This document shows, one piece after another, positions 1 through 64,000 of a stretch of 64,000 nucleotides of DNA. Position numbers and translations under genes: made by a program. The notes under the pieces are model-generated. The model saw only the letters and a list, made by a program, of their open reading frames with translations, was not told the DNA's origin and searched no databases. Numbering within the stretch: position 1 is the stretch's first letter; each line of letters opens with the position of its first letter. Origin of the DNA: Pseudovibrio ascidiaceicola (GTDB taxonomy: Bacteria; Pseudomonadota; Alphaproteobacteria; Rhizobiales; Stappiaceae); the NCBI RefSeq assembly GCF_900114245.1, contig NZ_FOSK01000003.1, positions 186,001 to 250,000 on the forward strand, given 5' to 3'.

Positions 1-91
1 TGGCCCCTATGACGGCCCAGAAGTGCCTTCAAAAACGACCGACAATGTGAAGTCTGGCACAGTCACCATAACCGTTGGCAAGTGGACATAA
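1..91 (+). CDS. C-terminal fragment of an unidentified protein
   Basis: Only the last 29 codons are inside the window, read in the frame starting at base 2 and ending in TAA at 89-91. The tail (ending TVTITVGKWT) is Thr/Val rich and beta-strand-like, but too short to assign a family. A strong hairpin terminator follows 35 bases later, which supports a real gene end here. Confidence 0.5.
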   Translation, partial: GPYDGPEVPSKTTDNVKSGTVTITVGKWT

Positions 92-125
92 CCCAGTTGC
101 CAGCATGCAAAGCCACGCATAAAAA

Positions 126-153
126 AAACGGCCTTCCTACGCGAAGGCCGTTT
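126..153. terminator. Bidirectional intrinsic terminator
   Basis: A perfect 11-bp stem (AAACGGCCTTC / GAAGGCCGTTT) closes a 6-base loop, with an A-run on the left flank (T-run on the other strand). It lies between two converging genes and can serve both the partial gene on the left and the Lrp-type regulator on the right. Confidence 0.85.
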
Positions 154-176
154 GCAAATTCTCCCAGATCGAAAGC

Positions 177-659
177 CTAGAAATACTCAGGCTTATCAAT
201 CGGCACGTTTGGCTCATCCTTGATACGGCGGATGGTCAGTGCAGTGCGAACATGATCCACATTCTTTGTGGAGGTCACATCGCGAATAATGAAGTTCTGG
301 AAGGTTTCCAGATCTTTAGCCGTGCAGCGCATGATGAAGTCAACTTCACCTGACACCATGTAGCTCTCCCGAACCAACGGCCATTCCTTGACTTGCGCTT
401 CAAATGCGACGAGGTCATTCTCTGTTTGGTTATGCAATCCAACCATGACAAAGGCGGTGACTTCATATCCCAGTTGTTTCTCATCAAGTAGCGTGCGGTA
501 GCCGCGAATGAGTCCTGCTTCTTCCAGGGCTCGAACCCTGCGCAAACATGGGGGCGCAGAAATTCCTACACGACGAGCCAGCTCCACATTGGTAATGCGG
601 CCGTCTCCCTGCAGCTCCTTCAAAATTTGCCAGTCGATCGAATCCAGACGCGCTTTCAA
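177..659 (-). CDS. Lrp/AsnC family transcriptional regulator
   Basis: 160 residues, the normal size for this family. The N-terminal winged helix-turn-helix (about residues 5-65, beginning LDSIDWQILKELQ and including ELARRVGISAP) is followed by a RAM ligand-binding domain with the typical VSGEVDFIMR stretch near residue 103. Such proteins bind DNA as octamers or dimers and usually respond to amino acids. In Sinorhizobium an Lrp gene (lrp3) is reported next to trxB-lsrB. Here the Lrp gene is on the opposite strand and separated from trxB by the ELM1-family gene, so it could be the rearranged equivalent, but the link is inference. The effector is not predictable. Confidence 0.93.
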   Translation of the reverse strand: MKARLDSIDWQILKELQGDGRITNVELARRVGISAPPCLRRVRALEEAGLIRGYRTLLDEKQLGYEVTAFVMVGLHNQTENDLVAFEAQVKEWPLVRESYMVSGEVDFIMRCTAKDLETFQNFIIRDVTSTKNVDHVRTALTIRRIKDEPNVPIDKPEYF

Positions 660-820
660 GCTCGTCTCCTTTGCTTGTCCTATTGGATTAACAGTTAACC
701 TGTTTTACAACACTGCCTAAAACACGAAGTTAGGCGAAATGCTAGTTTATTGCTTATTTGCGACAGACTATATCAACAAATAGCATTTTGCAGACACTTC
801 CCGAAAGCTGGGGGAACAAA

Positions 821-1780
821 ATGTCGCAAAACCTGTGGGTTTTAACAGATGGCAAGATCGGAGACGTAGCACAATGCATCGGTGTAGCCGACGCGTTGGG
901 ACTTCCCTACGAAATTCGATTAGTTGCCCCCCGCAAGCTTTTTACCTACGCAATGCCTTGGGGACCAATCGATCCCAAAGACGCACCACATAAACCAGAA
1001 AGCCCGCTTGCACCCCCATATCCCGCGGTCGCGATTGCATCCGGGCGCAGAGCGGTGCCCTACTTACGCGCACTAAAGCGGCTTTCCAAGGGCCAGACCT
1101 TTACTGTTTTCCTCAAGGACCCAAAGATCAACAGCAAATTTGCTGATTTTGTCTGGGCGCCGGAACATGACGGAATTTCTGGGAAAAACATAGTAACAAC
1201 ACTTACGTCACCTCACCGTTTCTCAGCGCAAAAGTTACAGGACGCACGCGACAACCCGCTTGAGGCAATCGCAGCGCTGCCAAAGCCAAAAGCAGCTGTC
1301 CTGATTGGCGGTAATTCCCAGCATCACACCTTTACGCCCGACAATATCAACACGCTTCTCGCCGCACTTAAGAACCTGTCGCAAACCCATTCGCTCATGA
1401 TCACCTGCTCCCGCCGCACTCCCAGAGAGCTGGCAACGCAGTTGCATGATCTGGGCAGATCAGAAGGTCATCTCTTCTGGAATGGAGAGGGTGAAAACCC
1501 CATCGCCCAGTACCTGGCCAACGCAGAAATCACAGTGGTTACAACAGATTCCACCAATATGGTGGGAGAAGCTGCAGCCACCGGAAAGCCTATCTACGGC
1601 TTCCGCCCAACAGGTAGTCACAGAAAGTTTGATAGGTTTTTATCAAGAATGGAGGCTTTGGGAGTACTTCATCCCTTCCCCGGAGACATATTAGCACCTA
1701 CTTATGAACCGATAGACGCTACACCGGATATTGCAGATGCCATATCCAAAGCGATTGAACAAAAGCAAACGAGCGGATAG
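821..1780 (+). CDS. ELM1 family protein (DUF1022), GT-B-like fold
   Basis: 319 residues from ATG 821, chosen over an in-frame TTG at 758 because GGGGAA lies just upstream and the family starts at the WVLTDGKIGD motif. The protein belongs to the family named after plant mitochondrial fission protein ELM1, widespread in alphaproteobacteria. It resembles GT-B glycosyltransferases: a GGNSQHH loop mid-protein and TTDSTNMVGEA near residue 245, which looks like a nucleotide-sugar-binding site. The bacterial function is not established. A role in envelope glycan synthesis would be a guess. It lies upstream of trxB on the same strand, 63 bases away. Confidence 0.85.
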   Translation: MSQNLWVLTDGKIGDVAQCIGVADALGLPYEIRLVAPRKLFTYAMPWGPIDPKDAPHKPESPLAPPYPAVAIASGRRAVPYLRALKRLSKGQTFTVFLKDPKINSKFADFVWAPEHDGISGKNIVTTLTSPHRFSAQKLQDARDNPLEAIAALPKPKAAVLIGGNSQHHTFTPDNINTLLAALKNLSQTHSLMITCSRRTPRELATQLHDLGRSEGHLFWNGEGENPIAQYLANAEITVVTTDSTNMVGEAAATGKPIYGFRPTGSHRKFDRFLSRMEALGVLHPFPGDILAPTYEPIDATPDIADAISKAIEQKQTSG

Positions 1781-1843
1781 AACCCCTCCCTAACACGGCA
1801 CTGGTACTATCCAAGCGCGCACGAAATTTGAGGTTCTGAGGAA

Positions 1844-2806
1844 ATGACTGTTAAGCACACCAAACTCCTGATCGTAGGCTCCGGCCCTGCTGGCTACACC
1901 GCCGCAATCTACGGCGCGCGCGCCATGCTGGAACCGCTTCTGGTCACAGGTGTGCAGACTGGCGGTCAGCTGACCATCACCACCGACGTTGAAAACTACC
2001 CAGGCTTTGCAGATCCAATTCAGGGTCCATGGCTCGTGGAAGAAATGCGCAAGCAAGCCGAAAACGTCGGTACCAAGATTGATTACGACACCATCTTGGA
2101 AGCTGACCTCTCCAAGCGCCCGTTTGAGCTGAAAGGCGACAGCGGTACCCTCTACACCGCAGACGCGCTCGTCATCGCAACCGGTGCACAGGCAAAATGG
2201 CTCGGCCTGCCTTCTGAGGAAAAGTATCAGGCTGGCGGCGTGTCCGCATGTGCAACCTGTGATGGCTTCTTCTACCGTGGCAAGGAAGTTGTTGTGGTTG
2301 GTGGCGGCAACACCGCTGTTGAAGAAGCACTCTACCTCGCAAACCTTGCAGATAAAGTTACGCTGGTTCACCGCCGTGATGCCCTGCGTTCTGAAAAAAT
2401 CCTTCAGGAACGTCTCTTCAAAAACGAGAAGATCAACGTGGTCTGGGACAGTGAAGTGGATGAAATCCTCGGCACCGAAAACCCAGCTGTTGTGACTGGC
2501 ATCCGCCTGAAGAACCGTAAGACCGGCGAAACCTCAGAAATGTCCACACACGGCGTATTCATCGCCATCGGACACGCTCCAGCGGTTGACCTTGTCAAAG
2601 ATCAGGTAAAGATGAAGGAATCCGGTTACATTTGGACTGAAGCTGATTCAACTCAGACATCCATTCCGGGTGTGTACGCAGCAGGCGACGTGACTGATGA
2701 GCAGTACCGTCAGGCTGTGACCGCTGCAGGAATGGGCTGCATGGCTGCACTGGAAGCAGAACGCTACCTGGCAGCTCTGGAATCTGAAACCGAAGCAGCA
2801 GAATAA
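1844..2806 (+). CDS. trxB: Thioredoxin-disulfide reductase
   Basis: 320 residues, full length. It uses NADPH and FAD to reduce oxidised thioredoxin in the cytoplasm. The FAD-binding GSGPAGY is at residues 12-18, the redox-active CATC at 136-139, the NADPH-binding GGGNTA shortly after (near 153), and the second FAD motif (AAGDVTD) near 277. A Shine-Dalgarno-like GAGGAA precedes the ATG. lsrB follows after 28 bases on the same strand, the trxB-lsrB order known from rhizobia, so the two are probably cotranscribed. That would tie thiol redox supply to a redox-responsive regulator. Confidence 0.98.
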   Translation: MTVKHTKLLIVGSGPAGYTAAIYGARAMLEPLLVTGVQTGGQLTITTDVENYPGFADPIQGPWLVEEMRKQAENVGTKIDYDTILEADLSKRPFELKGDSGTLYTADALVIATGAQAKWLGLPSEEKYQAGGVSACATCDGFFYRGKEVVVVGGGNTAVEEALYLANLADKVTLVHRRDALRSEKILQERLFKNEKINVVWDSEVDEILGTENPAVVTGIRLKNRKTGETSEMSTHGVFIAIGHAPAVDLVKDQVKMKESGYIWTEADSTQTSIPGVYAAGDVTDEQYRQAVTAAGMGCMAALEAERYLAALESETEAAE

Positions 2807-2834
2807 GACACTGGGAAGATTGGGGGGAAAGCAA

Positions 2835-3746
2835 ATGCCAGGCCGTTCTTTGGATTGGGACAAGCTGCGAATTTTCCATGCAGCAGCACAGGCAGGAAGC
2901 TTTACCCACGCAGGCGAAGCTCTCAACATGAGCCAGTCGGCTGTCAGCCGTCAGGTCAGTGCACTTGAGGCAGAGCTTGGTGTCCCCCTCTTCCACCGTC
3001 ATGCGCGTGGACTGATTCCAACTGAACAAGGCGAGCTTCTTTACAGAACCGCCCGCGAAGTTCTGCTGAAACTGGAAACCGTTCAGTCCCGCCTGACAGA
3101 CACCAAGGAAAAGCCAAGCGGTACGCTCCGCGTCACCACCACAGTGGGCCTCGGCTCCACTTGGCTCACCGCCCGTGTCAACGAGTTCGTGGATCTTTAC
3201 CCGGACATGCGTTTGGAGCTCATCTGTATGGATGACGAGCTGGATCTGGGCATGCGCGAGGCAGATGTCGCCATCCGTCTGCGCCAGCCAACACAGCCAG
3301 ATCTCATTCAACGCAAGCTCTTTACAGTGCACTTCCACGTTTATGCCTCACCAACTTACATTGAGCGCTTTGGCAGCCCGAGCACCATTGATGATCTGGA
3401 CCATCACCGTCTGATCACCATCGGTGACAACATGGCCTCCTACCTGCGCGCGATGAACTGGCTTGCAACTGCCGGATTGCCAAACGGCGAGCGCCGCGAT
3501 GTTTCCCTGCGCGTGAACAACCTGTCTGGCATCAAGAAAGCCGTACAGACCGGCGTCGGCATCGCCATCCTGCCGGATTACATGGTTGAACCCGGTGCAG
3601 GCATCAAACGCGTTATGTCCGTCACACAGGAAGAGCTGCCAAGCTTTGATACCTACTTCGTGTATCCATCCGAGTTGAAAAACACCGCTCGTGTCACCGC
3701 ATTCAGAGACTTCCTCGTCTCCTATGCAGAACGCTGGACACACTAA
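2835..3746 (+). CDS. lsrB: LysR-type regulator LsrB/VtlR
   Basis: 303 residues from ATG 2835, preceded by a G-rich ribosome site (GGGGGGAAAG). An in-frame TTG at 2820 is less likely. The N-terminal LysR helix-turn-helix (about residues 6-65, with the AALNMSQSAVSRQVSALE-type recognition helix) precedes a substrate-binding-like effector domain. A cysteine near residue 131 lies in the effector domain; S. meliloti LsrB uses cysteines for redox sensing. Assignment as LsrB (S. meliloti) or VtlR (Brucella, Agrobacterium) rests on position directly after trxB and on the AbcR-like sRNA 300 bases downstream, the known target of this regulator. A terminator follows at 3852. Confidence 0.9.
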   Translation: MPGRSLDWDKLRIFHAAAQAGSFTHAGEALNMSQSAVSRQVSALEAELGVPLFHRHARGLIPTEQGELLYRTAREVLLKLETVQSRLTDTKEKPSGTLRVTTTVGLGSTWLTARVNEFVDLYPDMRLELICMDDELDLGMREADVAIRLRQPTQPDLIQRKLFTVHFHVYASPTYIERFGSPSTIDDLDHHRLITIGDNMASYLRAMNWLATAGLPNGERRDVSLRVNNLSGIKKAVQTGVGIAILPDYMVEPGAGIKRVMSVTQEELPSFDTYFVYPSELKNTARVTAFRDFLVSYAERWTH

Positions 3747-3851
3747 GCCTGCACTCCGGAAAAGACCTGATTTGGCTTGGTTAGCCTGCTCAGGAGTTTC
3801 AACCTTAAGTTTTGCACTGCAAAATAAAAAATATCCCGGATCGCTTATGAA

Positions 3852-3881
3852 GCCTCTCAGACCGCCTGAGAGGCCTTTTTT
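3852..3881 (+). terminator. Terminator of trxB-lsrB
   Basis: A perfect 9-bp stem (GCCTCTCAG / CTGAGAGGC) with a 5-base loop is followed by CTTTTTT, about 105 bases after the lsrB stop. It separates the trxB-lsrB transcript from the sRNA gene downstream. Confidence 0.88.
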
Positions 3882-3984
3882 ACGCCCTTCCATCCCGAAA
3901 TGACAATATCTTACGCAGAGTTAGCTATCTGATAGTTGTCAGATTCTGCAATGAAGTTCCGACCCCTTTGAGCTCCCCTGAAAA

Positions 3985-4001
3985 TGCATAGCTGCAATGC
4001 A
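3985..4001. promoter_or_regulatory. Candidate LsrB binding site upstream of the sRNA
   Basis: The inverted repeat TGCAT-N7-ATGCA is centred about 20 bases before the -35 box of the sRNA promoter, near -58 relative to the predicted start. LysR activators usually bind dyads at about -65. The sequence shows the dyad; LsrB binding is inferred from the known LsrB/VtlR control of abcR genes. Confidence 0.45.
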
Positions 4002-4012
4002 AAAATTAAGGA

Positions 4013-4042
4013 TTGCTGTTTCGGCGCTGCACTGCATATATA
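4013..4042 (+). promoter_or_regulatory. Sigma-70-type promoter of the AbcR-like sRNA
   Basis: TTGCTG (4013-4018) and TATATA (4037-4042) are spaced by 18 bases. Transcription would start near 4049-4051, exactly where the first stem of the RNA begins. Confidence 0.6.
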
Positions 4043-4050
4043 CACCTGCT

Positions 4051-4190
4051 GTTGATCAGTTGTTGTCACACCTCTCCTCCCAGTGACATCAACATCCGAT
4101 CAACTGTTCCCCTCTGGAAGGTGATTGCACCCATTAGGTGCTTTATCATTCATCACTTCGAAACCGGACCGCATGGTCCGGTTTTTTTTT
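4051..4190 (+). ncRNA. abcR: AbcR-type (alpha-r15) trans-acting small RNA
   Basis: About 140 nt. The 5' outer stem GTTGATC (4051-4057) pairs with GATCAAC (4098-4104). Inside it TGTCAC (4064-4069) pairs with GTGACA (4083-4088), closing a 13-base loop ACCTCTCCTCCCA that is a strong anti-Shine-Dalgarno sequence. A second unpaired C/U-rich patch (TTCCCCTCTGG) follows, then a hairpin region at 4120-4158 and a terminator with a 9-bp stem and nine T. AbcR RNAs of rhizobia and Brucella have this arrangement, lie beside lsrB, and with Hfq repress ABC-transporter mRNAs by blocking their ribosome sites. Recognition is from structure and position, not from a covariance search. Confidence 0.82.
4162..4190 (+). 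terminator. Intrinsic terminator of the AbcR-like sRNA
   Basis: AACCGGACC (4162-4170) and GGTCCGGTT (4175-4183) form a perfect stem over a GCAT loop, running into an uninterrupted T-tract to 4190. A long T-tract like this is typical of Hfq-bound sRNAs. Confidence 0.92.
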
Positions 4191-4686
4191 GCCAAATGCT
4201 CGCAAATGCCGAAGATGACCAAGGGTCTCCCTAAGCCTTTTAGCTAGCAAACTTCCTGCAATACCCTGCAGCATACAAAGGCGGATGTTCATCAGACGCG
4301 TTAAAGAGCTGTTTTGGAAGATCTTTTGCAAAGTGATAGCAGCAGCCAGCAAGTGCAGTTGAACTGCGTAAAATCGCACTGCTTAAAAACAGACCTAGGG
4401 TCGCTTACTTCTTAGGCACACTAAAAAATCAACTATCCCAGATGCACGCAGAGACATGCGGATTCATCAGGCTATTGCGCAGCACCACCCCGGGAAAACC
4501 CATCAGATTCAAGGTATTCCCAACTCACATAAACTAGTAGTTTCTGCAACTACCACTCAAATTAACTATATTTTTCCTAGGTAAATCTTCAAACAGTGAA
4601 ATTTTACCACCCTTAATAAGCGAAATTACAAATCAGCTTGCATCCTTTACTTATCGAATCATACCTATTGGCAAATATCCGAGGTA
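4191..4686. other. Intergenic stretch, nothing recognised
   Basis: About 500 bases of A/T-rich sequence without a convincing open frame, second AbcR copy or repeat. Near the right end TTGCAT and ATACCT, 17 bases apart at about 4638-4665, could form a promoter for the small frame that follows. Confidence 0.4.
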
Positions 4687-4836
4687 ATGGATGTGAATGA
4701 CCTGAGAAAAGCATTTTACACTCTGATTGCCTGCGCACTTTTCGCAATCTATGGCGAAATCTCCCACGCCATAAGCGAAGCTGACAGGGCGGAACGGCTC
4801 GGCAGTCAAATCACTCTGCACATTCCGGCAGAATAA
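4687..4836 (+). CDS. Candidate small secreted peptide (49 aa)
   Basis: A frame of 49 codons with a secretion-like N-terminus: a short charged head (MDVNDLRKA), a hydrophobic core (FYTLIACALFAIYG) and a possible signal peptidase site after SHA, leaving a mature peptide of about 20 residues rich in Glu and Arg. GAGGT lies only two bases before the ATG; the GTG two codons on, at 4693, has better spacing and may be the real start. A weak hairpin with TTTTT follows at about 4846-4881. No family recognised. The composition suggests a real gene, but a short frame like this can occur by chance. Confidence 0.4.
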   Translation: MDVNDLRKAFYTLIACALFAIYGEISHAISEADRAERLGSQITLHIPAE

Positions 4837-5003
4837 CAGCGGCCCGTTTTGATTCCTCTTTTGACGAGGACAGGCCATTTTTCAGTTATCCACAACAACA
4901 GGCAGGTTATCCTTCCAGTTCAATCCTGCCTAATCCTACAGCTCTAAAAACTCATTGAGTGAATAGGCTAATTCGCCAAATCCAGCACCAAAGCTCAACG
5001 CGC

Positions 5004-5026
5004 ACAAAAAAAGCCCCGGTGGCTTT
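5004..5026 (-). terminator. Terminator downstream of msrP
   Basis: Read on the minus strand, AAAGCC and GGCTTT form a stem over ACCGG and are followed by a T-run, about 55 bases past the msrP stop codon. Confidence 0.7.
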
Positions 5027-5080
5027 GCTGCTCATTCGCAACTAACCACCCAGGCCATTTAAAAGCTTATCAGCAAGCGT

Positions 5081-6055
5081 TTATCGATAGAGGTTCTGTC
5101 CTTCCAGATCCTTATAAAGGTGCGCTACCTGCTCCGCATAGCCATTGTAAAGCTGTGTTGGCACACGCTCATCCGAACCCAGCAAACGCTCAGAAGCCTG
5201 CGACCAGCGTGCATGCGGCACTTCTGGATTCACATTGGCCCAAAAACCGTATTCGCTTGGGCCAATCTTCTCCCAGAAGCTCACCGGACGCTGATCAGTA
5301 AAGGTGATCTTCACAATGGATTTGATGGACTTGAAGCCGTACTTCCATGGCATCACCAAACGGATCGGTGCACCATACTGCTTCAGCAACGGCTTGCCAT
5401 AGATGCCTGTTGCAACAAATGCCAGATCGTTCATGGCCTCATCCATAGTCACGCCTTCAACGTATGGCCACGGATACCAGAACTGACGCTGACCACTGGC
5501 CACGTCGGAATCTTCAAAGGTCTCAAAGCGGATGTACTTGGCACCGTTCTGCGGGCCAGCATACTTCACCAGCTCGGATAGCGGGAAACCAGTCCACGGC
5601 ACAGCCATAGCCCACGCTTCAACACAGCGGTGACGGTAAAGACGCTCCTGCAAAGGCATCTTGCGCACCAGATCATCAAAATCGATGGTCTGCGGGTTAT
5701 CAACCATGCCATCAATGGTGATGGCCCATGGACGGATCTTCAACGCCTGAGCAGCCCCGGAAATGCGCTTATGCGAACCAAACTCGTAGAAGTTATTGTA
5801 AACGGATGTCACACTCTCAGGCGTAATTGCGCGTTTAAGAGTGAAATCAGCATTCCGCTTGGCTGGATAGAGATCAAGTGTTGGATCCTTACCATCCTGG
5901 GCAAACACATTGCTCACCAAGCCGGTTCCACCAGCAGCCAGACCAAGGCCAACAGCGCCCAAACCCTTCATAAACCTGCGCCGGTTGAAGAACACATCTT
6001 CAGGTGTCGCTTCTCTTTCCGGAATAATCCATTCAGGCCTATGAATAATGTTCAT
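5081..6055 (-). CDS. msrP: Protein-methionine-sulfoxide reductase catalytic subunit MsrP
   Basis: 324 residues. A periplasmic molybdoenzyme (formerly YedY) of the sulfite oxidase fold that repairs oxidised methionines in envelope proteins. A twin-arginine signal is visible at residues 24-40 (RRRFMKGLG then an alanine/glycine-rich core), as expected for export of a folded Mo-cofactor protein. Cys144 in YRHRCVEAWAM is the molybdenum ligand. GGAG lies 8 bases before the ATG. The haem membrane partner MsrQ, usually the next gene, is absent on both sides, so electrons must come from a product encoded elsewhere. MoaD and MoaE for its cofactor are at 44.4-45.2 kb. Confidence 0.97.
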   Translation of the reverse strand: MNIIHRPEWIIPEREATPEDVFFNRRRFMKGLGAVGLGLAAGGTGLVSNVFAQDGKDPTLDLYPAKRNADFTLKRAITPESVTSVYNNFYEFGSHKRISGAAQALKIRPWAITIDGMVDNPQTIDFDDLVRKMPLQERLYRHRCVEAWAMAVPWTGFPLSELVKYAGPQNGAKYIRFETFEDSDVASGQRQFWYPWPYVEGVTMDEAMNDLAFVATGIYGKPLLKQYGAPIRLVMPWKYGFKSIKSIVKITFTDQRPVSFWEKIGPSEYGFWANVNPEVPHARWSQASERLLGSDERVPTQLYNGYAEQVAHLYKDLEGQNLYR

Positions 6056-6320
6056 GCTGCCATCTCCAAGCAGGTAAGGGTTACGGTAATGTCTACCAAT
6101 ATTCGCCTATGAATTAGCGGCGAAACCCCTTAAACTTCAAGTAAACCCCCCGTGATCCTGTTCGTGATCAAAAAAGGCAGACTCTCTGACTTCCCAGACC
6201 AAAGCACCCAACCAGTCTAGATTTCTTCAAATTCAGCGGGTTGATGACACGCTTTCAAACACGCCTCCAACTTATCCTGAAACGCACAGTGCATGTCAGA
6301 CAGGGCAAAGGAGCGACACG

Positions 6321-7211
6321 ATGACACTAGGATTTATCGGCCTTGGCGCTATGGGCCTTGGAATGGCCCAGCGCATTAACAAAGACCATGCGCTGAAGGT
6401 CTATAACCGCTCTCCGGAAAAAGCCGCCAGCCTTGTCGCGGAGGGAGCACAGCAAGCCACATCCCTGCAAAACTTCACGGACTGCGATATCGTTTGCTCA
6501 ATGCTGTCAGACGATGCGGCTGTTGAAGCCGTCTATCTTTCCGGAGACACTCTGGCGCTCCCACTCAAAGAAAACAGCATCTCCATCTCCCACAGCACCA
6601 TCAGCCCACCAATGGTAGATCGTCTCGTTGCTGCCCATGAGCGTGCCAATGTCCGGTTCCTGTGTGTGCCAGTACTTGGCCGGCCAGACAAAGCCGCAGA
6701 AGGGCAACTGGTCACCGTTGCTGCTGGCGAGCGCAATACAATGAACGAAGTCCGCTCTGTGCTGGAAGCCATATCCACGCGGCAGTTCTGGATGGGCCCA
6801 ACACCGCGCCAAGCTGCGGTCACCAAACTGGGCATGAATTTCATGATAGCGGCGGCAGTAGAAGCCCTGGCCGAAAGCTTCACTCTTACAAGAAAGGCTG
6901 GCATAGATCCGGAGACCTTCCTCACGCTGATAACAGAGACACTGTTCAGCGCGCCCATCTATCAAGCATACGCCCCTCTCATCGCCCGCGAGGAAAACCC
7001 CACTCCCGGCTTCAAGACCGCCTTGGGCTTGAAGGACGTCAATCTAGCGCAGCAAACAGCTCGGGACCTCAGAGTACCTCTCCCCACAGCAGAAGTCATC
7101 GCCAACCAACTCCGTACCGCAATCGCAGCCGGATATGCAGACGAAGACTGGTCCATCCTCGCCCGCCTCATGGCCCAAACAGCCTCCCTGCCACCAATCA
7201 AACGCAGATGA
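6321..7211 (+). CDS. NAD(P)-binding beta-hydroxyacid dehydrogenase family oxidoreductase
   Basis: 296 residues, the usual length for the 3-hydroxyisobutyrate dehydrogenase superfamily. The Rossmann motif GLGAMG is at residues 7-12, the substrate-binding signature lies around residues 92-125 (SHSTISPPMV through a Gly-rich turn), and the catalytic lysine is Lys169 in TKLGMNFM. The C-terminal half is the all-helical dimerisation domain. AAGGAG precedes the ATG. The substrate cannot be read from sequence; glyoxylate/succinic semialdehyde reductases and 3-hydroxyisobutyrate dehydrogenases share these motifs. The HIT gene follows after 68 bases. Confidence 0.85.
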   Translation: MTLGFIGLGAMGLGMAQRINKDHALKVYNRSPEKAASLVAEGAQQATSLQNFTDCDIVCSMLSDDAAVEAVYLSGDTLALPLKENSISISHSTISPPMVDRLVAAHERANVRFLCVPVLGRPDKAAEGQLVTVAAGERNTMNEVRSVLEAISTRQFWMGPTPRQAAVTKLGMNFMIAAAVEALAESFTLTRKAGIDPETFLTLITETLFSAPIYQAYAPLIAREENPTPGFKTALGLKDVNLAQQTARDLRVPLPTAEVIANQLRTAIAAGYADEDWSILARLMAQTASLPPIKRR

Positions 7212-7279
7212 CAGGATTGATCACAAGAGGCTATGGTGCACCATTCTTTTGATCCACGTTATTTTGTTTTGAGTGTCCC

Positions 7280-7735
7280 ATGACTGATTGCTTTGTCTGT
7301 ACTAAGCACAAAACCCTCTCACCCGACTTGGCGATGAGCATTGACGGCTATGACGATTTCGTGGTGGCCCACGCGCCAGATCGCACTGAGGACAGCACCA
7401 ACCTGATTGGCGCCCTGATCATTGAGCCACGCGTTCATGTGCAAAACTGGTCAGAACTCAACCCACAACAAGCGGCGCAGCTTGGGTCTCTCATTGGGCG
7501 TGTAACTGGCATTCTCTATGCTCATTCTCAAATCGAGCATGTCTACACTTGGGTATTTGGAGATGCCGTTTCACACCTCCATGTCTGGCTCATGCCACGC
7601 TACAAAGGCACGTCTAGAGAATACTGGGGCATCAAAGTGACCGAGTGGCCTGAAGCCCCAAAGGGTGGGCAGGTGCAAATGGCAAGTTTCATAAAAGAGC
7701 TAAACGCATTGACCAGCAAAGCTGAGACCGCCTAA
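7280..7735 (+). CDS. HIT-superfamily protein
   Basis: 151 residues, a single HIT domain as in nucleotide hydrolases and transferases. The active-site motif reads HLHVWLM (about residue 97), so the usual three-histidine HxHxH pattern has Trp at the third position. The middle histidine, the nucleophile in HIT hydrolases, is kept. An N-terminal CFVCTKH could bind metal. It probably acts on a nucleotidyl substrate in the cytoplasm, but the substrate is unknown. Convergent with the EF-G-like gene; a shared terminator lies between them. Confidence 0.75.
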   Translation: MTDCFVCTKHKTLSPDLAMSIDGYDDFVVAHAPDRTEDSTNLIGALIIEPRVHVQNWSELNPQQAAQLGSLIGRVTGILYAHSQIEHVYTWVFGDAVSHLHVWLMPRYKGTSREYWGIKVTEWPEAPKGGQVQMASFIKELNALTSKAETA

Positions 7736-7753
7736 GCATTACCACCAAAGAAA

Positions 7754-7776
7754 AACCCGGAGCACGGCCCCGGGTT
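7754..7776. terminator. Terminator between convergent HIT and EF-G-like genes
   Basis: AACCCGG (7754-7760) pairs with CCGGGTT (7770-7776), followed by CTTTTTC on the plus strand and preceded by AAAAA, so it can work in both directions. Confidence 0.75.
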
Positions 7777-7791
7777 CTTTTTCTGTCTCAC

Positions 7792-7853
7792 TTTAGAGCG
7801 TATTCCCGAAAAGTGGTTCCGGTTTTCGGGCAAGAATACGCGCGCAAGCTCTG
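7792..7853. repeat. Dispersed repeat family A, copy 1
   Basis: Begins TTTAGAGCGTATT and ends AATACGCGCGCAAGCTCT, so its outer parts are an imperfect inverted repeat. Its centre holds CCGAAAAGTGG and CCGGTTTTCGG, a palindrome shared with the copies at 35186, 51563, 52047 and 53081. This copy lacks the right-hand CTAAAGCAG hairpin of the later copies. It lies a few bases past the stop of the EF-G-like gene. Confidence 0.8.
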
Positions 7854-7858
7854 GAGTA

Positions 7859-9919
7859 TCAGGCTGGTGTTGTTGCACCCTCAATTACTTTGTCCGCAGC
7901 CTTACCGGAAAGCTCGGCCAAATGGTCAAAGTTACGAGAAAACGTTGCCACACCAGCTGTTGCAGAGCGAAGCTCTACAATAAGGTCGCTGAGTTCACTC
8001 TCAGGGATCATCGCTTCCACTTCATCCCAGCCATCCCAGTTATCGCGGGCATCAAATCCAAGGATCTGTCCACGGCGACCGGAAACAATCGCATTGATAC
8101 GGGCTGTGGTATCTGATGGACAGGCCACAACAACCTTATCAACGGGCTCAAGAAGAACTGGCTTACATTCCTTCAAACCATCTTTCATGGCCAGAATACC
8201 TGCCATGCGGAAAGCCTGATCGGAACTGTCGACGGAGTGATAGGAGCCATCCTTCAGCGTCACAGCCACATCCACGACCGGGAAGCCTAGAGGCCCTTTC
8301 TCAAGAGCTTCCTTCACACCATCACCGACAGATGGAATGTACTGTTTCGGCACCACACCACCGGTAATCGTGTCGTTGAAGCTGTGTCCTTCACCGCGTG
8401 GCATAGGCTGGATAGCCAGCACCACATCGCCAAACTGACCGTGGCCACCACTTTGCTTCTTATGGCGTCCGCGCAGCTCAGTCGTACCGCGAATGGTTTC
8501 CTTGTATGGTATGCGAGGTTCAAAGCTCTTCACCGAAAGTCCATAGCGCCCTGTCAGCTTCTCAAGAGCAACCCGCAGATGCATTTCCCCCTGCCCCTCC
8601 AATACGGTCTCACCCGTGCTCTGGACCTGGGTAATGCTCAGGGATGGATCCTCATCAACCAACTTGGAAAGCGCCGTAGAGAGCCTGACTTCATCCTTCC
8701 GTTCTGTCGCCTTGATCCCTTTGGAAAGAACAGCGTCTGGAGTATCAACGATAAACAGACTTTGCGAAGGCTTGGCACCAACACCAAGTGTCATGCCGGT
8801 CTCAATATTATCCAGCTTGCCAAGAGCCACCAGATCACCAGCAACAGCCTCCGTAATCTTCTTTGGCTGCAAACCCTGCATTTGGAACAGCCCAGATGGC
8901 CGATACTCTTCCCCATGTCTGTCGTAAAGAAGCGCACCTTCCTTCACAGACCCACCAAACAGACGGGCAACAGAGAGCTTTCCGCCATGTGAAGTGTGAT
9001 AGGTTTTCAGCACCTGAAGAACGGCGTCATCTTCCTTGAGCCCAAGACGCTTGCGCGTCTCAACGATACCTGGAGCGTCATGGCGCAAAGCCTTCAGCAA
9101 GCGACGAATGCCATTGCCCTTGATCGCACTGCCAATGAACACAGGGCAGATTTCGCCGCGCTGCATTTCCTGCACAAGATCATCAAAAATGACCTCACTC
9201 TCAGGCGCTTCGTCTTCTAAAAGCTGCTCCATGAGAACGTCATCGTGATCTGCCAACATTTCCATCATGGCATAGCGCGCGTCCACCTCACGGGCACGCT
9301 CATCATCTGGAATCTCGATGGTATTGCTTGGCTTACCTTCCTGGTAGACAAAGGCCCGCTCCAGCGCCAGATCAATAAAGCCTGTCGCAGTGCCATCCTC
9401 CCAGATTGGGATCTGGCGCAGCACCATTGGAAGGCTCGAAGCTGGCTGCAATGCCTGAAGCATCGCGCGCACACTGCCTGTTGCCTTGTCTATTTTATTC
9501 AGGAAGAGAACATGCGGGATGCTCCGCTGTTCAAGTGATTTGAGAATGAGTTGAAGAGCTGCTGTCTTCTTTTCATCTGGCTCAGCAACCACAACGGCAA
9601 TATCTACGCCGTTTAAGACACTGTTGCCTTCGTGAAGAAATTCTACGGATCCAGGGCAGTCGATAAATGTGAAGTGATCGCCCTTGTAGGTGCAGGTGGC
9701 AATGTTCGCCTCAACGCTCATGCTGTGATCACGCGCTTCGTCACTGCTGTCACCCAGTGAGCTTTTCGCGTCAACACTTCCCTGTCGCCCAATAGCCCCC
9801 GTTCGTGCGAGAAGAGCTTCCAGCAGTGTGGTCTTGCCACTTGCGAAAGGTCCAATTATGGCAACCGAACGAGGGCTGCGAACCCTGCCTCCGGCAACTC
9901 CGACATGCTTGTCTCCCAT
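7859..9919 (-). CDS. Elongation factor G-like translational GTPase (EF-G paralogue)
   Basis: 686 residues from the ATG at 9919, preceded by AGGGAG at 8 bases; an in-frame start 17 codons earlier has no such support. GTPase motifs: P-loop GPFASGKT at residues 23-30, DCPGS (G3) and NKID (G4). EF-G domains II-V follow, including a domain IV loop region near TELRGRHKKQSGGHGQFGD. The sequence is clearly divergent from canonical EF-G (for example GPFASGKT instead of AHIDAGKT) and the gene stands alone, away from the str operon. It matches the EF-G-like group common in alphaproteobacteria, whose role in elongation, recycling or ribosome rescue is unsettled. Confidence 0.9.
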   Translation of the reverse strand: MGDKHVGVAGGRVRSPRSVAIIGPFASGKTTLLEALLARTGAIGRQGSVDAKSSLGDSSDEARDHSMSVEANIATCTYKGDHFTFIDCPGSVEFLHEGNSVLNGVDIAVVVAEPDEKKTAALQLILKSLEQRSIPHVLFLNKIDKATGSVRAMLQALQPASSLPMVLRQIPIWEDGTATGFIDLALERAFVYQEGKPSNTIEIPDDERAREVDARYAMMEMLADHDDVLMEQLLEDEAPESEVIFDDLVQEMQRGEICPVFIGSAIKGNGIRRLLKALRHDAPGIVETRKRLGLKEDDAVLQVLKTYHTSHGGKLSVARLFGGSVKEGALLYDRHGEEYRPSGLFQMQGLQPKKITEAVAGDLVALGKLDNIETGMTLGVGAKPSQSLFIVDTPDAVLSKGIKATERKDEVRLSTALSKLVDEDPSLSITQVQSTGETVLEGQGEMHLRVALEKLTGRYGLSVKSFEPRIPYKETIRGTTELRGRHKKQSGGHGQFGDVVLAIQPMPRGEGHSFNDTITGGVVPKQYIPSVGDGVKEALEKGPLGFPVVDVAVTLKDGSYHSVDSSDQAFRMAGILAMKDGLKECKPVLLEPVDKVVVACPSDTTARINAIVSGRRGQILGFDARDNWDGWDEVEAMIPESELSDLIVELRSATAGVATFSRNFDHLAELSGKAADKVIEGATTPA

Positions 9920-10164
9920 GATCCATACTCCCTGTTTGGGTTGGGAAGCAGGCACGGGCGCTTGCGCCACGGCGGCGCAAAATCACACGCGCCTTCCAGA
10001 GTATTATAAGACTCTGGATAAGTATCGTCACTCGGAAACACAGTGATATGCAAGCGCCAAAACAAAGGCGGACTGAAGCGTGACAGTCCGCCGCACAATA
10101 TGAACCGGCGCTATTTATAAAGATCAAAGGGTTAGGATTCTCAATCTCCCTAAGATTTAAGGGA

Positions 10165-10674
10165 TCACTGCTTGGTCAACCGCAACCCTGTAACACCCGC
10201 TGTGATGTTCGCTCCGGTCTGCCCCTGCAAGCTCAAAGGCTGCAAAGCGATGGAGCGGTTCAAGCCACCCAGCAGGACATTCGCCTGCACACCGGCACCC
10301 AGTGTGACACCAGCAGACACACCGCCATAACTACCGGCAAGAGAACCAGGCTTCAGGTTAGCCTTCGGAGCAACAACACCCCACACCAACGTTCCAGATG
10401 TGACGGGACCGATATCGATGCCATAGCTATTGATCGTACCGGTATATCCTTCGATGCGCTTGCCACTTGGCGATTTAAAGACACAGGAAAGTTCGTGAGA
10501 AGAGCCAACAATGAAGTTGGTCCCAGCAACCAGATCACAAGTCAAGGATCCAACTTCAACACCTGGGCGATCTTTCTTTGGCTCTTCAGCAGGAGCTGCA
10601 GGTGTGTCTGCAGAATAGGCGGAAGTGCTGAAACCAAGAGCGGCGACAGCAGCAAAAGCAAGGCATTTTCTCAT
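10165..10674 (-). CDS. DUF992 domain-containing secreted protein
   Basis: 169 residues from ATG 10674, with GGAGA just upstream. A signal peptide (MRKCLAFAAVAALGFSTSAY) is followed by a short Pro/Ala linker and a DUF992 domain: VGSLTCDLV, the conserved ELSCVFKSPSG and the Gly-rich centre (KPGSLAGSYGGVSAG) are characteristic. The two cysteines may form a disulfide. DUF992 proteins are small, presumably periplasmic or outer-membrane proteins of Hyphomicrobiales with no known function. Confidence 0.88.
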   Translation of the reverse strand: MRKCLAFAAVAALGFSTSAYSADTPAAPAEEPKKDRPGVEVGSLTCDLVAGTNFIVGSSHELSCVFKSPSGKRIEGYTGTINSYGIDIGPVTSGTLVWGVVAPKANLKPGSLAGSYGGVSAGVTLGAGVQANVLLGGLNRSIALQPLSLQGQTGANITAGVTGLRLTKQ

Positions 10675-11121
10675 TATTATTCTCCAGTGCTCAGGCTCTA
10701 CGACCTTTTCACAATGGGAAACCAAAGCATGCAGACTGTCAAAGCCTTGCTGCGATCAGAGTGAACACCCCGCTTAGTTCCGGCGTTATTTTTACCTAGT
10801 GATATGCGTTAGAATTTGTGATTAGGATTTTCACCATAAACGTATTGCAGGCCCACCTGCGCTGCCCGTCACATCACCGTGTTAACCCTAAGCTTCTCTT
10901 AAGTCGCTTAAAGCAAATTGCGAGAAGTCCTGCATGCAGAAGGACTTACAGCAAAATAATCGATAAACCCTACATTCCTGGAAGGTTTCATAAAGCTGTA
11001 AACCGATTATTAACCATAGATGTTAAGCCTAATGATTTGACCCATTTTGGGACACTTTAGAACAATGTTTTAAATAAAACACGAGACTCTCCACTCAGAA
11101 ATTGAGTACGGAGAATCAGCA
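10675..11121. other. Divergent intergenic region
   Basis: Holds the upstream regions of two divergent envelope-protein genes. One small hairpin is visible, AAGTCCT (10925-10931) pairing with AGGACTT (10941-10947). No open frame or known regulatory RNA recognised. Confidence 0.4.
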
Positions 11122-11835
11122 ATGCGCTCAAATTTGAAGACACTTTTGTTTGGCGTAACCGGTGCAATAGCCATTGCAACTCTTCCAGCGATCGCGCAGG
11201 CAAATCCCATCAATGCCCGCATTACCACTGCTTTCGGAGCACTCGAAGGCAAGATGCTGGGCCTGTTGTCAGGAACAGCTGCTTTCGGGCAGGGTCCAGG
11301 CTTTGCATCACAATTTGATGCGACCGCAGGCGGAACAAGAGACTATGGCTTTTATGCTGGCACAGGCCGCATGGGCTTCCGCACGCAGGACTACAACTAC
11401 TTCGGTGTTGTTGGCTCTGCAGCGCAAATCAACGGTGGAGCCGGTTCCCTCGGCTACGTAGGTGCAGAAGCACAGGTTCACTTTGAGAACTTGTCTGTTG
11501 ATGGCCTTATCGGCGTTCAGATGATCGACGATACGGGCTCAGTCATGGGTGGTGCAACCGCATCTTACTACGCCAGCGAAAACGCACGCTTTTACGCGGG
11601 TTACCGCTATCTGCGCGACAGCCATATCTACGCAATGGGTATGGAGTTCAAGCCAGGTACAGAAACCGCCAACGGCATGACAATGTTCGCAGACCTGCGC
11701 TCTGAGAAGCTCGAAAACGCTTCTATCATGGCGGGCGTCCGTTTCTCCTTCGCCGATGCACAGACATTGGTTGAGGAAAGCCGCGGCACATTCGTCAACA
11801 ACAGTTACATTCTGGATGCTCTCCTCCCGGACTAA
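11122..11835 (+). CDS. Probable small outer-membrane beta-barrel protein
   Basis: 237 residues. A classical signal peptide (cleavage after AIAQA, about residue 27) leads into a mature part rich in Gly, Tyr and Phe with alternating polar and hydrophobic residues, for example the stretches around YGFYAGTGRMGFRTQDYNYFG and FYAGYRYLRDSHIYAMGMEF. That pattern suggests antiparallel beta strands of a barrel. The C-terminus does not end in the usual aromatic residue. No family recognised. GGAGA precedes the ATG and a strong bidirectional terminator follows. Confidence 0.6.
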   Translation: MRSNLKTLLFGVTGAIAIATLPAIAQANPINARITTAFGALEGKMLGLLSGTAAFGQGPGFASQFDATAGGTRDYGFYAGTGRMGFRTQDYNYFGVVGSAAQINGGAGSLGYVGAEAQVHFENLSVDGLIGVQMIDDTGSVMGGATASYYASENARFYAGYRYLRDSHIYAMGMEFKPGTETANGMTMFADLRSEKLENASIMAGVRFSFADAQTLVEESRGTFVNNSYILDALLPD

Positions 11836-11863
11836 ACATCCAGTCTCGCGAAACACCTAAAAC

Positions 11864-11896
11864 AAAAAAGGCGCAGCGTGATGCAGCGCCTTTTTT
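11864..11896. terminator. Bidirectional terminator
   Basis: AAAAAAGGCGC (11864-11874) and GCGCCTTTTTT (11886-11896) form a perfect 11-bp stem with A- and T-runs on both sides, between the barrel-protein gene and the converging aminotransferase gene. Confidence 0.9.
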
Positions 11897-11949
11897 GTAT
11901 TGAAAGCTGAGCACCAAAGAGGTCTTCGGCGCTCTTTTTCCAGATAAGC

Positions 11950-13203
<1,254 letters not shown>

Positions 13204-13423
13204 CTAAGGCGCGGACCAAAGCTTGGCAAGCGCAAACACGCCAGTTTTTCCGCTCAAATTTCGCCAAAGACTGCAGATTTTTTCAAATATTACTCCCCAG
13301 ATATAATCAGGAGTTCTGTGACGCTGCGTCTCTTGTATTTCCAGAGGAACAAAGCTAAGCAGCCTCTGAAGCCAAAGACCTGAAGATTTAGCTGGTCCCA
13401 TCAGAAATGAGAGCCCGAATTCC

Positions 13424-13822
13424 GTGAAAAGCCTGCTGCGAAAACTACTCGAAAATCAGTTCATTCGCTTTGGGATGGTTGGCTGCTCTGGTCTTGTGGT
13501 CGATCTGGTCGCCCTCGCCTTTTTCTGGCAGGTGGTTGGCCTTGACCCGCTTATTGCGCGAATCCTCTCCATCTGGATTGCCATGACCAACAACTGGTTC
13601 TGGAATCGCATCTTCACCTTCCGCTCGGCAGGAAGTCCGTTTGGGGAGTATGTGAGATTCGTTTTGGTCAACAGTGTGGGAGCGGTCATCAACTACAGCA
13701 CCTATGGTGCGCTGATCACCCTGATCGAAGGCTTCTCCACCTATCTGGCTGTCATCCTCGCCACACTGGTGTCTATGACCTTCAACTTCGTGCTTTCAAA
13801 AATCTACGCATTCAAAAACTAA
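13424..13822 (+). CDS. GtrA family small membrane protein
   Basis: 132 residues from GTG 13424 (reads KSLLRKLLE). Four hydrophobic segments at about residues 16-35, 40-58, 78-98 and 102-124 match the four-helix GtrA family, with the conserved NNWFWNRIFTFR and the terminal NFVLSKIYAFKN. GtrA proteins are thought to flip polyprenyl-linked sugars for cell-surface glycans. No glycosyltransferase partner is adjacent. Confidence 0.88.
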   Translation: MKSLLRKLLENQFIRFGMVGCSGLVVDLVALAFFWQVVGLDPLIARILSIWIAMTNNWFWNRIFTFRSAGSPFGEYVRFVLVNSVGAVINYSTYGALITLIEGFSTYLAVILATLVSMTFNFVLSKIYAFKN

Positions 13823-14264
13823 GCTTGGATTTTCAGGAAAGAGGCGCTGCATTTGGATGTGCCGACAGGGTAAAAAACACCCCTGCCAGCACAAAGCACT
13901 CAGGTCCGCCAGCACCTAGAAATTCTGGGAGATTTGATTGTTTTCTCGCCCTTACATCAAATGCTACTCGTAGGTGCAGCGCACAAACAACCCCTACCCT
14001 AACGGTATATACTGTTTTTTTTAACCATAACGATATCCAGTATTCCGCTCAGTAGAACTACATAGGATAAGTTTTAGCTGCTCAATAACGCTCATTTAAC
14101 CAAATCCCTTTTCTTTTCCGCTGCTTAAATCGCCTATTACTCTCACCAGCGCCATACTGCTGCACAGCCCGAATGGACTGCAGGCAGGTGTTCCATAAGT
14201 TCCACTTGCAGAATAATTCCGAACAGGAGTAACGTTCTGTTACAGCAATAAGCGGGGACGAACG
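13823..14264. other. Intergenic stretch, nothing recognised
   Basis: About 440 bases, A/T-rich in the middle, with a run of eight T near 14012. I see no open frame with a ribosome site and no member of the window's repeat families. The last 50 bases hold the leader and the ribosome site (GCGGGGAC) of the DUF3775 gene. Confidence 0.4.
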
Positions 14265-14675
14265 ATGGCCGTAGAACTAGCACTATCTGCAGATACTGTT
14301 CGCTTGATCGTACAAAAAGCGCGCGCTGTTTCCGAAAGCCTGCCAGACACTTACGAGGACGGGCACGAAGGCGATCTCTCCTTCGACACGGAAAAGCTGG
14401 AAAACGTTCACCACCATGACGGACTTGCAGAAGAAGAGCATGACGACTTTTCTGAGTCTGAACTGAGAGAGATCATCGACGACCTGAACATCGACGAAGC
14501 GACTGAACTGGTCGCCATCGCATGGATCGGGCGCGGTGATTATGATCAGAACGACCTGGATATTGCCTTCTCTGAAGCCCGTGAGCGATCCACATCTCCG
14601 GTCTCAGCTTACCTTTTAGGCCTCCCCCTCTTGCCTGATTATCTTGAGGCTGGTCTCGAAGCTCTGAATCTATGA
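14265..14675 (+). CDS. DUF3775 domain-containing acidic protein
   Basis: 136 residues, very acidic. DUF3775 is recognisable from LREIIDDLNIDEATELVAIAWIGRG and the C-terminal YLLGLPLLPDYLEAGLEAL. The central part (about residues 30-65) is a His/Glu/Asp-rich low-complexity stretch with HHHDG that could chelate metal, although this is speculation. Cytoplasmic, no known function, common in alphaproteobacteria. Confidence 0.85.
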   Translation: MAVELALSADTVRLIVQKARAVSESLPDTYEDGHEGDLSFDTEKLENVHHHDGLAEEEHDDFSESELREIIDDLNIDEATELVAIAWIGRGDYDQNDLDIAFSEARERSTSPVSAYLLGLPLLPDYLEAGLEALNL

Positions 14676-14843
14676 GAAAATATGGGCAATAGCAGTTTTG
14701 CAATTGAGTGATCTGCTTAAGCTCAACCTGTGGTATCTCGAACACACCAAAATCCAGTAATATATACTTTCTGTATTCGATGTAATCCGCGTCTATTGGC
14801 CCCTACTCAGGACGACAACTGACCAGGGCCGCAGGGGAGCACA

Positions 14844-14972
14844 ATGAGAACCTCGCCAGTTGACTACCATCGTAAAGAGCACGTCGGTCATGCCCAATCA
14901 CCATGGCCTGTTGCGGCCACAGTCATAGCAGCCTTCGTTGGCATAATGGTCATGGTCCTGTTTGTCTTTTAG
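14844..14972 (+). CDS. Small single-pass membrane peptide (42 aa)
   Basis: AGGGGAG stands 4-5 bases before the ATG at 14844. The 42 residues have a basic/histidine-containing head (MRTSPVDYHRKEHVGHAQ) and one C-terminal hydrophobic helix (VAATVIAAFVGIMVMVLFVF) that runs to the stop codon: the layout of a tail-anchored peptide with the N-terminus in the cytoplasm. No family recognised. A family B repeat starts 3 bases after the stop. Confidence 0.6.
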   Translation: MRTSPVDYHRKEHVGHAQSPWPVAATVIAAFVGIMVMVLFVF

Positions 14973-14975
14973 AGA

Positions 14976-15066
14976 CTAGTCCATTTGGTTGTTCCAACCG
15001 AATGATAAGACCACGCTTCAAAGACAAGAAGCCAGCGTACCATGCGTGAATGCAAATGAACGCTAC
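14976..15066. repeat. Dispersed repeat family B, copy 1
   Basis: Most decayed on its left side (TTTGGTTGTTCCAACCGAA, an inverted repeat of its own), but the right half carries the family's signature GCGTGAATGCAAATGAACG, shared almost base for base with copies at 52866 and 61062. It fills the gap between the 42-residue peptide gene and the EamA transporter gene. Confidence 0.75.
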
Positions 15067-15169
15067 GTATCTGACATCATCAAGAAGCTCAAAATCGCCT
15101 TGAGAGAATTTCAACGGAAGCGCTGACAGACCGCTTGCAGCACCTATTCGCTTGCAGTACAGCTGCGGG

Positions 15170-16069
15170 ATGACTAGGGCATCTGCAAACATACTTCTTC
15201 TCATGGCCGGCCTCATTTGGGGCATGGCCTTTGTCGCGCAATCAACTGCAATGGAAAGTCTTGGACCGCTGCAGTTTTCTGGCCTGCGATTTCTCCTCGC
15301 CACTTTGGTGATCTTGCCATTTGCGCTGCGTGAGCGCCGCGTGCACAGCACCAAGAAACTTGGCAAGGCTCACCTTCCAGCGCTTTTAATGGTTTGTGTT
15401 GCCTTCACACTGGGTACTGTTCTGCAACAGTATGGCATCGTGATAACATCCGTCACCAATGCCGGTTTTCTAACCGCGATCTATGTTGTGCTGACGCCAA
15501 TCCTTGTCACCGTGTTCTTCAGAGGAAAGCCAAACTTCCTCGTGTGGCCTGCAAGCCTGTTCACCCTCCTTGGCATTTACCTGCTCGGCGGTGGTCTGAC
15601 AGCATTAAATGGCGGCGACTTGCTCATGCTCTTGTGCGCAGTTTTCTGGGCGCTTCAAGTGATCTTCGTTGGACGTCTTGCGACCTCCTCTGGTCGCCCA
15701 ATCACCGTTGCAGTCATCCAGTTCGCCTTCCTCGGCGTGGTGTGTGTGGTAGCCTCACTCTTCTTCGAGACCTACTCTGTCCAGGCACTTCAGGATGCAT
15801 GGTTCGAGATCTTCTTCGCAGGGGCTTTGTCCGGAGGCGTAGCTTTCACCTTCCAGGCATTTGGCCAGCAATGGACCACGCCGTCCGATGCGGCCATCAT
15901 GCTGTCTTCAGAAGCCCTCTTCGCCGCTCTGGCTGCTGCCGTCATTCTGGGCGAACGCATCGCACCGATCGGACTGGTCGGCTGCGCCCTCATCTTCAGC
16001 GGTATCCTGCTGGTTGAAGTCGGCCCTCACTACCTCAAATCCCGACGAAACATGGCGCAGGCAGAATAG
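15170..16069 (+). CDS. EamA/DMT superfamily transporter
   Basis: 299 residues from ATG 15170. Ten hydrophobic segments arranged as two EamA repeats, the first starting LLLMAGLIWGMAFVAQ and the second LLCAVFWALQVIFVG; both carry the WG/FW signature at the repeat start. Such inner-membrane proteins export amino acids or small metabolites by antiport. The substrate is unknown. No strong Shine-Dalgarno precedes either this ATG or the TTG at 15152. A family B repeat occupies its upstream region. Confidence 0.88.
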   Translation: MTRASANILLLMAGLIWGMAFVAQSTAMESLGPLQFSGLRFLLATLVILPFALRERRVHSTKKLGKAHLPALLMVCVAFTLGTVLQQYGIVITSVTNAGFLTAIYVVLTPILVTVFFRGKPNFLVWPASLFTLLGIYLLGGGLTALNGGDLLMLLCAVFWALQVIFVGRLATSSGRPITVAVIQFAFLGVVCVVASLFFETYSVQALQDAWFEIFFAGALSGGVAFTFQAFGQQWTTPSDAAIMLSSEALFAALAAAVILGERIAPIGLVGCALIFSGILLVEVGPHYLKSRRNMAQAE

Positions 16070-16097
16070 AGCCTTAAAAGCATCAGCACGAAACACA

Positions 16098-16121
16098 AAA
16101 GGCAGCCAACTGGCTGCCTTT
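16098..16121. terminator. Bidirectional terminator
   Basis: AAAGGCAGCCA (16098-16108) pairs perfectly with TGGCTGCCTTT (16111-16121), serving the converging EamA and pseudoazurin genes. Confidence 0.88.
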
Positions 16122-16154
16122 ATTCTATCTAGCTTCCGCGCAAGCACTACACGC

Positions 16155-16619
16155 TCACTTACCTTCGAGCCGATCCAATATCTGGGAGATCTTGGTCCCC
16201 ATTCGACCACCTGGCACCACAGAACGTGCCCCCTCTAGATCTTCAGCACTGTCCTCACCAACCTTGATGATCATCGCCATACCAAAACGGCCATGAATAC
16301 CACAGGTCACACCATAAATTCCCGGCGTATCAAAGGTAACATTCCGATCAGGAGACATCTTGCTGAACTTGAACTTCGGACCACCATCCGGCGTCATCTT
16401 TTTGATCGAAATAACCGTATGATTCCCATCAAAATTATCAAACTTCACAGTAGCGCCCAGCGGCACCTCAAGCAGATCTGGCTCAAAGCGGAACATATGA
16501 GAAGGCGTGTTCGCACTGGCATCAGTCACCTGATTAACGGAATACGTCTTGCCCTCCCCAGCAAGAGCACCACCCGCCATCAATACACTCACAAGAAGGG
16601 TTGAGAGAATTCTTTTCAT
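16155..16619 (-). CDS. Pseudoazurin (blue copper protein)
   Basis: 154 residues with a signal peptide (about residues 1-20, ending GGALA). A periplasmic type 1 copper electron carrier. The four copper ligands are visible: His in DGNHTVIS, then Cys, His and Met in CGIHGRFGM, which has the pseudoazurin spacing C-x2-H-x4-M. The C-terminal helix (about 125-150) is also typical. Pseudoazurin normally feeds nitrite or nitrous oxide reductase, or a peroxidase. None of these is in the window, so its acceptor is unknown. The gene appears monocistronic. Confidence 0.92.
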   Translation of the reverse strand: MKRILSTLLVSVLMAGGALAGEGKTYSVNQVTDASANTPSHMFRFEPDLLEVPLGATVKFDNFDGNHTVISIKKMTPDGGPKFKFSKMSPDRNVTFDTPGIYGVTCGIHGRFGMAMIIKVGEDSAEDLEGARSVVPGGRMGTKISQILDRLEGK

Positions 16620-16908
16620 CGAGAAACGTCCACCTGCAATTCGGAATTATTATCAACAATGCGTCCATAACTAGCAGTCCGCATTGATCTAACGCAGCTT
16701 ATTCAGCAAAAACTATCAATGACTTTTGCTCTTTCCTTAAGCAGCCTTCAGCGATCAGCATCTAGCTCTGATTTGCGCATCACTCAGAAGTTGGACAAGG
16801 TCGGAAGCACCTGCGATACTTTCGCTTAGTTCTCATCCATCGATTTTCCGGGCCGCTTATTCCAAGGCCTGACCTGCTTTTTCTGCAATAAATTTAAGGC
16901 TTCTGACC

Positions 16909-18825
16909 ATGCAGCTTAAGGAACGAACTCGCCTCATCCCTCGCAAGACATTCTTCGATCCCGTTGAACGAGCGCTGGTCGCAATCAGTCCCTGCAGTCA
17001 CTGGATCGCCTTCCTGGCACCAATCAACGGCGTGTACAACCTTTGGCTTGCTAGCACTGAAGACCCACAATCTGCCCGCCCCCTCACAAACTTTGAAGAT
17101 CGCCATATCGGTTTCACAATCCACTGGACTTACGACAGCCGCCACATTTTGATTTCGCAAGACAAAGTTGGTGATGAAACCTTCTGTATCCTGAGCGTCC
17201 CTATTGATGGCACAGATCCCAGATATCTAACTCCAACATACGGTGTAAGAGCCTATCTGCAGGAAATATCGAGAAAACACCCGGGCGAAGTTCTGATTGC
17301 TCACAATGAAAGGTCAGCAAAGTACTTCGACCTGTACAAAGTCTCCCTCGAAACCGGACACAGCGAACTCATTGAACAGAATGACCAGTTCTCAGGTTTC
17401 ATGACTGACAGCGATTTCAACGTCCGCCTTGCCCGCCGCTACACCGACAACGGCGAGATTGAACTTCTTCATCGACCTGACAGCAAAGAGTGGCAACGTT
17501 ACACTCTCATCCCCTTTGAAGACAGTTTGACCACCAAACCCATTGAATTCAGCGAGGATGGGCAAATCCTGTTCTGGATCGATAGTCGTGAACGAGACAA
17601 GGCCGCCGCCGTGGCGGAAGATTTCCAGACACGATCCTCCACGGTGCTTGCAGAGGACCCACAGGCAGACATCAGCGACCTGTTACTCCACCCGCACACC
17701 CATCATCCCATAGCAGCCACAGCAACATTTGCTCGCAGCAATTGGACTGCCATAGATCCACAATTTGAGTCAGTTCTCGCATCATTCAAGAAGCAGTTCT
17801 CGGGGGATATAGAGGTCAACAGCCTCTCAGAAGATGCTGAGAAGCTCATTCTTACGCATGTGCAGGACAGCGTGCCTTTAGAGTTCTACTGCTACGACAG
17901 ATCAGCTGAAAAAAGCACCTTCCTGTTTTCCTGCCAACCGGAGCTCGCAAAGCGACCATTGACCAGCATGTCTCCCATAGAGATAAAAGCAAGGGATGGC
18001 CTCAATCTGGTCTGCTATCTGTCACAGCCAACTAATGCAGAAAAGCCCTGCCCTATGGTGCTACTCGTGCATGGTGGGCCATGGTGGAGAGATTTTTGGG
18101 GCCTGAGCCCAACACACCAATGGCTAGCCAACCGCGGCTATGCGGTATTGTCCGTCAACTTCAGAGGTTCCACCGGCTTTGGCAAGGAATTCGTAAATGC
18201 CTCAAACAAAGAATGGGGCGGCAAAATGCAAACTGATCTGCTGGATGCTGTGGACTGGGCCATTGAGGACGGCATCGCCGACCCGGACCGCGTCGCTATT
18301 ATGGGTGGCAGCTATGGCGGCTTCGCAGCGCTCACCGGTGTGACACAAACCCCGAAGAAATTCGCATGTGGGATTGATCTGGTCGGGATCTCCAACTTGA
18401 TCAGCTTTCTCGACACAGTTCCTGAATATTGGAAGCCTTGGAGATCCGTCCACAAAGTAAGGCTTGGCGACTACACAACTGAAGAAGGCCGCGCTTTCCT
18501 AAAGGAACGCTCACCTCTCACACATGTCGGGAAAATCGAAAAACCGTTGTTGATCGTTCAGGGTGGCAAAGACGTACGCGTCAAGCCGTCAGAGTCAGAG
18601 CAAATTGTCTCCGCCATGCAAGACCAAGGCATCCCAGTCACCTACGGCCTTTTCCCGGACGAAGGTCACGGCATTCAGAAGATGCACAACCGCCGTGCTT
18701 ATCATGCCATGGTAGAGCTGTTTCTCGCCAAACATCTGGGTGGTCACAGCGAGCCCGTTGGAACTGATCTGGAAGGTTCGTCCCTCCAACTCCTCGCAGG
18801 CCGCGATTTAATCGACGGCCTGTAA
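16909..18825 (+). CDS. S9 family (prolyl oligopeptidase-type) peptidase
   Basis: 638 residues. The N-terminal about 370 residues are a beta-propeller with repeated WD40-like/TolB-like strands that gates the active site. The C-terminal alpha/beta-hydrolase carries the triad Ser468 (GGSYGG), Asp555 (GGKDVRV) and His587 (EGHGI). LVHGGPWWRDFWG supplies the oxyanion-hole region, as in acylaminoacyl peptidases. No signal peptide, so probably cytoplasmic oligopeptide turnover. The HAD gene converges from the right with only 9 bases between stops. Confidence 0.93.
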   Translation: MQLKERTRLIPRKTFFDPVERALVAISPCSHWIAFLAPINGVYNLWLASTEDPQSARPLTNFEDRHIGFTIHWTYDSRHILISQDKVGDETFCILSVPIDGTDPRYLTPTYGVRAYLQEISRKHPGEVLIAHNERSAKYFDLYKVSLETGHSELIEQNDQFSGFMTDSDFNVRLARRYTDNGEIELLHRPDSKEWQRYTLIPFEDSLTTKPIEFSEDGQILFWIDSRERDKAAAVAEDFQTRSSTVLAEDPQADISDLLLHPHTHHPIAATATFARSNWTAIDPQFESVLASFKKQFSGDIEVNSLSEDAEKLILTHVQDSVPLEFYCYDRSAEKSTFLFSCQPELAKRPLTSMSPIEIKARDGLNLVCYLSQPTNAEKPCPMVLLVHGGPWWRDFWGLSPTHQWLANRGYAVLSVNFRGSTGFGKEFVNASNKEWGGKMQTDLLDAVDWAIEDGIADPDRVAIMGGSYGGFAALTGVTQTPKKFACGIDLVGISNLISFLDTVPEYWKPWRSVHKVRLGDYTTEEGRAFLKERSPLTHVGKIEKPLLIVQGGKDVRVKPSESEQIVSAMQDQGIPVTYGLFPDEGHGIQKMHNRRAYHAMVELFLAKHLGGHSEPVGTDLEGSSLQLLAGRDLIDGL

Positions 18826-18834
18826 GTACAGCAG

Positions 18835-19476
18835 CTACTTCAGCGCCTCAGCGACAGCACCGGTAAGACTGGTGGCGACTGGAGCGCCTGTGGCGACGAG
18901 GCGGTTGTGGGAGTACATGCCGGTTGAGACCAGAACTGCCGAAGCTCCCAGACCGTTAGCGGCATCAAAATCATCAATGCTGTCACCAATCACGCAAACA
19001 TTGGCAGGTTCTACACCCAGCTCGTCAAAATGCACTTTGAGTGCGTCGATCTTAAAATGCTTCTTCAAATCCCGCGCGCCGTCAACACGGGTAAAGCGCT
19101 CATAAATGCCATTGTGGCGCACAAGCGAGACCAATTCTTCATGGGGAGCCATGGACAAAATCGACTGGCTCTTTCCAGCTCCGCTTATGGTCTCAAGAGC
19201 GTGAAATGCATCAGGCGCCAGTGGCAAATCATACATCGCTGGCTCATAGACCTTACTGAAATCACTGTAAAAGCTGGCAAGCTCACTTTCAGTGGCATCA
19301 CGCCCTAACAGTGATTTGAGGTAGTCTGCGAATGGACGCGTATGGTGCTCACGAACATCATCAAAGGTCACGCCACTCAGCCCAGCCTTGGCAAAACAAT
19401 CAATGCCAAATTGCGCCGTGATTTCAAAGTCATCCAGCAGGGTACCATTCCAGTCCCAAACAATGTGTTTTATCAT
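18835..19476 (-). CDS. HAD family hydrolase, phosphoglycolate phosphatase-like
   Basis: 213 residues from ATG 19476. HAD motifs: I = DWNGTLLDD at residues 7-15, where DxNG replaces the common DxDG (the Asp acid/base of motif I becomes Asn); II = LSMAP region; III/IV = KKHFKID and CVIGDSIDDFDAA. Small hydrolases with the same motif I occur in the Gph-like group. An upstream in-frame start gives 10 more residues; the shorter form starts right at the motif. Substrate unknown. Confidence 0.82.
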   Translation of the reverse strand: MIKHIVWDWNGTLLDDFEITAQFGIDCFAKAGLSGVTFDDVREHHTRPFADYLKSLLGRDATESELASFYSDFSKVYEPAMYDLPLAPDAFHALETISGAGKSQSILSMAPHEELVSLVRHNGIYERFTRVDGARDLKKHFKIDALKVHFDELGVEPANVCVIGDSIDDFDAANGLGASAVLVSTGMYSHNRLVATGAPVATSLTGAVAEALK

Positions 19477-19661
19477 GAAACGCCAATCACCTACTACAAA
19501 TTCCACTATAGCGGATCAAATGCGACTGCTATCAGCACACACTCAGACCGTTGCAGAGGATTATACGATTTATCCAAATCAGGCCAGTGCGAAAGAACAC
19601 GGCTCATAACCAGTCAATCTGTAGGCGTCACCATTACGCGTTTCCCAAAAAACCTGGCGCA

Positions 19662-20147
19662 CTATTTTTCAAGGTGAGCTCTAAGGAACCAAGCCATTTT
19701 TTCGTGTTTGATGATGAGGTCTTCCATTAAACTAACACTTCCCACATCATGCTCGTATTCTTCAACATTGTCATGACTGGTTCGCAGCTCCCGAATAATG
19801 GTTTCATGATCATCCAACAAACCAGCAATCATACCCATTTCGTCTGGAAGAGCACCTTCGGAAGGCATTTCTTTAAGCCGTGTATGCTCATGGCAATCAT
19901 GCAGAGATCTCAAAGCTACGCAATCAAGCGCCCGGACACGCTCAGCAATATCATCAACAAAATCAACAAGCGCATGATACTGCTCATCCAACAGCTCATG
20001 CAGGCTAATGAAGTTGGGGCCTTTGAGATTCCAGTGACAGCTCCACGTTTTCATCAATAATACAAACTCATCAGCGAGCAGATTGTTCAGATGCTTCGCA
20101 GTCTGTTCTCGTGCCTGTTTTGAAAGTCCAATTGATGTTGGGGCCAT
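19662..20147 (-). CDS. dps: Dps family DNA-protection/ferritin-like protein
   Basis: 161 residues from ATG 20147, with GAGGAAAT upstream. Dps forms a 12-mer that oxidises and stores iron with hydrogen peroxide and protects DNA. All interface ferroxidase residues of E. coli Dps have counterparts with a constant offset: His38, His50, Asp54, Asp65 and Glu69. The basic N-terminal tail that binds DNA in E. coli is shorter here, so DNA binding may be weak. Its promoter lies in the 175 bases between it and uvrB; no OxyR or Fur box was clear. Confidence 0.95.
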   Translation of the reverse strand: MAPTSIGLSKQAREQTAKHLNNLLADEFVLLMKTWSCHWNLKGPNFISLHELLDEQYHALVDFVDDIAERVRALDCVALRSLHDCHEHTRLKEMPSEGALPDEMGMIAGLLDDHETIIRELRTSHDNVEEYEHDVGSVSLMEDLIIKHEKMAWFLRAHLEK

Positions 20148-20270
20148 GTTTATTTCCTCACAATTACATCGGCCTTTTTGAAAGGCGAGTGTAAGGTATG
20201 CGATGGCCTTTAGGTAACGTTTAGCTCTAACGCTAAAATCTTGCGTAGATTGGAGCAACACTGGCGATAC

Positions 20271-20308
20271 AAAACGAATGCTCGCCGAACCAAGGTTCAA
20301 CGAGCATC
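20271..20308 (-). terminator. Terminator downstream of uvrB
   Basis: On the minus strand ATGCTCG and CGAGCAT, with an inner GAACC/GGTTC pairing and a two-base mismatch, form a long stem 15 bases past the uvrB stop, followed by a short T-rich tail (TCGTTTTG). Confidence 0.65.
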
Positions 20309-20321
20309 AATTAAGCCTGCC

Positions 20322-23219
20322 CTAGTTCTTCTTGCGATAAGTCCGCGTGCCTGGGCGCCCGCCTGAACTGCGCCCTGAAGACGTCCGGCGTGGCTTCTTC
20401 TCGCCTGTGGCTCCAGCAGGCGTCGGCAGGTCCGTTCCCGGCCCCATCTCACCCAATCGTGGCTTATGCACTTTGCTGCCAGAATCGGCCTTATCAGCCT
20501 CCGCCTTGGGCAGGTTGCCAGAAGCACCGTACTTCTTCTTCCCACCAAAGCCGCCAGTCTGCTGTTCAACAGACGTTTGCCGTGCCATCGGATCATCAGC
20601 AACCGCGAGCTCTGTCTCCTGCAGACGTTTGATTTCATCACGTAAACGCGCCGCAATTTCAAAATCAAGATCAGCTGCTGCTTCGCGCATCTTCTTCTCA
20701 AGATCCTCAATATGACCTTTGAGGTTGTGACCAATCGTGGCCCCTTCCTCGGCAAAGCCGGCATCGACAGAAACATGATCCTGCTCGTAAACGCTTTCCA
20801 TGATGTCGCCGATGGAACGCTTCACGCTTTCCGGTGTAATGCCATGCTCTTCGTTATAGGCTTCCTGCTTGTCCCGGCGACGGTTGGTCTCCGCAATCGC
20901 CCGCTCCATGGAGCCGGTCATGCGGTCTGCATAAAGAATAACCTTGCCATCCACGTTACGCGCGGCACGGCCAATGGTCTGCACCAGCGACGTCTCAGAG
21001 CGCAAGAAGCCCTCCTTATCCGCATCCAGAATAGCCACCAACGCGCATTCGGGAATATCAAGCCCCTCACGCAACAGGTTAATCCCGATCAACACGTCAA
21101 ACGCGCCAAGGCGCAAATCACGAATGATCTCAATCCGCTCCAGCGTATCAATATCAGAGTGCATGTACCGTACCCGCACACCATTCTCGTGCAGATACTC
21201 GGTCAGATCCTCTGCCATACGCTTGGTCAGCGTTGTCACCAGCGTACGGAAGCCCTTGGCCGCCTTCTCACGCACCTCACCCAACAGATCGTCCACCTGC
21301 GTCTTCGCTGGTCGAATCTCGATATCTGGATCAGTAAGACCGGTCGGACGGATAACCTGCTCGGCAAACACACCGCCGCTCTCATCCATCTCCCAGTTGC
21401 CCGGTGTGGCTGACACAGCAACCGTCTGAGGCCGCATCGCGTCCCACTCTTCAAACCGCAAAGGCCGGTTATCCATGCAGGACGGCAGACGGAAGCCATA
21501 CTCCGCCAGCGTTGCTTTACGTCTAAAGTCACCTCGGTACATCGCGCCAATCTGCGGCACGGTTACATGGCTCTCATCAATAAACACAAGCGCATTGTCA
21601 GGCAGGTATTCAAACAGCGTTGGCGGCGGCTCACCCGGTGCACGCCCCGTCAGATAGCGGGAATAGTTCTCAATGCCCGCACAGGCACCCGTTGCCTCCA
21701 TCATCTCCAGATCAAACGTACACCGCTGATCCAGCCGCTGCGCTTCCAGCAAACGCCCATGATCATTCAGCTCTTGCAAACGCTGCTTCAGCTCTGTCTT
21801 GATGGACTTGATGGCTTGGTTCAGCGTCGGCTTCGGCGTCACATAGTGCGAGTTCGCGTAGATCTTCACCAACTGAAGCTCACCGGACTTTTTGCCCGTC
21901 AGCGGGTCAAACTCGGTGATGTTTTCAATCTCATCACCCCAGAGGGAAATGCGCCAGGCCCGATCCTCATAGTGCGCTGGGAACACTTCAATCGTATCCC
22001 CACGCACGCGGAACGTTCCTCGTTGGAAAGCCGCATCATTACGCTTGTAGTGCAGCGCTACCAAGTCCGCCAGCAACTGCCGCTGCTCAATCTTCTCGCC
22101 AACCTCCAGCTTAAAGGTCATGGCTGTATAAGTCTCAACCGATCCAATACCGTAGATACAGGAGACCGACGCCACGATGATCACATCATCGCGCTCCAAC
22201 AGCGAACGGGTTGCGGAGTGACGCATCCGGTCAATCTGCTCGTTGATTGAGCTTTCCTTCTCTATGAAGGTATCCGTCCGCGCCACATAGGCTTCGGGCT
22301 GGTAGTAATCATAGTAGGAAACAAAATACTCGACCGCATTGTTCGGGAAGAAGCTTTTGAACTCCCCGTACAGCTGTGCCGCCAACGTCTTGTTGGGCGC
22401 AAGGATCAGCGCCGGGCGCTGTGTCTGCGCAATCAACTGCGCCATGGTGAAGGTCTTACCAGAACCCGTAACACCCAGCAGAACCTGCGTATTATCGCCA
22501 TCCGCAAGACCTTCTTTCAGGTCCGCAATCGCTGTCGGCTGGTCCCCTTTGGGCTCAAATTCGGATTCCAGAACAATAGGAACCCCACCCTCGGACTTTG
22601 ACGGACGCTCCGGTCGGTGCGGAACCCAGGCATCCTCTCCAGATTCATCAGAACGGCCCTGCTCAATCAGCCGTGCCAGCGCCTGTACAGTCGCTGTCGC
22701 CCCGGTGATCGTATCTTCCTTAGCCTTCTTCTTCTTTTTCTTCGTCTCTTTGACGTGACTATCAAGAAGCTTCTCAGCATCTTCCAGCGAGATATCCAGC
22801 CCGGCTACCGGGTTCAGACCACCCTTGGCCCGCTCACGCGGATCACTCGTGGCACCCATAGACGTGCCCCGCGCAGACTTGGCAGGTGCTTTTTTCGCCT
22901 TGGCAGCAGGCTTTTTGGCCGCTGGCTTCGCTGCAGCTTTCTTCTTCGGAGCAGCCTTTTCTTCGTTCGGCTGCTCCGCTTCTTTGCGAGCTTTCAGCCC
23001 GGAAAGATCTTCATCAGCAATCTGATCTGCCCAGTCTGAAACAGAACCTGACAACGGACTGCCAGAAAGAGCAGGCTGCGGAGCTTCACCAAAGCCAGAG
23101 GTGGATCCCTCAGCTTCAGGCAATGAAGAAGAATTGGAAGATTTTGTAGGGCGCTTAGTCATGGGTGCACTATGCCGTGAGTCATTTGGAAAAGAAAGTA
23201 TGTTCTTAGTTCGTTCCAT
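20322..23219 (-). CDS. uvrB: Excinuclease ABC subunit B with long N-terminal extension
   Basis: 965 residues against roughly 670 in E. coli. UvrB verifies DNA damage in nucleotide excision repair. The canonical protein starts near residue 222 ([11 protein letters not shown]). Walker [11 protein letters not shown], the damage-probing hairpin [10 protein letters not shown], the FIDESHVT box, helicase motif VI (QTIGRAARN) and the C-terminal UVR domain that binds UvrC are all present. The extension is low-complexity: Ser/Pro-rich at first, then Lys/Ala-rich (about 88-120) and a run of lysines near 165. The C-terminal about 80 residues are also basic and Gly/Pro/Ser-rich. The start could be ATG 23219, GTG 23222 or ATG 23162. 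Confidence 0.96.
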
Positions 23220-23437
23220 CACTCTCGTGTAATCATCCTCTTAATTTCTCAGCAAAGATTTGAAAGAACCCGTTGCCCTCTCTTAACCAGACTGACTGCA
23301 TTGAATTGAGTGATGCCTGAGGTTGCCGCAGACTGCACCACAACAGCCAGAGCGTGTTCCATTCAATGAAACCAACCGCAAAATCGCTCTCACACCAGCT
23401 TGACGCTCATCTCTCATACCGAGCAGGAATAATAAGA

Positions 23438-23923
23438 ATGACAAAGCTACATTTCGGACTTGGTACAATCGCCCTCATTGCCACGTCCCTCTTCCTCACC
23501 ACAGCACCCCAGGCCGCGCCTTCCAAAAACGTCAGCGGCGAAGTCCTCGTCCCGCTCAATTTCATCATTGGCCTAAAGGAAGACGGCTCATCAGACCCAG
23601 CTGTGACAGAAGCCTGCGAGAAAAAGTACGAGTTCGGCATGGGTAAGGAAGTTTTCGTCGAATATCAGATCAGCCCAACCCAAAACAGAGCTGTGGCACT
23701 GGTGGAAAGCACTGAAGTCAGGCTCACCCCTCTCGGCATACCGGAAACCTATTCCTTCACCTCAGACAAGATGCCAGATATCTTGAAAAGCAAAGGGTTT
23801 CTAAGGGTCATCTTTACAATGGAAGACGACTTCGACGATGAAGTGGTGCACATCATTGCAGCTGGAGACCAACCAACAGACAAATGCTTTTTGAGCACTG
23901 AAGCCTTTAAGCTGAGACAGTAA
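23438..23923 (+). CDS. Secreted protein of unknown family, paralogue 1
   Basis: 161 residues from ATG 23438, with GCAGGAAT upstream. Signal peptide (MTKLHFGLGTIALIATSLFL, cleavage near APQAA). The mature part contains a cysteine near residue 59 (TEACEKKY) and one near the end (DKCFLS), likely a disulfide. It is related to the next gene: both share a Cys-x5-6-Phe/Tyr opening, a VFVEYQI/VFVDYEI strand, a Y-x-F-x-S-x-K-x-PD block and a closing Cys-x-Leu. No known domain recognised. The 5-base gap to the next gene implies one mRNA. Confidence 0.7.
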   Translation: MTKLHFGLGTIALIATSLFLTTAPQAAPSKNVSGEVLVPLNFIIGLKEDGSSDPAVTEACEKKYEFGMGKEVFVEYQISPTQNRAVALVESTEVRLTPLGIPETYSFTSDKMPDILKSKGFLRVIFTMEDDFDDEVVHIIAAGDQPTDKCFLSTEAFKLRQ

Positions 23924-23928
23924 GGCAA

Positions 23929-24465
23929 ATGCCTCGCCGAGCAGTTGCCCGTCAAAACAGACCATTTTGTGCAAAAGCGACAGTGCTGTGCATTGCTGCC
24001 ACAGTCCATTTGAGCTCAATCGGACACGCAAACGCACGACTGGTCACAGAAGAACTCATGTTGCCCATTGCACATTTTGGAACAGCAGTGAGCACCGGCT
24101 CTGCCTCCTCAACCATGACCGACCATTGTCAGGAAATCTATGATGAGTTTCGTGGAACGGCGGTGTTCGTCGACTATGAAATCGACACCAGCTCAACCTA
24201 TGCCTTTGCTGAAATCGCTGTCGCCGGTGAGGTCATCAAAATGACGGCACACCCAATCAAAGCTCACTACAAGTTCTTCAGCAACAAACTGCCCGACCAT
24301 CTTTCAAGTCTCGGCGCACAAGCAGTGATCTTCCGGATCAACAATAAGTTCAAACAACCATCCGTCGAAATCCGCTTCAGCCACAACAACCGCTACGAAT
24401 GCCACCTCATCGCCTCAACCCCAAAAATAAAAAAGGGCCAGAGATCACCATCCCCGGCCCCATAA
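23929..24465 (+). CDS. Secreted protein of unknown family, paralogue 2
   Basis: 178 residues. The N-terminus has a hydrophobic segment (about residues 15-35, ATVLCIAATVHLSSIGHANA) consistent with a signal peptide after a long basic head; an internal start may be used. The body aligns end to end with the preceding protein (see its shared motifs), with cysteines in DHCQEIYDEF and YECHLI. The last 12 residues (after STP) are encoded by DNA that forms the terminator hairpin of the converging FadL gene and look non-homologous. A tandem duplication of an uncharacterised secreted family. Confidence 0.65.
   Translation: MPRRAVARQNRPFCAKATVLCIAATVHLSSIGHANARLVTEELMLPIAHFGTAVSTGSASSTMTDHCQEIYDEFRGTAVFVDYEIDTSSTYAFAEIAVAGEVIKMTAHPIKAHYKFFSNKLPDHLSSLGAQAVIFRINNKFKQPSVEIRFSHNNRYECHLIASTPKIKKGQRSPSPAP
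24423..24460 (-). terminator. Terminator of the first FadL-like gene
   Basis: On the minus strand GGGCC (24456-24460) pairs with GGCCC (24435-24439) over a 16-base loop and is followed by TTTTTTATTTTTGG. It lies 25 bases past the porin stop and inside the 3' end of the converging coding sequence. Confidence 0.6.
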
Positions 24466-24484
24466 TTCTCAAAAATACAAAAGC

Positions 24485-25741
24485 TTAGAACGCTACGCGG
24501 ATCTTGGAAGAAACCGCGAAGTTCCAGGAGGAGTCGTACTCGTATTCAGCATTAACTTCTGAAGGCGTACCAGCTGTTGTTCTGGTGATGTCGTAAGAGC
24601 CTTCACCAGCAGTTTTGTAAATTGCCTTACCACCAAGAGTGAACTTGAGGTTCTCTGTCAAATCGTAAGAACCACCAAGACCTACTGCATAGTAGTCAGA
24701 GTAAGGACCGCCAATACCTTTGTCCCAAGTCAGGTTACCACCCACACTTAGTTTTTCGGTAAGCTGGTGACCAACACCGGCCTCAACAATCCAACCATCT
24801 TTATAATTCAAAGAACGGACTAGATTGGAAGGAGCTCTTGGATCTGCACTATCCAGATTAACTGCCAGTTCGTTCAACACGCTCCAATCAGTCCACTTAA
24901 CACCGAGAGAGACAAGCCAACCTGGAGCTACACCAGTCTGAATTTTTGCTTCAATGGATTGCGGGAGCGTTGCGCTAGCAGCTGCCTCAGCATTGACCGG
25001 CCCACCGGCAGCAGCCGGAAGAGCAACAACAAAATCGCCATTGAGGTCCAAATCAATCTCGGACTCATAGGACACTAATGCGCGAAGAGCAATCTCTGGC
25101 ACCTCAAATGCCGCACCCAAACGGAAACCATACTCACGTTCAGTTTCAACGTTCACAGCAACACCTGCTGCACCAAATGGCGGAGGCGTTAAAGGTGGGA
25201 CGATCAGAGTGTTAGATAGCTGTTCATAATCAACAGTCACAGAACGAACACCGCCGAAAACGCGAACAAACTTACCCTCAGAAACTTCGTGCTTGTAGCT
25301 CAACATCGCATCAATACCGAGAGCATCGGCATTAGTTTCACCGATAGCGTATTGACCACTCCAATCAAAGCCCGGCTGCTCGCTAATCACATATGGCTGA
25401 TTGATGCGTGCGAAAAGATCAAGGTTATCGGTAAGCCCAAACTTTACAGAACCAGAGTTAAACCAGACATTTGGCGCAATATCATCAGCGCTATCATCAC
25501 CTGGATTTGCAGCAATACCCACAATTGGCGAACCATTCACTGTTGTATTTGCATTTTTAAAGTCAACATTGCGAAGCGCTACTGTTGACTGAGCCTCAAA
25601 CGCGAAGCGCTCTTTTGCAAACAGTAGATCGTAGTCTGCGATACCTTCAGTCGACCAGCCGCCAGCGAATGCAGCAGCAGGAATCATGGATACCGCGCAG
25701 CCCAGAACAGTTGTCTGAGCCAATGTCTTGAGAACACGCAT
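24485..25741 (-). CDS. FadL/OmpP1/TodX-type outer-membrane transporter, copy 1
   Basis: 418 residues with a signal peptide (cleavage after AAAFA, about 26). FadL-like 14-strand barrels take up long-chain fatty acids or other hydrophobic compounds across the outer membrane. Typical features: many amphipathic strands, the strongly conserved LPQSIEAKIQTGVAPGW block with KWTDWS after it, GGNLTWDKG, and a terminal phenylalanine (KIRVAF). It shares this architecture with the gene at 26356, a tandem paralogue. Confidence 0.9.
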   Translation of the reverse strand: MRVLKTLAQTTVLGCAVSMIPAAAFAGGWSTEGIADYDLLFAKERFAFEAQSTVALRNVDFKNANTTVNGSPIVGIAANPGDDSADDIAPNVWFNSGSVKFGLTDNLDLFARINQPYVISEQPGFDWSGQYAIGETNADALGIDAMLSYKHEVSEGKFVRVFGGVRSVTVDYEQLSNTLIVPPLTPPPFGAAGVAVNVETEREYGFRLGAAFEVPEIALRALVSYESEIDLDLNGDFVVALPAAAGGPVNAEAAASATLPQSIEAKIQTGVAPGWLVSLGVKWTDWSVLNELAVNLDSADPRAPSNLVRSLNYKDGWIVEAGVGHQLTEKLSVGGNLTWDKGIGGPYSDYYAVGLGGSYDLTENLKFTLGGKAIYKTAGEGSYDITRTTAGTPSEVNAEYEYDSSWNFAVSSKIRVAF

Positions 25742-26355
25742 GCCCTCTCCCCCTTATGTTTCCCCGTACACAGTGTTTAAAACACCGATTTTAGGTTCAT
25801 TCAGTTGGGAGCACTTGCTTAAGATACGGAAATTGCAACGCGTTTCGCCCCAATGCGACACACATGCTATCCGCACTTAACGAGCATCAACGTGTCTCGC
25901 GCCAGTGCATTCCCACCAATTTGCAGAGCAAACTGATATAGTTCTGACTGCATGCATAGCGCATTGAGAGAAATAATCACCCCTCCCATAGTATAAATAC
26001 TACACCATTTCGTTTGGGTAAGCTTTTCTAGACTTTAATATAACCTAAGGTAAATTAGGATGTTATATTTACTAATCTCAAACAAAGATCAGTTAATCGT
26101 AAAGAGCGACCAAGCATTAGACGATAGTCAAACTTACCTATACGTAAGTTACTTAAGAGTTTTGGGATAGGTTTTCCAACAATCCAACATGCTCATTTCT
26201 CCACAAAACTGTTGCACAAACAGCACAAATTGAGCCGCGCCTTGCACAAATCACCCACAGTGAGGGTTTCCCCTCAAATCGCGGCACGAGCCTCCAAAAC
26301 AAAAAAACCGGAGACAATGCCTCCGGCTTTCTGAAAGTTCAAATATAAGCAGATA
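25742..26355. other. Intergenic region between the two FadL-like genes
   Basis: About 610 bases with an A/T-rich centre. Two dyads stand out: AACTTAC-CTATAC-GTAAGTT (26131-26150, perfect 7-bp arms) and CCTAA-N6-TTAGG (26044-26059). Both look like operators, but they lie 300-400 bases upstream of the copy 1 start. No open frame recognised. The right end holds the terminator of copy 2. Confidence 0.45.
26300..26330 (-). terminator. Terminator of the second FadL-like gene
   Basis: On the minus strand CCGGAG and CTCCGG form a stem over a 7-base loop, followed by seven T, 26 bases after the stop codon. Confidence 0.85.
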
Positions 26356-27522
26356 TCAAAATGCTAAACGTACCTTAGTATTCACCGCAAAGGCCCAAGA
26401 ACTGTCATAATCGTATTCACTAACAGTACCAGAAGCTGTGTTGTTCGCATCTCCAGTCCCACTCGTCTTGTAGATTGCAGCGGTTCCCAGAGTGAACTTC
26501 ACATGTTTGTTGGCCGCATACGACCCGCCCAGACCAAGCGTATAGGTATCAGAATAACTGCCTCCGACCCCACGGTCCCATTGCAAGGAACTACCAACAC
26601 TCAACTGCTCGGTCAAAGCATGTCCAATGCCAGCTTTCACAGTCCAACCGTCCTTAAAATTGAGTTTACGATGCACTGTTTCTCCAACAGACGTACCTGT
26701 AGCAGGATGAGCACTGTCTACAGAGAGTACATCAATAACCGACCAATCAACCCACTTCACTCCGGCGCTAACCAACCACCCTGGAGCTATACCTGACTGC
26801 ACATTTAACTCGACAGATTGTGGCAGTGTCAGAGATGCGACGCTATCATAGACCTTGCTCCCACCAACGGAGGTATCTCCATCAAGCTTCGATTCAATCT
26901 GTGAATCGTAGATCAAGCTGGCTCGCATCGCATAAGCGGGAATCTCGTAAGCAACACCAACACGCCAGCCATAATCCAATCCATCAGCAGTCAGATCCAC
27001 TTCAGCAGGTGCGCCGGACGAATGGGCGCCCTTAGAATAGTAACTCAGATGCTGAGCCTTTGCCCCTGCGATCGCACGAATGAACCGTCCCTCACCGACC
27101 TGAAACTTGTAAGAACATGTAGCATCAAAAGCAAACGCCTTCGCCTGCGTTTCATAACCAGAAAAGCGCCCCCTCCAATTAGGATCCATATCCTCCTCAA
27201 TCGAAAGTGGGTTATTAAAGCGCGCTAAACAGTCAGCACTATCGGTAATGGCAAACTTCATTGCACCTTGATAATTCCAGATATTTGGAGTCGCACGCGT
27301 CTTAACCGGACCATCTGGAGCAGTTGCATTCGTGCTCACATAGTCAACGTTACGATCAACATAAGTCACGGAACCTTCAACCACAAAATCTTCAGGCGCA
27401 AAAAGCAGCTCAGACGAGCCGATGCCAAGCGTATCCCATGCCCCCGCTAAGGCGATACTTGATCCGGCCAGCACGAAGCAGCCTGCTGCAAGGCCACGGC
27501 CTGCGTTCTTCAAAACCCGCAT
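26356..27522 (-). CDS. FadL/OmpP1/TodX-type outer-membrane transporter, copy 2
   Basis: 388 residues with a signal peptide (cleavage after IALA, about 26). Same blocks as copy 1: LPQSVELNVQSGIAPGW, KWVDWSVI, GSSLQWDRGVGGSYSD and the terminal KVRLAF. It is 30 residues shorter, mostly in external loops. One cysteine pair (ADCLARF and DATCSYKF) is absent from copy 1. Head-to-tail arrangement with a separate terminator for each copy and a 600-base gap suggests independent regulation and probably different ligands. Confidence 0.9.
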   Translation of the reverse strand: MRVLKNAGRGLAAGCFVLAGSSIALAGAWDTLGIGSSELLFAPEDFVVEGSVTYVDRNVDYVSTNATAPDGPVKTRATPNIWNYQGAMKFAITDSADCLARFNNPLSIEEDMDPNWRGRFSGYETQAKAFAFDATCSYKFQVGEGRFIRAIAGAKAQHLSYYSKGAHSSGAPAEVDLTADGLDYGWRVGVAYEIPAYAMRASLIYDSQIESKLDGDTSVGGSKVYDSVASLTLPQSVELNVQSGIAPGWLVSAGVKWVDWSVIDVLSVDSAHPATGTSVGETVHRKLNFKDGWTVKAGIGHALTEQLSVGSSLQWDRGVGGSYSDTYTLGLGGSYAANKHVKFTLGTAAIYKTSGTGDANNTASGTVSEYDYDSSWAFAVNTKVRLAF

Positions 27523-28161
27523 TCTCTTCCCCCATACTCGTGAGCTTCTGGTAATTCCCCAAAACCGAGCTCACTCCTGAAGGGATGCGAAGATATGTCG
27601 TGAAAGAAGAGCCCACCTCTTAGAGGTGATGCTATGTTTAAAACATTATTTGAGCATAGATTGCGACTATACTTCCCCCACAAGTACGAAAATCTCAACA
27701 TCACTTCATAATAACTGCGTATATTTACCGAGTGATATATTATCCGTACATTTATCGTGGTCAATACCATCTATCTGTAGTTTTGAGTGTTTTTCTTCTG
27801 AATCTAACTTTATGTTAGCTGCACAATTGAGCAAACTATGACTTACTCATAGAAACGATATCTCAACCTGGATCTTGAAAAACTCATTCAATTCCAAAGC
27901 TTACGTTTAGGTAACAATGTAAAAGGAGGTATCTTTTAGGAACAGAAGACCTCAGGAATGCCTCCCTGAGATTTCAGCTACCAGAAAATGTATATTTTTT
28001 CAGAGGAGCAGGTGCGCAACAGAATAGTTACTGCTCAACACTCCGAAATTACAGAGAGCTTTGCCTGACTGATTCACAAACAGATCAGTCCAATCAGCTA
28101 CGCACGGGCATATCCACCTGGAGGCTAGGGGACAAATCTTACCGCAAAGGGAACATCGAAC
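27523..28161. other. Intergenic stretch between FadL copy 2 and the DUF1624 gene
   Basis: About 640 A/T-rich bases; the left part holds the promoter and leader of the FadL gene. A small hairpin (CTCAGG / CCCTGAG, about 27951-27969) follows an AAAGGAGG that is not linked to any useful frame. Nothing else recognised. Confidence 0.4.
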
Positions 28162-29118
28162 CTAGCGCCGCAGACACACCTGAAAGACCTGCTGTGCAAT
28201 TTCACGCACATCCGCATCATTCGGTCTGGTCAACAGATCCTCCCAAACACCCCGGTTCATCATTTCAGAGGAGGTACAACGACACGCCTGCTCACACACG
28301 CCAGCATCCACGGTCTGACTACAAGCCATCACGCAAGATTGCTGAAAGCTTCTGACCTGAACATCCCCCGCATTGGTACTAAGCACCCCAGCAGTCACGC
28401 CAGCCCAAACAACCCCGAACAGGATCGGTTGGTGCAGAAGGTAAGTCGCAAGGGAATGTCGACCGAACCACGCAAAACAACGCGAAATAACGCTTGGCGA
28501 CGCAGAACCGCGCAAAAGCCGCAAAAGGTCATAGCGATGCAGGATATCCCCGCACCCGATGCCCAGTAGCACAGGTCCAAACCAAGGAATAAGTGGCACA
28601 TAATCAACGGAAACTTCGGGCAGAGAGTTGAGCCCAAGCCAGAAAAACTGGCGATATGGCAGCACATAATCCCCGAGCCAGTGGTAGAGAAGGATCACCC
28701 CTGCCCCACATAACAACGCAAACACGTAATGAACGCGCAAAAACGGCAGGGCAAGAAGACTGGACACAACAATGGAATGCAAAATTCCAAAACGAACCCA
28801 TTGATCCTGAAAGATAAAGTAAGTCGCAACAGAAACCGCAAGTGCAGCAACTGCCACCTTTATCTCCCGGCGCCAGAAACTTTCCCACCGGATACCGCTT
28901 TTATGCGCCAGCACCAGACTGAACCCAACCAGAAACAGAAAACTGCCCGCGATCAACTGCGCAAACAACCGCCACCCCGGCGAACCGGAAACATCCCAGT
29001 CGACAACACCAAACCAAGAAAGATCCCAGGAGAAATGATAGATTGCCATTGTCAGGAGCGCGAGGCCGCGGGCGACATCCGCGAGGATAAGTCTTCCAGT
29101 CAATGGCTTTTGCTGCAC
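28162..29118 (-). CDS. DUF1624 (heparan-alpha-glucosaminide N-acetyltransferase-like) membrane protein
   Basis: 318 residues. The N-terminal about 230 residues hold seven to eight hydrophobic helices with the DUF1624 opening DVARGLALLTMAIYHFSWDL and the later FGRHSLATYLLHQP, typical of transmembrane acyltransferases that modify sugars with acetyl groups. The C-terminal about 65 residues form a soluble Cys-rich tail (CVMACSQTVDAGVCEQACRC plus a terminal CLRR) that probably folds through disulfides in the periplasm. Substrate unknown. Divergent from the RlpA gene. Confidence 0.85.
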   Translation of the reverse strand: MQQKPLTGRLILADVARGLALLTMAIYHFSWDLSWFGVVDWDVSGSPGWRLFAQLIAGSFLFLVGFSLVLAHKSGIRWESFWRREIKVAVAALAVSVATYFIFQDQWVRFGILHSIVVSSLLALPFLRVHYVFALLCGAGVILLYHWLGDYVLPYRQFFWLGLNSLPEVSVDYVPLIPWFGPVLLGIGCGDILHRYDLLRLLRGSASPSVISRCFAWFGRHSLATYLLHQPILFGVVWAGVTAGVLSTNAGDVQVRSFQQSCVMACSQTVDAGVCEQACRCTSSEMMNRGVWEDLLTRPNDADVREIAQQVFQVCLRR

Positions 29119-29284
29119 TTTATTCCCCTATCCGGAATATGTTCGCGCGGTACGCACCGCTACAAACGTGATCATTTTTTTCAATCTACATAAACCAACT
29201 CACCAACACAGAAAATCTCTCTGGTCCCTAAAACAAGGGAAACCCTGTATAATTGGCGTAGCTAAATTGCCAATAGGCCTCAGA

Positions 29285-29734
29285 ATGTCTTGTAACAACA
29301 AAAGCTTGGCTCATCGCAATGGTCGCATTTACGATCTCCTCCTGTTCATCATCGCCATTTTGATTGTGTCTGTCGCCTTCATCCTGCGCCCTCATCAGGT
29401 GGAAATTAAAAGAACATCTCAATGCGGAGAAGCCTCCTGGTATGCCCTCACGTCCCAAACGGCGAGCGGGGAAATGATGGATCCGGCCAAGCTCACGGCA
29501 GCTCACCTAACGCTGCCAATGGGCACAAGAGTTCTTGTAACCAACCTGTCAAACGGCAAATCTCTGACAGTACGGATAAATGATCGCGGCCCATATGCTC
29601 AAAACCGCTTGATTGATCTTTCCAAAGCAGCAGCCTCGGAACTGGGCTTTATTCAAAGCGGCGTAACACACGTGCGCATTTCAGTTGCGAATGAATTTAA
29701 GAAATACCTGAATGGACATAATTGTAAAAAATAG
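29285..29734 (+). CDS. RlpA-like double-psi beta-barrel protein
   Basis: 149 residues from ATG 29285. An in-frame start at 29168 would add 39 residues without homology. One membrane anchor near the N-terminus (about 18-37, LLLFIIAILIVSVAFIL) and a periplasmic RlpA domain: GEASWYA, the TASGEMMDP loop, AHLTLPMGTRVLVTNL and the catalytic-type NDRGPY with DLSKAAASELG. RlpA-type enzymes cleave denuded glycan strands at the septum in some bacteria. No SPOR domain and no lipobox here, so it is a short membrane-anchored form. It lies just before the DUF1402 lysozyme-fold gene. Confidence 0.88.
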   Translation: MSCNNKSLAHRNGRIYDLLLFIIAILIVSVAFILRPHQVEIKRTSQCGEASWYALTSQTASGEMMDPAKLTAAHLTLPMGTRVLVTNLSNGKSLTVRINDRGPYAQNRLIDLSKAAASELGFIQSGVTHVRISVANEFKKYLNGHNCKK

Positions 29735-29849
29735 CACCACACTTATGAGTGTAAGCAAAAACTAGCTTCTGAATAGATTTTTAGGACAATTCATCTAGAC
29801 ATAAAGCAATCAAAACCAACAGCAATTAATAGTGCAGAGTTCGATTGCT

Positions 29850-30827
29850 ATGACATTACACCGAAAAGCAAGTGCATTTATTCTAGCAACAGCCATAATA
29901 TTATCTTCACCTGACTTCTTGCTAAGCTCAGCACAGGCAAATGTTCCGCTTGTGGTTCCCTCTGGCAATCGCCTTCAAAGCCAGCCGACCATCCCCAGCG
30001 CATCTGCAACGCGTACCAAAGCCTTCAAACGAACCTATGAAAAAAAGTTTCAACGCATTCTCAAAGTGCTTAAACGAGAAGGCCGCCTGATCAAGAACAT
30101 CAAGAAGGTCGCCAGCCTTTACAACATAGACCCGGTCCATATCCTGGGAGCGATCGTCGGAGAGCATACCTACAATTACGATAGCCTCGACAGCGCTCAG
30201 GGCTATTACATGAAGGCCCTGCAATACGCGAGAATTCCTATTTCTTTCCAACATGATGGAGAGAAAGTTTGGAGTTTTGTAAAGCGCCCGCAGTTCAACA
30301 CATGCCGCAGAGAGGAAACCAGCAACAGTCGCTGGAGATGCTACGAACTCGTCTGGAACACAAGTTTCATGGGCAAGACAATCGGCGCAGTCCGCTACCC
30401 ACGAGAGCCCTTTCACAGAGCCTTTTTCAGACCAATGTTCGCAGGGCAAAGCTTTGGATTGGGCCAGATAACGCCGCTCACCGCATTAAAGATGAATGAC
30501 ATGGTCAGCAGCATCAGCGGTCTGCCAAAACTCAGCTCCAAAGATGCGTCTGGCCTTTACAAAACGGTGATGGATCCAAACAAATCAATTCACTACACCG
30601 CTGCAGTACTTAGAGACGCCATAAACGCCTACAAAAAAGTCGCTAACGTCGATATCTCCGAAAACCCAGGCCTCACGTCTACCCTATATAATCTCGGAAA
30701 CCCTTGGGAACGTGCCATTTCTTACCGAAACAAACGCAGAATAACACCCGCTCATTTGCCCCGAGAAAATTACTACGGCTGGCTCATCAACGAGCGCATC
30801 GACGAACTCCAGGCAATCCTTCGTTAA
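29850..30827 (+). CDS. DUF1402 family periplasmic protein
   Basis: 325 residues from ATG 29850; a GTG at 29832 adds six residues ahead of the signal peptide (about residues 1-31, cleaved after SAQA). The family has a lysozyme/transglycosylase-like region: ILGAIVGEHTYNYD places a glutamate where the catalytic acid would be, and GQSFGLGQITPLTALKMND matches the transglycosylase second motif. Two cysteines (TCRREE, WRCYEL) could bridge. Function unproven; with RlpA directly upstream a peptidoglycan role is a fair inference. Confidence 0.85.
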   Translation: MTLHRKASAFILATAIILSSPDFLLSSAQANVPLVVPSGNRLQSQPTIPSASATRTKAFKRTYEKKFQRILKVLKREGRLIKNIKKVASLYNIDPVHILGAIVGEHTYNYDSLDSAQGYYMKALQYARIPISFQHDGEKVWSFVKRPQFNTCRREETSNSRWRCYELVWNTSFMGKTIGAVRYPREPFHRAFFRPMFAGQSFGLGQITPLTALKMNDMVSSISGLPKLSSKDASGLYKTVMDPNKSIHYTAAVLRDAINAYKKVANVDISENPGLTSTLYNLGNPWERAISYRNKRRITPAHLPRENYYGWLINERIDELQAILR

Positions 30828-30828
30828 A

Positions 30829-30850
30829 AAGGGGAGCACAAACTCCCCTT
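30829..30850. terminator. Bidirectional terminator
   Basis: AAGGGGAG (30829-30836) pairs with CTCCCCTT (30843-30850). The T-run is stronger on the minus strand, so it mainly terminates the metallo-hydrolase gene. A palindrome, ATAACCATTGGTTAT (about 30860-30874), overlaps that gene's stop codon. Confidence 0.72.
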
Positions 30851-30872
30851 CACGCTCTCAGATAACCATTGG

Positions 30873-31538
30873 TTATTTTAGATATGGGTTGTTCAGCCTT
30901 TCGTGGCCAAGCGAAGAAGCTGGCCCATGCCCAGGCAGGAAAGTAATGTCATCACCCAGCGGCAAAAGCTTTTCCTTGATTGAGGCGATGAGCGTATCAT
31001 GATCACCACCCGGCAGATCAGTTCGCCCAATCGATCCTGCAAACAGCACATCGCCCGAAATCGCCAGTTTCAGGTCCTTGTTGTAAAACACCACATGCCC
31101 AGGAGCATGACCTGGGCAGTGTAGAACCTGAAACTCAGCACCCGCAGCAGTAACCACATCACCCTCAACAAGCCATTGATCTGGCTCCACTTTCTTGACG
31201 GCATCCAAACCAAACTGTTTGGCCTGATCTTCAACACGATCAATCAGTGGGCGATCATCTTCATGAGGGCCAATCACTTTAACATTCAACGTTTCTGCCA
31301 ATTCAGCAGCACCGCCAATATGGTCGATATGCCCATGAGTGATGAGAATATGCTCTACCGTCACATCCAGCTCTTTAAGTGCAGCAAGAATGTGATCCAC
31401 ATCCCCACCAGGATCAACAACAACAGCTTTACGCGTATTCTTGTTCCAGACGATGCTACAGTTCTGCTGGAAGGCAGTGACCGGTACAACAGTTATCTGA
31501 ATTCCCGTCAGATCTGCTTTATTGCTGGCATCACTCAT
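30873..31538 (-). CDS. MBL-fold metallo-hydrolase (glyoxalase II-like, YcbL type)
   Basis: 221 residues, a single metallo-beta-lactamase domain without the C-terminal glutathione domain of GloB. The zinc signature HGHIDH is at residues 68-73 (H68, H70, D72, H73), with further ligands in HCPGHAPGH and SGDVLF, and the last histidine in LPGHGP. It resembles YcbL/type II glyoxalases that hydrolyse thioesters such as lactoylglutathione; exact substrate uncertain. Monocistronic. Confidence 0.9.
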   Translation of the reverse strand: MSDASNKADLTGIQITVVPVTAFQQNCSIVWNKNTRKAVVVDPGGDVDHILAALKELDVTVEHILITHGHIDHIGGAAELAETLNVKVIGPHEDDRPLIDRVEDQAKQFGLDAVKKVEPDQWLVEGDVVTAAGAEFQVLHCPGHAPGHVVFYNKDLKLAISGDVLFAGSIGRTDLPGGDHDTLIASIKEKLLPLGDDITFLPGHGPASSLGHERLNNPYLK

Positions 31539-32085
31539 AAGTGCTTCATCTCCAAATTCCGAATTCTTCGCACCATACAGTAATCAGATATGCTGGGCTA
31601 CTCTCAGCCCTTTCAGAAACCTGCTAATATTACGACTTTCAAATACAACCCCAAAACCAAGCCTCTGCAAATACCATTTATGATTGCAGCGATAGTCAAA
31701 CATGCAAATATCATTTATCTTCGCAAAATTATTCGATATTTTAGATGTAAATAATGTGATTTTATCCTCCCATTTCTGGCTACACCCCCAATTTCATAGG
31801 GTTTTACCTCCACCTTCCCTAGGAAAAGCTTGCCCTATTACCAAACTGAACCCTATGATATGCCGCGCATACGTAAAGACTGCCTATGTTGAACTGGCCA
31901 CTATTATTAACCGGCCAAGCAATTAGGGAGTATTTGCGATGCAAGGCAGGTAGGAGCTCTTAACCAAAGCCCCAATAAGACATTTGATTTATTTTTTGTG
32001 TGTTTTCGGACGGGCAATTGGCTTTGAGAAAGCGAGTACATGCGGATACTGGCAGGTTTAAATCCGCAGGAAAGGCGATATTGTA
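31539..32085. other. Intergenic region with a long A/T-rich leader of the cold-shock gene
   Basis: About 550 bases. No gene recognised. A mini-frame of four codons (31939, behind AGGGAG) could be a leader peptide but may be chance. At the right end TGCGGAT (32041-32047) pairs with ATCCGCA (32062-32068), a hairpin whose 3' side abuts the AGGAAAGG ribosome site of the cold-shock gene. Confidence 0.45.
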
Positions 32086-32733
32086 ATGCATAATGGGAAT
32101 TCGGGTCGTCGTCCACGCAGCAAGCGAGGCGGCAAGCGCGAATTTGGGGATTCGCAGAATTTCGGCCCGGAGTTTGGGGCACCAGCATATTTTCCAGGAG
32201 ATTCCGAGCGCGGCGCCTACGCGCCTCCTGTGGTGGAAAATGAACGCAGAGGTCCCTACGGTAACCGCAGTCCGGGAGGATACGGCGGAGACCGGAATAA
32301 CGACTATCGCGCGAGCGGGCATGGCGACAATGACCGTGGCGGCGGGTATGGCAACCGTGGTGGTAGCGGCGGAGGCGGTGGCTTCCGGGACGGACCAAAC
32401 GGTGGAGGCGGCGGACGTCGCAGCTACCCACCAGTTGAACGGGGACCTCGCCAATCTGGCACTGTCAAGTTCTTCAAGCTGGATAAGGGCTTCGGCTTCA
32501 TCACACCAGATGATGGCGAAAGCGATGTATTCGTCCATATCTCAGCTGTTGAGCGCTCCGGTCTGACGACGCTTGATAGCGGGCAGCGGATTTCCTTTGA
32601 GACAGAACCTGATCGCCGGGGCAAAGGTCCAAAGGCAGTTGAACTGCGACTGGAAGACGGCACAGCTTCATCTGACACAGCTGAATCTCAGCCAGAGATG
32701 CGCGACGACTTTGACAGCATAGGCCAGGACTAA
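32086..32733 (+). CDS. Cold-shock domain protein with disordered Gly/Arg-rich N-terminus
   Basis: 215 residues. The first about 120 are low-complexity: basic (RRPRSKRGGKR), then Gly/Arg/Asn/Asp-rich with RGG-like pieces and long glycine runs. One cold-shock domain follows (about 122-190) with RNP1-like KGFGFI and RNP2-like VFVHIS motifs that bind single-stranded RNA or DNA. An acidic tail of about 25 residues ends the protein. Ordinary CspA proteins have only about 70 residues. This layout resembles RNA-binding condensate formers, but condensation is inference. Confidence 0.88.
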   Translation: MHNGNSGRRPRSKRGGKREFGDSQNFGPEFGAPAYFPGDSERGAYAPPVVENERRGPYGNRSPGGYGGDRNNDYRASGHGDNDRGGGYGNRGGSGGGGGFRDGPNGGGGGRRSYPPVERGPRQSGTVKFFKLDKGFGFITPDDGESDVFVHISAVERSGLTTLDSGQRISFETEPDRRGKGPKAVELRLEDGTASSDTAESQPEMRDDFDSIGQD

Positions 32734-32760
32734 CCGCCTAGGACCTGCACTGTTGATTTA

Positions 32761-32791
32761 CTAAAGGCAGCACTTTGCTGCCTTTAGTTTT
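32761..32791 (+). terminator. Terminator of the cold-shock gene
   Basis: A perfect 12-bp stem (CTAAAGGCAGCA / TGCTGCCTTTAG) over a 3-base loop, followed by TTTT. Confidence 0.88.
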
Positions 32792-32930
32792 GGGCTCAGT
32801 AGAGTGCTTTGCGCCTTGTGTCCCTGCCCACCATCAGACTATAAGGCCGACAACAAACCTATTAACAAGAGCGCCTCTAGAGAACTCCACCCTGGCAGCA
32901 GCGCACGATAAAGGCCAACAGGCGCCCACC

Positions 32931-33785
32931 ATGAACTATCGGCACATTTACCACGCAGGCAACATTGGCGATGTACTCAAACATATCGTCCTCGCCAACA
33001 TCTTGAAGTACCTCCAGAAAAAAGATGGAGCCTACAGAGTACTGGACACGCATGCGGGAATTGGCCTGTATGATCTGACCTCTGAAGAAGCCCAGAAAAC
33101 CGGAGAGTGGCAGCAAGGCGTCGGCAAAGTGCTGGAAAACCTTGGCAATGCGCCAGATCCAGTGAAGGAAGTTCTCGCGCCCTGGCTGGAAACAGTCGAG
33201 AATCTCAACCCGGGCGGTGGTGTACAATTTTACCCTGGCTCCCCTGAAATTGCTTGCATGCTAGCCAGAAAGCAGGACCGCCTGACGCTCACAGAACTTC
33301 ATCCAGAAGATTTTGAAGAGCTGAAAAACAATTACGGCGGGGACAAAAAGGTCAAGGTCATTGCACTGGATGCCTGGCTCGCATTGGGTAGCTTCCTCCC
33401 CCCAAAAGAAAGACGCGGTGTCGTCTTGATCGATCCGGCGTTCGAAGTGGAAGATGAATTCGCACGCGTTGCAGATGGTGTTATCCGTGGTTGGAAGAGA
33501 TGGCCAACTGGAACATTTGCTATTTGGTATCCAGTCAAAAACTTCAGTGCAGTTCGCCAACTCATTGCTACACTTGACGAAGCTGGCATCCGCAACACTA
33601 TGAAAATCGAATTGTCGGCTGGTAAAGTCAGCAAGGACGCGCCAATGAAGGCCAGCGGGATGTTGGTCATCAATCCTCCTTGGACACTCACAAAAGACAT
33701 GAACGCCGCCCTGCCATGGCTCTGCAAAACTCTGACGCAAGGCATCAACCCGTCATGGAACGTGGAGCAGGTTATTCCTGAGTAA
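32931..33785 (+). CDS. rlmJ: 23S rRNA (adenine(2030)-N6)-methyltransferase
   Basis: 284 residues from ATG 32931, where the family's N-terminus NYRHIYHAGNIGDVLKH begins; an upstream in-frame start would add 52 unrelated residues and overlap the previous terminator. E. coli RlmJ has 280 residues. SAM binding is suggested by LDTHAGIGLYDL. The catalytic (D/N)PP(Y/F) motif reads DPAF here (LIDPAFEVED): the second proline is replaced by Ala, unlike most members. Modifies A2030 of 23S rRNA. Confidence 0.93.
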   Translation: MNYRHIYHAGNIGDVLKHIVLANILKYLQKKDGAYRVLDTHAGIGLYDLTSEEAQKTGEWQQGVGKVLENLGNAPDPVKEVLAPWLETVENLNPGGGVQFYPGSPEIACMLARKQDRLTLTELHPEDFEELKNNYGGDKKVKVIALDAWLALGSFLPPKERRGVVLIDPAFEVEDEFARVADGVIRGWKRWPTGTFAIWYPVKNFSAVRQLIATLDEAGIRNTMKIELSAGKVSKDAPMKASGMLVINPPWTLTKDMNAALPWLCKTLTQGINPSWNVEQVIPE

Positions 33786-33963
33786 CCCCTCAGAACCTTT
33801 GATTGACCCAAAACAGCAAATCACTGATTGCTAGAAGCGCAGGGCCAAAGCTCATGCGCTTTTAGTATCTCGTCGCGCCTCACAAAGAGGCTGGTGCATA
33901 AACGCTTCCTGCAGGCAGCTATCCGCTGCTTCAGACCAGCCAGCCTTTCCGTGGAGAGTGTTA

Positions 33964-34488
33964 ATGCGCGCGAGATCAATCCTAACTCTGTTGACTACAA
34001 CTGTACTAAGTGTTGCCACCGGAACGACGTTTGCTGCTGATCTGGTTCCTCCGGGGAGCTATGACACAACCATCCCGCAGATAGACGAAGAGGATTTCAT
34101 TGATCCAAATGAGAAAGTCTATTTCGGATGGTCCGGCGATTATCTGCCAGCTTGTGACTCCGGTTCGGCACAAAGAGCCGTCGCACGACAAATCGCACGT
34201 GCTGTTCCAAGTTATTATGACGGATTAGAGATCAAACTGATCGAAGAAATTCGCGAGTCGGATTTCACGATCAGGCGGCCAAGCCCAGTGGGTCGCCGCT
34301 ATTGCAATGGCGTAGCAACACTAAGCGACGACACCCGCCACCGCATCTATTATGCACTGGTGCAGTATGATGGCTTCCTTGGCCTTTCATGGGGCGTCAA
34401 AGCTTGCCTTGACGGCCTCGACAAGTTCAGGGTCTACGATGGCGAATGCCGGACAGTTAGGCCAGAGCAGGAAATCATACCCCGCTAA
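33964..34488 (+). CDS. Secreted hypothetical protein
   Basis: 174 residues from ATG 33964, with GGAGAG upstream. A signal peptide (about residues 1-25, ending TTFAADL) is followed by a mature protein with four cysteines (PACDSG, RYCNGV, KACLDG, GECRTV), which would suit two disulfides. The part from about residue 65 (AVARQIARAVPSYYDGLEIKL) to the end looks like one compact alpha/beta domain. No family I can name. A long imperfect hairpin follows it. Confidence 0.65.
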   Translation: MRARSILTLLTTTVLSVATGTTFAADLVPPGSYDTTIPQIDEEDFIDPNEKVYFGWSGDYLPACDSGSAQRAVARQIARAVPSYYDGLEIKLIEEIRESDFTIRRPSPVGRRYCNGVATLSDDTRHRIYYALVQYDGFLGLSWGVKACLDGLDKFRVYDGECRTVRPEQEIIPR

Positions 34489-34515
34489 CGCAACGCCTTG
34501 CTACATCATGCCTCC

Positions 34516-34563
34516 TAGGACTGTGTGCACATGAGATTTATATTCGATCTCAGCACAGTCCTA
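34516..34563. repeat. Inverted repeat between the secreted protein gene and hemG
   Basis: TAGGACTGTG (34516-34525) pairs perfectly with CACAGTCCTA (34554-34563). Inner GAGAT/ATCTC pairing extends the hairpin. No T-run follows. It ends 14 bases before the hemG ATG, so it could shape hemG mRNA translation or be a remnant of a mobile end. Confidence 0.6.
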
Positions 34564-34577
34564 CGGGTTCACAACTG

Positions 34578-35104
34578 ATGAAATACTATCTCGCCTACGC
34601 CAGTCATGATGGCCAAACTAAAAAATAATTGGCAAGATCTCAGAGTTTCTTGAAAAGAATGGAGAAAAGATCGTCTTCCTCCCTCTTGTAACAGGGGTGG
34701 AACAGCTCCCAACTGATTTGAAGAACAACCGAATTCTCATTGGAGCCCCTATCCGCTATGGCTTCCATTTACGTCCGGTTCGCCAGTTTGTCAGCCGCAA
34801 TTTGGCCGAACTGAATCAGGCACATACAGCTTTCTTTTCAGTCAACCTGACAGCCCGAAAGCCGGAGAAGAGCACCCCGCAAACCAACGCATACCTCAGG
34901 AAATACTTGGAGAAATCGAAGTTTGAGCCAAAGAAGGCTGCTGTCTTTGCAGGTGCTCTCAACTATCCTGACTACAAGCCGTGGGATCGGGTAATGATCC
35001 AACTCATCATGAAGATGACCAATGGCCCGACAGACCCCAAACTCACCGTCGAATTTACAGATTGGATTGCTGTCGAGCATTTTGCGAAGGAGCTCACCCA
35101 GTAA
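34578..35104 (+). pseudogene. hemG: Frameshifted menaquinone-dependent protoporphyrinogen IX dehydrogenase
   Basis: The flavodoxin-like HemG protein is split between two frames. Frame 1 starts at ATG 34578 (MKYYLAYASHDGQTKK) and stops at 34626. The rest (IIGKISEFLEKNG onward, with GAPIRYGFHLRPV, SVNLTARKPEK and IMKMTNGPTD) continues in another frame to 35104. The break falls in an A6 tract at 34620-34625. Seven A would restore one frame whose length aligns without gaps to E. coli HemG around DGQTREIASYL. Downstream codons are intact and conserved, so the lesion is recent, a read error, or bypassed by slippage. HemG oxidises protoporphyrinogen IX in haem synthesis; most alphaproteobacteria use HemJ, so this copy may be acquired and dispensable. 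Confidence 0.85.
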
Positions 35105-35185
35105 CCGCAAGCTCTGACACAATCAAATCGAAGTCCCTTGCATTATTGGAAGAAACACGGATATCGTGCAGACCACTCAATTCTC

Positions 35186-35250
35186 CTAGAGCGTATCACC
35201 GAATGCACCTCCGGGTTTCGGATAAGGATGCGCGTTGCAACATGATCTAG
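35186..35250. repeat. Dispersed repeat family A, copy 2 (decayed)
   Basis: Begins CTAGAGCGTATCACCGAA and contains GGTTTCGGATAAGGATGCGC, matching the left and middle parts of family A. The central AAAAGTGG is lost. It ends with GATCTAG. It lies between hemG and the first GST gene and replaces most of the space where a promoter would sit. Confidence 0.6.
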
Positions 35251-35269
35251 TGTTTTACAGGTGGCTGCC

Positions 35270-35887
35270 ATGCAAACTCTCCGTTCCTCCAGCGCTTCTC
35301 CATTTGGTCGCAAAATCAAGCTCGCACTGTACGTGCTAGGCTTCGCAGACAAAGTGAATGTTGAAGTCGCACAGACACTCGATCCCAATGACACGCTCCG
35401 CCAGCAAAACCCACTCGGTAAAATCCCATGTCTTGTCCTTGAAGACGGCAACGTACTCTACGACAGCCGCGTCATCACTGAATATCTGGACTATACAGCT
35501 GGTGGCGAAAAGCTGTTTCCAGCAGGTGCTGAACGATTTGAAATTCTGACCAAACAAGCTCTTGCAGATGGTATCTGCGATGCAGCAATCCAGATCGTTT
35601 ATGAAAGCCGTATGCGTCCTGAAGAGAAGAAGCATCAGGACTGGGTGGATTACCAACAGGCCAAGGTTGATCGTGCGCTGACAGCCTTCGAAAACAACCC
35701 ATTGCCAAAAGTCCAACACAACTCACCTGATGCAGCTCAGATCGCACTCGCATGTGCTCTTGGGTATCTTGATCTTCGTTTCGCTGGTGAATGGCGAAAA
35801 TCATATCCAACACTCGTTGCATGGCTGGATGACTTCGCTTCAAGCGTACCGTCATTTGACAAAACCAAAGCTGAGCCGGGAGTTTAG
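35270..35887 (+). CDS. Glutathione S-transferase family protein, copy 1
   Basis: 205 residues from ATG 35270 with AGGTGG upstream. N-terminal thioredoxin-like domain (about 1-78) with the glutathione-binding PCLVLEDG turn and YDSRVI (the cis-proline and SxR-type motif), then an all-helical C-terminal domain. The likely catalytic Ser is in SSASPFGRK. The next gene, five bases on, is a clear paralogue (YDSRV, KQALADGI/KQAMADGI, AQIALAC..GYLDLR shared). Substrate unknown. Confidence 0.88.
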   Translation: MQTLRSSSASPFGRKIKLALYVLGFADKVNVEVAQTLDPNDTLRQQNPLGKIPCLVLEDGNVLYDSRVITEYLDYTAGGEKLFPAGAERFEILTKQALADGICDAAIQIVYESRMRPEEKKHQDWVDYQQAKVDRALTAFENNPLPKVQHNSPDAAQIALACALGYLDLRFAGEWRKSYPTLVAWLDDFASSVPSFDKTKAEPGV

Positions 35888-35892
35888 GCAAA

Positions 35893-36525
35893 ATGGTCAT
35901 CCTCCGCACATCACCAACCTCCCCTTATGGACGAAAAGCGCGTATCGCTGCTGCTGTTCTGGGACTTCAGGAACTGGTGAAAGTCGATTGGGCTGACACA
36001 AGAGCATCCGAGGGCTCTTTGTACGAGCAGAATCCACTTGCAAAAGTCCCGACACTTTTGCTGGAAAACGGCGACATCGTCTATGATAGCCGCGTCGCAC
36101 TGGAGCTGCTCGACACTCTGGCTGGCGGAGGCAAAATCATCCCGACAGACGACACCCGCATCTCAGCCCTGACAAAACAAGCAATGGCGGATGGCATCAC
36201 TGATGCCGCCATTCAGGCTCAGATTGAAACAAGGAACCATCCAGAGGAACACTGGAACCGGACCTGGATCGACCGGCAACAAGGAAAAGTTGATCGCACT
36301 TTGAAAGCCTTCAATGACCATCCTTTGCCAACTCCAGCCGAAACCAATGGCATTCCGGACTGTGCCCAGATCGCTCTTGCTTGTTCATTAGGTTATCTCG
36401 ATTTACGAGCGAATGGGGATTGGCGGCAGAACAACCCGCAACTGGTTCGTTGGCATGAAGCTTTCGTTGCGCAGGTTCCGGCCTACAACGAAACACAGGC
36501 ACCAGAAATGCTTGAAAGAAGCTGA
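35893..36525 (+). CDS. Glutathione S-transferase family protein, copy 2
   Basis: 210 residues, same two-domain layout as copy 1: TSPTSPYGRK with the candidate catalytic Ser, VPTLLLENGD, YDSRVALELL and the C-terminal CAQIALACSLGYLDLR. The five-base spacing makes it the second gene of a two-gene operon, evidently born by tandem duplication. The two have diverged over most of their length, so their substrates probably differ. A bidirectional terminator follows. Confidence 0.88.
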   Translation: MVILRTSPTSPYGRKARIAAAVLGLQELVKVDWADTRASEGSLYEQNPLAKVPTLLLENGDIVYDSRVALELLDTLAGGGKIIPTDDTRISALTKQAMADGITDAAIQAQIETRNHPEEHWNRTWIDRQQGKVDRTLKAFNDHPLPTPAETNGIPDCAQIALACSLGYLDLRANGDWRQNNPQLVRWHEAFVAQVPAYNETQAPEMLERS

Positions 36526-36532
36526 AAGCAAA

Positions 36533-36561
36533 AAAGGCGCATGCCGGAAGCATGCGCCTTT
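36533..36561. terminator. Bidirectional terminator
   Basis: AAAGGCGCATGC (36533-36544) pairs perfectly with GCATGCGCCTTT (36550-36561), between the GST operon and the converging outer-membrane protein gene. Confidence 0.88.
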
Positions 36562-36581
36562 AAAGCAGAAAATCAGTTCAA

Positions 36582-37247
36582 TTAGAACTTCATGGAAACG
36601 CCTGCGCGTACCAGATTTTCATCAATCTTAGTTTTCTCAGTGTCGCCACCGAAGTCAAACTTCTGATCGCCGAAGTCCTGATACAGGTATTCAAGGCGAG
36701 CAGTCAGAGTGTCGGTTACAGCGTGTTCAACACCAGCACCTACAACGTAACCAATAGCGGTTTTCTCATCCTTGCCTGAAGAGGATTTTGCAGTCAGGTC
36801 TTTGAATGCAGCACCACCTGTACCGTATACAAGCGTACGGTCGAGAGCGTAACCTGCACGAGCGCGAACAGTTGCGTTCCAGTCGGACTGCAGCTCTACG
36901 CCAGCGCTTTTCTCTTCAAGGTCATTGTACTGAATGTCAGCTTCAGCACCCAGGACAACACTTGGAGCAACCATGAAGTTGTAACCGGCATGAACGCCCG
37001 CAGTTACACCATTCTGGTCGTCATCCAATGCACCGGATGCACCGCTTTTGCCATCAGCGCCGAGGAATCCCCAACCAGCGTTGGCACCGATGTAAGCACC
37101 AGACCAGTCATACGCAGAAAAGGTCGCTGGTGTTTCATAAGAAATTTCTGGCTGAACTGGCTGTACTGGCTGAGGGAGGTCAGCAGCAAGGGAAGTGCCG
37201 GCCATCAGACCGAAAGCAATAGCGGTACAAGACGCAATACGCAGCAT
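36582..37247 (-). CDS. Omp25/Omp31-like outer-membrane beta-barrel protein
   Basis: 221 residues, GGAGAATG just before the start. Signal peptide ending SLAAD (about 22), a short Pro/Gln-rich linker (QPVQPVQPE) and an eight-strand barrel of the Omp25 family. Typical pieces are DWSGAYIGANAGWGF, the GYNFMVAPSVVLGAEAD strand and the final RAGVSMKF with its terminal aromatic. In Brucella and rhizobia these are abundant structural proteins that hold the outer membrane to peptidoglycan or LPS. Confidence 0.92.
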   Translation of the reverse strand: MLRIASCTAIAFGLMAGTSLAADLPQPVQPVQPEISYETPATFSAYDWSGAYIGANAGWGFLGADGKSGASGALDDDQNGVTAGVHAGYNFMVAPSVVLGAEADIQYNDLEEKSAGVELQSDWNATVRARAGYALDRTLVYGTGGAAFKDLTAKSSSGKDEKTAIGYVVGAGVEHAVTDTLTARLEYLYQDFGDQKFDFGGDTEKTKIDENLVRAGVSMKF

Positions 37248-37416
37248 GTATCATTCTCCAACAAATTATAAACGGAGCGCATGAAACGCATCCGCTGGGG
37301 GAAGGCGATCAAATGAGACCGCCCCGGGATGGAGAAAGGTATGATTTGACTTTGTGGCTGGATCTGACACGAATTCTGGTTAATTCAAGGCAAACTACAG
37401 AAAGAATATGGCGCAT

Positions 37417-37447
37417 TTGACAACCTATTGTTTACGCTAGGTAATAT
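37417..37447 (+). promoter_or_regulatory. Candidate promoter for the antiporter gene
   Basis: A consensus TTGACA (37417-37422) is followed by GGTAATAT, with a -10 hexamer at 17 (GGTAAT) or 19 (TAATAT) bases. It would give a leader of nearly 190 bases ahead of the antiporter ATG. Apart from this and the Omp25 upstream sequences, the 37248-37641 gap shows nothing. Confidence 0.35.
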
Positions 37448-37641
37448 ACACTATTTGAGTGGCCTTTTTACTACACACAGGCTGTGATCAATTCTACCAA
37501 CTGAAATTTTTGCAGAGATCTGCTGTCAAAAGTGATCTGAGACACTTCAAGAACGCTGCAAACCTGTCTATATACCCGGTCAGACTCCTGTATGCCCCCT
37601 TTGGTGTAGCAAATAACCTTACATAATTGGAATTTCAGCCT

Positions 37642-38628
37642 ATGCTTTTCTCATATGCTGCCCTCCTCGGAGGTCTCGCACTATTGATTTTTGCCGGTGA
37701 CTTGCTTGTACGCGGCGCTGTGTCAATTGCTCAGGCTCTGGGAATTCCAACTCTCATCATCGGTTTGACCATTGTCGCCTTTGGTACCTCTGCACCAGAA
37801 CTCTTTATCTCTCTGAAAGCTGCCCTCGACGGAGTCAGCGGCGTTGCAATCGGTAATGTTGTCGGCTCCAACATCGCAAACGTGCTACTGGTTCTTGGTG
37901 TACCTGCTCTGATCGCAACAACGCCATGCGATGAAAATGGAGCTCACAGAAACGCTCTGTTCATGCTTGTGGTCTCCGTCATTTTTTCAGCACTCTGCTT
38001 CATGGGCACGCTAACCCATTATGCAGGTATCGGCCTTCTTGTTTTGCTTCTGATCTTTCTGGGGGATTCAGTACGCGCAACCAAGAAGCATAAAAAAGAG
38101 AACGGCTCTTGCTGTGTAACGGCTTCTGATGGAGATGAAGAAGATGATCTCGACGTCGATTCCGTTCCAGAAAACAAGGCAATTGCAGCACTCTTTCTCG
38201 TTCTGGGCCTGATCGGCCTGCCGCTTGGAGCCCAGCTGACGATCTCCGGGGCAACTGATGTGGCATCATCCTGGGGCGTGTCCGATGCTGTTATCGGTCT
38301 GACCGTCGTTGCACTTGGCACCTCGCTGCCAGAGCTTGCGACAACCGTCATGGCAGCCCTCCGTCAGCATTCAGCAGTGGCTCTCGGCAACGTCATTGGC
38401 TCAAATGTATTTAATCTGCTGGCGATCATGGGCATCACGGTCACAATCATTCCAATCCCGATCCCAGAACAGATCCTCGTCTACGATATCTGGGTCATGC
38501 TAGCCTGTGCCGTACTCCTTTATATCTTTGCCGCCAAGCGTCTATGCCTTGGCAAAGCATGGGGCATATTCCTTAGCGTTGCCTATGTCGCTTACATCTA
38601 CGGCGTATTTGCTCTGGATTTCATCTAG
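37642..38628 (+). CDS. Calcium/sodium antiporter (CaCA family, YrbG-like)
   Basis: 328 residues from ATG 37642 (an in-frame TTG lies at 37627). Two inverted halves each carry the alpha repeat that binds ions: TIVAFGTSAPELFISLKAAL (near residue 48) and TVVALGTSLPELATTVMAAL (near residue 222). Ten to eleven hydrophobic helices; the halves are joined by an acidic cytoplasmic loop (DGDEEDDLDVDS). Exchanges cations across the inner membrane. Confidence 0.94.
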   Translation: MLFSYAALLGGLALLIFAGDLLVRGAVSIAQALGIPTLIIGLTIVAFGTSAPELFISLKAALDGVSGVAIGNVVGSNIANVLLVLGVPALIATTPCDENGAHRNALFMLVVSVIFSALCFMGTLTHYAGIGLLVLLLIFLGDSVRATKKHKKENGSCCVTASDGDEEDDLDVDSVPENKAIAALFLVLGLIGLPLGAQLTISGATDVASSWGVSDAVIGLTVVALGTSLPELATTVMAALRQHSAVALGNVIGSNVFNLLAIMGITVTIIPIPIPEQILVYDIWVMLACAVLLYIFAAKRLCLGKAWGIFLSVAYVAYIYGVFALDFI

Positions 38629-38729
38629 GACACACAACTAAAACACTTCTGAGAGACCGCACCTGCCGTTGAATCGGATAAGGTGCGTTTCCATATTTTA
38701 TTTCAGCATACACCGAGAGTAATTGGATC

Positions 38730-40763
38730 ATGGCCAAAGACACATCTGACATGCCTGCTCAAGCAGAAGACAATGTCGATGTGCCCCAAAGCAATCCAGA
38801 CATCCAGTTTGAAAGCAACGCCGCCCCGCGCAAACCTGGCGTAAAGGGTGTTGAAGTCATTGCAGACTTCGTAAAACGCTTGCCCCTTGGGCCCGGCGTC
38901 TACCGCATGTTTGATGAGGACGGAGAAGTCCTCTATGTCGGCAAGGCCCGCTCACTCAAGAAGCGTGTCACCAGCTATACGCGGCTTCAGGGCCAATCCA
39001 ACCGCATCATGCGAATGATCATGGCAACCGCTGCTATGGAGTTCGTTGAAACACGCACAGAACCAGAAGCCCTGCTACTGGAAGCAAACCTGATCAAGCG
39101 TTTACGCCCACGCTTCAACGTGCTCCTGCGTGATGACAAGTCTTTTCCGTACATCCTGATCAGTGCAGATCATGAAGCCCCTGCCCTAATCAAACACCGC
39201 GGTGCCCGTGCCCGCAAAGGCGACTACTTCGGACCGTTTGCATCCGCTGGTGCTGTCAATGACACCATCAATGCCATGCAAAAGGCGTTTCTCATTCGCA
39301 ACTGCTCCGACAGCTACTACTCCAACCGCTCACGCCCTTGTCTGCTCTACCAAATCAAGCGCTGCGCTGCACCGTGCACCGGTGAGATCTCCATCGAGGA
39401 CTACAAAGGACTTGTCGCAGAGGCAAAGTCTTTCCTCTCGGGCAAAAGCCAGCTCATCAAGCAAGATCTGGCAGTGGCTATGGAAAAAGCCTCAGAGAAC
39501 CTCGATTTTGAACAAGCAGCCGTCTACCGCGACCGCATCGCCGCACTCTCACATGTTCAGAGTCACCAGGGCATCAACCCTCAGAGCATTGATGAAGCAG
39601 ATGTCTTCGCCACTTATCAGGAAGGCGGTCAGACATGCGTGCAGGTCTTCTTCTTCCGCACGGGACAAAACTGGGGCAACCGCGCATACTTTCCAAAAGC
39701 GGATAAAAGCTACGAACCCTCAGAAATTCTGGAGAGCTTCCTCTCCCAGTTCTACGAGGATAAACCGCCGCCACGTATGGTGCTGCTCTCTCATGAACTG
39801 GAAGAGCAAGAACTACTGGCAGAAGCCCTCTCAGCAAGGGCCAATCGCAAGGTCGAAGTTGCAATTCCAAAGCGCGGCGAAAAACGCGAGTTGGTGGAGC
39901 ACGCACTCACGAATGCCAAGGGCGCTCTTGGCCGGAGACTTGCCGAGACATCCAGCCAGCTGAAACTCTTGAAGGGCGTCGCTGAAGCCTTTGACCTGGA
40001 CCGCACACCACGTCGCATCGATGTTTTCGACAACTCCCACATCTCAGGCACCAACGCAGTTGGTGGAATGATCGTTGCAGGCTCTGATGGTTTTGCGAAA
40101 GGCCAGTACAGAAAGTTCAACATCAAGTCAGAAGACCTGATCCCGGGCGACGACTACGGCATGATGCGAGAAGTACTCTCACGCCGTTTTGCTCGCTTGA
40201 TAAAAGAGAACCCAGAAGGTTACGAACAAGCCGCCCGGTTCACCGCACAATCAAAAACTGAGCAAAAAGCTGGTGAAGATGAGCAGGATGTCGCGCCATC
40301 CAACACTGACATCCCTGCATGGCCTGATTTGGTTCTGATCGATGGTGGTAAAGGCCAACTCAGCGCTGTCCGCGAAACACTCGAAGAGATGGGTATCACG
40401 GACATCCCATTGGTCGGTATCGCAAAAGGCCCCGACCGCGATGCAGGGCGCGAGAAGTTCTTTGTCACAGGCAAACAAAGTTTCATGCTACCTGAACGGG
40501 ATCCTGTCCTCTACTTTGTGCAACGCATGCGAGATGAGGCCCACCGCTTCGCGATCGGCTCCCACAGGGCCCGCCGCAAAAAAGCGATCGTGGCAAATCC
40601 GCTAGATGAAATCGCGGGTATTGGTCCAACAAGAAAGCGCGTTCTGCTTCGTCACTTTGGCACTGCAAAAGCAGTTTCAAAAGCAGGTATCGATGACTTA
40701 CGCGCTGTCTCGGGCATCTCCGAAAGCATTGCAAAACTGATCTACAACCACTTCCACGAATAA
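38730..40763 (+). CDS. uvrC: Excinuclease ABC subunit C
   Basis: 677 residues. Nucleotide excision repair nuclease that cuts on both sides of a lesion with UvrB. An about 45-residue polar N-terminal extension precedes the GIY-YIG nuclease (GPGVYRMFD and [14 protein letters not shown]). A UVR motif lies near 240-275 ([22 protein letters not shown]), the RNase H-like second nuclease follows ([22 protein letters not shown]), and the C-terminus is a tandem helix-hairpin-helix. A partial insert at about 500-530 ([13 protein letters not shown]) is family-variable. Confidence 0.97.
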
Positions 40764-40846
40764 TCACGGGATAACGCATTGTTTTCACAAATAGAAAACG
40801 ACTCTGCGCTATTCTCATCAAAACTTAACAACCAAAGGTGAGAGCA

Positions 40847-41878
40847 GTGCATTCAGACAGGGTATTATCAAAGAAAAAGCGAAATACCCCGATCTTGCTT
40901 CATCTGGTGCGCGCAGGAACACTCGCTGTCACCTTCCTGCTCCTTGCCTCATTATTCGCTCCAGGAAATCTGTTGAGCGAAGCGGTAGCTTTCTTCATCC
41001 CGCAACTTATCGCATTGGGTTTCGTCAGTCTCCTACTCTGGCTCGTAATGGCTAGAAAGCTACACTGGCTCCATTTACTATGCCTCTTAGGCTTAATCAT
41101 CTCTAGTTTCTGGATGGTCACCAGCATCCGACTCGTCACCCAGCCTGTCGCAATTCTGGAGAACCACCCCAAGAGCAAGTCGTTCAACGTCATGAGTCTC
41201 AACCTCCTGCATATGCAGTTTGAAAAGGAGGCCCTACAGGAGCTCATCGAAAAACGACAACCAGACCTGATCGTGTTTCAGGAAACCGCAAGCGCAACTC
41301 CTCGTCTGAAAACGTTCCTGACTGAGAATTATCAATACGCTATCCTACCGCCAGCGAAGCGTGACACGGATCTCACGGTCTTCAGCAAATTTCCGCTTAA
41401 AAACTCAAAACGGGTTCATATACCTGGCCTCGGGCAAAACGGGTACATTCCGCGCGAGTTCTTGAGCGCAGATCTCGACATCAACGGCACCCTGATCCAG
41501 CTCTATGCGATCCACCCGGCAAGCCCACGTAGTCAGCGTCGCCTCGACGGACGGACGACCTACATGAATTACGTGTCAAATTACATCCGGGAAAAGCAGA
41601 CAGATTCACCCATTATGGTTTTAGGGGACTGGAACACACCTGTCTGGTCAGATACCTTCCAGAAATTACTCTCAGATTTGAAGCTGAAAACAACATTTAC
41701 CAGCCTCATTCCGCAGACAACTCGATATTTTATCAATCCATTTCTTGGAAAAGTGTTGGGATCAAAAGTCGATCACATCACCTCTTCCGAAGAAATAATA
41801 ATCAAAGACCTCTTAATTGACGAAGACGTCGGCTCAGACCATTTTCCAATCTTCGCAACACTTCACATATTACCCTAA
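40847..41878 (+). CDS. Endonuclease/exonuclease/phosphatase family membrane protein
   Basis: 343 residues from GTG 40847, with AAAGG 8 bases upstream (a GTG three codons earlier is in frame). Three hydrophobic segments (about 25-45, 50-70, 75-95) anchor a C-terminal EEP domain. Signature residues: SLNLLHMQF (Asn), IVFQETA (Glu), VLGDWNTPVW (Asp-x-Asn) and the final SDHFPI (Asp-His). The catalytic domain probably faces the periplasm. Members of this group act on phosphodiesters of nucleic acid or lipid; substrate unknown. Confidence 0.87.
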   Translation: MHSDRVLSKKKRNTPILLHLVRAGTLAVTFLLLASLFAPGNLLSEAVAFFIPQLIALGFVSLLLWLVMARKLHWLHLLCLLGLIISSFWMVTSIRLVTQPVAILENHPKSKSFNVMSLNLLHMQFEKEALQELIEKRQPDLIVFQETASATPRLKTFLTENYQYAILPPAKRDTDLTVFSKFPLKNSKRVHIPGLGQNGYIPREFLSADLDINGTLIQLYAIHPASPRSQRRLDGRTTYMNYVSNYIREKQTDSPIMVLGDWNTPVWSDTFQKLLSDLKLKTTFTSLIPQTTRYFINPFLGKVLGSKVDHITSSEEIIIKDLLIDEDVGSDHFPIFATLHILP

Positions 41879-41927
41879 AGTAAGCATATAATAACTTTCT
41901 AAGGATTAGTCCGGAGGGAAATTTGGA

Positions 41928-42617
41928 ATGCCACGAGAATTACTCATATCCTTCGATGCAGACCAAACCCTCTTTGATTTTCAACGAATTCTGGACGAAG
42001 CCCTCATCACCACCGCAAGTTTTTTAAGCCATTACTCCGACAAACCCATCACCCCCAAACGCCTCAAAAAGATACATAAATCCCTCATTGAAGACGCAGG
42101 CCCCAACAACATTCGCTTACTGGAAACTCGAAGAGCTTCATTTGAACAAGCACTTAATCCACTGAGCAATGCTAAGGATTTGTCCGAGCAGGCGCTGGAA
42201 ATCTTCAAGAAAGTCCGCTTCGGAGACCCTTATTTTTACCCTCATGTCAAAGAAACGCTCGCAACACTGAAGCGAAACTACAAGACAGCACTCATCACCA
42301 ATGGCAACTCTTGCCCTAAAAGCGCTGGCATCGCCCACCTCTTCGACTTCGTGGTAATGGCAGAAGAGTATCCCTACAAAAAACCGGATCCCCGCCTCTT
42401 TGATGCTATGCTTTCAATGGCTGGCATAAGCCCCGACAAACTCATCCATGTCGGCGACTCTTTGGAGCACGACATCGCAGGCGCAAACAATATCGGCGCC
42501 ACTTCTGTCTGGTTTAACCCTCTGCAGCATGCCAATCGATCCCCTGTTCTGCCGGATCATTCCATAGCCTGCATGCGTGAATTGCCAAGTTTGGTTGCTG
42601 GATACGCCTCACGCTAA
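41928..42617 (+). CDS. HAD family hydrolase (YjjG/L-2-haloacid-type subfamily)
   Basis: 229 residues, GGAGGG upstream. HAD motif I DADQTLFD (residues 9-16; Asp nucleophile), motif II LITNGN, the motif III lysine in PYKKPDP, and motif IV VGDSLEHDIAGA. The helical cap lies between I and II (about 20-85). Subfamily IA members dephosphorylate nucleotides or small sugar phosphates; its position just before thymidine kinase would suit a nucleotidase, which is inference only. Confidence 0.87.
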   Translation: MPRELLISFDADQTLFDFQRILDEALITTASFLSHYSDKPITPKRLKKIHKSLIEDAGPNNIRLLETRRASFEQALNPLSNAKDLSEQALEIFKKVRFGDPYFYPHVKETLATLKRNYKTALITNGNSCPKSAGIAHLFDFVVMAEEYPYKKPDPRLFDAMLSMAGISPDKLIHVGDSLEHDIAGANNIGATSVWFNPLQHANRSPVLPDHSIACMRELPSLVAGYASR

Positions 42618-42734
42618 AAGTTTGCCGTGGAACCTTGTGAGTAACCTCCCAGGGTTCTGGCCTCTCTCACGAATCCATGTATGAAGACCTAATCAGATTG
42701 AACGCGATGAGGCGCGCCGCGCCGCGAAGGGCCA

Positions 42735-43373
42735 ATGGCAAAACTATATTTCAATTTCTCCGCAATGAATGCTGGTAAATCCACTCTGCTGCTGCAGGCC
42801 TCCTATAACTATCAGGAGCGCGGCATGCGCAGTTTGCTGTTCACAGCAGCCCTCGACAATCGCACCAAGGTCGGAGAAATTTCATCGCGTATAGGTTTGA
42901 AATCAGAAGCCCTCATCTACGACACAAAGCTTGATCTGTTCGCTTGTATTGAGGAACAACTCAAAGAGCACCAGTTCAACGCGGTCTTCATCGATGAAGC
43001 ACAATTCCTGACAGAAGAACAGGTCTGGCAGCTGGCCCATGTTGCGGACCATCTTCGAATTCCTGTAATGGCTTACGGTTTGAGAACCGACTTTCAGGGC
43101 AAGATGTTTCCAGGCAGTGCCGCACTCCTCGCCATTGCAGATATCCTCCGCGAAGTGAGAACCATCTGCTGGTGCGGATCCAAAGCAACAATGGTGGCCC
43201 GCGTGGACGAAAGCGGAAACATTGTCGAAGAAGGTGATCAGGTTGTCATCGGCGGTGAGGAATCCTACATCTCGCTTTGCAGAAAACACTGGTCCATGCG
43301 CAAACTTGGGGAACCAACGGGTGAAAACAAGGATGCACTCGCCGACATGATGTGCGAACTTGTAGACCACTAA
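42735..43373 (+). CDS. tdk: Thymidine kinase
   Basis: 212 residues. Salvage enzyme, ATP + thymidine to dTMP. P-loop SAMNAGKST at about 8-16, Walker B-type VFIDEAQFL, the lasso YGLRTDFQGKMFPGS near 114, and a zinc site built from CWC (TICWCGSKA) and LCRKHW; the spacing in the first pair is C-x-C. A short, GC-rich upstream piece (GGCGCGCCGCGCCGCG) may fold near the start codon. Confidence 0.96.
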   Translation: MAKLYFNFSAMNAGKSTLLLQASYNYQERGMRSLLFTAALDNRTKVGEISSRIGLKSEALIYDTKLDLFACIEEQLKEHQFNAVFIDEAQFLTEEQVWQLAHVADHLRIPVMAYGLRTDFQGKMFPGSAALLAIADILREVRTICWCGSKATMVARVDESGNIVEEGDQVVIGGEESYISLCRKHWSMRKLGEPTGENKDALADMMCELVDH

Positions 43374-43400
43374 AACTACGTTTAGTCTGGGAGAACAAAC

Positions 43401-43682
43401 ATGGGCTTTTTCTCAAATCTGTTTGGCGGCAACAAAGATGAAAAATCTACGCCAGCTGCGAAGGCAGAAGAATTTGAAGGCTACCTGATTTACTCTGAAC
43501 CTTCTCGCCGTGGAGGACAGTGGCAAACTGCAGGTCGCATCACCAAGCAATTTGGTGAAGAAACCAAAGAGCACACCTTTATCCGCGCAGACACACATGG
43601 CTCTGAGGATGAAGCAAAAGAGTTCTCTTCACGCAAGGCAAAGCAGATCATTAAGGAAATGGGTGACGGGATGTTTACATAA
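43401..43682 (+). CDS. HlyU family protein
   Basis: 93 residues with GGGAG upstream. Matches the HlyU family (the Pfam family named after a Vibrio activator, not the ArsR-type HlyU): an N-terminal SNLFGG motif, GYLIYSEPSRRGGQWQTAGRI, HTFIRAD and a C-terminal helix with RKAKQIIKEMGD. Alphaproteobacterial members are small cytosolic proteins without a DNA-binding motif that I can see, so regulator status is doubtful. It follows tdk by 27 bases. Confidence 0.82.
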   Translation: MGFFSNLFGGNKDEKSTPAAKAEEFEGYLIYSEPSRRGGQWQTAGRITKQFGEETKEHTFIRADTHGSEDEAKEFSSRKAKQIIKEMGDGMFT

Positions 43683-43799
43683 TCCCGTATACTCCCCTGA
43701 AGTCCTGCACAAATAAGCGTGCTACAATTGACAGGACGCACTTGGATGTGCACACCCTGCCTATGAGCGCTTGTTAGCCGCGTAAACTTGAAGGTTCAT

Positions 43800-44372
43800 A
43801 TGTCCCGTAAGCTTATATTTTCGCTTCCAAATATTCTTACTTACGGCCGCATTGCTGCTGTGCCAGCTCTGGCTGTGTGTTTCTACTTCCCAACCCACAC
43901 CGCCCGTTGGATTGCATTAAGTATCTTCTTCATAGCTGCAATCACAGATTTCTTTGACGGCTACCTCGCCAGAATTTGGCAGCAACAGTCCGCTCTTGGC
44001 CGTATGCTGGACCCAATTGCCGACAAACTTCTCGTTTCTGTTTGCCTCCTTATATTGGCATGGGATCAAACAATCGGAAACTGGTCTATCTTTGCCGCTA
44101 TCATCATTCTTTGCCGGGAAATCCTTGTTTCTGGCTTGCGTGAGTTCCTTGCTGAGCTTCGTGTTTCGGTCCCTGTTACCAAACTGGCTAAATGGAAAAC
44201 CACTGTCCAACTCGTTGCCTTAGGCTTTTTGCTCGCAGGTGATGCGGGCGATGTTGTTTTCCCCTACACCACATCAACTGGTATAGTGCTACTTTGGGTC
44301 GCAGCGATTTTGACCTTATATACGGGGTATGACTACTTCCGCGCCGGAATTGGCCATCTGATTGAAGACTAA
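43800..44372 (+). CDS. pgsA: CDP-diacylglycerol--glycerol-3-phosphate 3-phosphatidyltransferase
   Basis: 190 residues from ATG 43800 with GAAGG upstream. Inner-membrane enzyme that commits CDP-diacylglycerol to phosphatidylglycerol. The CDP-alcohol phosphotransferase motif D-x2-DG-x2-AR-x8-G-x3-D-x3-D runs from DFFDGYLAR to LDPIADK (about 55-82). Four to six hydrophobic helices. In many Hyphomicrobiales the order is uvrC-pgsA-moaD-moaE; here four genes sit between uvrC and pgsA. Confidence 0.96.
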   Translation: MSRKLIFSLPNILTYGRIAAVPALAVCFYFPTHTARWIALSIFFIAAITDFFDGYLARIWQQQSALGRMLDPIADKLLVSVCLLILAWDQTIGNWSIFAAIIILCREILVSGLREFLAELRVSVPVTKLAKWKTTVQLVALGFLLAGDAGDVVFPYTTSTGIVLLWVAAILTLYTGYDYFRAGIGHLIED

Positions 44373-44432
44373 TTCCTGTAAAAGACAAGGCTTCCACAAA
44401 AAGGAAGCCACACAATACCGGGGCTCATTCTC

Positions 44433-44684
44433 ATGAAAATTCGTTATTTCGCTTGGCTGCGTGAGCGCACAGGAACCTCTGAGGAAACCATTGAGCTTCC
44501 AGAAACTGTTAAAACCGCTGGCGAATTGATGAGTTGGCTCGCAGCTCGTGATGAAGGTTATGCGTTTGCCTTCGAACAACCAGAAACCATTCGCATTGCA
44601 GTCAATCAGGAACACGTGGAAGAAGATCACGTTTTGTCTGGAACTGAAGAAGTTGCATTCTTCCCGCCAATGACGGGCGGTTGA
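44433..44684 (+). CDS. moaD: Molybdopterin synthase sulfur carrier subunit
   Basis: 83 residues, ubiquitin-like fold, ending in the essential Gly-Gly (PPMTGG) that carries the thiocarboxylate. The opening MKIRYFAWLRERTG is typical. With MoaE it makes molybdopterin from precursor Z. moaE follows after 42 bases, and MsrP at 5 kb is a user of the cofactor. Confidence 0.96.
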   Translation: MKIRYFAWLRERTGTSEETIELPETVKTAGELMSWLAARDEGYAFAFEQPETIRIAVNQEHVEEDHVLSGTEEVAFFPPMTGG

Positions 44685-44726
44685 GGAGCACCTTCCCTCC
44701 AGCATCTCTCAAAGTCTGCGAGTACC

Positions 44727-45215
44727 ATGACAAACAGCACCACCACAGAATTTACAGTCCGCGTTCAGGCTGAAGATTTCGACGTCTTAGCAGAAACCGA
44801 AATCCTCACTAAAGGCCGCAAAGATGTCGGAGCTATCGTTACATTCACAGGCCTCTGCCGGGATGAAGGCGGCACACTAGAAGCGCTGGAACTTGAACAC
44901 TATCCGGGCATGGCCGAAGCTCAGATCTCAAAGTTTGCGCAGCAAGCCGTTGAACGCTGGCCTCTGACAGGCCTCACGATCATCCATCGCTTTGGCAAAA
45001 TTCCTCCAGGTGACAATATTGTATTGGTCATAGCAACCAGCTCACATCGTCGCGCAGCCTTCGAAGCCTCTGACTTTCTAATGGACTTCCTAAAAACTCA
45101 GGCACCATTCTGGAAGAAAGAGCATCTCAAAGAGGCTTCTGATGGAACTTGGGTCGAGGCCAAAGCAGTTGATGATGCCGATGCAGCGCGCTGGAACGAA
45201 GACAAACCCAAATAG
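44727..45215 (+). CDS. moaE: Molybdopterin synthase catalytic subunit
   Basis: 162 residues. Forms a heterotetramer with MoaD and inserts two sulfurs into precursor Z. Conserved blocks: GAIVTFTGLCRD, ALELEHYPGMAE, IIHRFGKIPPGD, SSHRRAAF and the lysine-bearing TQAPFWKKE with the following GTWVEAK. The C-terminal acidic tail is short. Likely one operon with pgsA and moaD. Confidence 0.96.
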   Translation: MTNSTTTEFTVRVQAEDFDVLAETEILTKGRKDVGAIVTFTGLCRDEGGTLEALELEHYPGMAEAQISKFAQQAVERWPLTGLTIIHRFGKIPPGDNIVLVIATSSHRRAAFEASDFLMDFLKTQAPFWKKEHLKEASDGTWVEAKAVDDADAARWNEDKPK

Positions 45216-45367
45216 TTTCAGCGATTCATAAATATGCAGTGCGCAACAATGAGCTGGCACTTGCCTTGACATAGCCATGTTTGCCAGTTCAAATAGAAGC
45301 TAATTTGAGTTTATTAGGTCGCAATCGCGACCTCTTACCTTTTTTGCACCCAACAAACAGGTCTCTG

Positions 45368-46624
45368 ATGTCTGCAGTTTCTGATCTGCAGCATGAGCGA
45401 GCACCTCATCCTGGGCTTTCCTTATGGGAAATTGTCAGCCTTGTTGCAGCGCTTATGGCGCTGAACGCGGTTGCGACGTCAATGATGCTCCCGGCTCTTC
45501 CGGCCATGAGCGCTGCATTGTCTGTCCCCGACAATGATCGCCAATTGGTGATCACCGCCTACATGCTTGGTCTCGCTTTTGCTTCGCTCTTTTTCGGTCC
45601 ACTTTCGGATACGATCGGTCGCCGAACCACACTGTTAATCGGCCTCAGCCTGTACATCATTGGCGGAGTGTATTCGACGTTCGCTGTAAGCTATGAGCAC
45701 ATGCTCGCGGCTCGAGCTCTTCAAGGTATAGGCGCTGCAGCACCGCGCGTCGCATCCATTTCAATGATCCGGGACTGGTACAGTGGTCGTCAAATGGGCA
45801 AGGTCATGTCCCTGGTCATGGTTGCCTTCCAGATTGCCCCAGTGATCGCTCCATTCCTCGGACAGATCGTCCTTTGGGTCGCTCCGTGGCAAGGCGTATT
45901 CGCCGCCCTCACGCTGTTTGGCGTGCTCCTTCTTGTATGGTGCTCCATGCGCCTTCCTGAAAGCCTCGCCCCAGTGAACCAACGCCCACTGGAATTGCGT
46001 TCTGTCCTCAGTGCATATCGGTTAGCTCTCACCACACGTGTGACCCTTGGCTACATGATGGCAATGACATTCATCTTTGCCTGTCTTTTTGCGTTCATCA
46101 ATTCCGCACAACAAGTCTTCATGGAACGCTTTGCACTCGCTGACCTGTTCCCAATAGTTTTCGCAGCCATCTCAATCGCAATGGCCCTCTCCTCCTACCT
46201 GAACTCTCAGATGGTAGAGAAGTATGGTCTGAGAAAGATGTCTCACATGGCACTTCTCGGCTTCACGGCAACATCAGTCCTGACAGCAGCAATCGCCTAC
46301 AGCGGTTCATTGACCATTGTTTCGTTCATCGCAATTCAATCTCTGGCAATGTTCTTCTTCGGCTTCATTGGTCCAAACTTCAACACCATGGCAATGGAAC
46401 CATTGGGCCGCGTTGCTGGCGCAGGTTCAGCCATGATTGGCTTCATCACGACCCTGATCGGAGCCCTACTCGGCGCTGGCATTGGCAAGCTATATGACGG
46501 GACCGAACTACCTCTCGTATATGGTGTGGCACTATTCTCAATACTTGGCTTGATCTGCGTGCTGATCACTGAAAACGGCAAACTGTTCAGACCGCAACAC
46601 GAGCAACAGCTCGCAGCCGAATAA
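45368..46624 (+). CDS. MFS drug exporter, Bcr/CflA-like
   Basis: 418 residues from ATG 45368 with ACAGG upstream; an earlier in-frame start would add 29 polar residues. Twelve hydrophobic helices. After the second helix the MFS motif A reads FGPLSDTIGRRTTLLIG. Motif C-like Gly/Pro pattern (APVIAPFLGQIVLW) on helix 5 indicates a drug-proton antiporter. Substrate unknown. Confidence 0.88.
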   Translation: MSAVSDLQHERAPHPGLSLWEIVSLVAALMALNAVATSMMLPALPAMSAALSVPDNDRQLVITAYMLGLAFASLFFGPLSDTIGRRTTLLIGLSLYIIGGVYSTFAVSYEHMLAARALQGIGAAAPRVASISMIRDWYSGRQMGKVMSLVMVAFQIAPVIAPFLGQIVLWVAPWQGVFAALTLFGVLLLVWCSMRLPESLAPVNQRPLELRSVLSAYRLALTTRVTLGYMMAMTFIFACLFAFINSAQQVFMERFALADLFPIVFAAISIAMALSSYLNSQMVEKYGLRKMSHMALLGFTATSVLTAAIAYSGSLTIVSFIAIQSLAMFFFGFIGPNFNTMAMEPLGRVAGAGSAMIGFITTLIGALLGAGIGKLYDGTELPLVYGVALFSILGLICVLITENGKLFRPQHEQQLAAE

Positions 46625-46630
46625 AACAAG

Positions 46631-46663
46631 AAAGCCCGCTACTCAGTCAGAGCAGCGGGCTTT
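46631..46663. terminator. Bidirectional terminator
   Basis: AAAGCCCGCT (46631-46640) pairs with AGCGGGCTTT (46654-46663), between converging exporter and ilvE genes. Confidence 0.85.
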
Positions 46664-46685
46664 GAATTTTTATGCAGCGAAGAAA

Positions 46686-47585
46686 TCAGCTTGCTACAAG
46701 CAACTCTTCTTTCGCAGGCTGCACCGCAGCCATGTAATCCTCGATCATCAGCTTAGTGATTTCACCCGGAGCAAAACTGTGCGGTCCGATTTCGGAAACC
46801 GGTGTCACTTCAGCAGCAGATCCTGTCAGGAAGCACTGTTCAAAGCCTTCCATCTCTTCTGGCATGATACGGCGTTCAATTACCTCAATACCGCGAGCAC
46901 GCGCCAGATCAATCAAAGTGCGGCGCGTAATGCCATCAAGGAAGCAATCAGCAATCGGAGTATGAATTGCACCGTCCTTGATGAAGAACACGTTCGCACC
47001 AGTAGCCTCAGCAACACGGCCCTGCCAGTCAAGCATCAGCGCATCAGAATAACCTTTGGCTTCCGCTGCATGCTTCGAAATCGTGCAGATCATGTACAGA
47101 CCAGCAGCCTTTGATTTGAACGGAGCAGTCTTTGGATCAGGACGACGATACTCCGCCAAATCCAGACGAATACCCTTCAAACGTTCTTCTGGAGAGAAGT
47201 AGCTCGGCCACTCCCATGCAGCAATTGCCAAATGGATAGTGTTGGACTGAGCAGAAATGCCCATCATCTCACTGCCGCGCCAAGCAACCGGACGCAGGTA
47301 AGCGTCTGTCAGATTGTTCTCAGTCAGCATCTGTTTACACGCACCGTTAATCTGTTCTTCGCTCCACGGAATAGTGAAGCCCAGAACTTCTGCAGACGCA
47401 TGCAAGCGCTTGGTGTGCTCTTCCAGCTTGAAGATCTCGCCGCCATAGGCGCGTTGACCTTCGAACACACTGCTTCCGTAGTGCAAACCGTGCGTGAGCA
47501 CGTGCACCTTGGCCTCTGACCACGGAACAATTTTTCCATCCAACCAGATTGAGCCTTCTAGTTGATCAAAGGGTATACCCGCCAT
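46686..47585 (-). CDS. ilvE: Branched-chain amino acid aminotransferase
   Basis: 299 residues from ATG 47585, GGAGAAG upstream. Class IV PLP aminotransferase, last step of Leu/Ile/Val synthesis and first step of their breakdown. The PLP-binding lysine is in the SKAAGLYM stretch; FEGQRAYGG and the C-terminal FLTGSAAEVTPV motif are typical. In several alphaproteobacteria ilvE is divergent from the petP-petR genes, as here. Confidence 0.95.
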   Translation of the reverse strand: MAGIPFDQLEGSIWLDGKIVPWSEAKVHVLTHGLHYGSSVFEGQRAYGGEIFKLEEHTKRLHASAEVLGFTIPWSEEQINGACKQMLTENNLTDAYLRPVAWRGSEMMGISAQSNTIHLAIAAWEWPSYFSPEERLKGIRLDLAEYRRPDPKTAPFKSKAAGLYMICTISKHAAEAKGYSDALMLDWQGRVAEATGANVFFIKDGAIHTPIADCFLDGITRRTLIDLARARGIEVIERRIMPEEMEGFEQCFLTGSAAEVTPVSEIGPHSFAPGEITKLMIEDYMAAVQPAKEELLVAS

Positions 47586-47678
47586 TTCTCTTCTCCATAT
47601 GGCGAACAATTCACGGTGCAGGCAAAGCAAGGCCTTGCCAGTCAAGGTGTGTTCTAGCTAAATCAATGAATTCTGAAA

Positions 47679-47731
47679 GGATAGGTGTACAGAGCAGCCG
47701 TATTACAACTACAGATGATCAATACCTATCC
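47679..47731. promoter_or_regulatory. Spaced inverted repeat in the ilvE-petP intergenic region
   Basis: GGATAGGT (47679-47686) and ACCTATCC (47724-47731) are exact inverted copies 37 bases apart (four turns centre to centre), between two divergent genes. This suits a looping or dimeric regulator site, PetP (MarR type) being the nearest candidate. The rest of the 320-base gap shows no gene. Confidence 0.45.
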
Positions 47732-47904
47732 ACGATGTAAAACCGATGAAGAAATTAATTTTTCAACTATTGCGCACATGCGACGTGTTGAGTTCTTTCC
47801 TTTCTTCAGCGATGAGTAACTTGTAACTATCATTCTGAAATAAGTCAACATGACTGACGTATTTTTTGTAAGATTAAAAAATAGGCAGTTATCCGGGACA
47901 GGAA

Positions 47905-48381
47905 ATGAATAAAAAAGACAGCGATTCACCACGGTTTGACCTTATTGAACTGTTTTTCTTCGCTTATCGCGATTTTACGGGTGATCCGGATGTGCTTCTC
48001 GATGAGCTGGGTTTTGGTCGTGCCCATCACCGTGTTCTTCATTTTGTGCACAGAAACCCCGGAATCAGAGTCTCTGACCTGCTCGACATTTTAAAAATCA
48101 CGAAGCAAAGTTTGGGACGTGTTTTGAAACAGTTGGTGGATGATGACTTCATTTGTCAGGAACCAGGAGCGTTGGACCGCCGTCAGCGCCTGCTTTATAC
48201 CACTGAAAAGGGTACAGAATTTTGTGCCCGGTTATCCAAACTCCAATCCCAACGTATTAATAAGGCGATCTCAATGATGCCAGATGGCAGTGATGAGATT
48301 GTCCGCCAGTTTTTATATCTTATGATTGATGAGAATGAACGTAGCGAAGTTGCCCGTCTCATCACCAAACAAACAGATTGA
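47905..48381 (+). CDS. petP: MarR family regulator, PetP-like
   Basis: 158 residues, ACAGGA upstream. Winged helix-turn-helix of MarR type at about 45-110, with the recognition helix in LKITKQSLGRVLKQLVDD and the wing in DRRQRLLYTT. The order MarR-type regulator, then OmpR-type regulator, matches petP-petR of Rhodobacter capsulatus, where the pair lies before the cytochrome bc1 genes. petABC is not in this window. The petR-like gene starts 9 bases after the stop. Confidence 0.82.
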   Translation: MNKKDSDSPRFDLIELFFFAYRDFTGDPDVLLDELGFGRAHHRVLHFVHRNPGIRVSDLLDILKITKQSLGRVLKQLVDDDFICQEPGALDRRQRLLYTTEKGTEFCARLSKLQSQRINKAISMMPDGSDEIVRQFLYLMIDENERSEVARLITKQTD

Positions 48382-48390
48382 GGAATTACC

Positions 48391-49092
48391 GTGGCCCGCT
48401 CTGCTCTTCTGGAAGATGATGCACCTCACATTCTCCTGATTGATGATGACAGTCGTATCCGCGACCTGCTCCAAAGGTTTCTCGGTGAAAGTGGATTTCG
48501 GGTAACCGTCGCAAGAGACGCAGAAGAAGCCCGTCGCAGATTATCCGGCCTGGAGTTCGACCTGCTCATTCTGGACGTCATGATGCCAGGCGAAAGCGGA
48601 ATTGAGCTCGCAAAAGACCTGCGCCGTTCCAAAGCTGTCCCTATCCTCATGCTTACAGCTCGCTCCGATATTGAAGATCGGATTGAGGGACTGGAAGCTG
48701 GTGTCGACGATTATGTCTCAAAACCGTTTGAACCACGCGAATTGCTCCTTAGAATTTCTGCCATCCTCCGCAGAGGTGGCCCAAAGCCAAAAATGAAGCT
48801 CGAAGTCTTGGCGTTCGGCCCGTTCCAATACAACGCAGAACGCGGCGAACTGAAACGCAATGACGAGCATGTCCGCCTGACAGACCGTGAAAAGCAGATC
48901 CTCAACACCTTCGCAGAAAAACCTGGTCAAACTGTAGCACGAACTGATCTGGTGGGAGCAGATGCTGCACTTGGCGAGCGCACAATCGACGTTCAGGTGA
49001 ACCGCTTGAGAAGAAAGATTGAGGAAGACCCCGGCAATCCCTTGTACCTGCAGACTGTGCGTGGGATAGGTTATCGGCTTATTACCAACTAG
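48391..49092 (+). CDS. petR: OmpR-family response regulator, PetR-like
   Basis: 233 residues from GTG 48391, GAGGAA upstream. Receiver domain (about 12-127) with acidic pocket DDD at 18-20, phospho-acceptor Asp62 (LILDVMMPG), the Thr in MLTARS and Lys in SKPF; winged-helix DNA-binding domain about 140-232, ending QTVRGIGYRL. Lies in an operon with a MarR regulator and a sensor kinase. Confidence 0.9.
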   Translation: MARSALLEDDAPHILLIDDDSRIRDLLQRFLGESGFRVTVARDAEEARRRLSGLEFDLLILDVMMPGESGIELAKDLRRSKAVPILMLTARSDIEDRIEGLEAGVDDYVSKPFEPRELLLRISAILRRGGPKPKMKLEVLAFGPFQYNAERGELKRNDEHVRLTDREKQILNTFAEKPGQTVARTDLVGADAALGERTIDVQVNRLRRKIEEDPGNPLYLQTVRGIGYRLITN

Positions 49093-49136
49093 CTGCCATT
49101 ATATCAGCCAGCACACACGCAATCAGCGAGAGGACG

Positions 49137-50519
49137 ATGGGCTTTTCAAACCGGTTCACACTCCCACAATGGATCAGAACGCTCTTAAAGCCCTACTTCG
49201 CGGTGACAAGCTGGCTGCACTATCGGCTACCGAAGGGCCTTTATGTCCGTGCACTGCTGATCATCGTCATCCCTTTCCTGATCCTGCAATCAGTCCTCGC
49301 TTTCGTTTTCATGGAGCGCCACTACGATCTGGTCACGCGCCGCCTGTCTGAGGCGGTGGTTCGGCAGATTGCTGCTGTTGTCGACATGACTGAAACCTAC
49401 AATCATGACGACAACTACGCGACACTGAAGCAAATCAGCGCGGGTGCACTGGGTCTATCCGTTACAGTTCTTCCCAAAGAACCTCTACCACCACCAAAAC
49501 CAAGACCGCTATTTGATCTGGTGGATCGGTACATGACCCGTGAAATTGCTGCACGCATTGGCAAACCGTTTTGGATTGATACCGTCGGCGCTTCAAAGTA
49601 CGTCGAAATCCGCATCCAGCTCGAAGACAAAACGCTTCGTATCATCGCCCGTCGCAGCCAGACCTATGCGTCGAACTCCCATATCTTCATCGTCTGGATG
49701 GTCGCCACCTCGCTGGTTCTGATCATCATCGCGGTCTTATTCCTTAGAAACCAAATCCGGCCAATCGAGCAACTGGCAGACGCTGCTGAGGAGTTTGGCA
49801 AGGGTCGGCAAGTCTCCAATTTCCGCCCACATGGCGCTCGTGAAGTCCGCCGTGCGGCTCTTGCTTTCGTTGACATGCGCCGCAGAATTGAGCGCCATGT
49901 TGATCAGCGTACGACCATGCTTGCTGGTGTCAGCCATGACCTGCGAACCATCCTCACGCGGTTCCGTCTTGAGCTTGCTCTGCTTCCTCAATCTCCTGAG
50001 GCGGATGCTCTGCGTAAAGACGTCGACGAAATGAACCGCATGCTGGAGGACTATCTCTCCTTCTCCAAAGGCTATGGTGACGAGCCGCCTGCCCCAGTCG
50101 ATATCTCGCTCATGCTTGAAGATCTGGAGGTTGAGGCAGAGGTTGTTGGTGCAGACGTTGCATCCTCCTTCGACGGAGATCCACTTGTCATCGTCAAAGG
50201 CCGAGCCTTCCGGCGCTGTCTGCTGAACGTGATTTCCAATGCCGCACGCTATGGCAAGACGCTGCGCATCAAGGGCAATCGAACACCTGACTGGCTGATT
50301 ATCACAGTTGATGATGATGGCCCGGGCATCCCGCGTGAAGAACGAGAGAACGTCTTCCGTCCTTTCCACAGGCTGGATACGGCCCGCAATCAGGACAGCG
50401 GTGGCTCAGGCCTCGGCCTGGCGATTGCAAGAGATATTGTGAGAAGTCACGGGGGGGAAATCTTCTTGCGTCAATCTCCACTGGGCGGCCTGCGCGTTCG
50501 CATACGCATTCCGATCTAG
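49137..50519 (+). CDS. Sensor histidine kinase
   Basis: 460 residues. Two membrane helices (about 39-60 and 182-203) bracket a periplasmic domain with a Pro-rich loop (KEPLPPPKPRP). Then HAMP (NQIRPIEQLADAAEEFGKG), the phospho-acceptor His267 in GVSHDLRTILTRF, and an HATPase domain with N (NVISNAARYG), G1 (DDDGPGIP), F (FRPFHRL) and G2 (GGSGLGLAI) boxes. Like EnvZ it has HDLRT after the histidine. Follows its regulator by 44 bases; the stimulus is unknown. Confidence 0.93.
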   Translation: MGFSNRFTLPQWIRTLLKPYFAVTSWLHYRLPKGLYVRALLIIVIPFLILQSVLAFVFMERHYDLVTRRLSEAVVRQIAAVVDMTETYNHDDNYATLKQISAGALGLSVTVLPKEPLPPPKPRPLFDLVDRYMTREIAARIGKPFWIDTVGASKYVEIRIQLEDKTLRIIARRSQTYASNSHIFIVWMVATSLVLIIIAVLFLRNQIRPIEQLADAAEEFGKGRQVSNFRPHGAREVRRAALAFVDMRRRIERHVDQRTTMLAGVSHDLRTILTRFRLELALLPQSPEADALRKDVDEMNRMLEDYLSFSKGYGDEPPAPVDISLMLEDLEVEAEVVGADVASSFDGDPLVIVKGRAFRRCLLNVISNAARYGKTLRIKGNRTPDWLIITVDDDGPGIPREERENVFRPFHRLDTARNQDSGGSGLGLAIARDIVRSHGGEIFLRQSPLGGLRVRIRIPI

Positions 50520-51078
50520 CCCACAATGTACAGGACATGCGAAGAGCACCACATGACCTGTCATGCAGTGTTGAACCAGAGTTCCCGAAGGTCGGGATGA
50601 GCAAGGCGGCAGGCAATACCTGCGCTATTTATTAGTAATGAGTCTTCGGCAGTGGCTGCTCGCCTCGCCCGGGCTTTCTTTGGATGAACAACGTCGCCTC
50701 TTTTGCCTATAAGGCACGATAGCCGGTTTCCCGGAAAGACAATGGCTTATCCAGTCAGGTTTCCCTGACCAAACAGTTCCTCCGTCTTTGACAAATACCT
50801 TCGCAAAAACAGGTTCCCCTGCCGGTGCTCGTGTATCTATCACCGCATGATACCCTATAGTCCTGGGCCCTTCCCCTCAAACCATGCGGTCACGTTTGAA
50901 GTTCGGTTCACCGGACCACCAGAAAGATGCGTTACCTCTTCTGATAGCCCCGCCCAACCCACGCCTCACTGACGGACGGTCCGCCAGCAGCCCGTTGCGT
51001 GGGCATGTCTCTCAGAATATGGGAGAAAACTGGGAGGGGAATAAGTTTTTTGAGACAGTCTTTGCCCCACCCATCGAT
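50520..51078. other. Intergenic stretch, nothing recognised
   Basis: About 560 bases after the kinase gene. A minus-strand frame at 50625-50843 (72 codons) looks unconvincing. The right part begins a run of GC-rich sequence that leads into palindromic repeats. Confidence 0.4.
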
Positions 51079-51510
51079 GTCATCCCGGGCGATGACCCCG
51101 GCCCCATACCCCCAGTGTCAGAGATTGCTCGAACGTCTCAGCAAAATAGTAAAGCAAGCGGTTATGGGTCCCGGGTCTCCGCGACGCTCCGCCCGGGATG
51201 ACACCGAGGAGTGAGGCGCAGGGTGATTTGGGCGTTTGCGGCTTGGTTTTCTGGAGGACATTGAGGGCGCGTGAAGTTTGTTGGATTCCGCATCAAGTGC
51301 AGGATAGCCTTGGTGGTTTTGGGGGCTGCTGTTGCCCACCACCGTCATCCCGCACAAGCGTAGCGCGATGCGGGACCTAGAGCCCCCCCTCTCCCTCGTC
51401 ATCCGCACTTGATGCGGGATCCAGAGCTACACTCACCAACGCCAGCACCTTTCGCACTGGAAACCGGATCAGCGCTCCGCTTTCCCGGCATGACGGTTGA
51501 GGTCCCAGAG
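51079..51510. repeat. Cluster of GC-rich palindromic repeats (family C)
   Basis: GTCATCCCGGGCG (51079-51091) and CGCCCGGGATGAC (51189-51201) are a perfect 13-bp inverted repeat. Further right, CGTCATCCCGCACAAGCG with GATGCGGGA (about 51344-51375) and CATCCGCACTTGATGCGGGA (51401-51420) are related units, and CATGACGG ends the series near 51497. Similar palindromes are scattered in many Hyphomicrobiales and sphingomonad genomes. No coding sequence lies within. Confidence 0.7.
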
Positions 51511-51562
51511 CAACCAACCAGTCACTCTGGATACCCATCACAGTCAACAGAATGCCAGCGTC

Positions 51563-51667
51563 TTACAGCGTATCGCCGAAAAGTGGGAACCGGTTTTCGG
51601 ATAAAGATACGCAAAAATAAAGGCTAAAGCAGTTCAGATGTTTCAACCTAAATACGAACTGCTTTAG
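51563..51667. repeat. Dispersed repeat family A, copy 3 (full length)
   Basis: The most complete copy. Left half: AGCGTATC, then CCGAA followed by AAAAGTGGGAACCGGTTTT-type core and GATACGC (inverted to the start). Right half: GGCTAAAGCAGTTC and GAACTGCTTTAG, an inverted repeat forming a second hairpin. Its right edge contains the stop codon of the csaA gene (TAA on the minus strand). Confidence 0.85.
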
Positions 51668-52020
51668 TGCATCCGGCCACCGTTAGGCACCTTGCTGTCG
51701 GGATGAAGCAGAACGATATCTCCATTCTCATCCGCTAACCCAAGTGTCAAAACTTCAGACATAAATGGCCCGATCTGGCGTGGTGGGAAATTCACAACAG
51801 CAATAACCTGACGACCAACAAGCGCCTCAGGCGTATAGTGAGCAGTGATCTGAGCAGACGTTCTCTTCACACCAATATCATCACCAAAATCAATCTTCAG
51901 TTTGTACGCGGGCTTGCGGGCCTCGGGAAAATCAACGGCTTCAACAACAGTGCCAACACGCACATCCACATTCAAAAAATCATCAATACCGATGGTTTTC
52001 GTATCTTCTTTTTGGTCCAT
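51664..52020 (-). CDS. csaA: tRNA-binding domain protein CsaA
   Basis: 118 residues, a single EMAP/Trbp111-type OB fold that binds tRNA; CsaA was described as a secretion-related chaperone in Bacillus. Recognisable blocks: FLNVDVRVGTVVEAVDFPEARKPAYKL, NFPPRQIGPFMSEVLTLG and the C-terminal LLHPDSKVPNGGR. Acts as a homodimer in the cytoplasm. GAGAA precedes the ATG. The TAA stop is the outer edge of a family A repeat. Confidence 0.93.
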   Translation of the reverse strand: MDQKEDTKTIGIDDFLNVDVRVGTVVEAVDFPEARKPAYKLKIDFGDDIGVKRTSAQITAHYTPEALVGRQVIAVVNFPPRQIGPFMSEVLTLGLADENGDIVLLHPDSKVPNGGRMH

Positions 52021-52046
52021 ATTCTTCTCAATAACTCAAATTACAA

Positions 52047-52149
52047 CGCATCTTTATCCGAAAAGTGGAAACCGATTTTCGAATAAAGGTACACAAAAAC
52101 AAAGGCTAAAGCAGTTCGCGTGTTTCAGCTTAACTACAAACTGCTTTAG
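52047..52149. repeat. Dispersed repeat family A, copy 4
   Basis: Same orientation and two-hairpin layout as copy 3: CATCTTTATCCGAAAAGTGG, ACCGATTTTCGAATAAAGGT, then GGCTAAAGCAGTT and AACTGCTTTAG. The right edge holds the TAA stop of the TetR-type gene. It fills nearly the entire gap between that gene and csaA. Confidence 0.85.
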
Positions 52150-52838
52150 GGACTGGCTTCAGCCCCACCATTCGCAGTTTCAGGTGGAGGTGTGCTTTTA
52201 CCTGCTGGGCGCGAAGGTCTCTGGCACAAACGTCCCAGGCCTTCAATAAAGGGAGCTGCCACTTTCTCAACGCGGCAAGCACGGCCCATCCATTTTTCAC
52301 CGTTCGCTAGCATATCGTCAACGGCAACCATAACTTTCGGGTGCCCCGGTGCGTCATCCTCAAGCCAAACACGAACCAACCGCTCAAAACCCAAAGCCAA
52401 AGCATTGGACATGCCGACACTGCGCAAACCAAATTCTTCAATGCCAGCTGCCACCAGCATCCACTTCATCGAGCGTGTCACCAGCTTGTGCATATGCATG
52501 GCCAAAGCCGGGTCCTTGACCACTGTCTTGCGTAGGTTACGGATCGCCTCTCTATGCGGTTCCATGATATCTAACCGGCACATGAGGACGTCAAACAGCC
52601 GATCACGCCGTGTTTCATCCATAAGGTCAGGATCACGCTCTTTCAGAACTTTCTGGTCAATGTCCTGCATAAAGGCTGCCAGCAGATCCAGCTTTCCATT
52701 GCAACACGCCCGCACCACCTCAATCTTCACACCAGCATTATCTGCGATCGCTGTATAAGTGATCTCTTCAATCCTGTGTGTTTCCAGCAACTCAATAAAA
52801 CTTGCGATGACTTTCTGATGGGTCTTTTCGGTGGGCAT
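52146..52838 (-). CDS. TetR family transcriptional regulator
   Basis: 230 residues from ATG 52838, with AGGAG 6 bases upstream. N-terminal TetR helix-turn-helix (about 8-55: VIASFIELLETHRIEEITYTAIADNAGVKIEVVR) followed by a helical ligand domain. The recognition helix is slightly atypical (VRACCNGKLDLLAAF in place of the usual YYHFGSK-type turn). The C-terminus is a Pro-rich tail (about 210-230). Target and ligand unknown. Confidence 0.8.
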   Translation of the reverse strand: MPTEKTHQKVIASFIELLETHRIEEITYTAIADNAGVKIEVVRACCNGKLDLLAAFMQDIDQKVLKERDPDLMDETRRDRLFDVLMCRLDIMEPHREAIRNLRKTVVKDPALAMHMHKLVTRSMKWMLVAAGIEEFGLRSVGMSNALALGFERLVRVWLEDDAPGHPKVMVAVDDMLANGEKWMGRACRVEKVAAPFIEGLGRLCQRPSRPAGKSTPPPETANGGAEASP

Positions 52839-52865
52839 GGCACGCTCCTGTATGGCCAACACTCC

Positions 52866-52969
52866 AGAGCGCGTTCCGTTTGATTGGCGTCAATCAAACA
52901 CTTAGAACTCGCTCTACTAAAGAAGTTAGAGTGCGGAGCGTGAATGTAAATGAACGCGACCTGCTCTAA
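52866..52969. repeat. Dispersed repeat family B, copy 2
   Basis: Starts AGAGCGCGTTCCGTTTGATT, continues with GGCGTCAATCAAAC (closing an inner hairpin TTTGATTG/CAATCAAA), and ends GTAAATGAACGCGAC-CTGCTCTAA. The two ends are imperfect inverted repeats (GCGTTC/GAACGC). It starts 28 bases upstream of the TetR-type start codon. Confidence 0.82.
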
Positions 52970-53080
52970 CTACGCATCAACACCTAATCATACACACAGG
53001 AGCAACCCAGATACAAAGAAAAAGCCTTAGTCTAGTAACCGAGGCTTTACTTCAATATCGAGCAATTTTGGAACCTGCTG

Positions 53081-53171
53081 AAAGCATATCTCAGAGAAGT
53101 GGAAACTGGTTCTCAGATAAAGATACGCCGCAGCAAAATCTAAAGCACCTCAACAAAGAAGTGCTGTTTTA
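53081..53171. repeat. Dispersed repeat family A, copy 5 (diverged)
   Basis: AAGCATATCTCAGAGAAGTGG, then ACTGGTTCTCAGATAAAGATACGC and a right-hand hairpin CTAAAGCACCTC / GAAGTGCTGTTTTAG. The core is G/A-shifted but collinear with copies 3 and 4. The right edge holds the TAA stop of proC. Confidence 0.72.
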
Positions 53172-53990
53172 GTCAGCAAGTTCTGTGGCGCGATGAGCTG
53201 CCTTTGCAACAGCGTCACTCATCAGGTTTGTCAAAGCGTCATCCCCCATCAGCACGGAAAGTGCAGCTGCTGTCGTACCACCGGGAGAGGTCACATTCTT
53301 ACGCAAAACATCGGCATTCTCAGAAGATTGATGAAGCAGCTCACCAGAGCCTGCAACTGTTCCGCGGGCTAAGGCCTCTGCAAGCTCGGCATTCAGCCCC
53401 AATCGCTGACCAGCCTCGCTCATAGCCTCAACCAGATAGAACACATAGGCAGGACCGGAACCGCTGACAGCTGTTGCCAGATCAATCTGTTCCTCTGCAT
53501 CCACCCAGTAAAACACGCCGATTGTTTCAAGCAGGGAGCTCATCAGAGCCTTTTGCTCATCCTGAACTTCAACCGAAGCATAACCTGCAGTCACACCTCG
53601 CCCTACCTGAGAAGGCGTATTCGGTATCACGCGCACAACAGGCTGCGCAGCTCCAAACGTATCTTTAAAACGCTTGATCGTTGTCCCAGCTGCCACAGAA
53701 AGAATGATGCTGCTCTCATCCGCCACATTGGTGAGTGTTGGCAGCACAGCTTCCATCATTTGCGGTTTGATAGCCATCAGCAACACACCGGCCACAACAC
53801 CTTCTGGCACGCTCTTGTGCCAGGTGATGCTGTTTGCAGTGATGGTTTCAAGGGTGTCAGATGGTGGGTTGGGGTCAACAACCACAACATGCTCAGGTGC
53901 CATACCCTGCTTCATCCAGCCGGCAAGCATGGCACCACCCATTTTGCCTGCTCCAATCAGAACAAGCGGGCGTTCATTCGTTAGTTTCAT
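53169..53990 (-). CDS. proC: Pyrroline-5-carboxylate reductase
   Basis: 273 residues, the usual length. Last step of proline synthesis. Rossmann motif GAGKMGGAM at about 13-21, the central FGAAQPVVRVIPNTP, and the C-terminal signature with SGSGPAYVFYLVEAM and SPGGTTAAALSVL. The start ATG overlaps the stop TGA of the ybjN-domain gene (ATGA), so translation is probably coupled. The stop TAA is provided by a family A repeat. Confidence 0.96.
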   Translation of the reverse strand: MKLTNERPLVLIGAGKMGGAMLAGWMKQGMAPEHVVVVDPNPPSDTLETITANSITWHKSVPEGVVAGVLLMAIKPQMMEAVLPTLTNVADESSIILSVAAGTTIKRFKDTFGAAQPVVRVIPNTPSQVGRGVTAGYASVEVQDEQKALMSSLLETIGVFYWVDAEEQIDLATAVSGSGPAYVFYLVEAMSEAGQRLGLNAELAEALARGTVAGSGELLHQSSENADVLRKNVTSPGGTTAAALSVLMGDDALTNLMSDAVAKAAHRATELAD

Positions 53991-54487
53991 GCATCACCGG
54001 CAGTTTCAAACATCACAGTTTCCATCGCTTCCTGTGCTGTCTTGCCAGCCCACACGACAAACTGGAACGATTGATAATACCGTTCACATGAATCAAGAGA
54101 ATTGGAGAAAAGGACTTCTATCTGAGATGAATTGGCTTCTGCACCACCAGCCAGCAAAAGCGACTGACGGAAAATAACAACACCTTCACGACCCCAGATA
54201 TCAAAGTGACCCATCCACTGCTGCTCGTTAATGAGCGCAAGCAGACGAACAATCTCATCTTTTCTGGGAGCAGGAACCTTGAGGTCGAATGCACTTGCCA
54301 TATGCAGTGCTTCCAACTCTTCCATCCATGAAAAGGTTACGTGGTAATCACACCAAGTCCCTGTAACCGAAATGGAAATCTCGTCATCACCAAGGCGTTC
54401 AAAGGACCAGTCATTACCGGTTGCAAGGTTTTCAATGGTATCAACCGGATTCAGGGGGCGTTCCGTGCCAAACTCAATAAGGCTCAT
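53987..54487 (-). CDS. YbjN domain-containing protein
   Basis: 166 residues from ATG 54487, CCGGAA upstream (GAGGACCGGAAATG). The YbjN domain (about 12-150) resembles type III secretion chaperones in fold; conserved pieces are TWCDYHVTFSWMEELEALHMA, LLALINEQQWMGHFDIW and YYQSFQFVVW. In many alphaproteobacteria this gene precedes proC exactly as here. Role unknown; sometimes linked to stress tolerance. Confidence 0.87.
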   Translation of the reverse strand: MSLIEFGTERPLNPVDTIENLATGNDWSFERLGDDEISISVTGTWCDYHVTFSWMEELEALHMASAFDLKVPAPRKDEIVRLLALINEQQWMGHFDIWGREGVVIFRQSLLLAGGAEANSSQIEVLFSNSLDSCERYYQSFQFVVWAGKTAQEAMETVMFETAGDA

Positions 54488-54768
54488 TTCCGGTCCTCTT
54501 TCCGTTTGAGGAATGGTTTGTCTACCCACTCCGGACGGACGCGGGTTGAGTGATCATGGACCAGACACTTACGTGCTCTTGGATAGAAGCATGTACTACA
54601 AAGGAAGTTCCAGACCGGAACTATTGATGCAGGACATCGAATCCCTTTTTTGCCAATATACCGATAGATTTGGCCTTTCCCCTATAGGGGGAATAGACAG
54701 ATCATTGCGAAAATTGTGGACGACTCAAAGCCGCCCACAGCATATTCACATGTAATTTTCAGCCAAAC

Positions 54769-55053
54769 CTACGCTTTGTCTTCTGGCGCAGCTTTTTCAT
54801 CTAGATCGGCAAGGCGCTTTTCTACTGCTGCAAGGCGCTCTTCAAGCTTTTCAACTTCATCAAGCGCTTTGATCGCCATGTCTTTGACTGTGTCAAACTC
54901 ATCACGCGAAACCAAATCCATATCCGACATGAAACGCTCGGCCTGCGCTCGGAATGCGGTTTCTACTTCCCGCTTGGCACCCTGCGCAACACCAGCGGCA
55001 TCGGTCATCAGCTTTGCAAACTCGTCGAACATGCGATTTGGAGACTGGCTCAT
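54769..55053 (-). CDS. ubiK: Ubiquinone biosynthesis accessory factor UbiK
   Basis: 94 residues from ATG 55053, AGAGGA upstream. BMFP family: an amphipathic N-terminal helix (NRMFDEFAKLMTDAAG) and a C-terminal trimeric coiled coil with heptads (about 60-85: ALDEVEKLEERLAAVEKRL). In E. coli it helps the Ubi complex make ubiquinone and binds lipids. The acidic, lysine-ended tail (DEKAAPEDKA) is variable. Divergent from lgt. Confidence 0.9.
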   Translation of the reverse strand: MSQSPNRMFDEFAKLMTDAAGVAQGAKREVETAFRAQAERFMSDMDLVSRDEFDTVKDMAIKALDEVEKLEERLAAVEKRLADLDEKAAPEDKA

Positions 55054-55239
55054 GGCGTCCTCTTTAAATTTATCTCTTACAAACAAGTATTGGTCCGGCC
55101 CGTCAGTTTCAAGCGCTGAGAGCCGATTTGCACCCAGAACCCTAAAGAACCTGTCAGTAAGATGCCGAAAGCTTGTGTTGAACACCTGCCACAAACCACT
55201 TGACCAAATCCTTCACTTATCGGAATGCTCGCTGAACTG

Positions 55240-55316
55240 AAGCGCATGAGGTTTGATAACCTCCGATCAAACACTTGCAATGCGCTCAAATAAACCGAAT
55301 TAGAGTGAAGTGCGCG
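55240..55316. repeat. Dispersed repeat family B, copy 3 (decayed)
   Basis: AGCGCATGAGGTTTGAT, an inverted CCGATCAAACACTTG and the stretch GAATTAGAGTGAAGTGCGCG match the left two-thirds of family B copies 2 and 4; the right end is missing. It sits between divergent ubiK and lgt, where both promoters must lie. Confidence 0.6.
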
Positions 55317-55360
55317 AGGGCCACTGAGCGCAAGGCACTTTAATAATAGAAGGGTTTCAT

Positions 55361-56194
55361 ATGCCGCTCTTAGCAATACCTTTCCCGATGATTGATCCGG
55401 TTCTGATTGAATTCGGACCACTGGCCATCCGTTGGTATGCACTGGCATATATCGCCGGAATTCTTCTTGCATGGCGCTACATGATCGTAACCGTCCGCAA
55501 CTCGCCTCTTTGGAACAAGACAGCTCATCCCACAGCAACGGACATCGACGACTTCGTCATGTGGGCAACGCTCGGCATTGTTCTGGGTGGTCGCCTCGGC
55601 TACGTCCTGTTCTACAATCTGCCCTACTACCTCGCTAATCCAGCAGACATTTTGGCTGTCTGGGAGGGAGGCATGGCCTTCCACGGTGGCTTGTTGGGCA
55701 TGATTGTTGTGCTGATCATCTATTCCAGAGCACGCGGCCTGTCCGGCTGGACCATGTTTGATCTGGCCGCTATAGCAGCCCCAATCGGCCTCTTTTTCGG
55801 GCGTATCGCCAACTTCATCAACTCAGAGCTTTGGGGCCGCCCAACAGATGTGGCATGGGCCGTTGTCTTCCCAACCGGCGGACCAGAACCAAGACACCCA
55901 AGCCAGCTTTATGAAGCAGCGCTGGAAGGAGCACTTCTGTTCTTCGTGCTGCGCCTGTTGTCCCACCGCTTCAAACTGCTGCAAAAACCCGGCGTACTCG
56001 CGGGCAGCTTCGCCATCGGTTATGGTCTGGCACGCACCTTCGTAGAATTCTACCGCGTACCAGATGCACACATCGGCTACCTCGCAGGCTTCTTTACCAT
56101 GGGAATGCTGTTGAGCCTGCCAATGGTTTTGATCGGCATTGTCGTCGTGATTTGGGCACTCAAAAGAAACACAGAAAACAAAGAAGCAAAATGA
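55361..56194 (+). CDS. lgt: Prolipoprotein diacylglyceryl transferase
   Basis: 277 residues with seven hydrophobic helices. Transfers diacylglycerol from phosphatidylglycerol to the lipobox cysteine. The Lgt signature is seen in GRIANFINSELWGRPTDV (with the catalytic-type Arg), the conserved HGGLLGMI (His near 107) and RHPSQLYEAALEG. Its stop TGA overlaps the next gene's ATG (ATGA), so the two are coupled. Confidence 0.96.
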   Translation: MPLLAIPFPMIDPVLIEFGPLAIRWYALAYIAGILLAWRYMIVTVRNSPLWNKTAHPTATDIDDFVMWATLGIVLGGRLGYVLFYNLPYYLANPADILAVWEGGMAFHGGLLGMIVVLIIYSRARGLSGWTMFDLAAIAAPIGLFFGRIANFINSELWGRPTDVAWAVVFPTGGPEPRHPSQLYEAALEGALLFFVLRLLSHRFKLLQKPGVLAGSFAIGYGLARTFVEFYRVPDAHIGYLAGFFTMGMLLSLPMVLIGIVVVIWALKRNTENKEAK

Positions 56195-57282
56195 CCAGCT
56201 CTGCGGCCACGCCTCTTCAGGCAAAAATCAAAAAGCGCATCGCGGACCATGGTCCAATGCCCCTCGCCGAATACATGGGCATGTGCCTGTCTGATCCCGA
56301 ACATGGCTACTACATGCGCCAGCAGCCATTCGGGACGAAAGGTGACTTCACCACTGCGCCGGAGATCTCACAGCTGTTCGGCGAGTTAATTGGCGCATGG
56401 CTTATGCATCAATGGCTTTCACAGGATTTGAAAGGTCCGGTGCATCTGATCGAAATGGGTCCGGGCCGCGGTACCTTGATGAAAGACATCCTGCGCGTTA
56501 TCTCGTTGCGCCCGCAGCTGCTCGCCAACATTCAGATCCATTTGGTAGAAACCAGCCCATCCTTACGCAAAGCACAGCGTAAGCTGCTCAAAGCCTACAC
56601 AATCAAGTGGCACGACACGCTGGAGACCATCCCGGATGGTCCAACCTTGCTCGTTGCCAACGAGCTTTTTGATGCCCTGCCGATCCACCAGTACCAACTC
56701 ACCGAGCACGGCTGGCGTGAACGCTGTGTTGGACTGGATGATAATGGCAACCTCACATTCGGTATAGGCTCAGGTACGTTGTCTCCAGCCGATGTCGCAA
56801 AAGCCGGATTGCAGGCAAAAATGGGCGATACGCTGGAGCTGTCTCCCGCCTCCACCGCGATTGCCTCACAAATTGGACAGCGTCTCAAAGCGAATGGTGG
56901 CGCCGCTCTGCTCATCGACTACGGCTATGCGAAAACTGCCACCGGCGACACCTTCCAGGCCCTCAAAAAACACGAGTACGTTTCCACACTGGAACATTGC
57001 GGCGAAGCGGACTTAACCGCCCACGTCAACTTTCAGGCACTCGCCAGCGCAGCCACTGCAGAAGGAGCCAATGTCCACGGCCCAATCGGTCAGGGCGAGT
57101 TTCTGCTCGGCCTTGGATTGCTGGAGCGCGCCGGACAACTTGGAACCGGCAAGTCCACGCTGGATCAGGACCAGATCCGTAAAGACGTGGAGCGCCTCGC
57201 TGCCGATGATCAGATGGGAAACCTCTTCAAAGTCCTCTGCATCATCAACACATCAGAAAAACCAATTCCATTCCAGAATTGA
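56191..57282 (+). CDS. MidA/NDUFAF7-family SAM-dependent methyltransferase
   Basis: 363 residues from ATG 56191, overlapping the lgt stop. The family methylates an arginine of a complex I subunit in mitochondria. Conserved start AEYMGMCLSDPEHGYYM, GDFTTAPEISQLFGELIGAW, the SAM-binding IEMGPGRGTLMKDIL (about 87) and the NELFDALPIHQY block. In alphaproteobacteria lgt, this gene and pgeF commonly lie together. A role in NADH dehydrogenase assembly is inferred from the mitochondrial relative. Confidence 0.92.
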   Translation: MTSSAATPLQAKIKKRIADHGPMPLAEYMGMCLSDPEHGYYMRQQPFGTKGDFTTAPEISQLFGELIGAWLMHQWLSQDLKGPVHLIEMGPGRGTLMKDILRVISLRPQLLANIQIHLVETSPSLRKAQRKLLKAYTIKWHDTLETIPDGPTLLVANELFDALPIHQYQLTEHGWRERCVGLDDNGNLTFGIGSGTLSPADVAKAGLQAKMGDTLELSPASTAIASQIGQRLKANGGAALLIDYGYAKTATGDTFQALKKHEYVSTLEHCGEADLTAHVNFQALASAATAEGANVHGPIGQGEFLLGLGLLERAGQLGTGKSTLDQDQIRKDVERLAADDQMGNLFKVLCIINTSEKPIPFQN

Positions 57283-57306
57283 ACCCACCACAACAAGGAG
57301 AAGCCA

Positions 57307-58074
57307 ATGATTAAAGTGCCTGAGCTTGAAGCAATGCAACGCCTTTCACATGGCTTCTTCACCCGCGAAGGAGGCGTTTCCTCCGGCATCTATAAAGGCC
57401 TCAATGTCGGCTTGGGCTCAAGCGATAACCGCGAAGACGTTCTGGAAAACCGCCGCCGCGTCGCCGCCCAGCTCGGCACAATGCCTGAACGGATGGTCAC
57501 GCCCTACCAGATCCACTCCACCAAGGTTCTGAGCGTATCTGCCCCCTTTGCTGATGAGGATGACAAACGCGCAGACGCTCTCGTCACCAGCACGCCCGGC
57601 CTCGCCATCGGCATCCTGACTGCGGACTGTGGCCCGATCCTGTTCGCTGATCCGGACAACGGAGTTATCGGTGCAGCCCATTCAGGCTGGAAAGGCGCCG
57701 TCGACGGCATCCTGCCCAACACCATTCAAGCCATGCAGCAACTGGGTGCAACCCCATCAAACATCACCGCTGTGATGGGCCCGATGATCTCGCAGCAGGC
57801 TTATGAGGTTGGCCCGGAGTTTGTGGTGCGCTTCCTCGAACAGTCTCAGGACAACCAACGCTTCTTCGTTCCCTCAGAAAAGCCACTGCATAGCATGTTT
57901 GATCTGCCAGCTTTCATCAAAGCTCAACTCGACAAACTCGGCCTCAAAGACGTCATCGACCTCGAACTATGCACATATGCAGATGCGGATAGGTTCTTCT
58001 CCTACCGAAGAACCACCCATAACAAAGAACCAGATTACGGACGCCAGATATCAACTATCATGTTGACCGCCTGA
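57307..58074 (+). CDS. pgeF: Multicopper-oxidase-fold laccase-domain protein PgeF (YfiH)
   Basis: 255 residues, AAGGAG upstream. The YfiH family was called polyphenol oxidase; E. coli YfiH edits peptidoglycan precursors (removing misincorporated serine), and others act as purine nucleoside phosphorylase/adenosine deaminase. Zinc-site residues are in HGFFTREGGVSSG, TADCGPILF and AAHSGWKGAVDGI, the last with the conserved His. Third gene of the lgt operon, 24 bases after its neighbour. Confidence 0.92.
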   Translation: MIKVPELEAMQRLSHGFFTREGGVSSGIYKGLNVGLGSSDNREDVLENRRRVAAQLGTMPERMVTPYQIHSTKVLSVSAPFADEDDKRADALVTSTPGLAIGILTADCGPILFADPDNGVIGAAHSGWKGAVDGILPNTIQAMQQLGATPSNITAVMGPMISQQAYEVGPEFVVRFLEQSQDNQRFFVPSEKPLHSMFDLPAFIKAQLDKLGLKDVIDLELCTYADADRFFSYRRTTHNKEPDYGRQISTIMLTA

Positions 58075-58145
58075 TTGTGCTGACGGGCGAGCAAGAGTAA
58101 GTTCTGTTTCAGATTGCTTTGCGAACTATGGATTGGGAGAAGACC

Positions 58146-59306
58146 ATGGCCCTGCACTTTGCACCGGAAGAATTTGCTGAGCGCCGTGCTGCTCTGGACG
58201 CCAAACTCAAAGAGCGTCATCTCGATTGCCTGCTGATCTTCGCACAGGAGAGCATGTATTGGCTGACAGGTTTTGACACCTTCGGTTACTGCTTCTTCCA
58301 GTGTTTGATTTACCGCCCCGGTGAAGAGCCCATCCTACTCACCCGCTCTGCTGACCTGCGACAAGCCCGCAACACTTCCAACCTCAAAGACATTCGCCTC
58401 TGGATGGATGTGGCTGGCAAATCTCCGGTTGGTCAGGTCAAAGAGCTTCTGTTTGATCTCGATCTGCTCGGCACCCGCATCGGCGTAGAATATGACACCC
58501 ACGGCCTCACCGCTGCCAATGGCCGGTTATTAGACGAATCTCTCCATTCCTTCGCAGACGTAGAGGACGCCTCCGACATCATAAAAGAGCTCCGTCTGGT
58601 CAAATCTCCAACAGAGCTCGAATATGTGCGCACAGCCGGCAAGCTTGCCGATGCCGCTTTCCTTGCAGGTATGGAAGAAATCAAACCTGGAGCCGACGAA
58701 GGCCGCATTCTGGCAAAGATGCAAAGCGCAGTATTTGAAGGCGGCGGCGACTATCCGGCCAACGAATTTGTCATTGGCTCAGGCCCTGACGCCTTGCTCT
58801 GCCGCTACAAATCTGGCCGCAGAACGCTCTCAGAAAACGATCAGCTCACCATAGAATGGGCGGGCGTTTACCGCCATTATCACGCAGCCTCCATCCGCAC
58901 CGTTATTCTCGGAGAGCCAACACCGCGCCATCTGGAACTCCATCGCGCTGCAAAAGATGCTCTCTTGGCTGTTGAACAAGCCATGCAGGTGGGCAATACG
59001 TTTGGCGATCTGTTTGCTGCACACGCCAACATTCTGGATGATCGCGGCCTGATGCCACACCGCCTCAATGCCTGCGGATATTCACTTGGTGCCCGCTTTA
59101 CACCAAGCTGGATGGAGCCGCCCTATATGGCTTTCAAAGAAAATGCACATGAAATTCAGGAAAACATGGTGTTGTTTATGCACATGATCATCATGGATTC
59201 AGACAGCGAAACCGCTATGACTTTGGGCCAAACCTACATCACACACGCAGATGGGCCTGAAAGCTTATCACAGCTTTCTCTCGACCTCCCTGTGAAGGCA
59301 GGGTAA
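58146..59306 (+). CDS. Creatinase-like M24 family protein lacking metal ligands
   Basis: 386 residues from ATG 58146, GGGAGA upstream (27 bases shorter than the longest frame). N-terminal creatinase domain (about 1-150) and pita-bread domain (about 160-370). The five metal ligands of M24 aminopeptidases (D, D, H, E, E) do not appear: the usual ID-x-G is IEWAG, the DxTRT position is AASIRT, the His of GHGIG is within GYSLG, the Glu of the EP motif is FMH, and the last Glu is GQT. Creatinase and ectoine hydrolase (DoeA/EutD) also lack metals, so it likely hydrolyses a C-N bond in a small molecule. Ectoine genes are not nearby. Confidence 0.85.
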   Translation: MALHFAPEEFAERRAALDAKLKERHLDCLLIFAQESMYWLTGFDTFGYCFFQCLIYRPGEEPILLTRSADLRQARNTSNLKDIRLWMDVAGKSPVGQVKELLFDLDLLGTRIGVEYDTHGLTAANGRLLDESLHSFADVEDASDIIKELRLVKSPTELEYVRTAGKLADAAFLAGMEEIKPGADEGRILAKMQSAVFEGGGDYPANEFVIGSGPDALLCRYKSGRRTLSENDQLTIEWAGVYRHYHAASIRTVILGEPTPRHLELHRAAKDALLAVEQAMQVGNTFGDLFAAHANILDDRGLMPHRLNACGYSLGARFTPSWMEPPYMAFKENAHEIQENMVLFMHMIIMDSDSETAMTLGQTYITHADGPESLSQLSLDLPVKAG

Positions 59307-59382
59307 AGACTGCCATAATTAACCTTTACGAATCTATTGGGGCACCCCACGCTGATTCTCTGAGTGGACTTTAAGGACTGAC

Positions 59383-59886
59383 ATGCTGAAGCTCGTACTT
59401 TTACCTCGGGTATTAATCATTGCCGCTATGGCAATTCTTGCAGGCTGTGCAGCAAACCCTCTTCCCCCTTCCAGCATCGGGGACATGATTGAAACCAAGT
59501 CAGCTCCTCCAACTGTCTCTCCGGCAAAAGCAACTTTTGCATTTGAGCAGCTAACCGGACTGCCTGGCAATATTGCCGACGATCTTTCTGGGCAACTGGG
59601 GAATCGCGCAGCAGCAGCGAATCTCAACCTCGTCAGACGTGTTGGTGCACCAGCAACGTACCGAGTCAAAGGATTCTTGACCGCAGCTGGAGACCAGTAT
59701 ACCACCACCGTCTTCTATGTATTTGATATTATTGATGCAAATGGCAACCGTGTTCATCGGATTGATGGTCAGGAGCAAACTGGCGGCAACTCTGGTGACC
59801 CATGGGCATCGATTTCAAGTGACGCGCTGCGAAGAATTGCGACCAGAACAATTGCTTCTTTAGAAGCATGGTTACACAGCAAGTGA
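59383..59886 (+). CDS. Putative lipoprotein
   Basis: 167 residues with a lipoprotein signal: a hydrophobic core (VLIIAAMAILAGC) and lipobox LAGC, so Cys22 or thereabouts would be lipidated by the Lgt encoded 3 kb upstream. The mature part contains a conserved-looking ATYRVKGFLTAAGDQYTTTVFYVFDI stretch. The following residue after Cys is Ala, which favours outer-membrane sorting. No known domain recognised. It resembles short lipoproteins near prs in other alphaproteobacteria. Confidence 0.75.
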   Translation: MLKLVLLPRVLIIAAMAILAGCAANPLPPSSIGDMIETKSAPPTVSPAKATFAFEQLTGLPGNIADDLSGQLGNRAAAANLNLVRRVGAPATYRVKGFLTAAGDQYTTTVFYVFDIIDANGNRVHRIDGQEQTGGNSGDPWASISSDALRRIATRTIASLEAWLHSK

Positions 59887-59917
59887 CCTAATAAAATCAA
59901 TAGGATACACGATTATG

Positions 59918-59947
59918 CAGCTCAGCTTTTGCAAAAAAGCTGAGCTG
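59918..59947. repeat. Perfect hairpin without T-tract ahead of prs
   Basis: CAGCTCAGCTTTT (59918-59930) pairs exactly with AAAAGCTGAGCTG (59935-59947) over a GCAA tetraloop. The inner four base pairs are A-T. No T-run follows on either side, so it is not a standard terminator. It may still be the end of the lipoprotein transcript or a leader element of prs. Confidence 0.6.
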
Positions 59948-60120
59948 CTGTGCGTTCTGGCTATTGTCGGCGTAAGACGAGGTTGCTAAAAGGCGCGCAA
60001 GGCGACCTGTCAGGACGCCTTACCAGAAGAAATCGGGTTCCACCAAGGGACGCAAATTTCCACCTCACCACCGACGAATGTCACAGGGTGAGATCAAAGC
60101 CCAAGAAGGACTTGCGGGTT

Positions 60121-61056
60121 ATGAAAATCGTCGCGGGTAACTCCAATCGCGCGCTGGCCGAGCAAATTTCAAAGTATCTTGATGTACCATTGGCGAAGTG
60201 CCAGGTTCGCCGCTTTGCAGACCAAGAAATCTACGTTGAAATCCAGGAGAACGTGCGCGGTGAGGACGTCTTTGTCATTCAGCCTACAAGCTATCCGGCA
60301 AATGACCACCTCATGGAACTGCTGATCATCATTGATGCACTCCGCCGTTCTTCAGCACGTCGTATTACCGCAGTGGTTCCATACTTTGGCTACGCCCGTC
60401 AGGACCGTAAGTCAGCGCCTCGTACGCCAATCTCTGCGAAACTCGTTTCCAACCTGATCACCAATGCTGGTGCAGACAGAGTTCTCACACTCGATCTGCA
60501 TGCTGCGCAGATTCAGGGCTTCTTCGACATCCCAACCGACAACCTTTACGGTGCGCCGGTGATGACCCGTGACATCAAAGAGCACTATGACACAACCAAC
60601 GTCATGGTTGTTTCTCCGGATGTTGGCGGTGTGGTTCGTGCGCGTGCACTAGCAAAGCGCATTGAAGCTCCTCTATCCATCGTTGACAAGCGCCGCGACA
60701 AGCCTGGTGAATCCGAAGTCATGAACATCATCGGTGATGTGAGCGGCTACGATTGTATCCTCGTGGATGATATCGTCGATTCAGGCGGAACCCTTTGCAA
60801 CGCAGCGGATGCGCTTCTTGCTGCTGGTGCAAAATCAGTCACGGCCTATATTACGCATGGCGTGCTCTCAGGTGGCGCAGTTGCACGCGTTTCAGCATCC
60901 AAGCTCAAGGAACTGGTAATCACCGATTCCATTGAGCCAACCGCTGCTGTTCAGGCCGCTCCAAACATCCGCACTATTTCTATTGCCCCACTCATGGGCG
61001 AAGCGATCAACCGCACATCGCAGGAACGTTCTGTTTCCAGCTTGTTCGATTCATAA
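60121..61056 (+). CDS. prs: Ribose-phosphate pyrophosphokinase
   Basis: 311 residues from ATG 60121, matching the usual start [17 protein letters not shown]; a long in-frame upstream extension lacks similarity. Makes PRPP from ribose 5-phosphate and ATP. Conserved [20 protein letters not shown], the catalytic loop region [14 protein letters not shown], the PRPP-binding [15 protein letters not shown] and [17 protein letters not shown]. The ribosome site is weak (AAGGAC, 12 bases upstream). Leader contains the hairpin at 59918. Confidence 0.97.
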
Positions 61057-61061
61057 TTCGC

Positions 61062-61168
61062 TTTAGAGCGCGTTCCGTTTGATTGGTTTCAATCAAACGA
61101 CAAGAATTCGCTCCAACAAAGGTGTTAGAGTACGATGCGTGAATGCAAATGAACGCGACGAGCTCTAA
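61062..61168. repeat. Dispersed repeat family B, copy 4 (full length)
   Basis: Begins TTTAGAGCGCGTTCCG, has the inner hairpin TTTGATTGGTTTCAATCAAA and ends GAATGCAAATGAACGCGACGA followed by GCTCTAA. Overall the ends are an imperfect inverted repeat of about 20 bases. It sits 5 bases past the prs stop, before the prs terminator. Confidence 0.85.
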
Positions 61169-61183
61169 TCACAAGCTTTGAGA

Positions 61184-61206
61184 AACCGGGGTACGCCCCG
61201 GTTTTT
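61184..61206 (+). terminator. Terminator downstream of prs
   Basis: ACCGGGG (61185-61191) and CCCCGGT (61196-61202) over a TACG tetraloop, followed by TTTTC. Confidence 0.85.
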
Positions 61207-61372
61207 CTTATTGTAGGCTCGGCAGTTGCCCTTGCTCTTTCTGGGAGTATCGGTTATACGAGCCGCGTACGTCGACACCCTTGGAGGAGGCGTGCGGAGT
61301 TGGCCGTAGTTGAGCGCAGAATTCTGTCGCTCCCGCGGCCTTACTTTTATAATCAAACTAGGAGATTCCACC

Positions 61373-61987
61373 ATGGCAAACAGCTATGAGCTGAAAGCAC
61401 AGGTGCGTGAACGGGCCGGCAAGGGGGCCGCTCGTGCAGCTCGTCGTGAAGGTCTTGTACCAGCAGTAATCTACGGCGACAAAAAAGAAGCAGTGTCTAT
61501 CAACCTGCCAATTAAAGAAGCAACCATGACCCTGCATAAGGGCGGTTTCCTGTCTCACGTCGGTACAATCGACCTGAACGGCGAAAAGACTTCTGTAATT
61601 GCAAAAGACTTCCAGCTGCATCCAGTTAAAGACACTCTGATGCACGTTGATTTCCTGCGTGTTTCTGCAAATGCTACTCTGACCGTTGAAATCCCAGTGA
61701 AGTTCCTGAACGAAGAAACTTCCCCAGGCCTGAAACGCGGTGGTGTTATCAACGTTGTACGTCACACCGTTGAAATGACTGTTCCTGCGAACGCTATCCC
61801 AGAAGCTCTCGAAATCGATCTTGGCGCTGCCGACCTCGGTTCTTCTCAGCATATTTCTGCTGTTAAGCTCCCAGCTGGTTGTGCTCCGACCATTACAGAC
61901 CGCGACTTCACAATCTCCACGATTGTTGCACCAGCTGGTCTGAAAGAAGACGACGACGCTTCTGAAGAAGGTGAAGGCGAAGAGTAA
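61373..61987 (+). CDS. rplY: 50S ribosomal protein L25 (long CTC form)
   Basis: 204 residues from ATG 61373, AGGAGA upstream. L25 binds 5S rRNA; this long form has the N-terminal L25 domain (about 1-95) and the C-terminal TL5/CTC beta domain (about 97-190), then an acidic tail (EDDDASEEGEGEE). Translation starts at a strong site, and the gene leads the rplY-pth-ychF cluster. Confidence 0.96.
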   Translation: MANSYELKAQVRERAGKGAARAARREGLVPAVIYGDKKEAVSINLPIKEATMTLHKGGFLSHVGTIDLNGEKTSVIAKDFQLHPVKDTLMHVDFLRVSANATLTVEIPVKFLNEETSPGLKRGGVINVVRHTVEMTVPANAIPEALEIDLGAADLGSSQHISAVKLPAGCAPTITDRDFTISTIVAPAGLKEDDDASEEGEGEE

Positions 61988-62016
61988 TTCTCTAACTAGG
62001 GCTTGGGACAATACCT

Positions 62017-62781
62017 ATGAAGCTGTTAGTCGGCCTCGGTAATCCAGGCCCTAAATACGAGAGTAATCGTCACAATATCGGGTTCATGGCGGCAGATGAA
62101 ATTCATCGCCGCCATAGCTCATTCAGCCCGTGGCGGGCTCGCTTTCAGGCTCAGGTTTCTGAAGGCACTCTGGCAGGCGAAAAAGTCCTGCTGATGAAGC
62201 CAATGACCTACATGAACGAATCCGGTCGTTCTGTAGGTGAAGCACTCCGTTTCTACAAGCTCACCCCACAAGACGTTGTCGTGCTCTATGACGAGCTGGA
62301 CCTGCCTCCTGCGAAATTTCGCATGAAGAATGGCGGGGGTCACGGAGGTCACAATGGCCTGCGCTCAATCACAGCACACATCACAGATGCCTATCGTCGT
62401 GTACGCCTTGGCATTGGCCATCCCGGCCATAAAGACCGCGTACATCAATGGGTCTTGGGTGACTTTGCAAAAGCGGATCAGGAGTGGCTGGAGCCTCTTT
62501 TGGAGGCCGTTGCAGATAACGCTCCATTGCTTGCACAACATAACGACAACCAGTTCGCCAATAAGGTGACACTGGCAACTCGCCCGGAAGGCTCTGGCAA
62601 ACCTTACAAAAAGGATGGTTCTCGCGAGGCTGCTGCTAAAAAGAAGCAGGACACCGCCAAGCCTGAACCAGAAAAAAAGCCAGCTCCAAAGGCAACGGGC
62701 TACCAAGACAAAGAAGCTAACAAAAAAGGGCCGCTCGCGTCAGCGCTTGAGCAGCTGTTTGGATCGAAAGGACAAGAGTAA
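62017..62781 (+). CDS. pth: Peptidyl-tRNA hydrolase with C-terminal tail
   Basis: 254 residues; E. coli Pth has 194. It releases peptides from dropped-off peptidyl-t[21 protein letters not shown] with catalytic His19, the Asn of MTYMNESG and the conserved [27 protein letters not shown] are all present. The extra about 60 residues are Lys/Pro/Ala-rich, ending [15 protein letters not shown], a charged tail known from other alphaproteobacteria. Its stop codon is followed at once by the ychF ATG. Confidence 0.97.
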
Positions 62782-63882
62782 ATGGGTTTTCAGTGCGGTA
62801 TCGTCGGCTTGCCTAACGTTGGTAAGTCTACCCTCTTCAACGCTCTGACAAAGACAGCAGCGGCACAGGCAGCAAACTATCCGTTCTGCACCATTGAGCC
62901 AAACACTGGTGATGTTGCTGTGCCAGATCCACGCCAGTCCAAGATCGCGTCAATCGCGGGCTCCAAAGAGATTATCCCGACCCGCCTGACTTTTGTAGAC
63001 ATCGCAGGCCTCGTACGTGGTGCATCCAAGGGTGAAGGTCTGGGCAACCAGTTCCTTGCAAACATCCGTGAAGTAGACGCAATCGCACACGTTCTGCGCT
63101 GCTTCGAAGACGATGACATCACGCACGTTGATGGCAAGATCGATCCAATCGCTGATGCAGAAACCGTAGAAACCGAACTCATGGTTTCTGATATGGAAAG
63201 CCTCGAAAAGCGTATTGCGCCGCTCGCTAAAAAAGCAAAGTCTGGCGACAAAGACGCGAAGATGGCTCTTCCGATCATGGAACAGGCTCTCGCAATTCTT
63301 CAGGATGGCAAGCCAGTGCGCGCACTTGGCCTGACTGACCCAGAAGACGTCAAACAGCTGGAAATGCTGAACCTGCTCACATCAAAGCCAGTTCTCTACG
63401 TGTGTAACGTGGAAGAAGAATCTGCAGACAAAGGCAACAGCCTATCGGCTAAGGTTCAGGCTATGGCAGAAGAGCAAGGCGCAGCCTCTGTTGTCATCTC
63501 AGCCGCGATTGAAGCTGAAATTGCACAGCTGGAAGACGAAGAACAGCGTGAGTACATGGCTGACATGGGTCTGGAAGAGCCTGGTCTCGACCGCTTGATC
63601 CGCGCAGGCTACAACCTGCTGCACCTGATCACCTACTTCACAGCTGGCCCGAAAGAAACACGCGCCTGGACCGTATCAAGAGGCACCAAAGCCCCTCAGG
63701 CTGCTGGCGTCATCCATACGGACTTTGAACGCGGCTTCATTCGCGCGCAAACCATCGCTTACAACGACTACGTTGAGCTTGGCGGCGAAAACCCAGCTAA
63801 AGAAGCAGGTAAAGCACGCGATGAAGGCAAGGAATACATCGTTCAGGATGGCGATGTGTTGCTCTTCAAATTCAACACATAG
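62782..63882 (+). CDS. ychF: Redox-responsive P-loop ATPase YchF (OLA1)
   Basis: 366 residues. An Obg-related ATPase that binds ribosomes and reacts to oxidative stress. GLPNVGKSTLFNALT (P-loop, about 8-22), the G4 replacement NVEEES (Asn-x-x-Glu), the coiled-coil middle and a TGS domain at the C-terminus (ARDEGKEYIVQDGDVLLFKFN). No gap to pth, so translation is coupled. A bidirectional terminator follows. Confidence 0.97.
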   Translation: MGFQCGIVGLPNVGKSTLFNALTKTAAAQAANYPFCTIEPNTGDVAVPDPRQSKIASIAGSKEIIPTRLTFVDIAGLVRGASKGEGLGNQFLANIREVDAIAHVLRCFEDDDITHVDGKIDPIADAETVETELMVSDMESLEKRIAPLAKKAKSGDKDAKMALPIMEQALAILQDGKPVRALGLTDPEDVKQLEMLNLLTSKPVLYVCNVEEESADKGNSLSAKVQAMAEEQGAASVVISAAIEAEIAQLEDEEQREYMADMGLEEPGLDRLIRAGYNLLHLITYFTAGPKETRAWTVSRGTKAPQAAGVIHTDFERGFIRAQTIAYNDYVELGGENPAKEAGKARDEGKEYIVQDGDVLLFKFNT

Positions 63883-63907
63883 ATTTATGGCACAATCGCT
63901 ATAAAAC

Positions 63908-63933
63908 AAAAGGCGCTCAATCGAGCGCCTTTT
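63908..63933. terminator. Bidirectional terminator
   Basis: AAAAGGCGCTC (63908-63918) pairs perfectly with GAGCGCCTTTT (63923-63933), flanked by a T-run; it serves ychF and the gene converging from the right. Confidence 0.88.
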
Positions 63934-63959
63934 TTATTTAAAAATCAATGAGATAAAAA

Positions 63960-64000
63960 TCAGATATCCAGCAATACGATCTCGCTGGAAGCCTCAGCCT
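63960..64000 (-). CDS. C-terminal fragment of an unidentified protein
   Basis: The minus strand reads 12 codons (AEASSEIVLLDI) then TGA at 63962-63960. The plausible beta-strand ending and the terminator placed immediately after it support a real gene end. Too short to assign. Confidence 0.4.
   Translation of the reverse strand, partial: AEASSEIVLLDI

Follow-up and report, generated by a model that had tools for sequence, protein, structure and literature searches.

Gene organization of the locus

The window analysed here is a stretch of 64,000 nucleotides from Pseudovibrio ascidiaceicola, and the genome searches covered the corresponding assembly (5.85 Mb, 45 contigs). The region at 3985-4190 lies between a gene for the LysR-type regulator LsrB/VtlR and msrP (Table 1). 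Upstream of lsrB is its conserved 5' neighbour trxB, and a terminator-like hairpin separates lsrB from the small RNA (sRNA) unit that follows. The start of lsrB is taken as the ATG; a TTG at 2820 is also possible. Position beside trxB-lsrB is the location of AbcR genes.

The encoded LsrB is 98% identical to that of the uncultured Pseudovibrio isolate X9, 97% to that of P. axinellae and 82% to that of P. stylochi, and shares 58-64% identity with records named as Rhizobium, Brucella and Phyllobacterium. Against NCBIfam, no equivalog scored above cut-off. That the sRNA neighbours an lsrB ortholog, as the initial annotation proposed, is borne out by homology and by synteny: when 30 loci were retrieved for the strongest matches across the order, 27 had lsrB at most 1.5 kb from the RNA.

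Table 1. Features of the lsrB-msrP region and of other anti-Shine-Dalgarno (aSD) RNA loci in the genome
Feature	Position	Strand	Evidence
trxB, thioredoxin reductase	1844..2806	+	TIGR01292, 409 bits, above cut-off
lsrB/vtlR ortholog, LysR-type regulator	2835..3746	+	identity to named records
Terminator-like hairpin 3' of lsrB	3852..3874	+	pattern scan
Candidate LsrB/VtlR box GCAT-N3-TG-N3-T	3986..3998	+	exact published pattern; inside dyad TGCAT-N7-ATGCA (3985-4001)
Putative -10 element CATATA/TATATA	4035..4042	+	conservation among relatives; no -35 consensus
AbcR-type sRNA (predicted)	4048..4190	+	R1 135.6 bits (window itself among the source sequences of the model); ar15 31.6 bits; fold z -5.7
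Stem-loop 1	4051..4104	+	fold and covariation; aSD1 CUCCUCCC at 4074-4081
aSD2 UUCCCCUC	4107..4114	+	identical to aSD2 of S. meliloti AbcR1/2 (PMC8844928, available excerpts)
Stem-loop 2 (GAUU...AUC, inner GCACC/GGUGC)	4123..4147	+	predicted fold
Rho-independent terminator and U-tract	4160..4190	+	fold, pattern scan, covariation
msrP	5081..6055	-	
L002, four aSD (CCUCCC) hairpins	1401-1900, G000:C23	-	sub-threshold ar14, 49.8 bits
L003, two-hairpin aSD RNA	1351-1700, G000:C32	-	ar14, 43 bits
L004, array with five CCTCCC motifs	1321-1640, G000:C27	+	sub-threshold ar14, 37 bits

Predicted structure of the RNA

An RNA of about 140 nt had been proposed here, with nested stems closing a 13-base aSD loop, a further C/U patch and a strong T-tract terminator, and each of these elements was recovered. 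The predicted length is ~143 nt, counted from a predicted start near 4048. Folded alone, positions 4048-4189 reach -50.6 kcal/mol (z -5.7), and none of 200 shuffled sequences folded as well. The predicted 13-nt loop of the 5' hairpin (4070-4082) contains CTCCTCCC, the aSD1 motif. In the linker after stem-loop 1 stands aSD2, mostly unpaired in the predicted fold; among the folds listed, the minimum-energy structure of some relatives places a mini-hairpin of four pairs over it. A second stem-loop follows, and then the terminator, whose stem (4160-4185) runs into the T-tract. In a close Pseudovibrio relative (L037, 3711-3852), the flank of aSD2 reads TTCCCCAATTGA in place of TTCCCCTCTGGA.

Covariation was assessed on 25 pairs in 22 distinct family sequences. 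In this alignment 96.4% of cells are paired, against only 18-41% when partners are slid by one to three columns. Twelve pairs have changed on both sides (shuffled mean 8.6; one of 500 shuffles as high), and double-change cells number 64, compared with 19.8 in shuffles (none of 500 as high) and 0-10 in the slid controls. Further pair types, at 20 versus 24.2 in shuffles, go in the opposite direction to the other measures. In the predicted model stem-loop 2 is the helix of least certainty, with 90.9% of cells paired in its outer pairs and the fourth pair unpaired in seven of the 22 relatives.

Assignment to the AbcR family

AbcR RNAs are best studied in Rhizobiaceae and Brucellaceae. A search with the Rfam alpha-r15 model had been suggested as a check on this identity; it returned a full-length match, but one below threshold and with ar14 scoring alike. 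At curated thresholds Rfam has no match in the window: ar15 (RF02345) gives 31.6 bits where at least 40 are required for gathering (full model, E 8.8e-5), and ar14 (RF02344) gives 33.4 bits against a gathering threshold of 58.8 (full model). As the two scores are nearly equal, Rfam alone does not decide the identity. The ar15 model itself is sound, since it finds three loci of a relative (G059) at 112-127 bits, and the ar15 search as run on the P. ascidiaceicola genome had matches in 0 of 14 control genomes. At a loose threshold ar14 matches 9 of the 14, so that weak ar14 matches mean little. The low ar15 score may arise because the sequence of stem-loop 2 is unlike the UGGAGGU...ACCUUC hairpin of rhizobial relatives. 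Two further families, RF02278 (E 0.14) and RF02837 (E 0.17), gave weak matches that were put down to chance likeness of terminator and C/U sequence.

The identity is instead settled by anatomy: both aSD motifs are letter-identical to aSD1 and aSD2 of S. meliloti AbcR1/2, whereas NfeR1 carries three identical aSD motifs (available excerpts of PMC8844928). Homology, covariation, synteny and conserved box spacing likewise support the AbcR-type identity given in the initial annotation. The RNA is best described as an AbcR-type ortholog lying below Rfam's calling threshold, and the interpretation in the initial annotation is mostly right. A search of the open-access literature found no report of AbcR in Pseudovibrio, though an earlier one may exist, and the main text of PMC3927594 does not mention Pseudovibrio, Stappia or Labrenzia.

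Promoter and candidate LsrB box

The LsrB/VtlR box is quoted as GCAT-N3-TG-N3-T in PMC8844928 and PMC7486931 (available excerpts). The candidate box in the window lies 49 nt before the -10 element and would occupy -62 to -50 if transcription starts at 4048; in S. meliloti PabcR1 the box is placed at -61 to -49 (PMC8844928, available excerpts). The surrounding dyad had been singled out as a LysR-type site. It is the sole match in the 64 kb but is weak by itself, with a mean of 0.19 matches expected by chance and at least one in 16 of 100 shuffles; what gives it weight is that it is conserved and stands at a fixed distance. The symmetric dyad is one local version of a box that is asymmetric and maintained throughout the order.

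The spacing evidence comes from 92 distinct promoter regions, which are related rather than independent and range from Pseudovibrio to Rhizobium and Brucella. A strict box occurs in 54 and a relaxed box in 79; three of the 79 have no -10 by the pattern used, and in the other 76 the distance from box to -10 is 49 nt in 69, 48 in two, 50 in four and 71 in one. This conserved spacing supports a LysR-type box. Of 13 promoters without a relaxed box, nine belong to second copies of tandem pairs, as is to be expected because AbcR2 is published as LsrB-independent (PMC8844928, available excerpts). Within the genus group, the abcR promoter pattern was seen by eye in 16 of 16 genomes and the RNA itself in 15 (G011 and G013 included); the remaining genome, G009, is represented by a promoter row only, identical in sequence to that of L037, where the RNA is present.

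The box sequence alone is common, with 113 matches in the genome against 17 for the reversed pattern, and was rejected as a means of finding the regulon. Combined with CCTCCC, it matches in 61 of 61 family genomes; many of the listed matches look like coding sequence, and only recurring promoters were used.

A promoter with its start at the first stem had also been annotated. The -10 element stands by conservation, but no -35 element is recognizable, a sigma-70 scan returned no promoters in 3740-4400, and the start is a predicted one. The lack of a sigma-70 promoter and of a -35 element fits an activator-dependent promoter.

LsrB and the redox cysteines

In A. tumefaciens LsrB, C144 and C273 are shared with the S. 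meliloti and B. abortus proteins, and C273 is needed against peroxide (PMC11975290, available excerpts). The Pseudovibrio protein has valine at both columns (residues 145 and 276), the positions having been transferred through an alignment with rhizobial LsrB sequences other than that of A. tumefaciens. The 80 named LsrB proteins divide into 37 with both cysteines, 11 with the second only, two with the first only and 30 with neither. An abcR gene lies downstream in 21 of the 30 named loci lacking both, which indicates that the linkage is independent of the cysteine pair. Because the pair is missing, the redox control of rhizobial LsrB cannot be assumed here, and we infer that Pseudovibrio LsrB answers to some other signal.

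Copy number and distribution

Searches with the R1 family covariance model and with ar15 found one AbcR copy in the genome. A second one was sought and none was found; the other ar14 matches are aSD hairpin RNAs or doubtful. The annotated "only one copy" thus holds for AbcR, but other aSD RNA loci exist. In the order sample, 76 of 199 genomes have an R1 match at E <=0.01, with one copy in 68 and more than one in eight, counts made with strict filters and a single-family model that can be expected to miss some rhizobial copies.

Among the best 80 of a longer list of named lsrB loci, an abcR-like RNA lies downstream on the same strand in 65, of which 52 were recognized by motif and 13 more by R1; two other R1 matches, one at a distance of 1.7 kb (L101) and one on the opposite strand (L076), do not enter this count. 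Tandem pairs were detected by motif in 17 of these 80 loci. Fourteen of the 17 carry names that we take to be Rhizobiaceae; the others are two unassigned MAG or isolate names and one Chelatococcus. The Chelatococcus pair (L071, 3536-3916) is possibly a separate duplication outside rhizobia. With 68 of 76 genomes single and 17 of 80 loci in tandem, a lone abcR is the rule in the sampled order and the tandem arrangement the exception. The initial annotation, right about the identity of the RNA and its partner, was less so in treating one copy as an oddity. In Rhizobiaceae and Brucellaceae, members of ar15 are said always to be multi-copy (PMC3712013, available excerpts).

One locus titled Bacillus subtilis (L087) encodes an LsrB 61% identical to that of the window and has an R1 match of 37 bits; it is probably mislabelled or contaminated.

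Other aSD RNAs in the genome

Three further aSD RNA loci were found (Table 1), along with two doubtful ar14 matches (L006, L007). L002 has GCATATCGGACATGC, one mismatch from the strict box, 49 nt before TATAAA, and the same spacing occurs in all four fetched genus copies (L141, L150-L152). L004 has an exact LsrB-type box, GCATAAGTGTCATGC, and the one -10-like match reported for it, AATAAT, follows at 42 nt, which makes it a weaker fit than L002. By eye, L002-type promoters occur in 13 and L004-type promoters in nine of 16 genus genomes. A common LsrB set of AbcR, L002 and L004 is a prediction. L003 has no clear LsrB box; a match to a solute-binding-protein domain (L192) is found ~0.8 kb away from it.

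L002 and L004 resemble the multi-hairpin aSD RNAs SmelA075/SmelA099, a known kind of RNA; section 2.7 of PMC3927594 places these together with RS0680a of R. sphaeroides. The term "cuckoo RNA" was seen in reference lists only.

Candidate targets

The genome encodes Hfq (112.5 bits), and transport mRNAs make up most of the targets known for AbcR (PMC8844928, available excerpts). Loop-pairing energy is better for the leaders of 38 solute-binding-protein genes than for 123 other ORFs, which may include non-genes (p 0.0008; none of 60 shuffled loops equal), but this advantage is gone once the 16S anti-SD energy is subtracted (p 0.26 for the same 38 and 123).

The motif AGGGGA, complement of UCCCCU in aSD2, occurs at 7 of 38 solute-binding-protein starts in the P. 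ascidiaceicola genome against 2 of 123 controls, a comparison for which the motif was chosen post hoc. With the motif fixed, two other genera gave 8 of 45 against 1 of 81 (p 0.001), or 7 of 43 against 1 of 57 under a first-ATG rule. In these genera GAGG is enriched at least as clearly (21/45 vs 14/81, p 0.0005), and GGAGG is enriched as well (10/45 vs 5/81). Among SD-bearing genes AGGGGA is found in 7 of 33 against 2 of 71 in the P. ascidiaceicola genome, in 8 of 40 against 1 of 37 in the other genera (p 0.02) and in 15 of 73 against 3 of 108 when pooled, the last being partly post hoc. One of the three AGGGGA control genes has a leader identical to that of a solute-binding-protein gene of the set (L201). 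Rows were dropped for 2 of 40 loci in the P. ascidiaceicola genome and for 3 of 48 loci elsewhere, a number that rises to 5 of 48 when the first ATG is taken as the start, and 3 of 33 PF00496 matches had no fetched locus. A PF13458 gene at L189 has the leader AGGGGAAC, the full 8-base partner of GUUCCCCU. Taken together, transporter control by the window RNA is a fair prediction, and no more than that.

Alternative explanations

The near-equal Rfam scores, with ar14 slightly ahead in bits, could be read to mean that the RNA is of NfeR1 type (ar14), an LsrB-activated aSD RNA of another family; in S. meliloti LsrB does activate NfeR1, through a similar box (PMC10746234, available excerpts). We reject this identity on motifs and synteny, and consider it very improbable: the RNA has one CUCCUCCC rather than three and the AbcR-specific UUCCCCUC besides, its box distance suits AbcR1 and not NfeR1 (-72 to -60), it adjoins lsrB as AbcR does, and L002, L003 and L004 are stronger ar14 candidates in the same genome. 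It is somewhat less far-fetched, though still unlikely, that an AbcR-type RNA here escapes LsrB, with a promoter that is constitutive or answers to a different regulator, and with a box that is a relic or serves another LysR protein. The missing redox cysteines and the frequency of the box sequence in the genome would suit such a promoter, but the box and its 49-nt spacing are kept over the order and in the genus, the linkage to lsrB is kept, and the absent -35 fits an activator.

The target side leaves a little more room for doubt. The RNA might have its main targets among other mRNAs, or serve as a decoy for SD sequences in general, with transporter repression a minor effect, since pairing energy is no better than SD strength predicts and the aSD motifs are able to pair with many ribosome sites. 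The enrichment of AGGGGA nevertheless persists among SD-bearing genes, partly post hoc as the pooled figure is, and the targets known for AbcR are chiefly transport mRNAs; we regard a minor role in transport as improbable.

Interpretation and comparison with known systems

The favoured reading, to which we assign a probability of about 0.85, is that the RNA is the sole AbcR-type trans-acting sRNA of this Pseudovibrio genome, transcribed from its own LsrB-dependent promoter and repressing transporter mRNAs. Bound at the box, about 50-62 nt before the sRNA start, LsrB would bring RNA polymerase to a promoter whose -10 is good and whose -35 is poor. Through aSD1 of the 5' loop and aSD2 of the linker the RNA, presumably together with Hfq, would then base-pair with transporter mRNAs, chiefly the ones for solute-binding proteins, at their ribosome-binding sites and so block translation. 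Transcription, LsrB activation, Hfq binding and repression are all expected by analogy with the rhizobial homologs.

A broader and more tentative idea, which we hold to be possible but not probable, is that one LsrB without the cysteine pair drives three aSD RNAs, the adjacent AbcR and two distant arrays, from promoters that share one design, the sRNA role being older and steadier and oxidation sensing a later addition in rhizobia and Brucella. Redox sensing and sRNA activation, which tend to be discussed as one, are set apart by the missing cysteines. A host with one abcR beside its presumed activator would permit a clean single-deletion test, and the family alignment could extend the Rfam model, which misses such orthologs.

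Among the closest known systems are those of AbcR1 in S. meliloti and A. tumefaciens (alpha-r15, RF02345), which share with the window RNA both aSD motifs, the order of the stem-loops, the lsrB/vtlR neighbour, an LsrB box near -60 and the terminator. Compared with AbcR1, the window RNA is single-copy, falls under the Rfam cut-off, has a stem-loop 2 of other sequence and is longer (~143 nt versus 121 nt), and its LsrB is without the pair of redox cysteines. S. meliloti NfeR1 (alpha-r14, RF02344) is alike in its aSD loop, LsrB-type box and sub-threshold score, but differs in its three identical aSD motifs and a box farther upstream, and the available part of its published description contains no UUCCCCUC motif. 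The SmelA075/SmelA099 RNAs have similar CCUCCC-type loops; they are arrays of like hairpins, whereas the window RNA is not an array.
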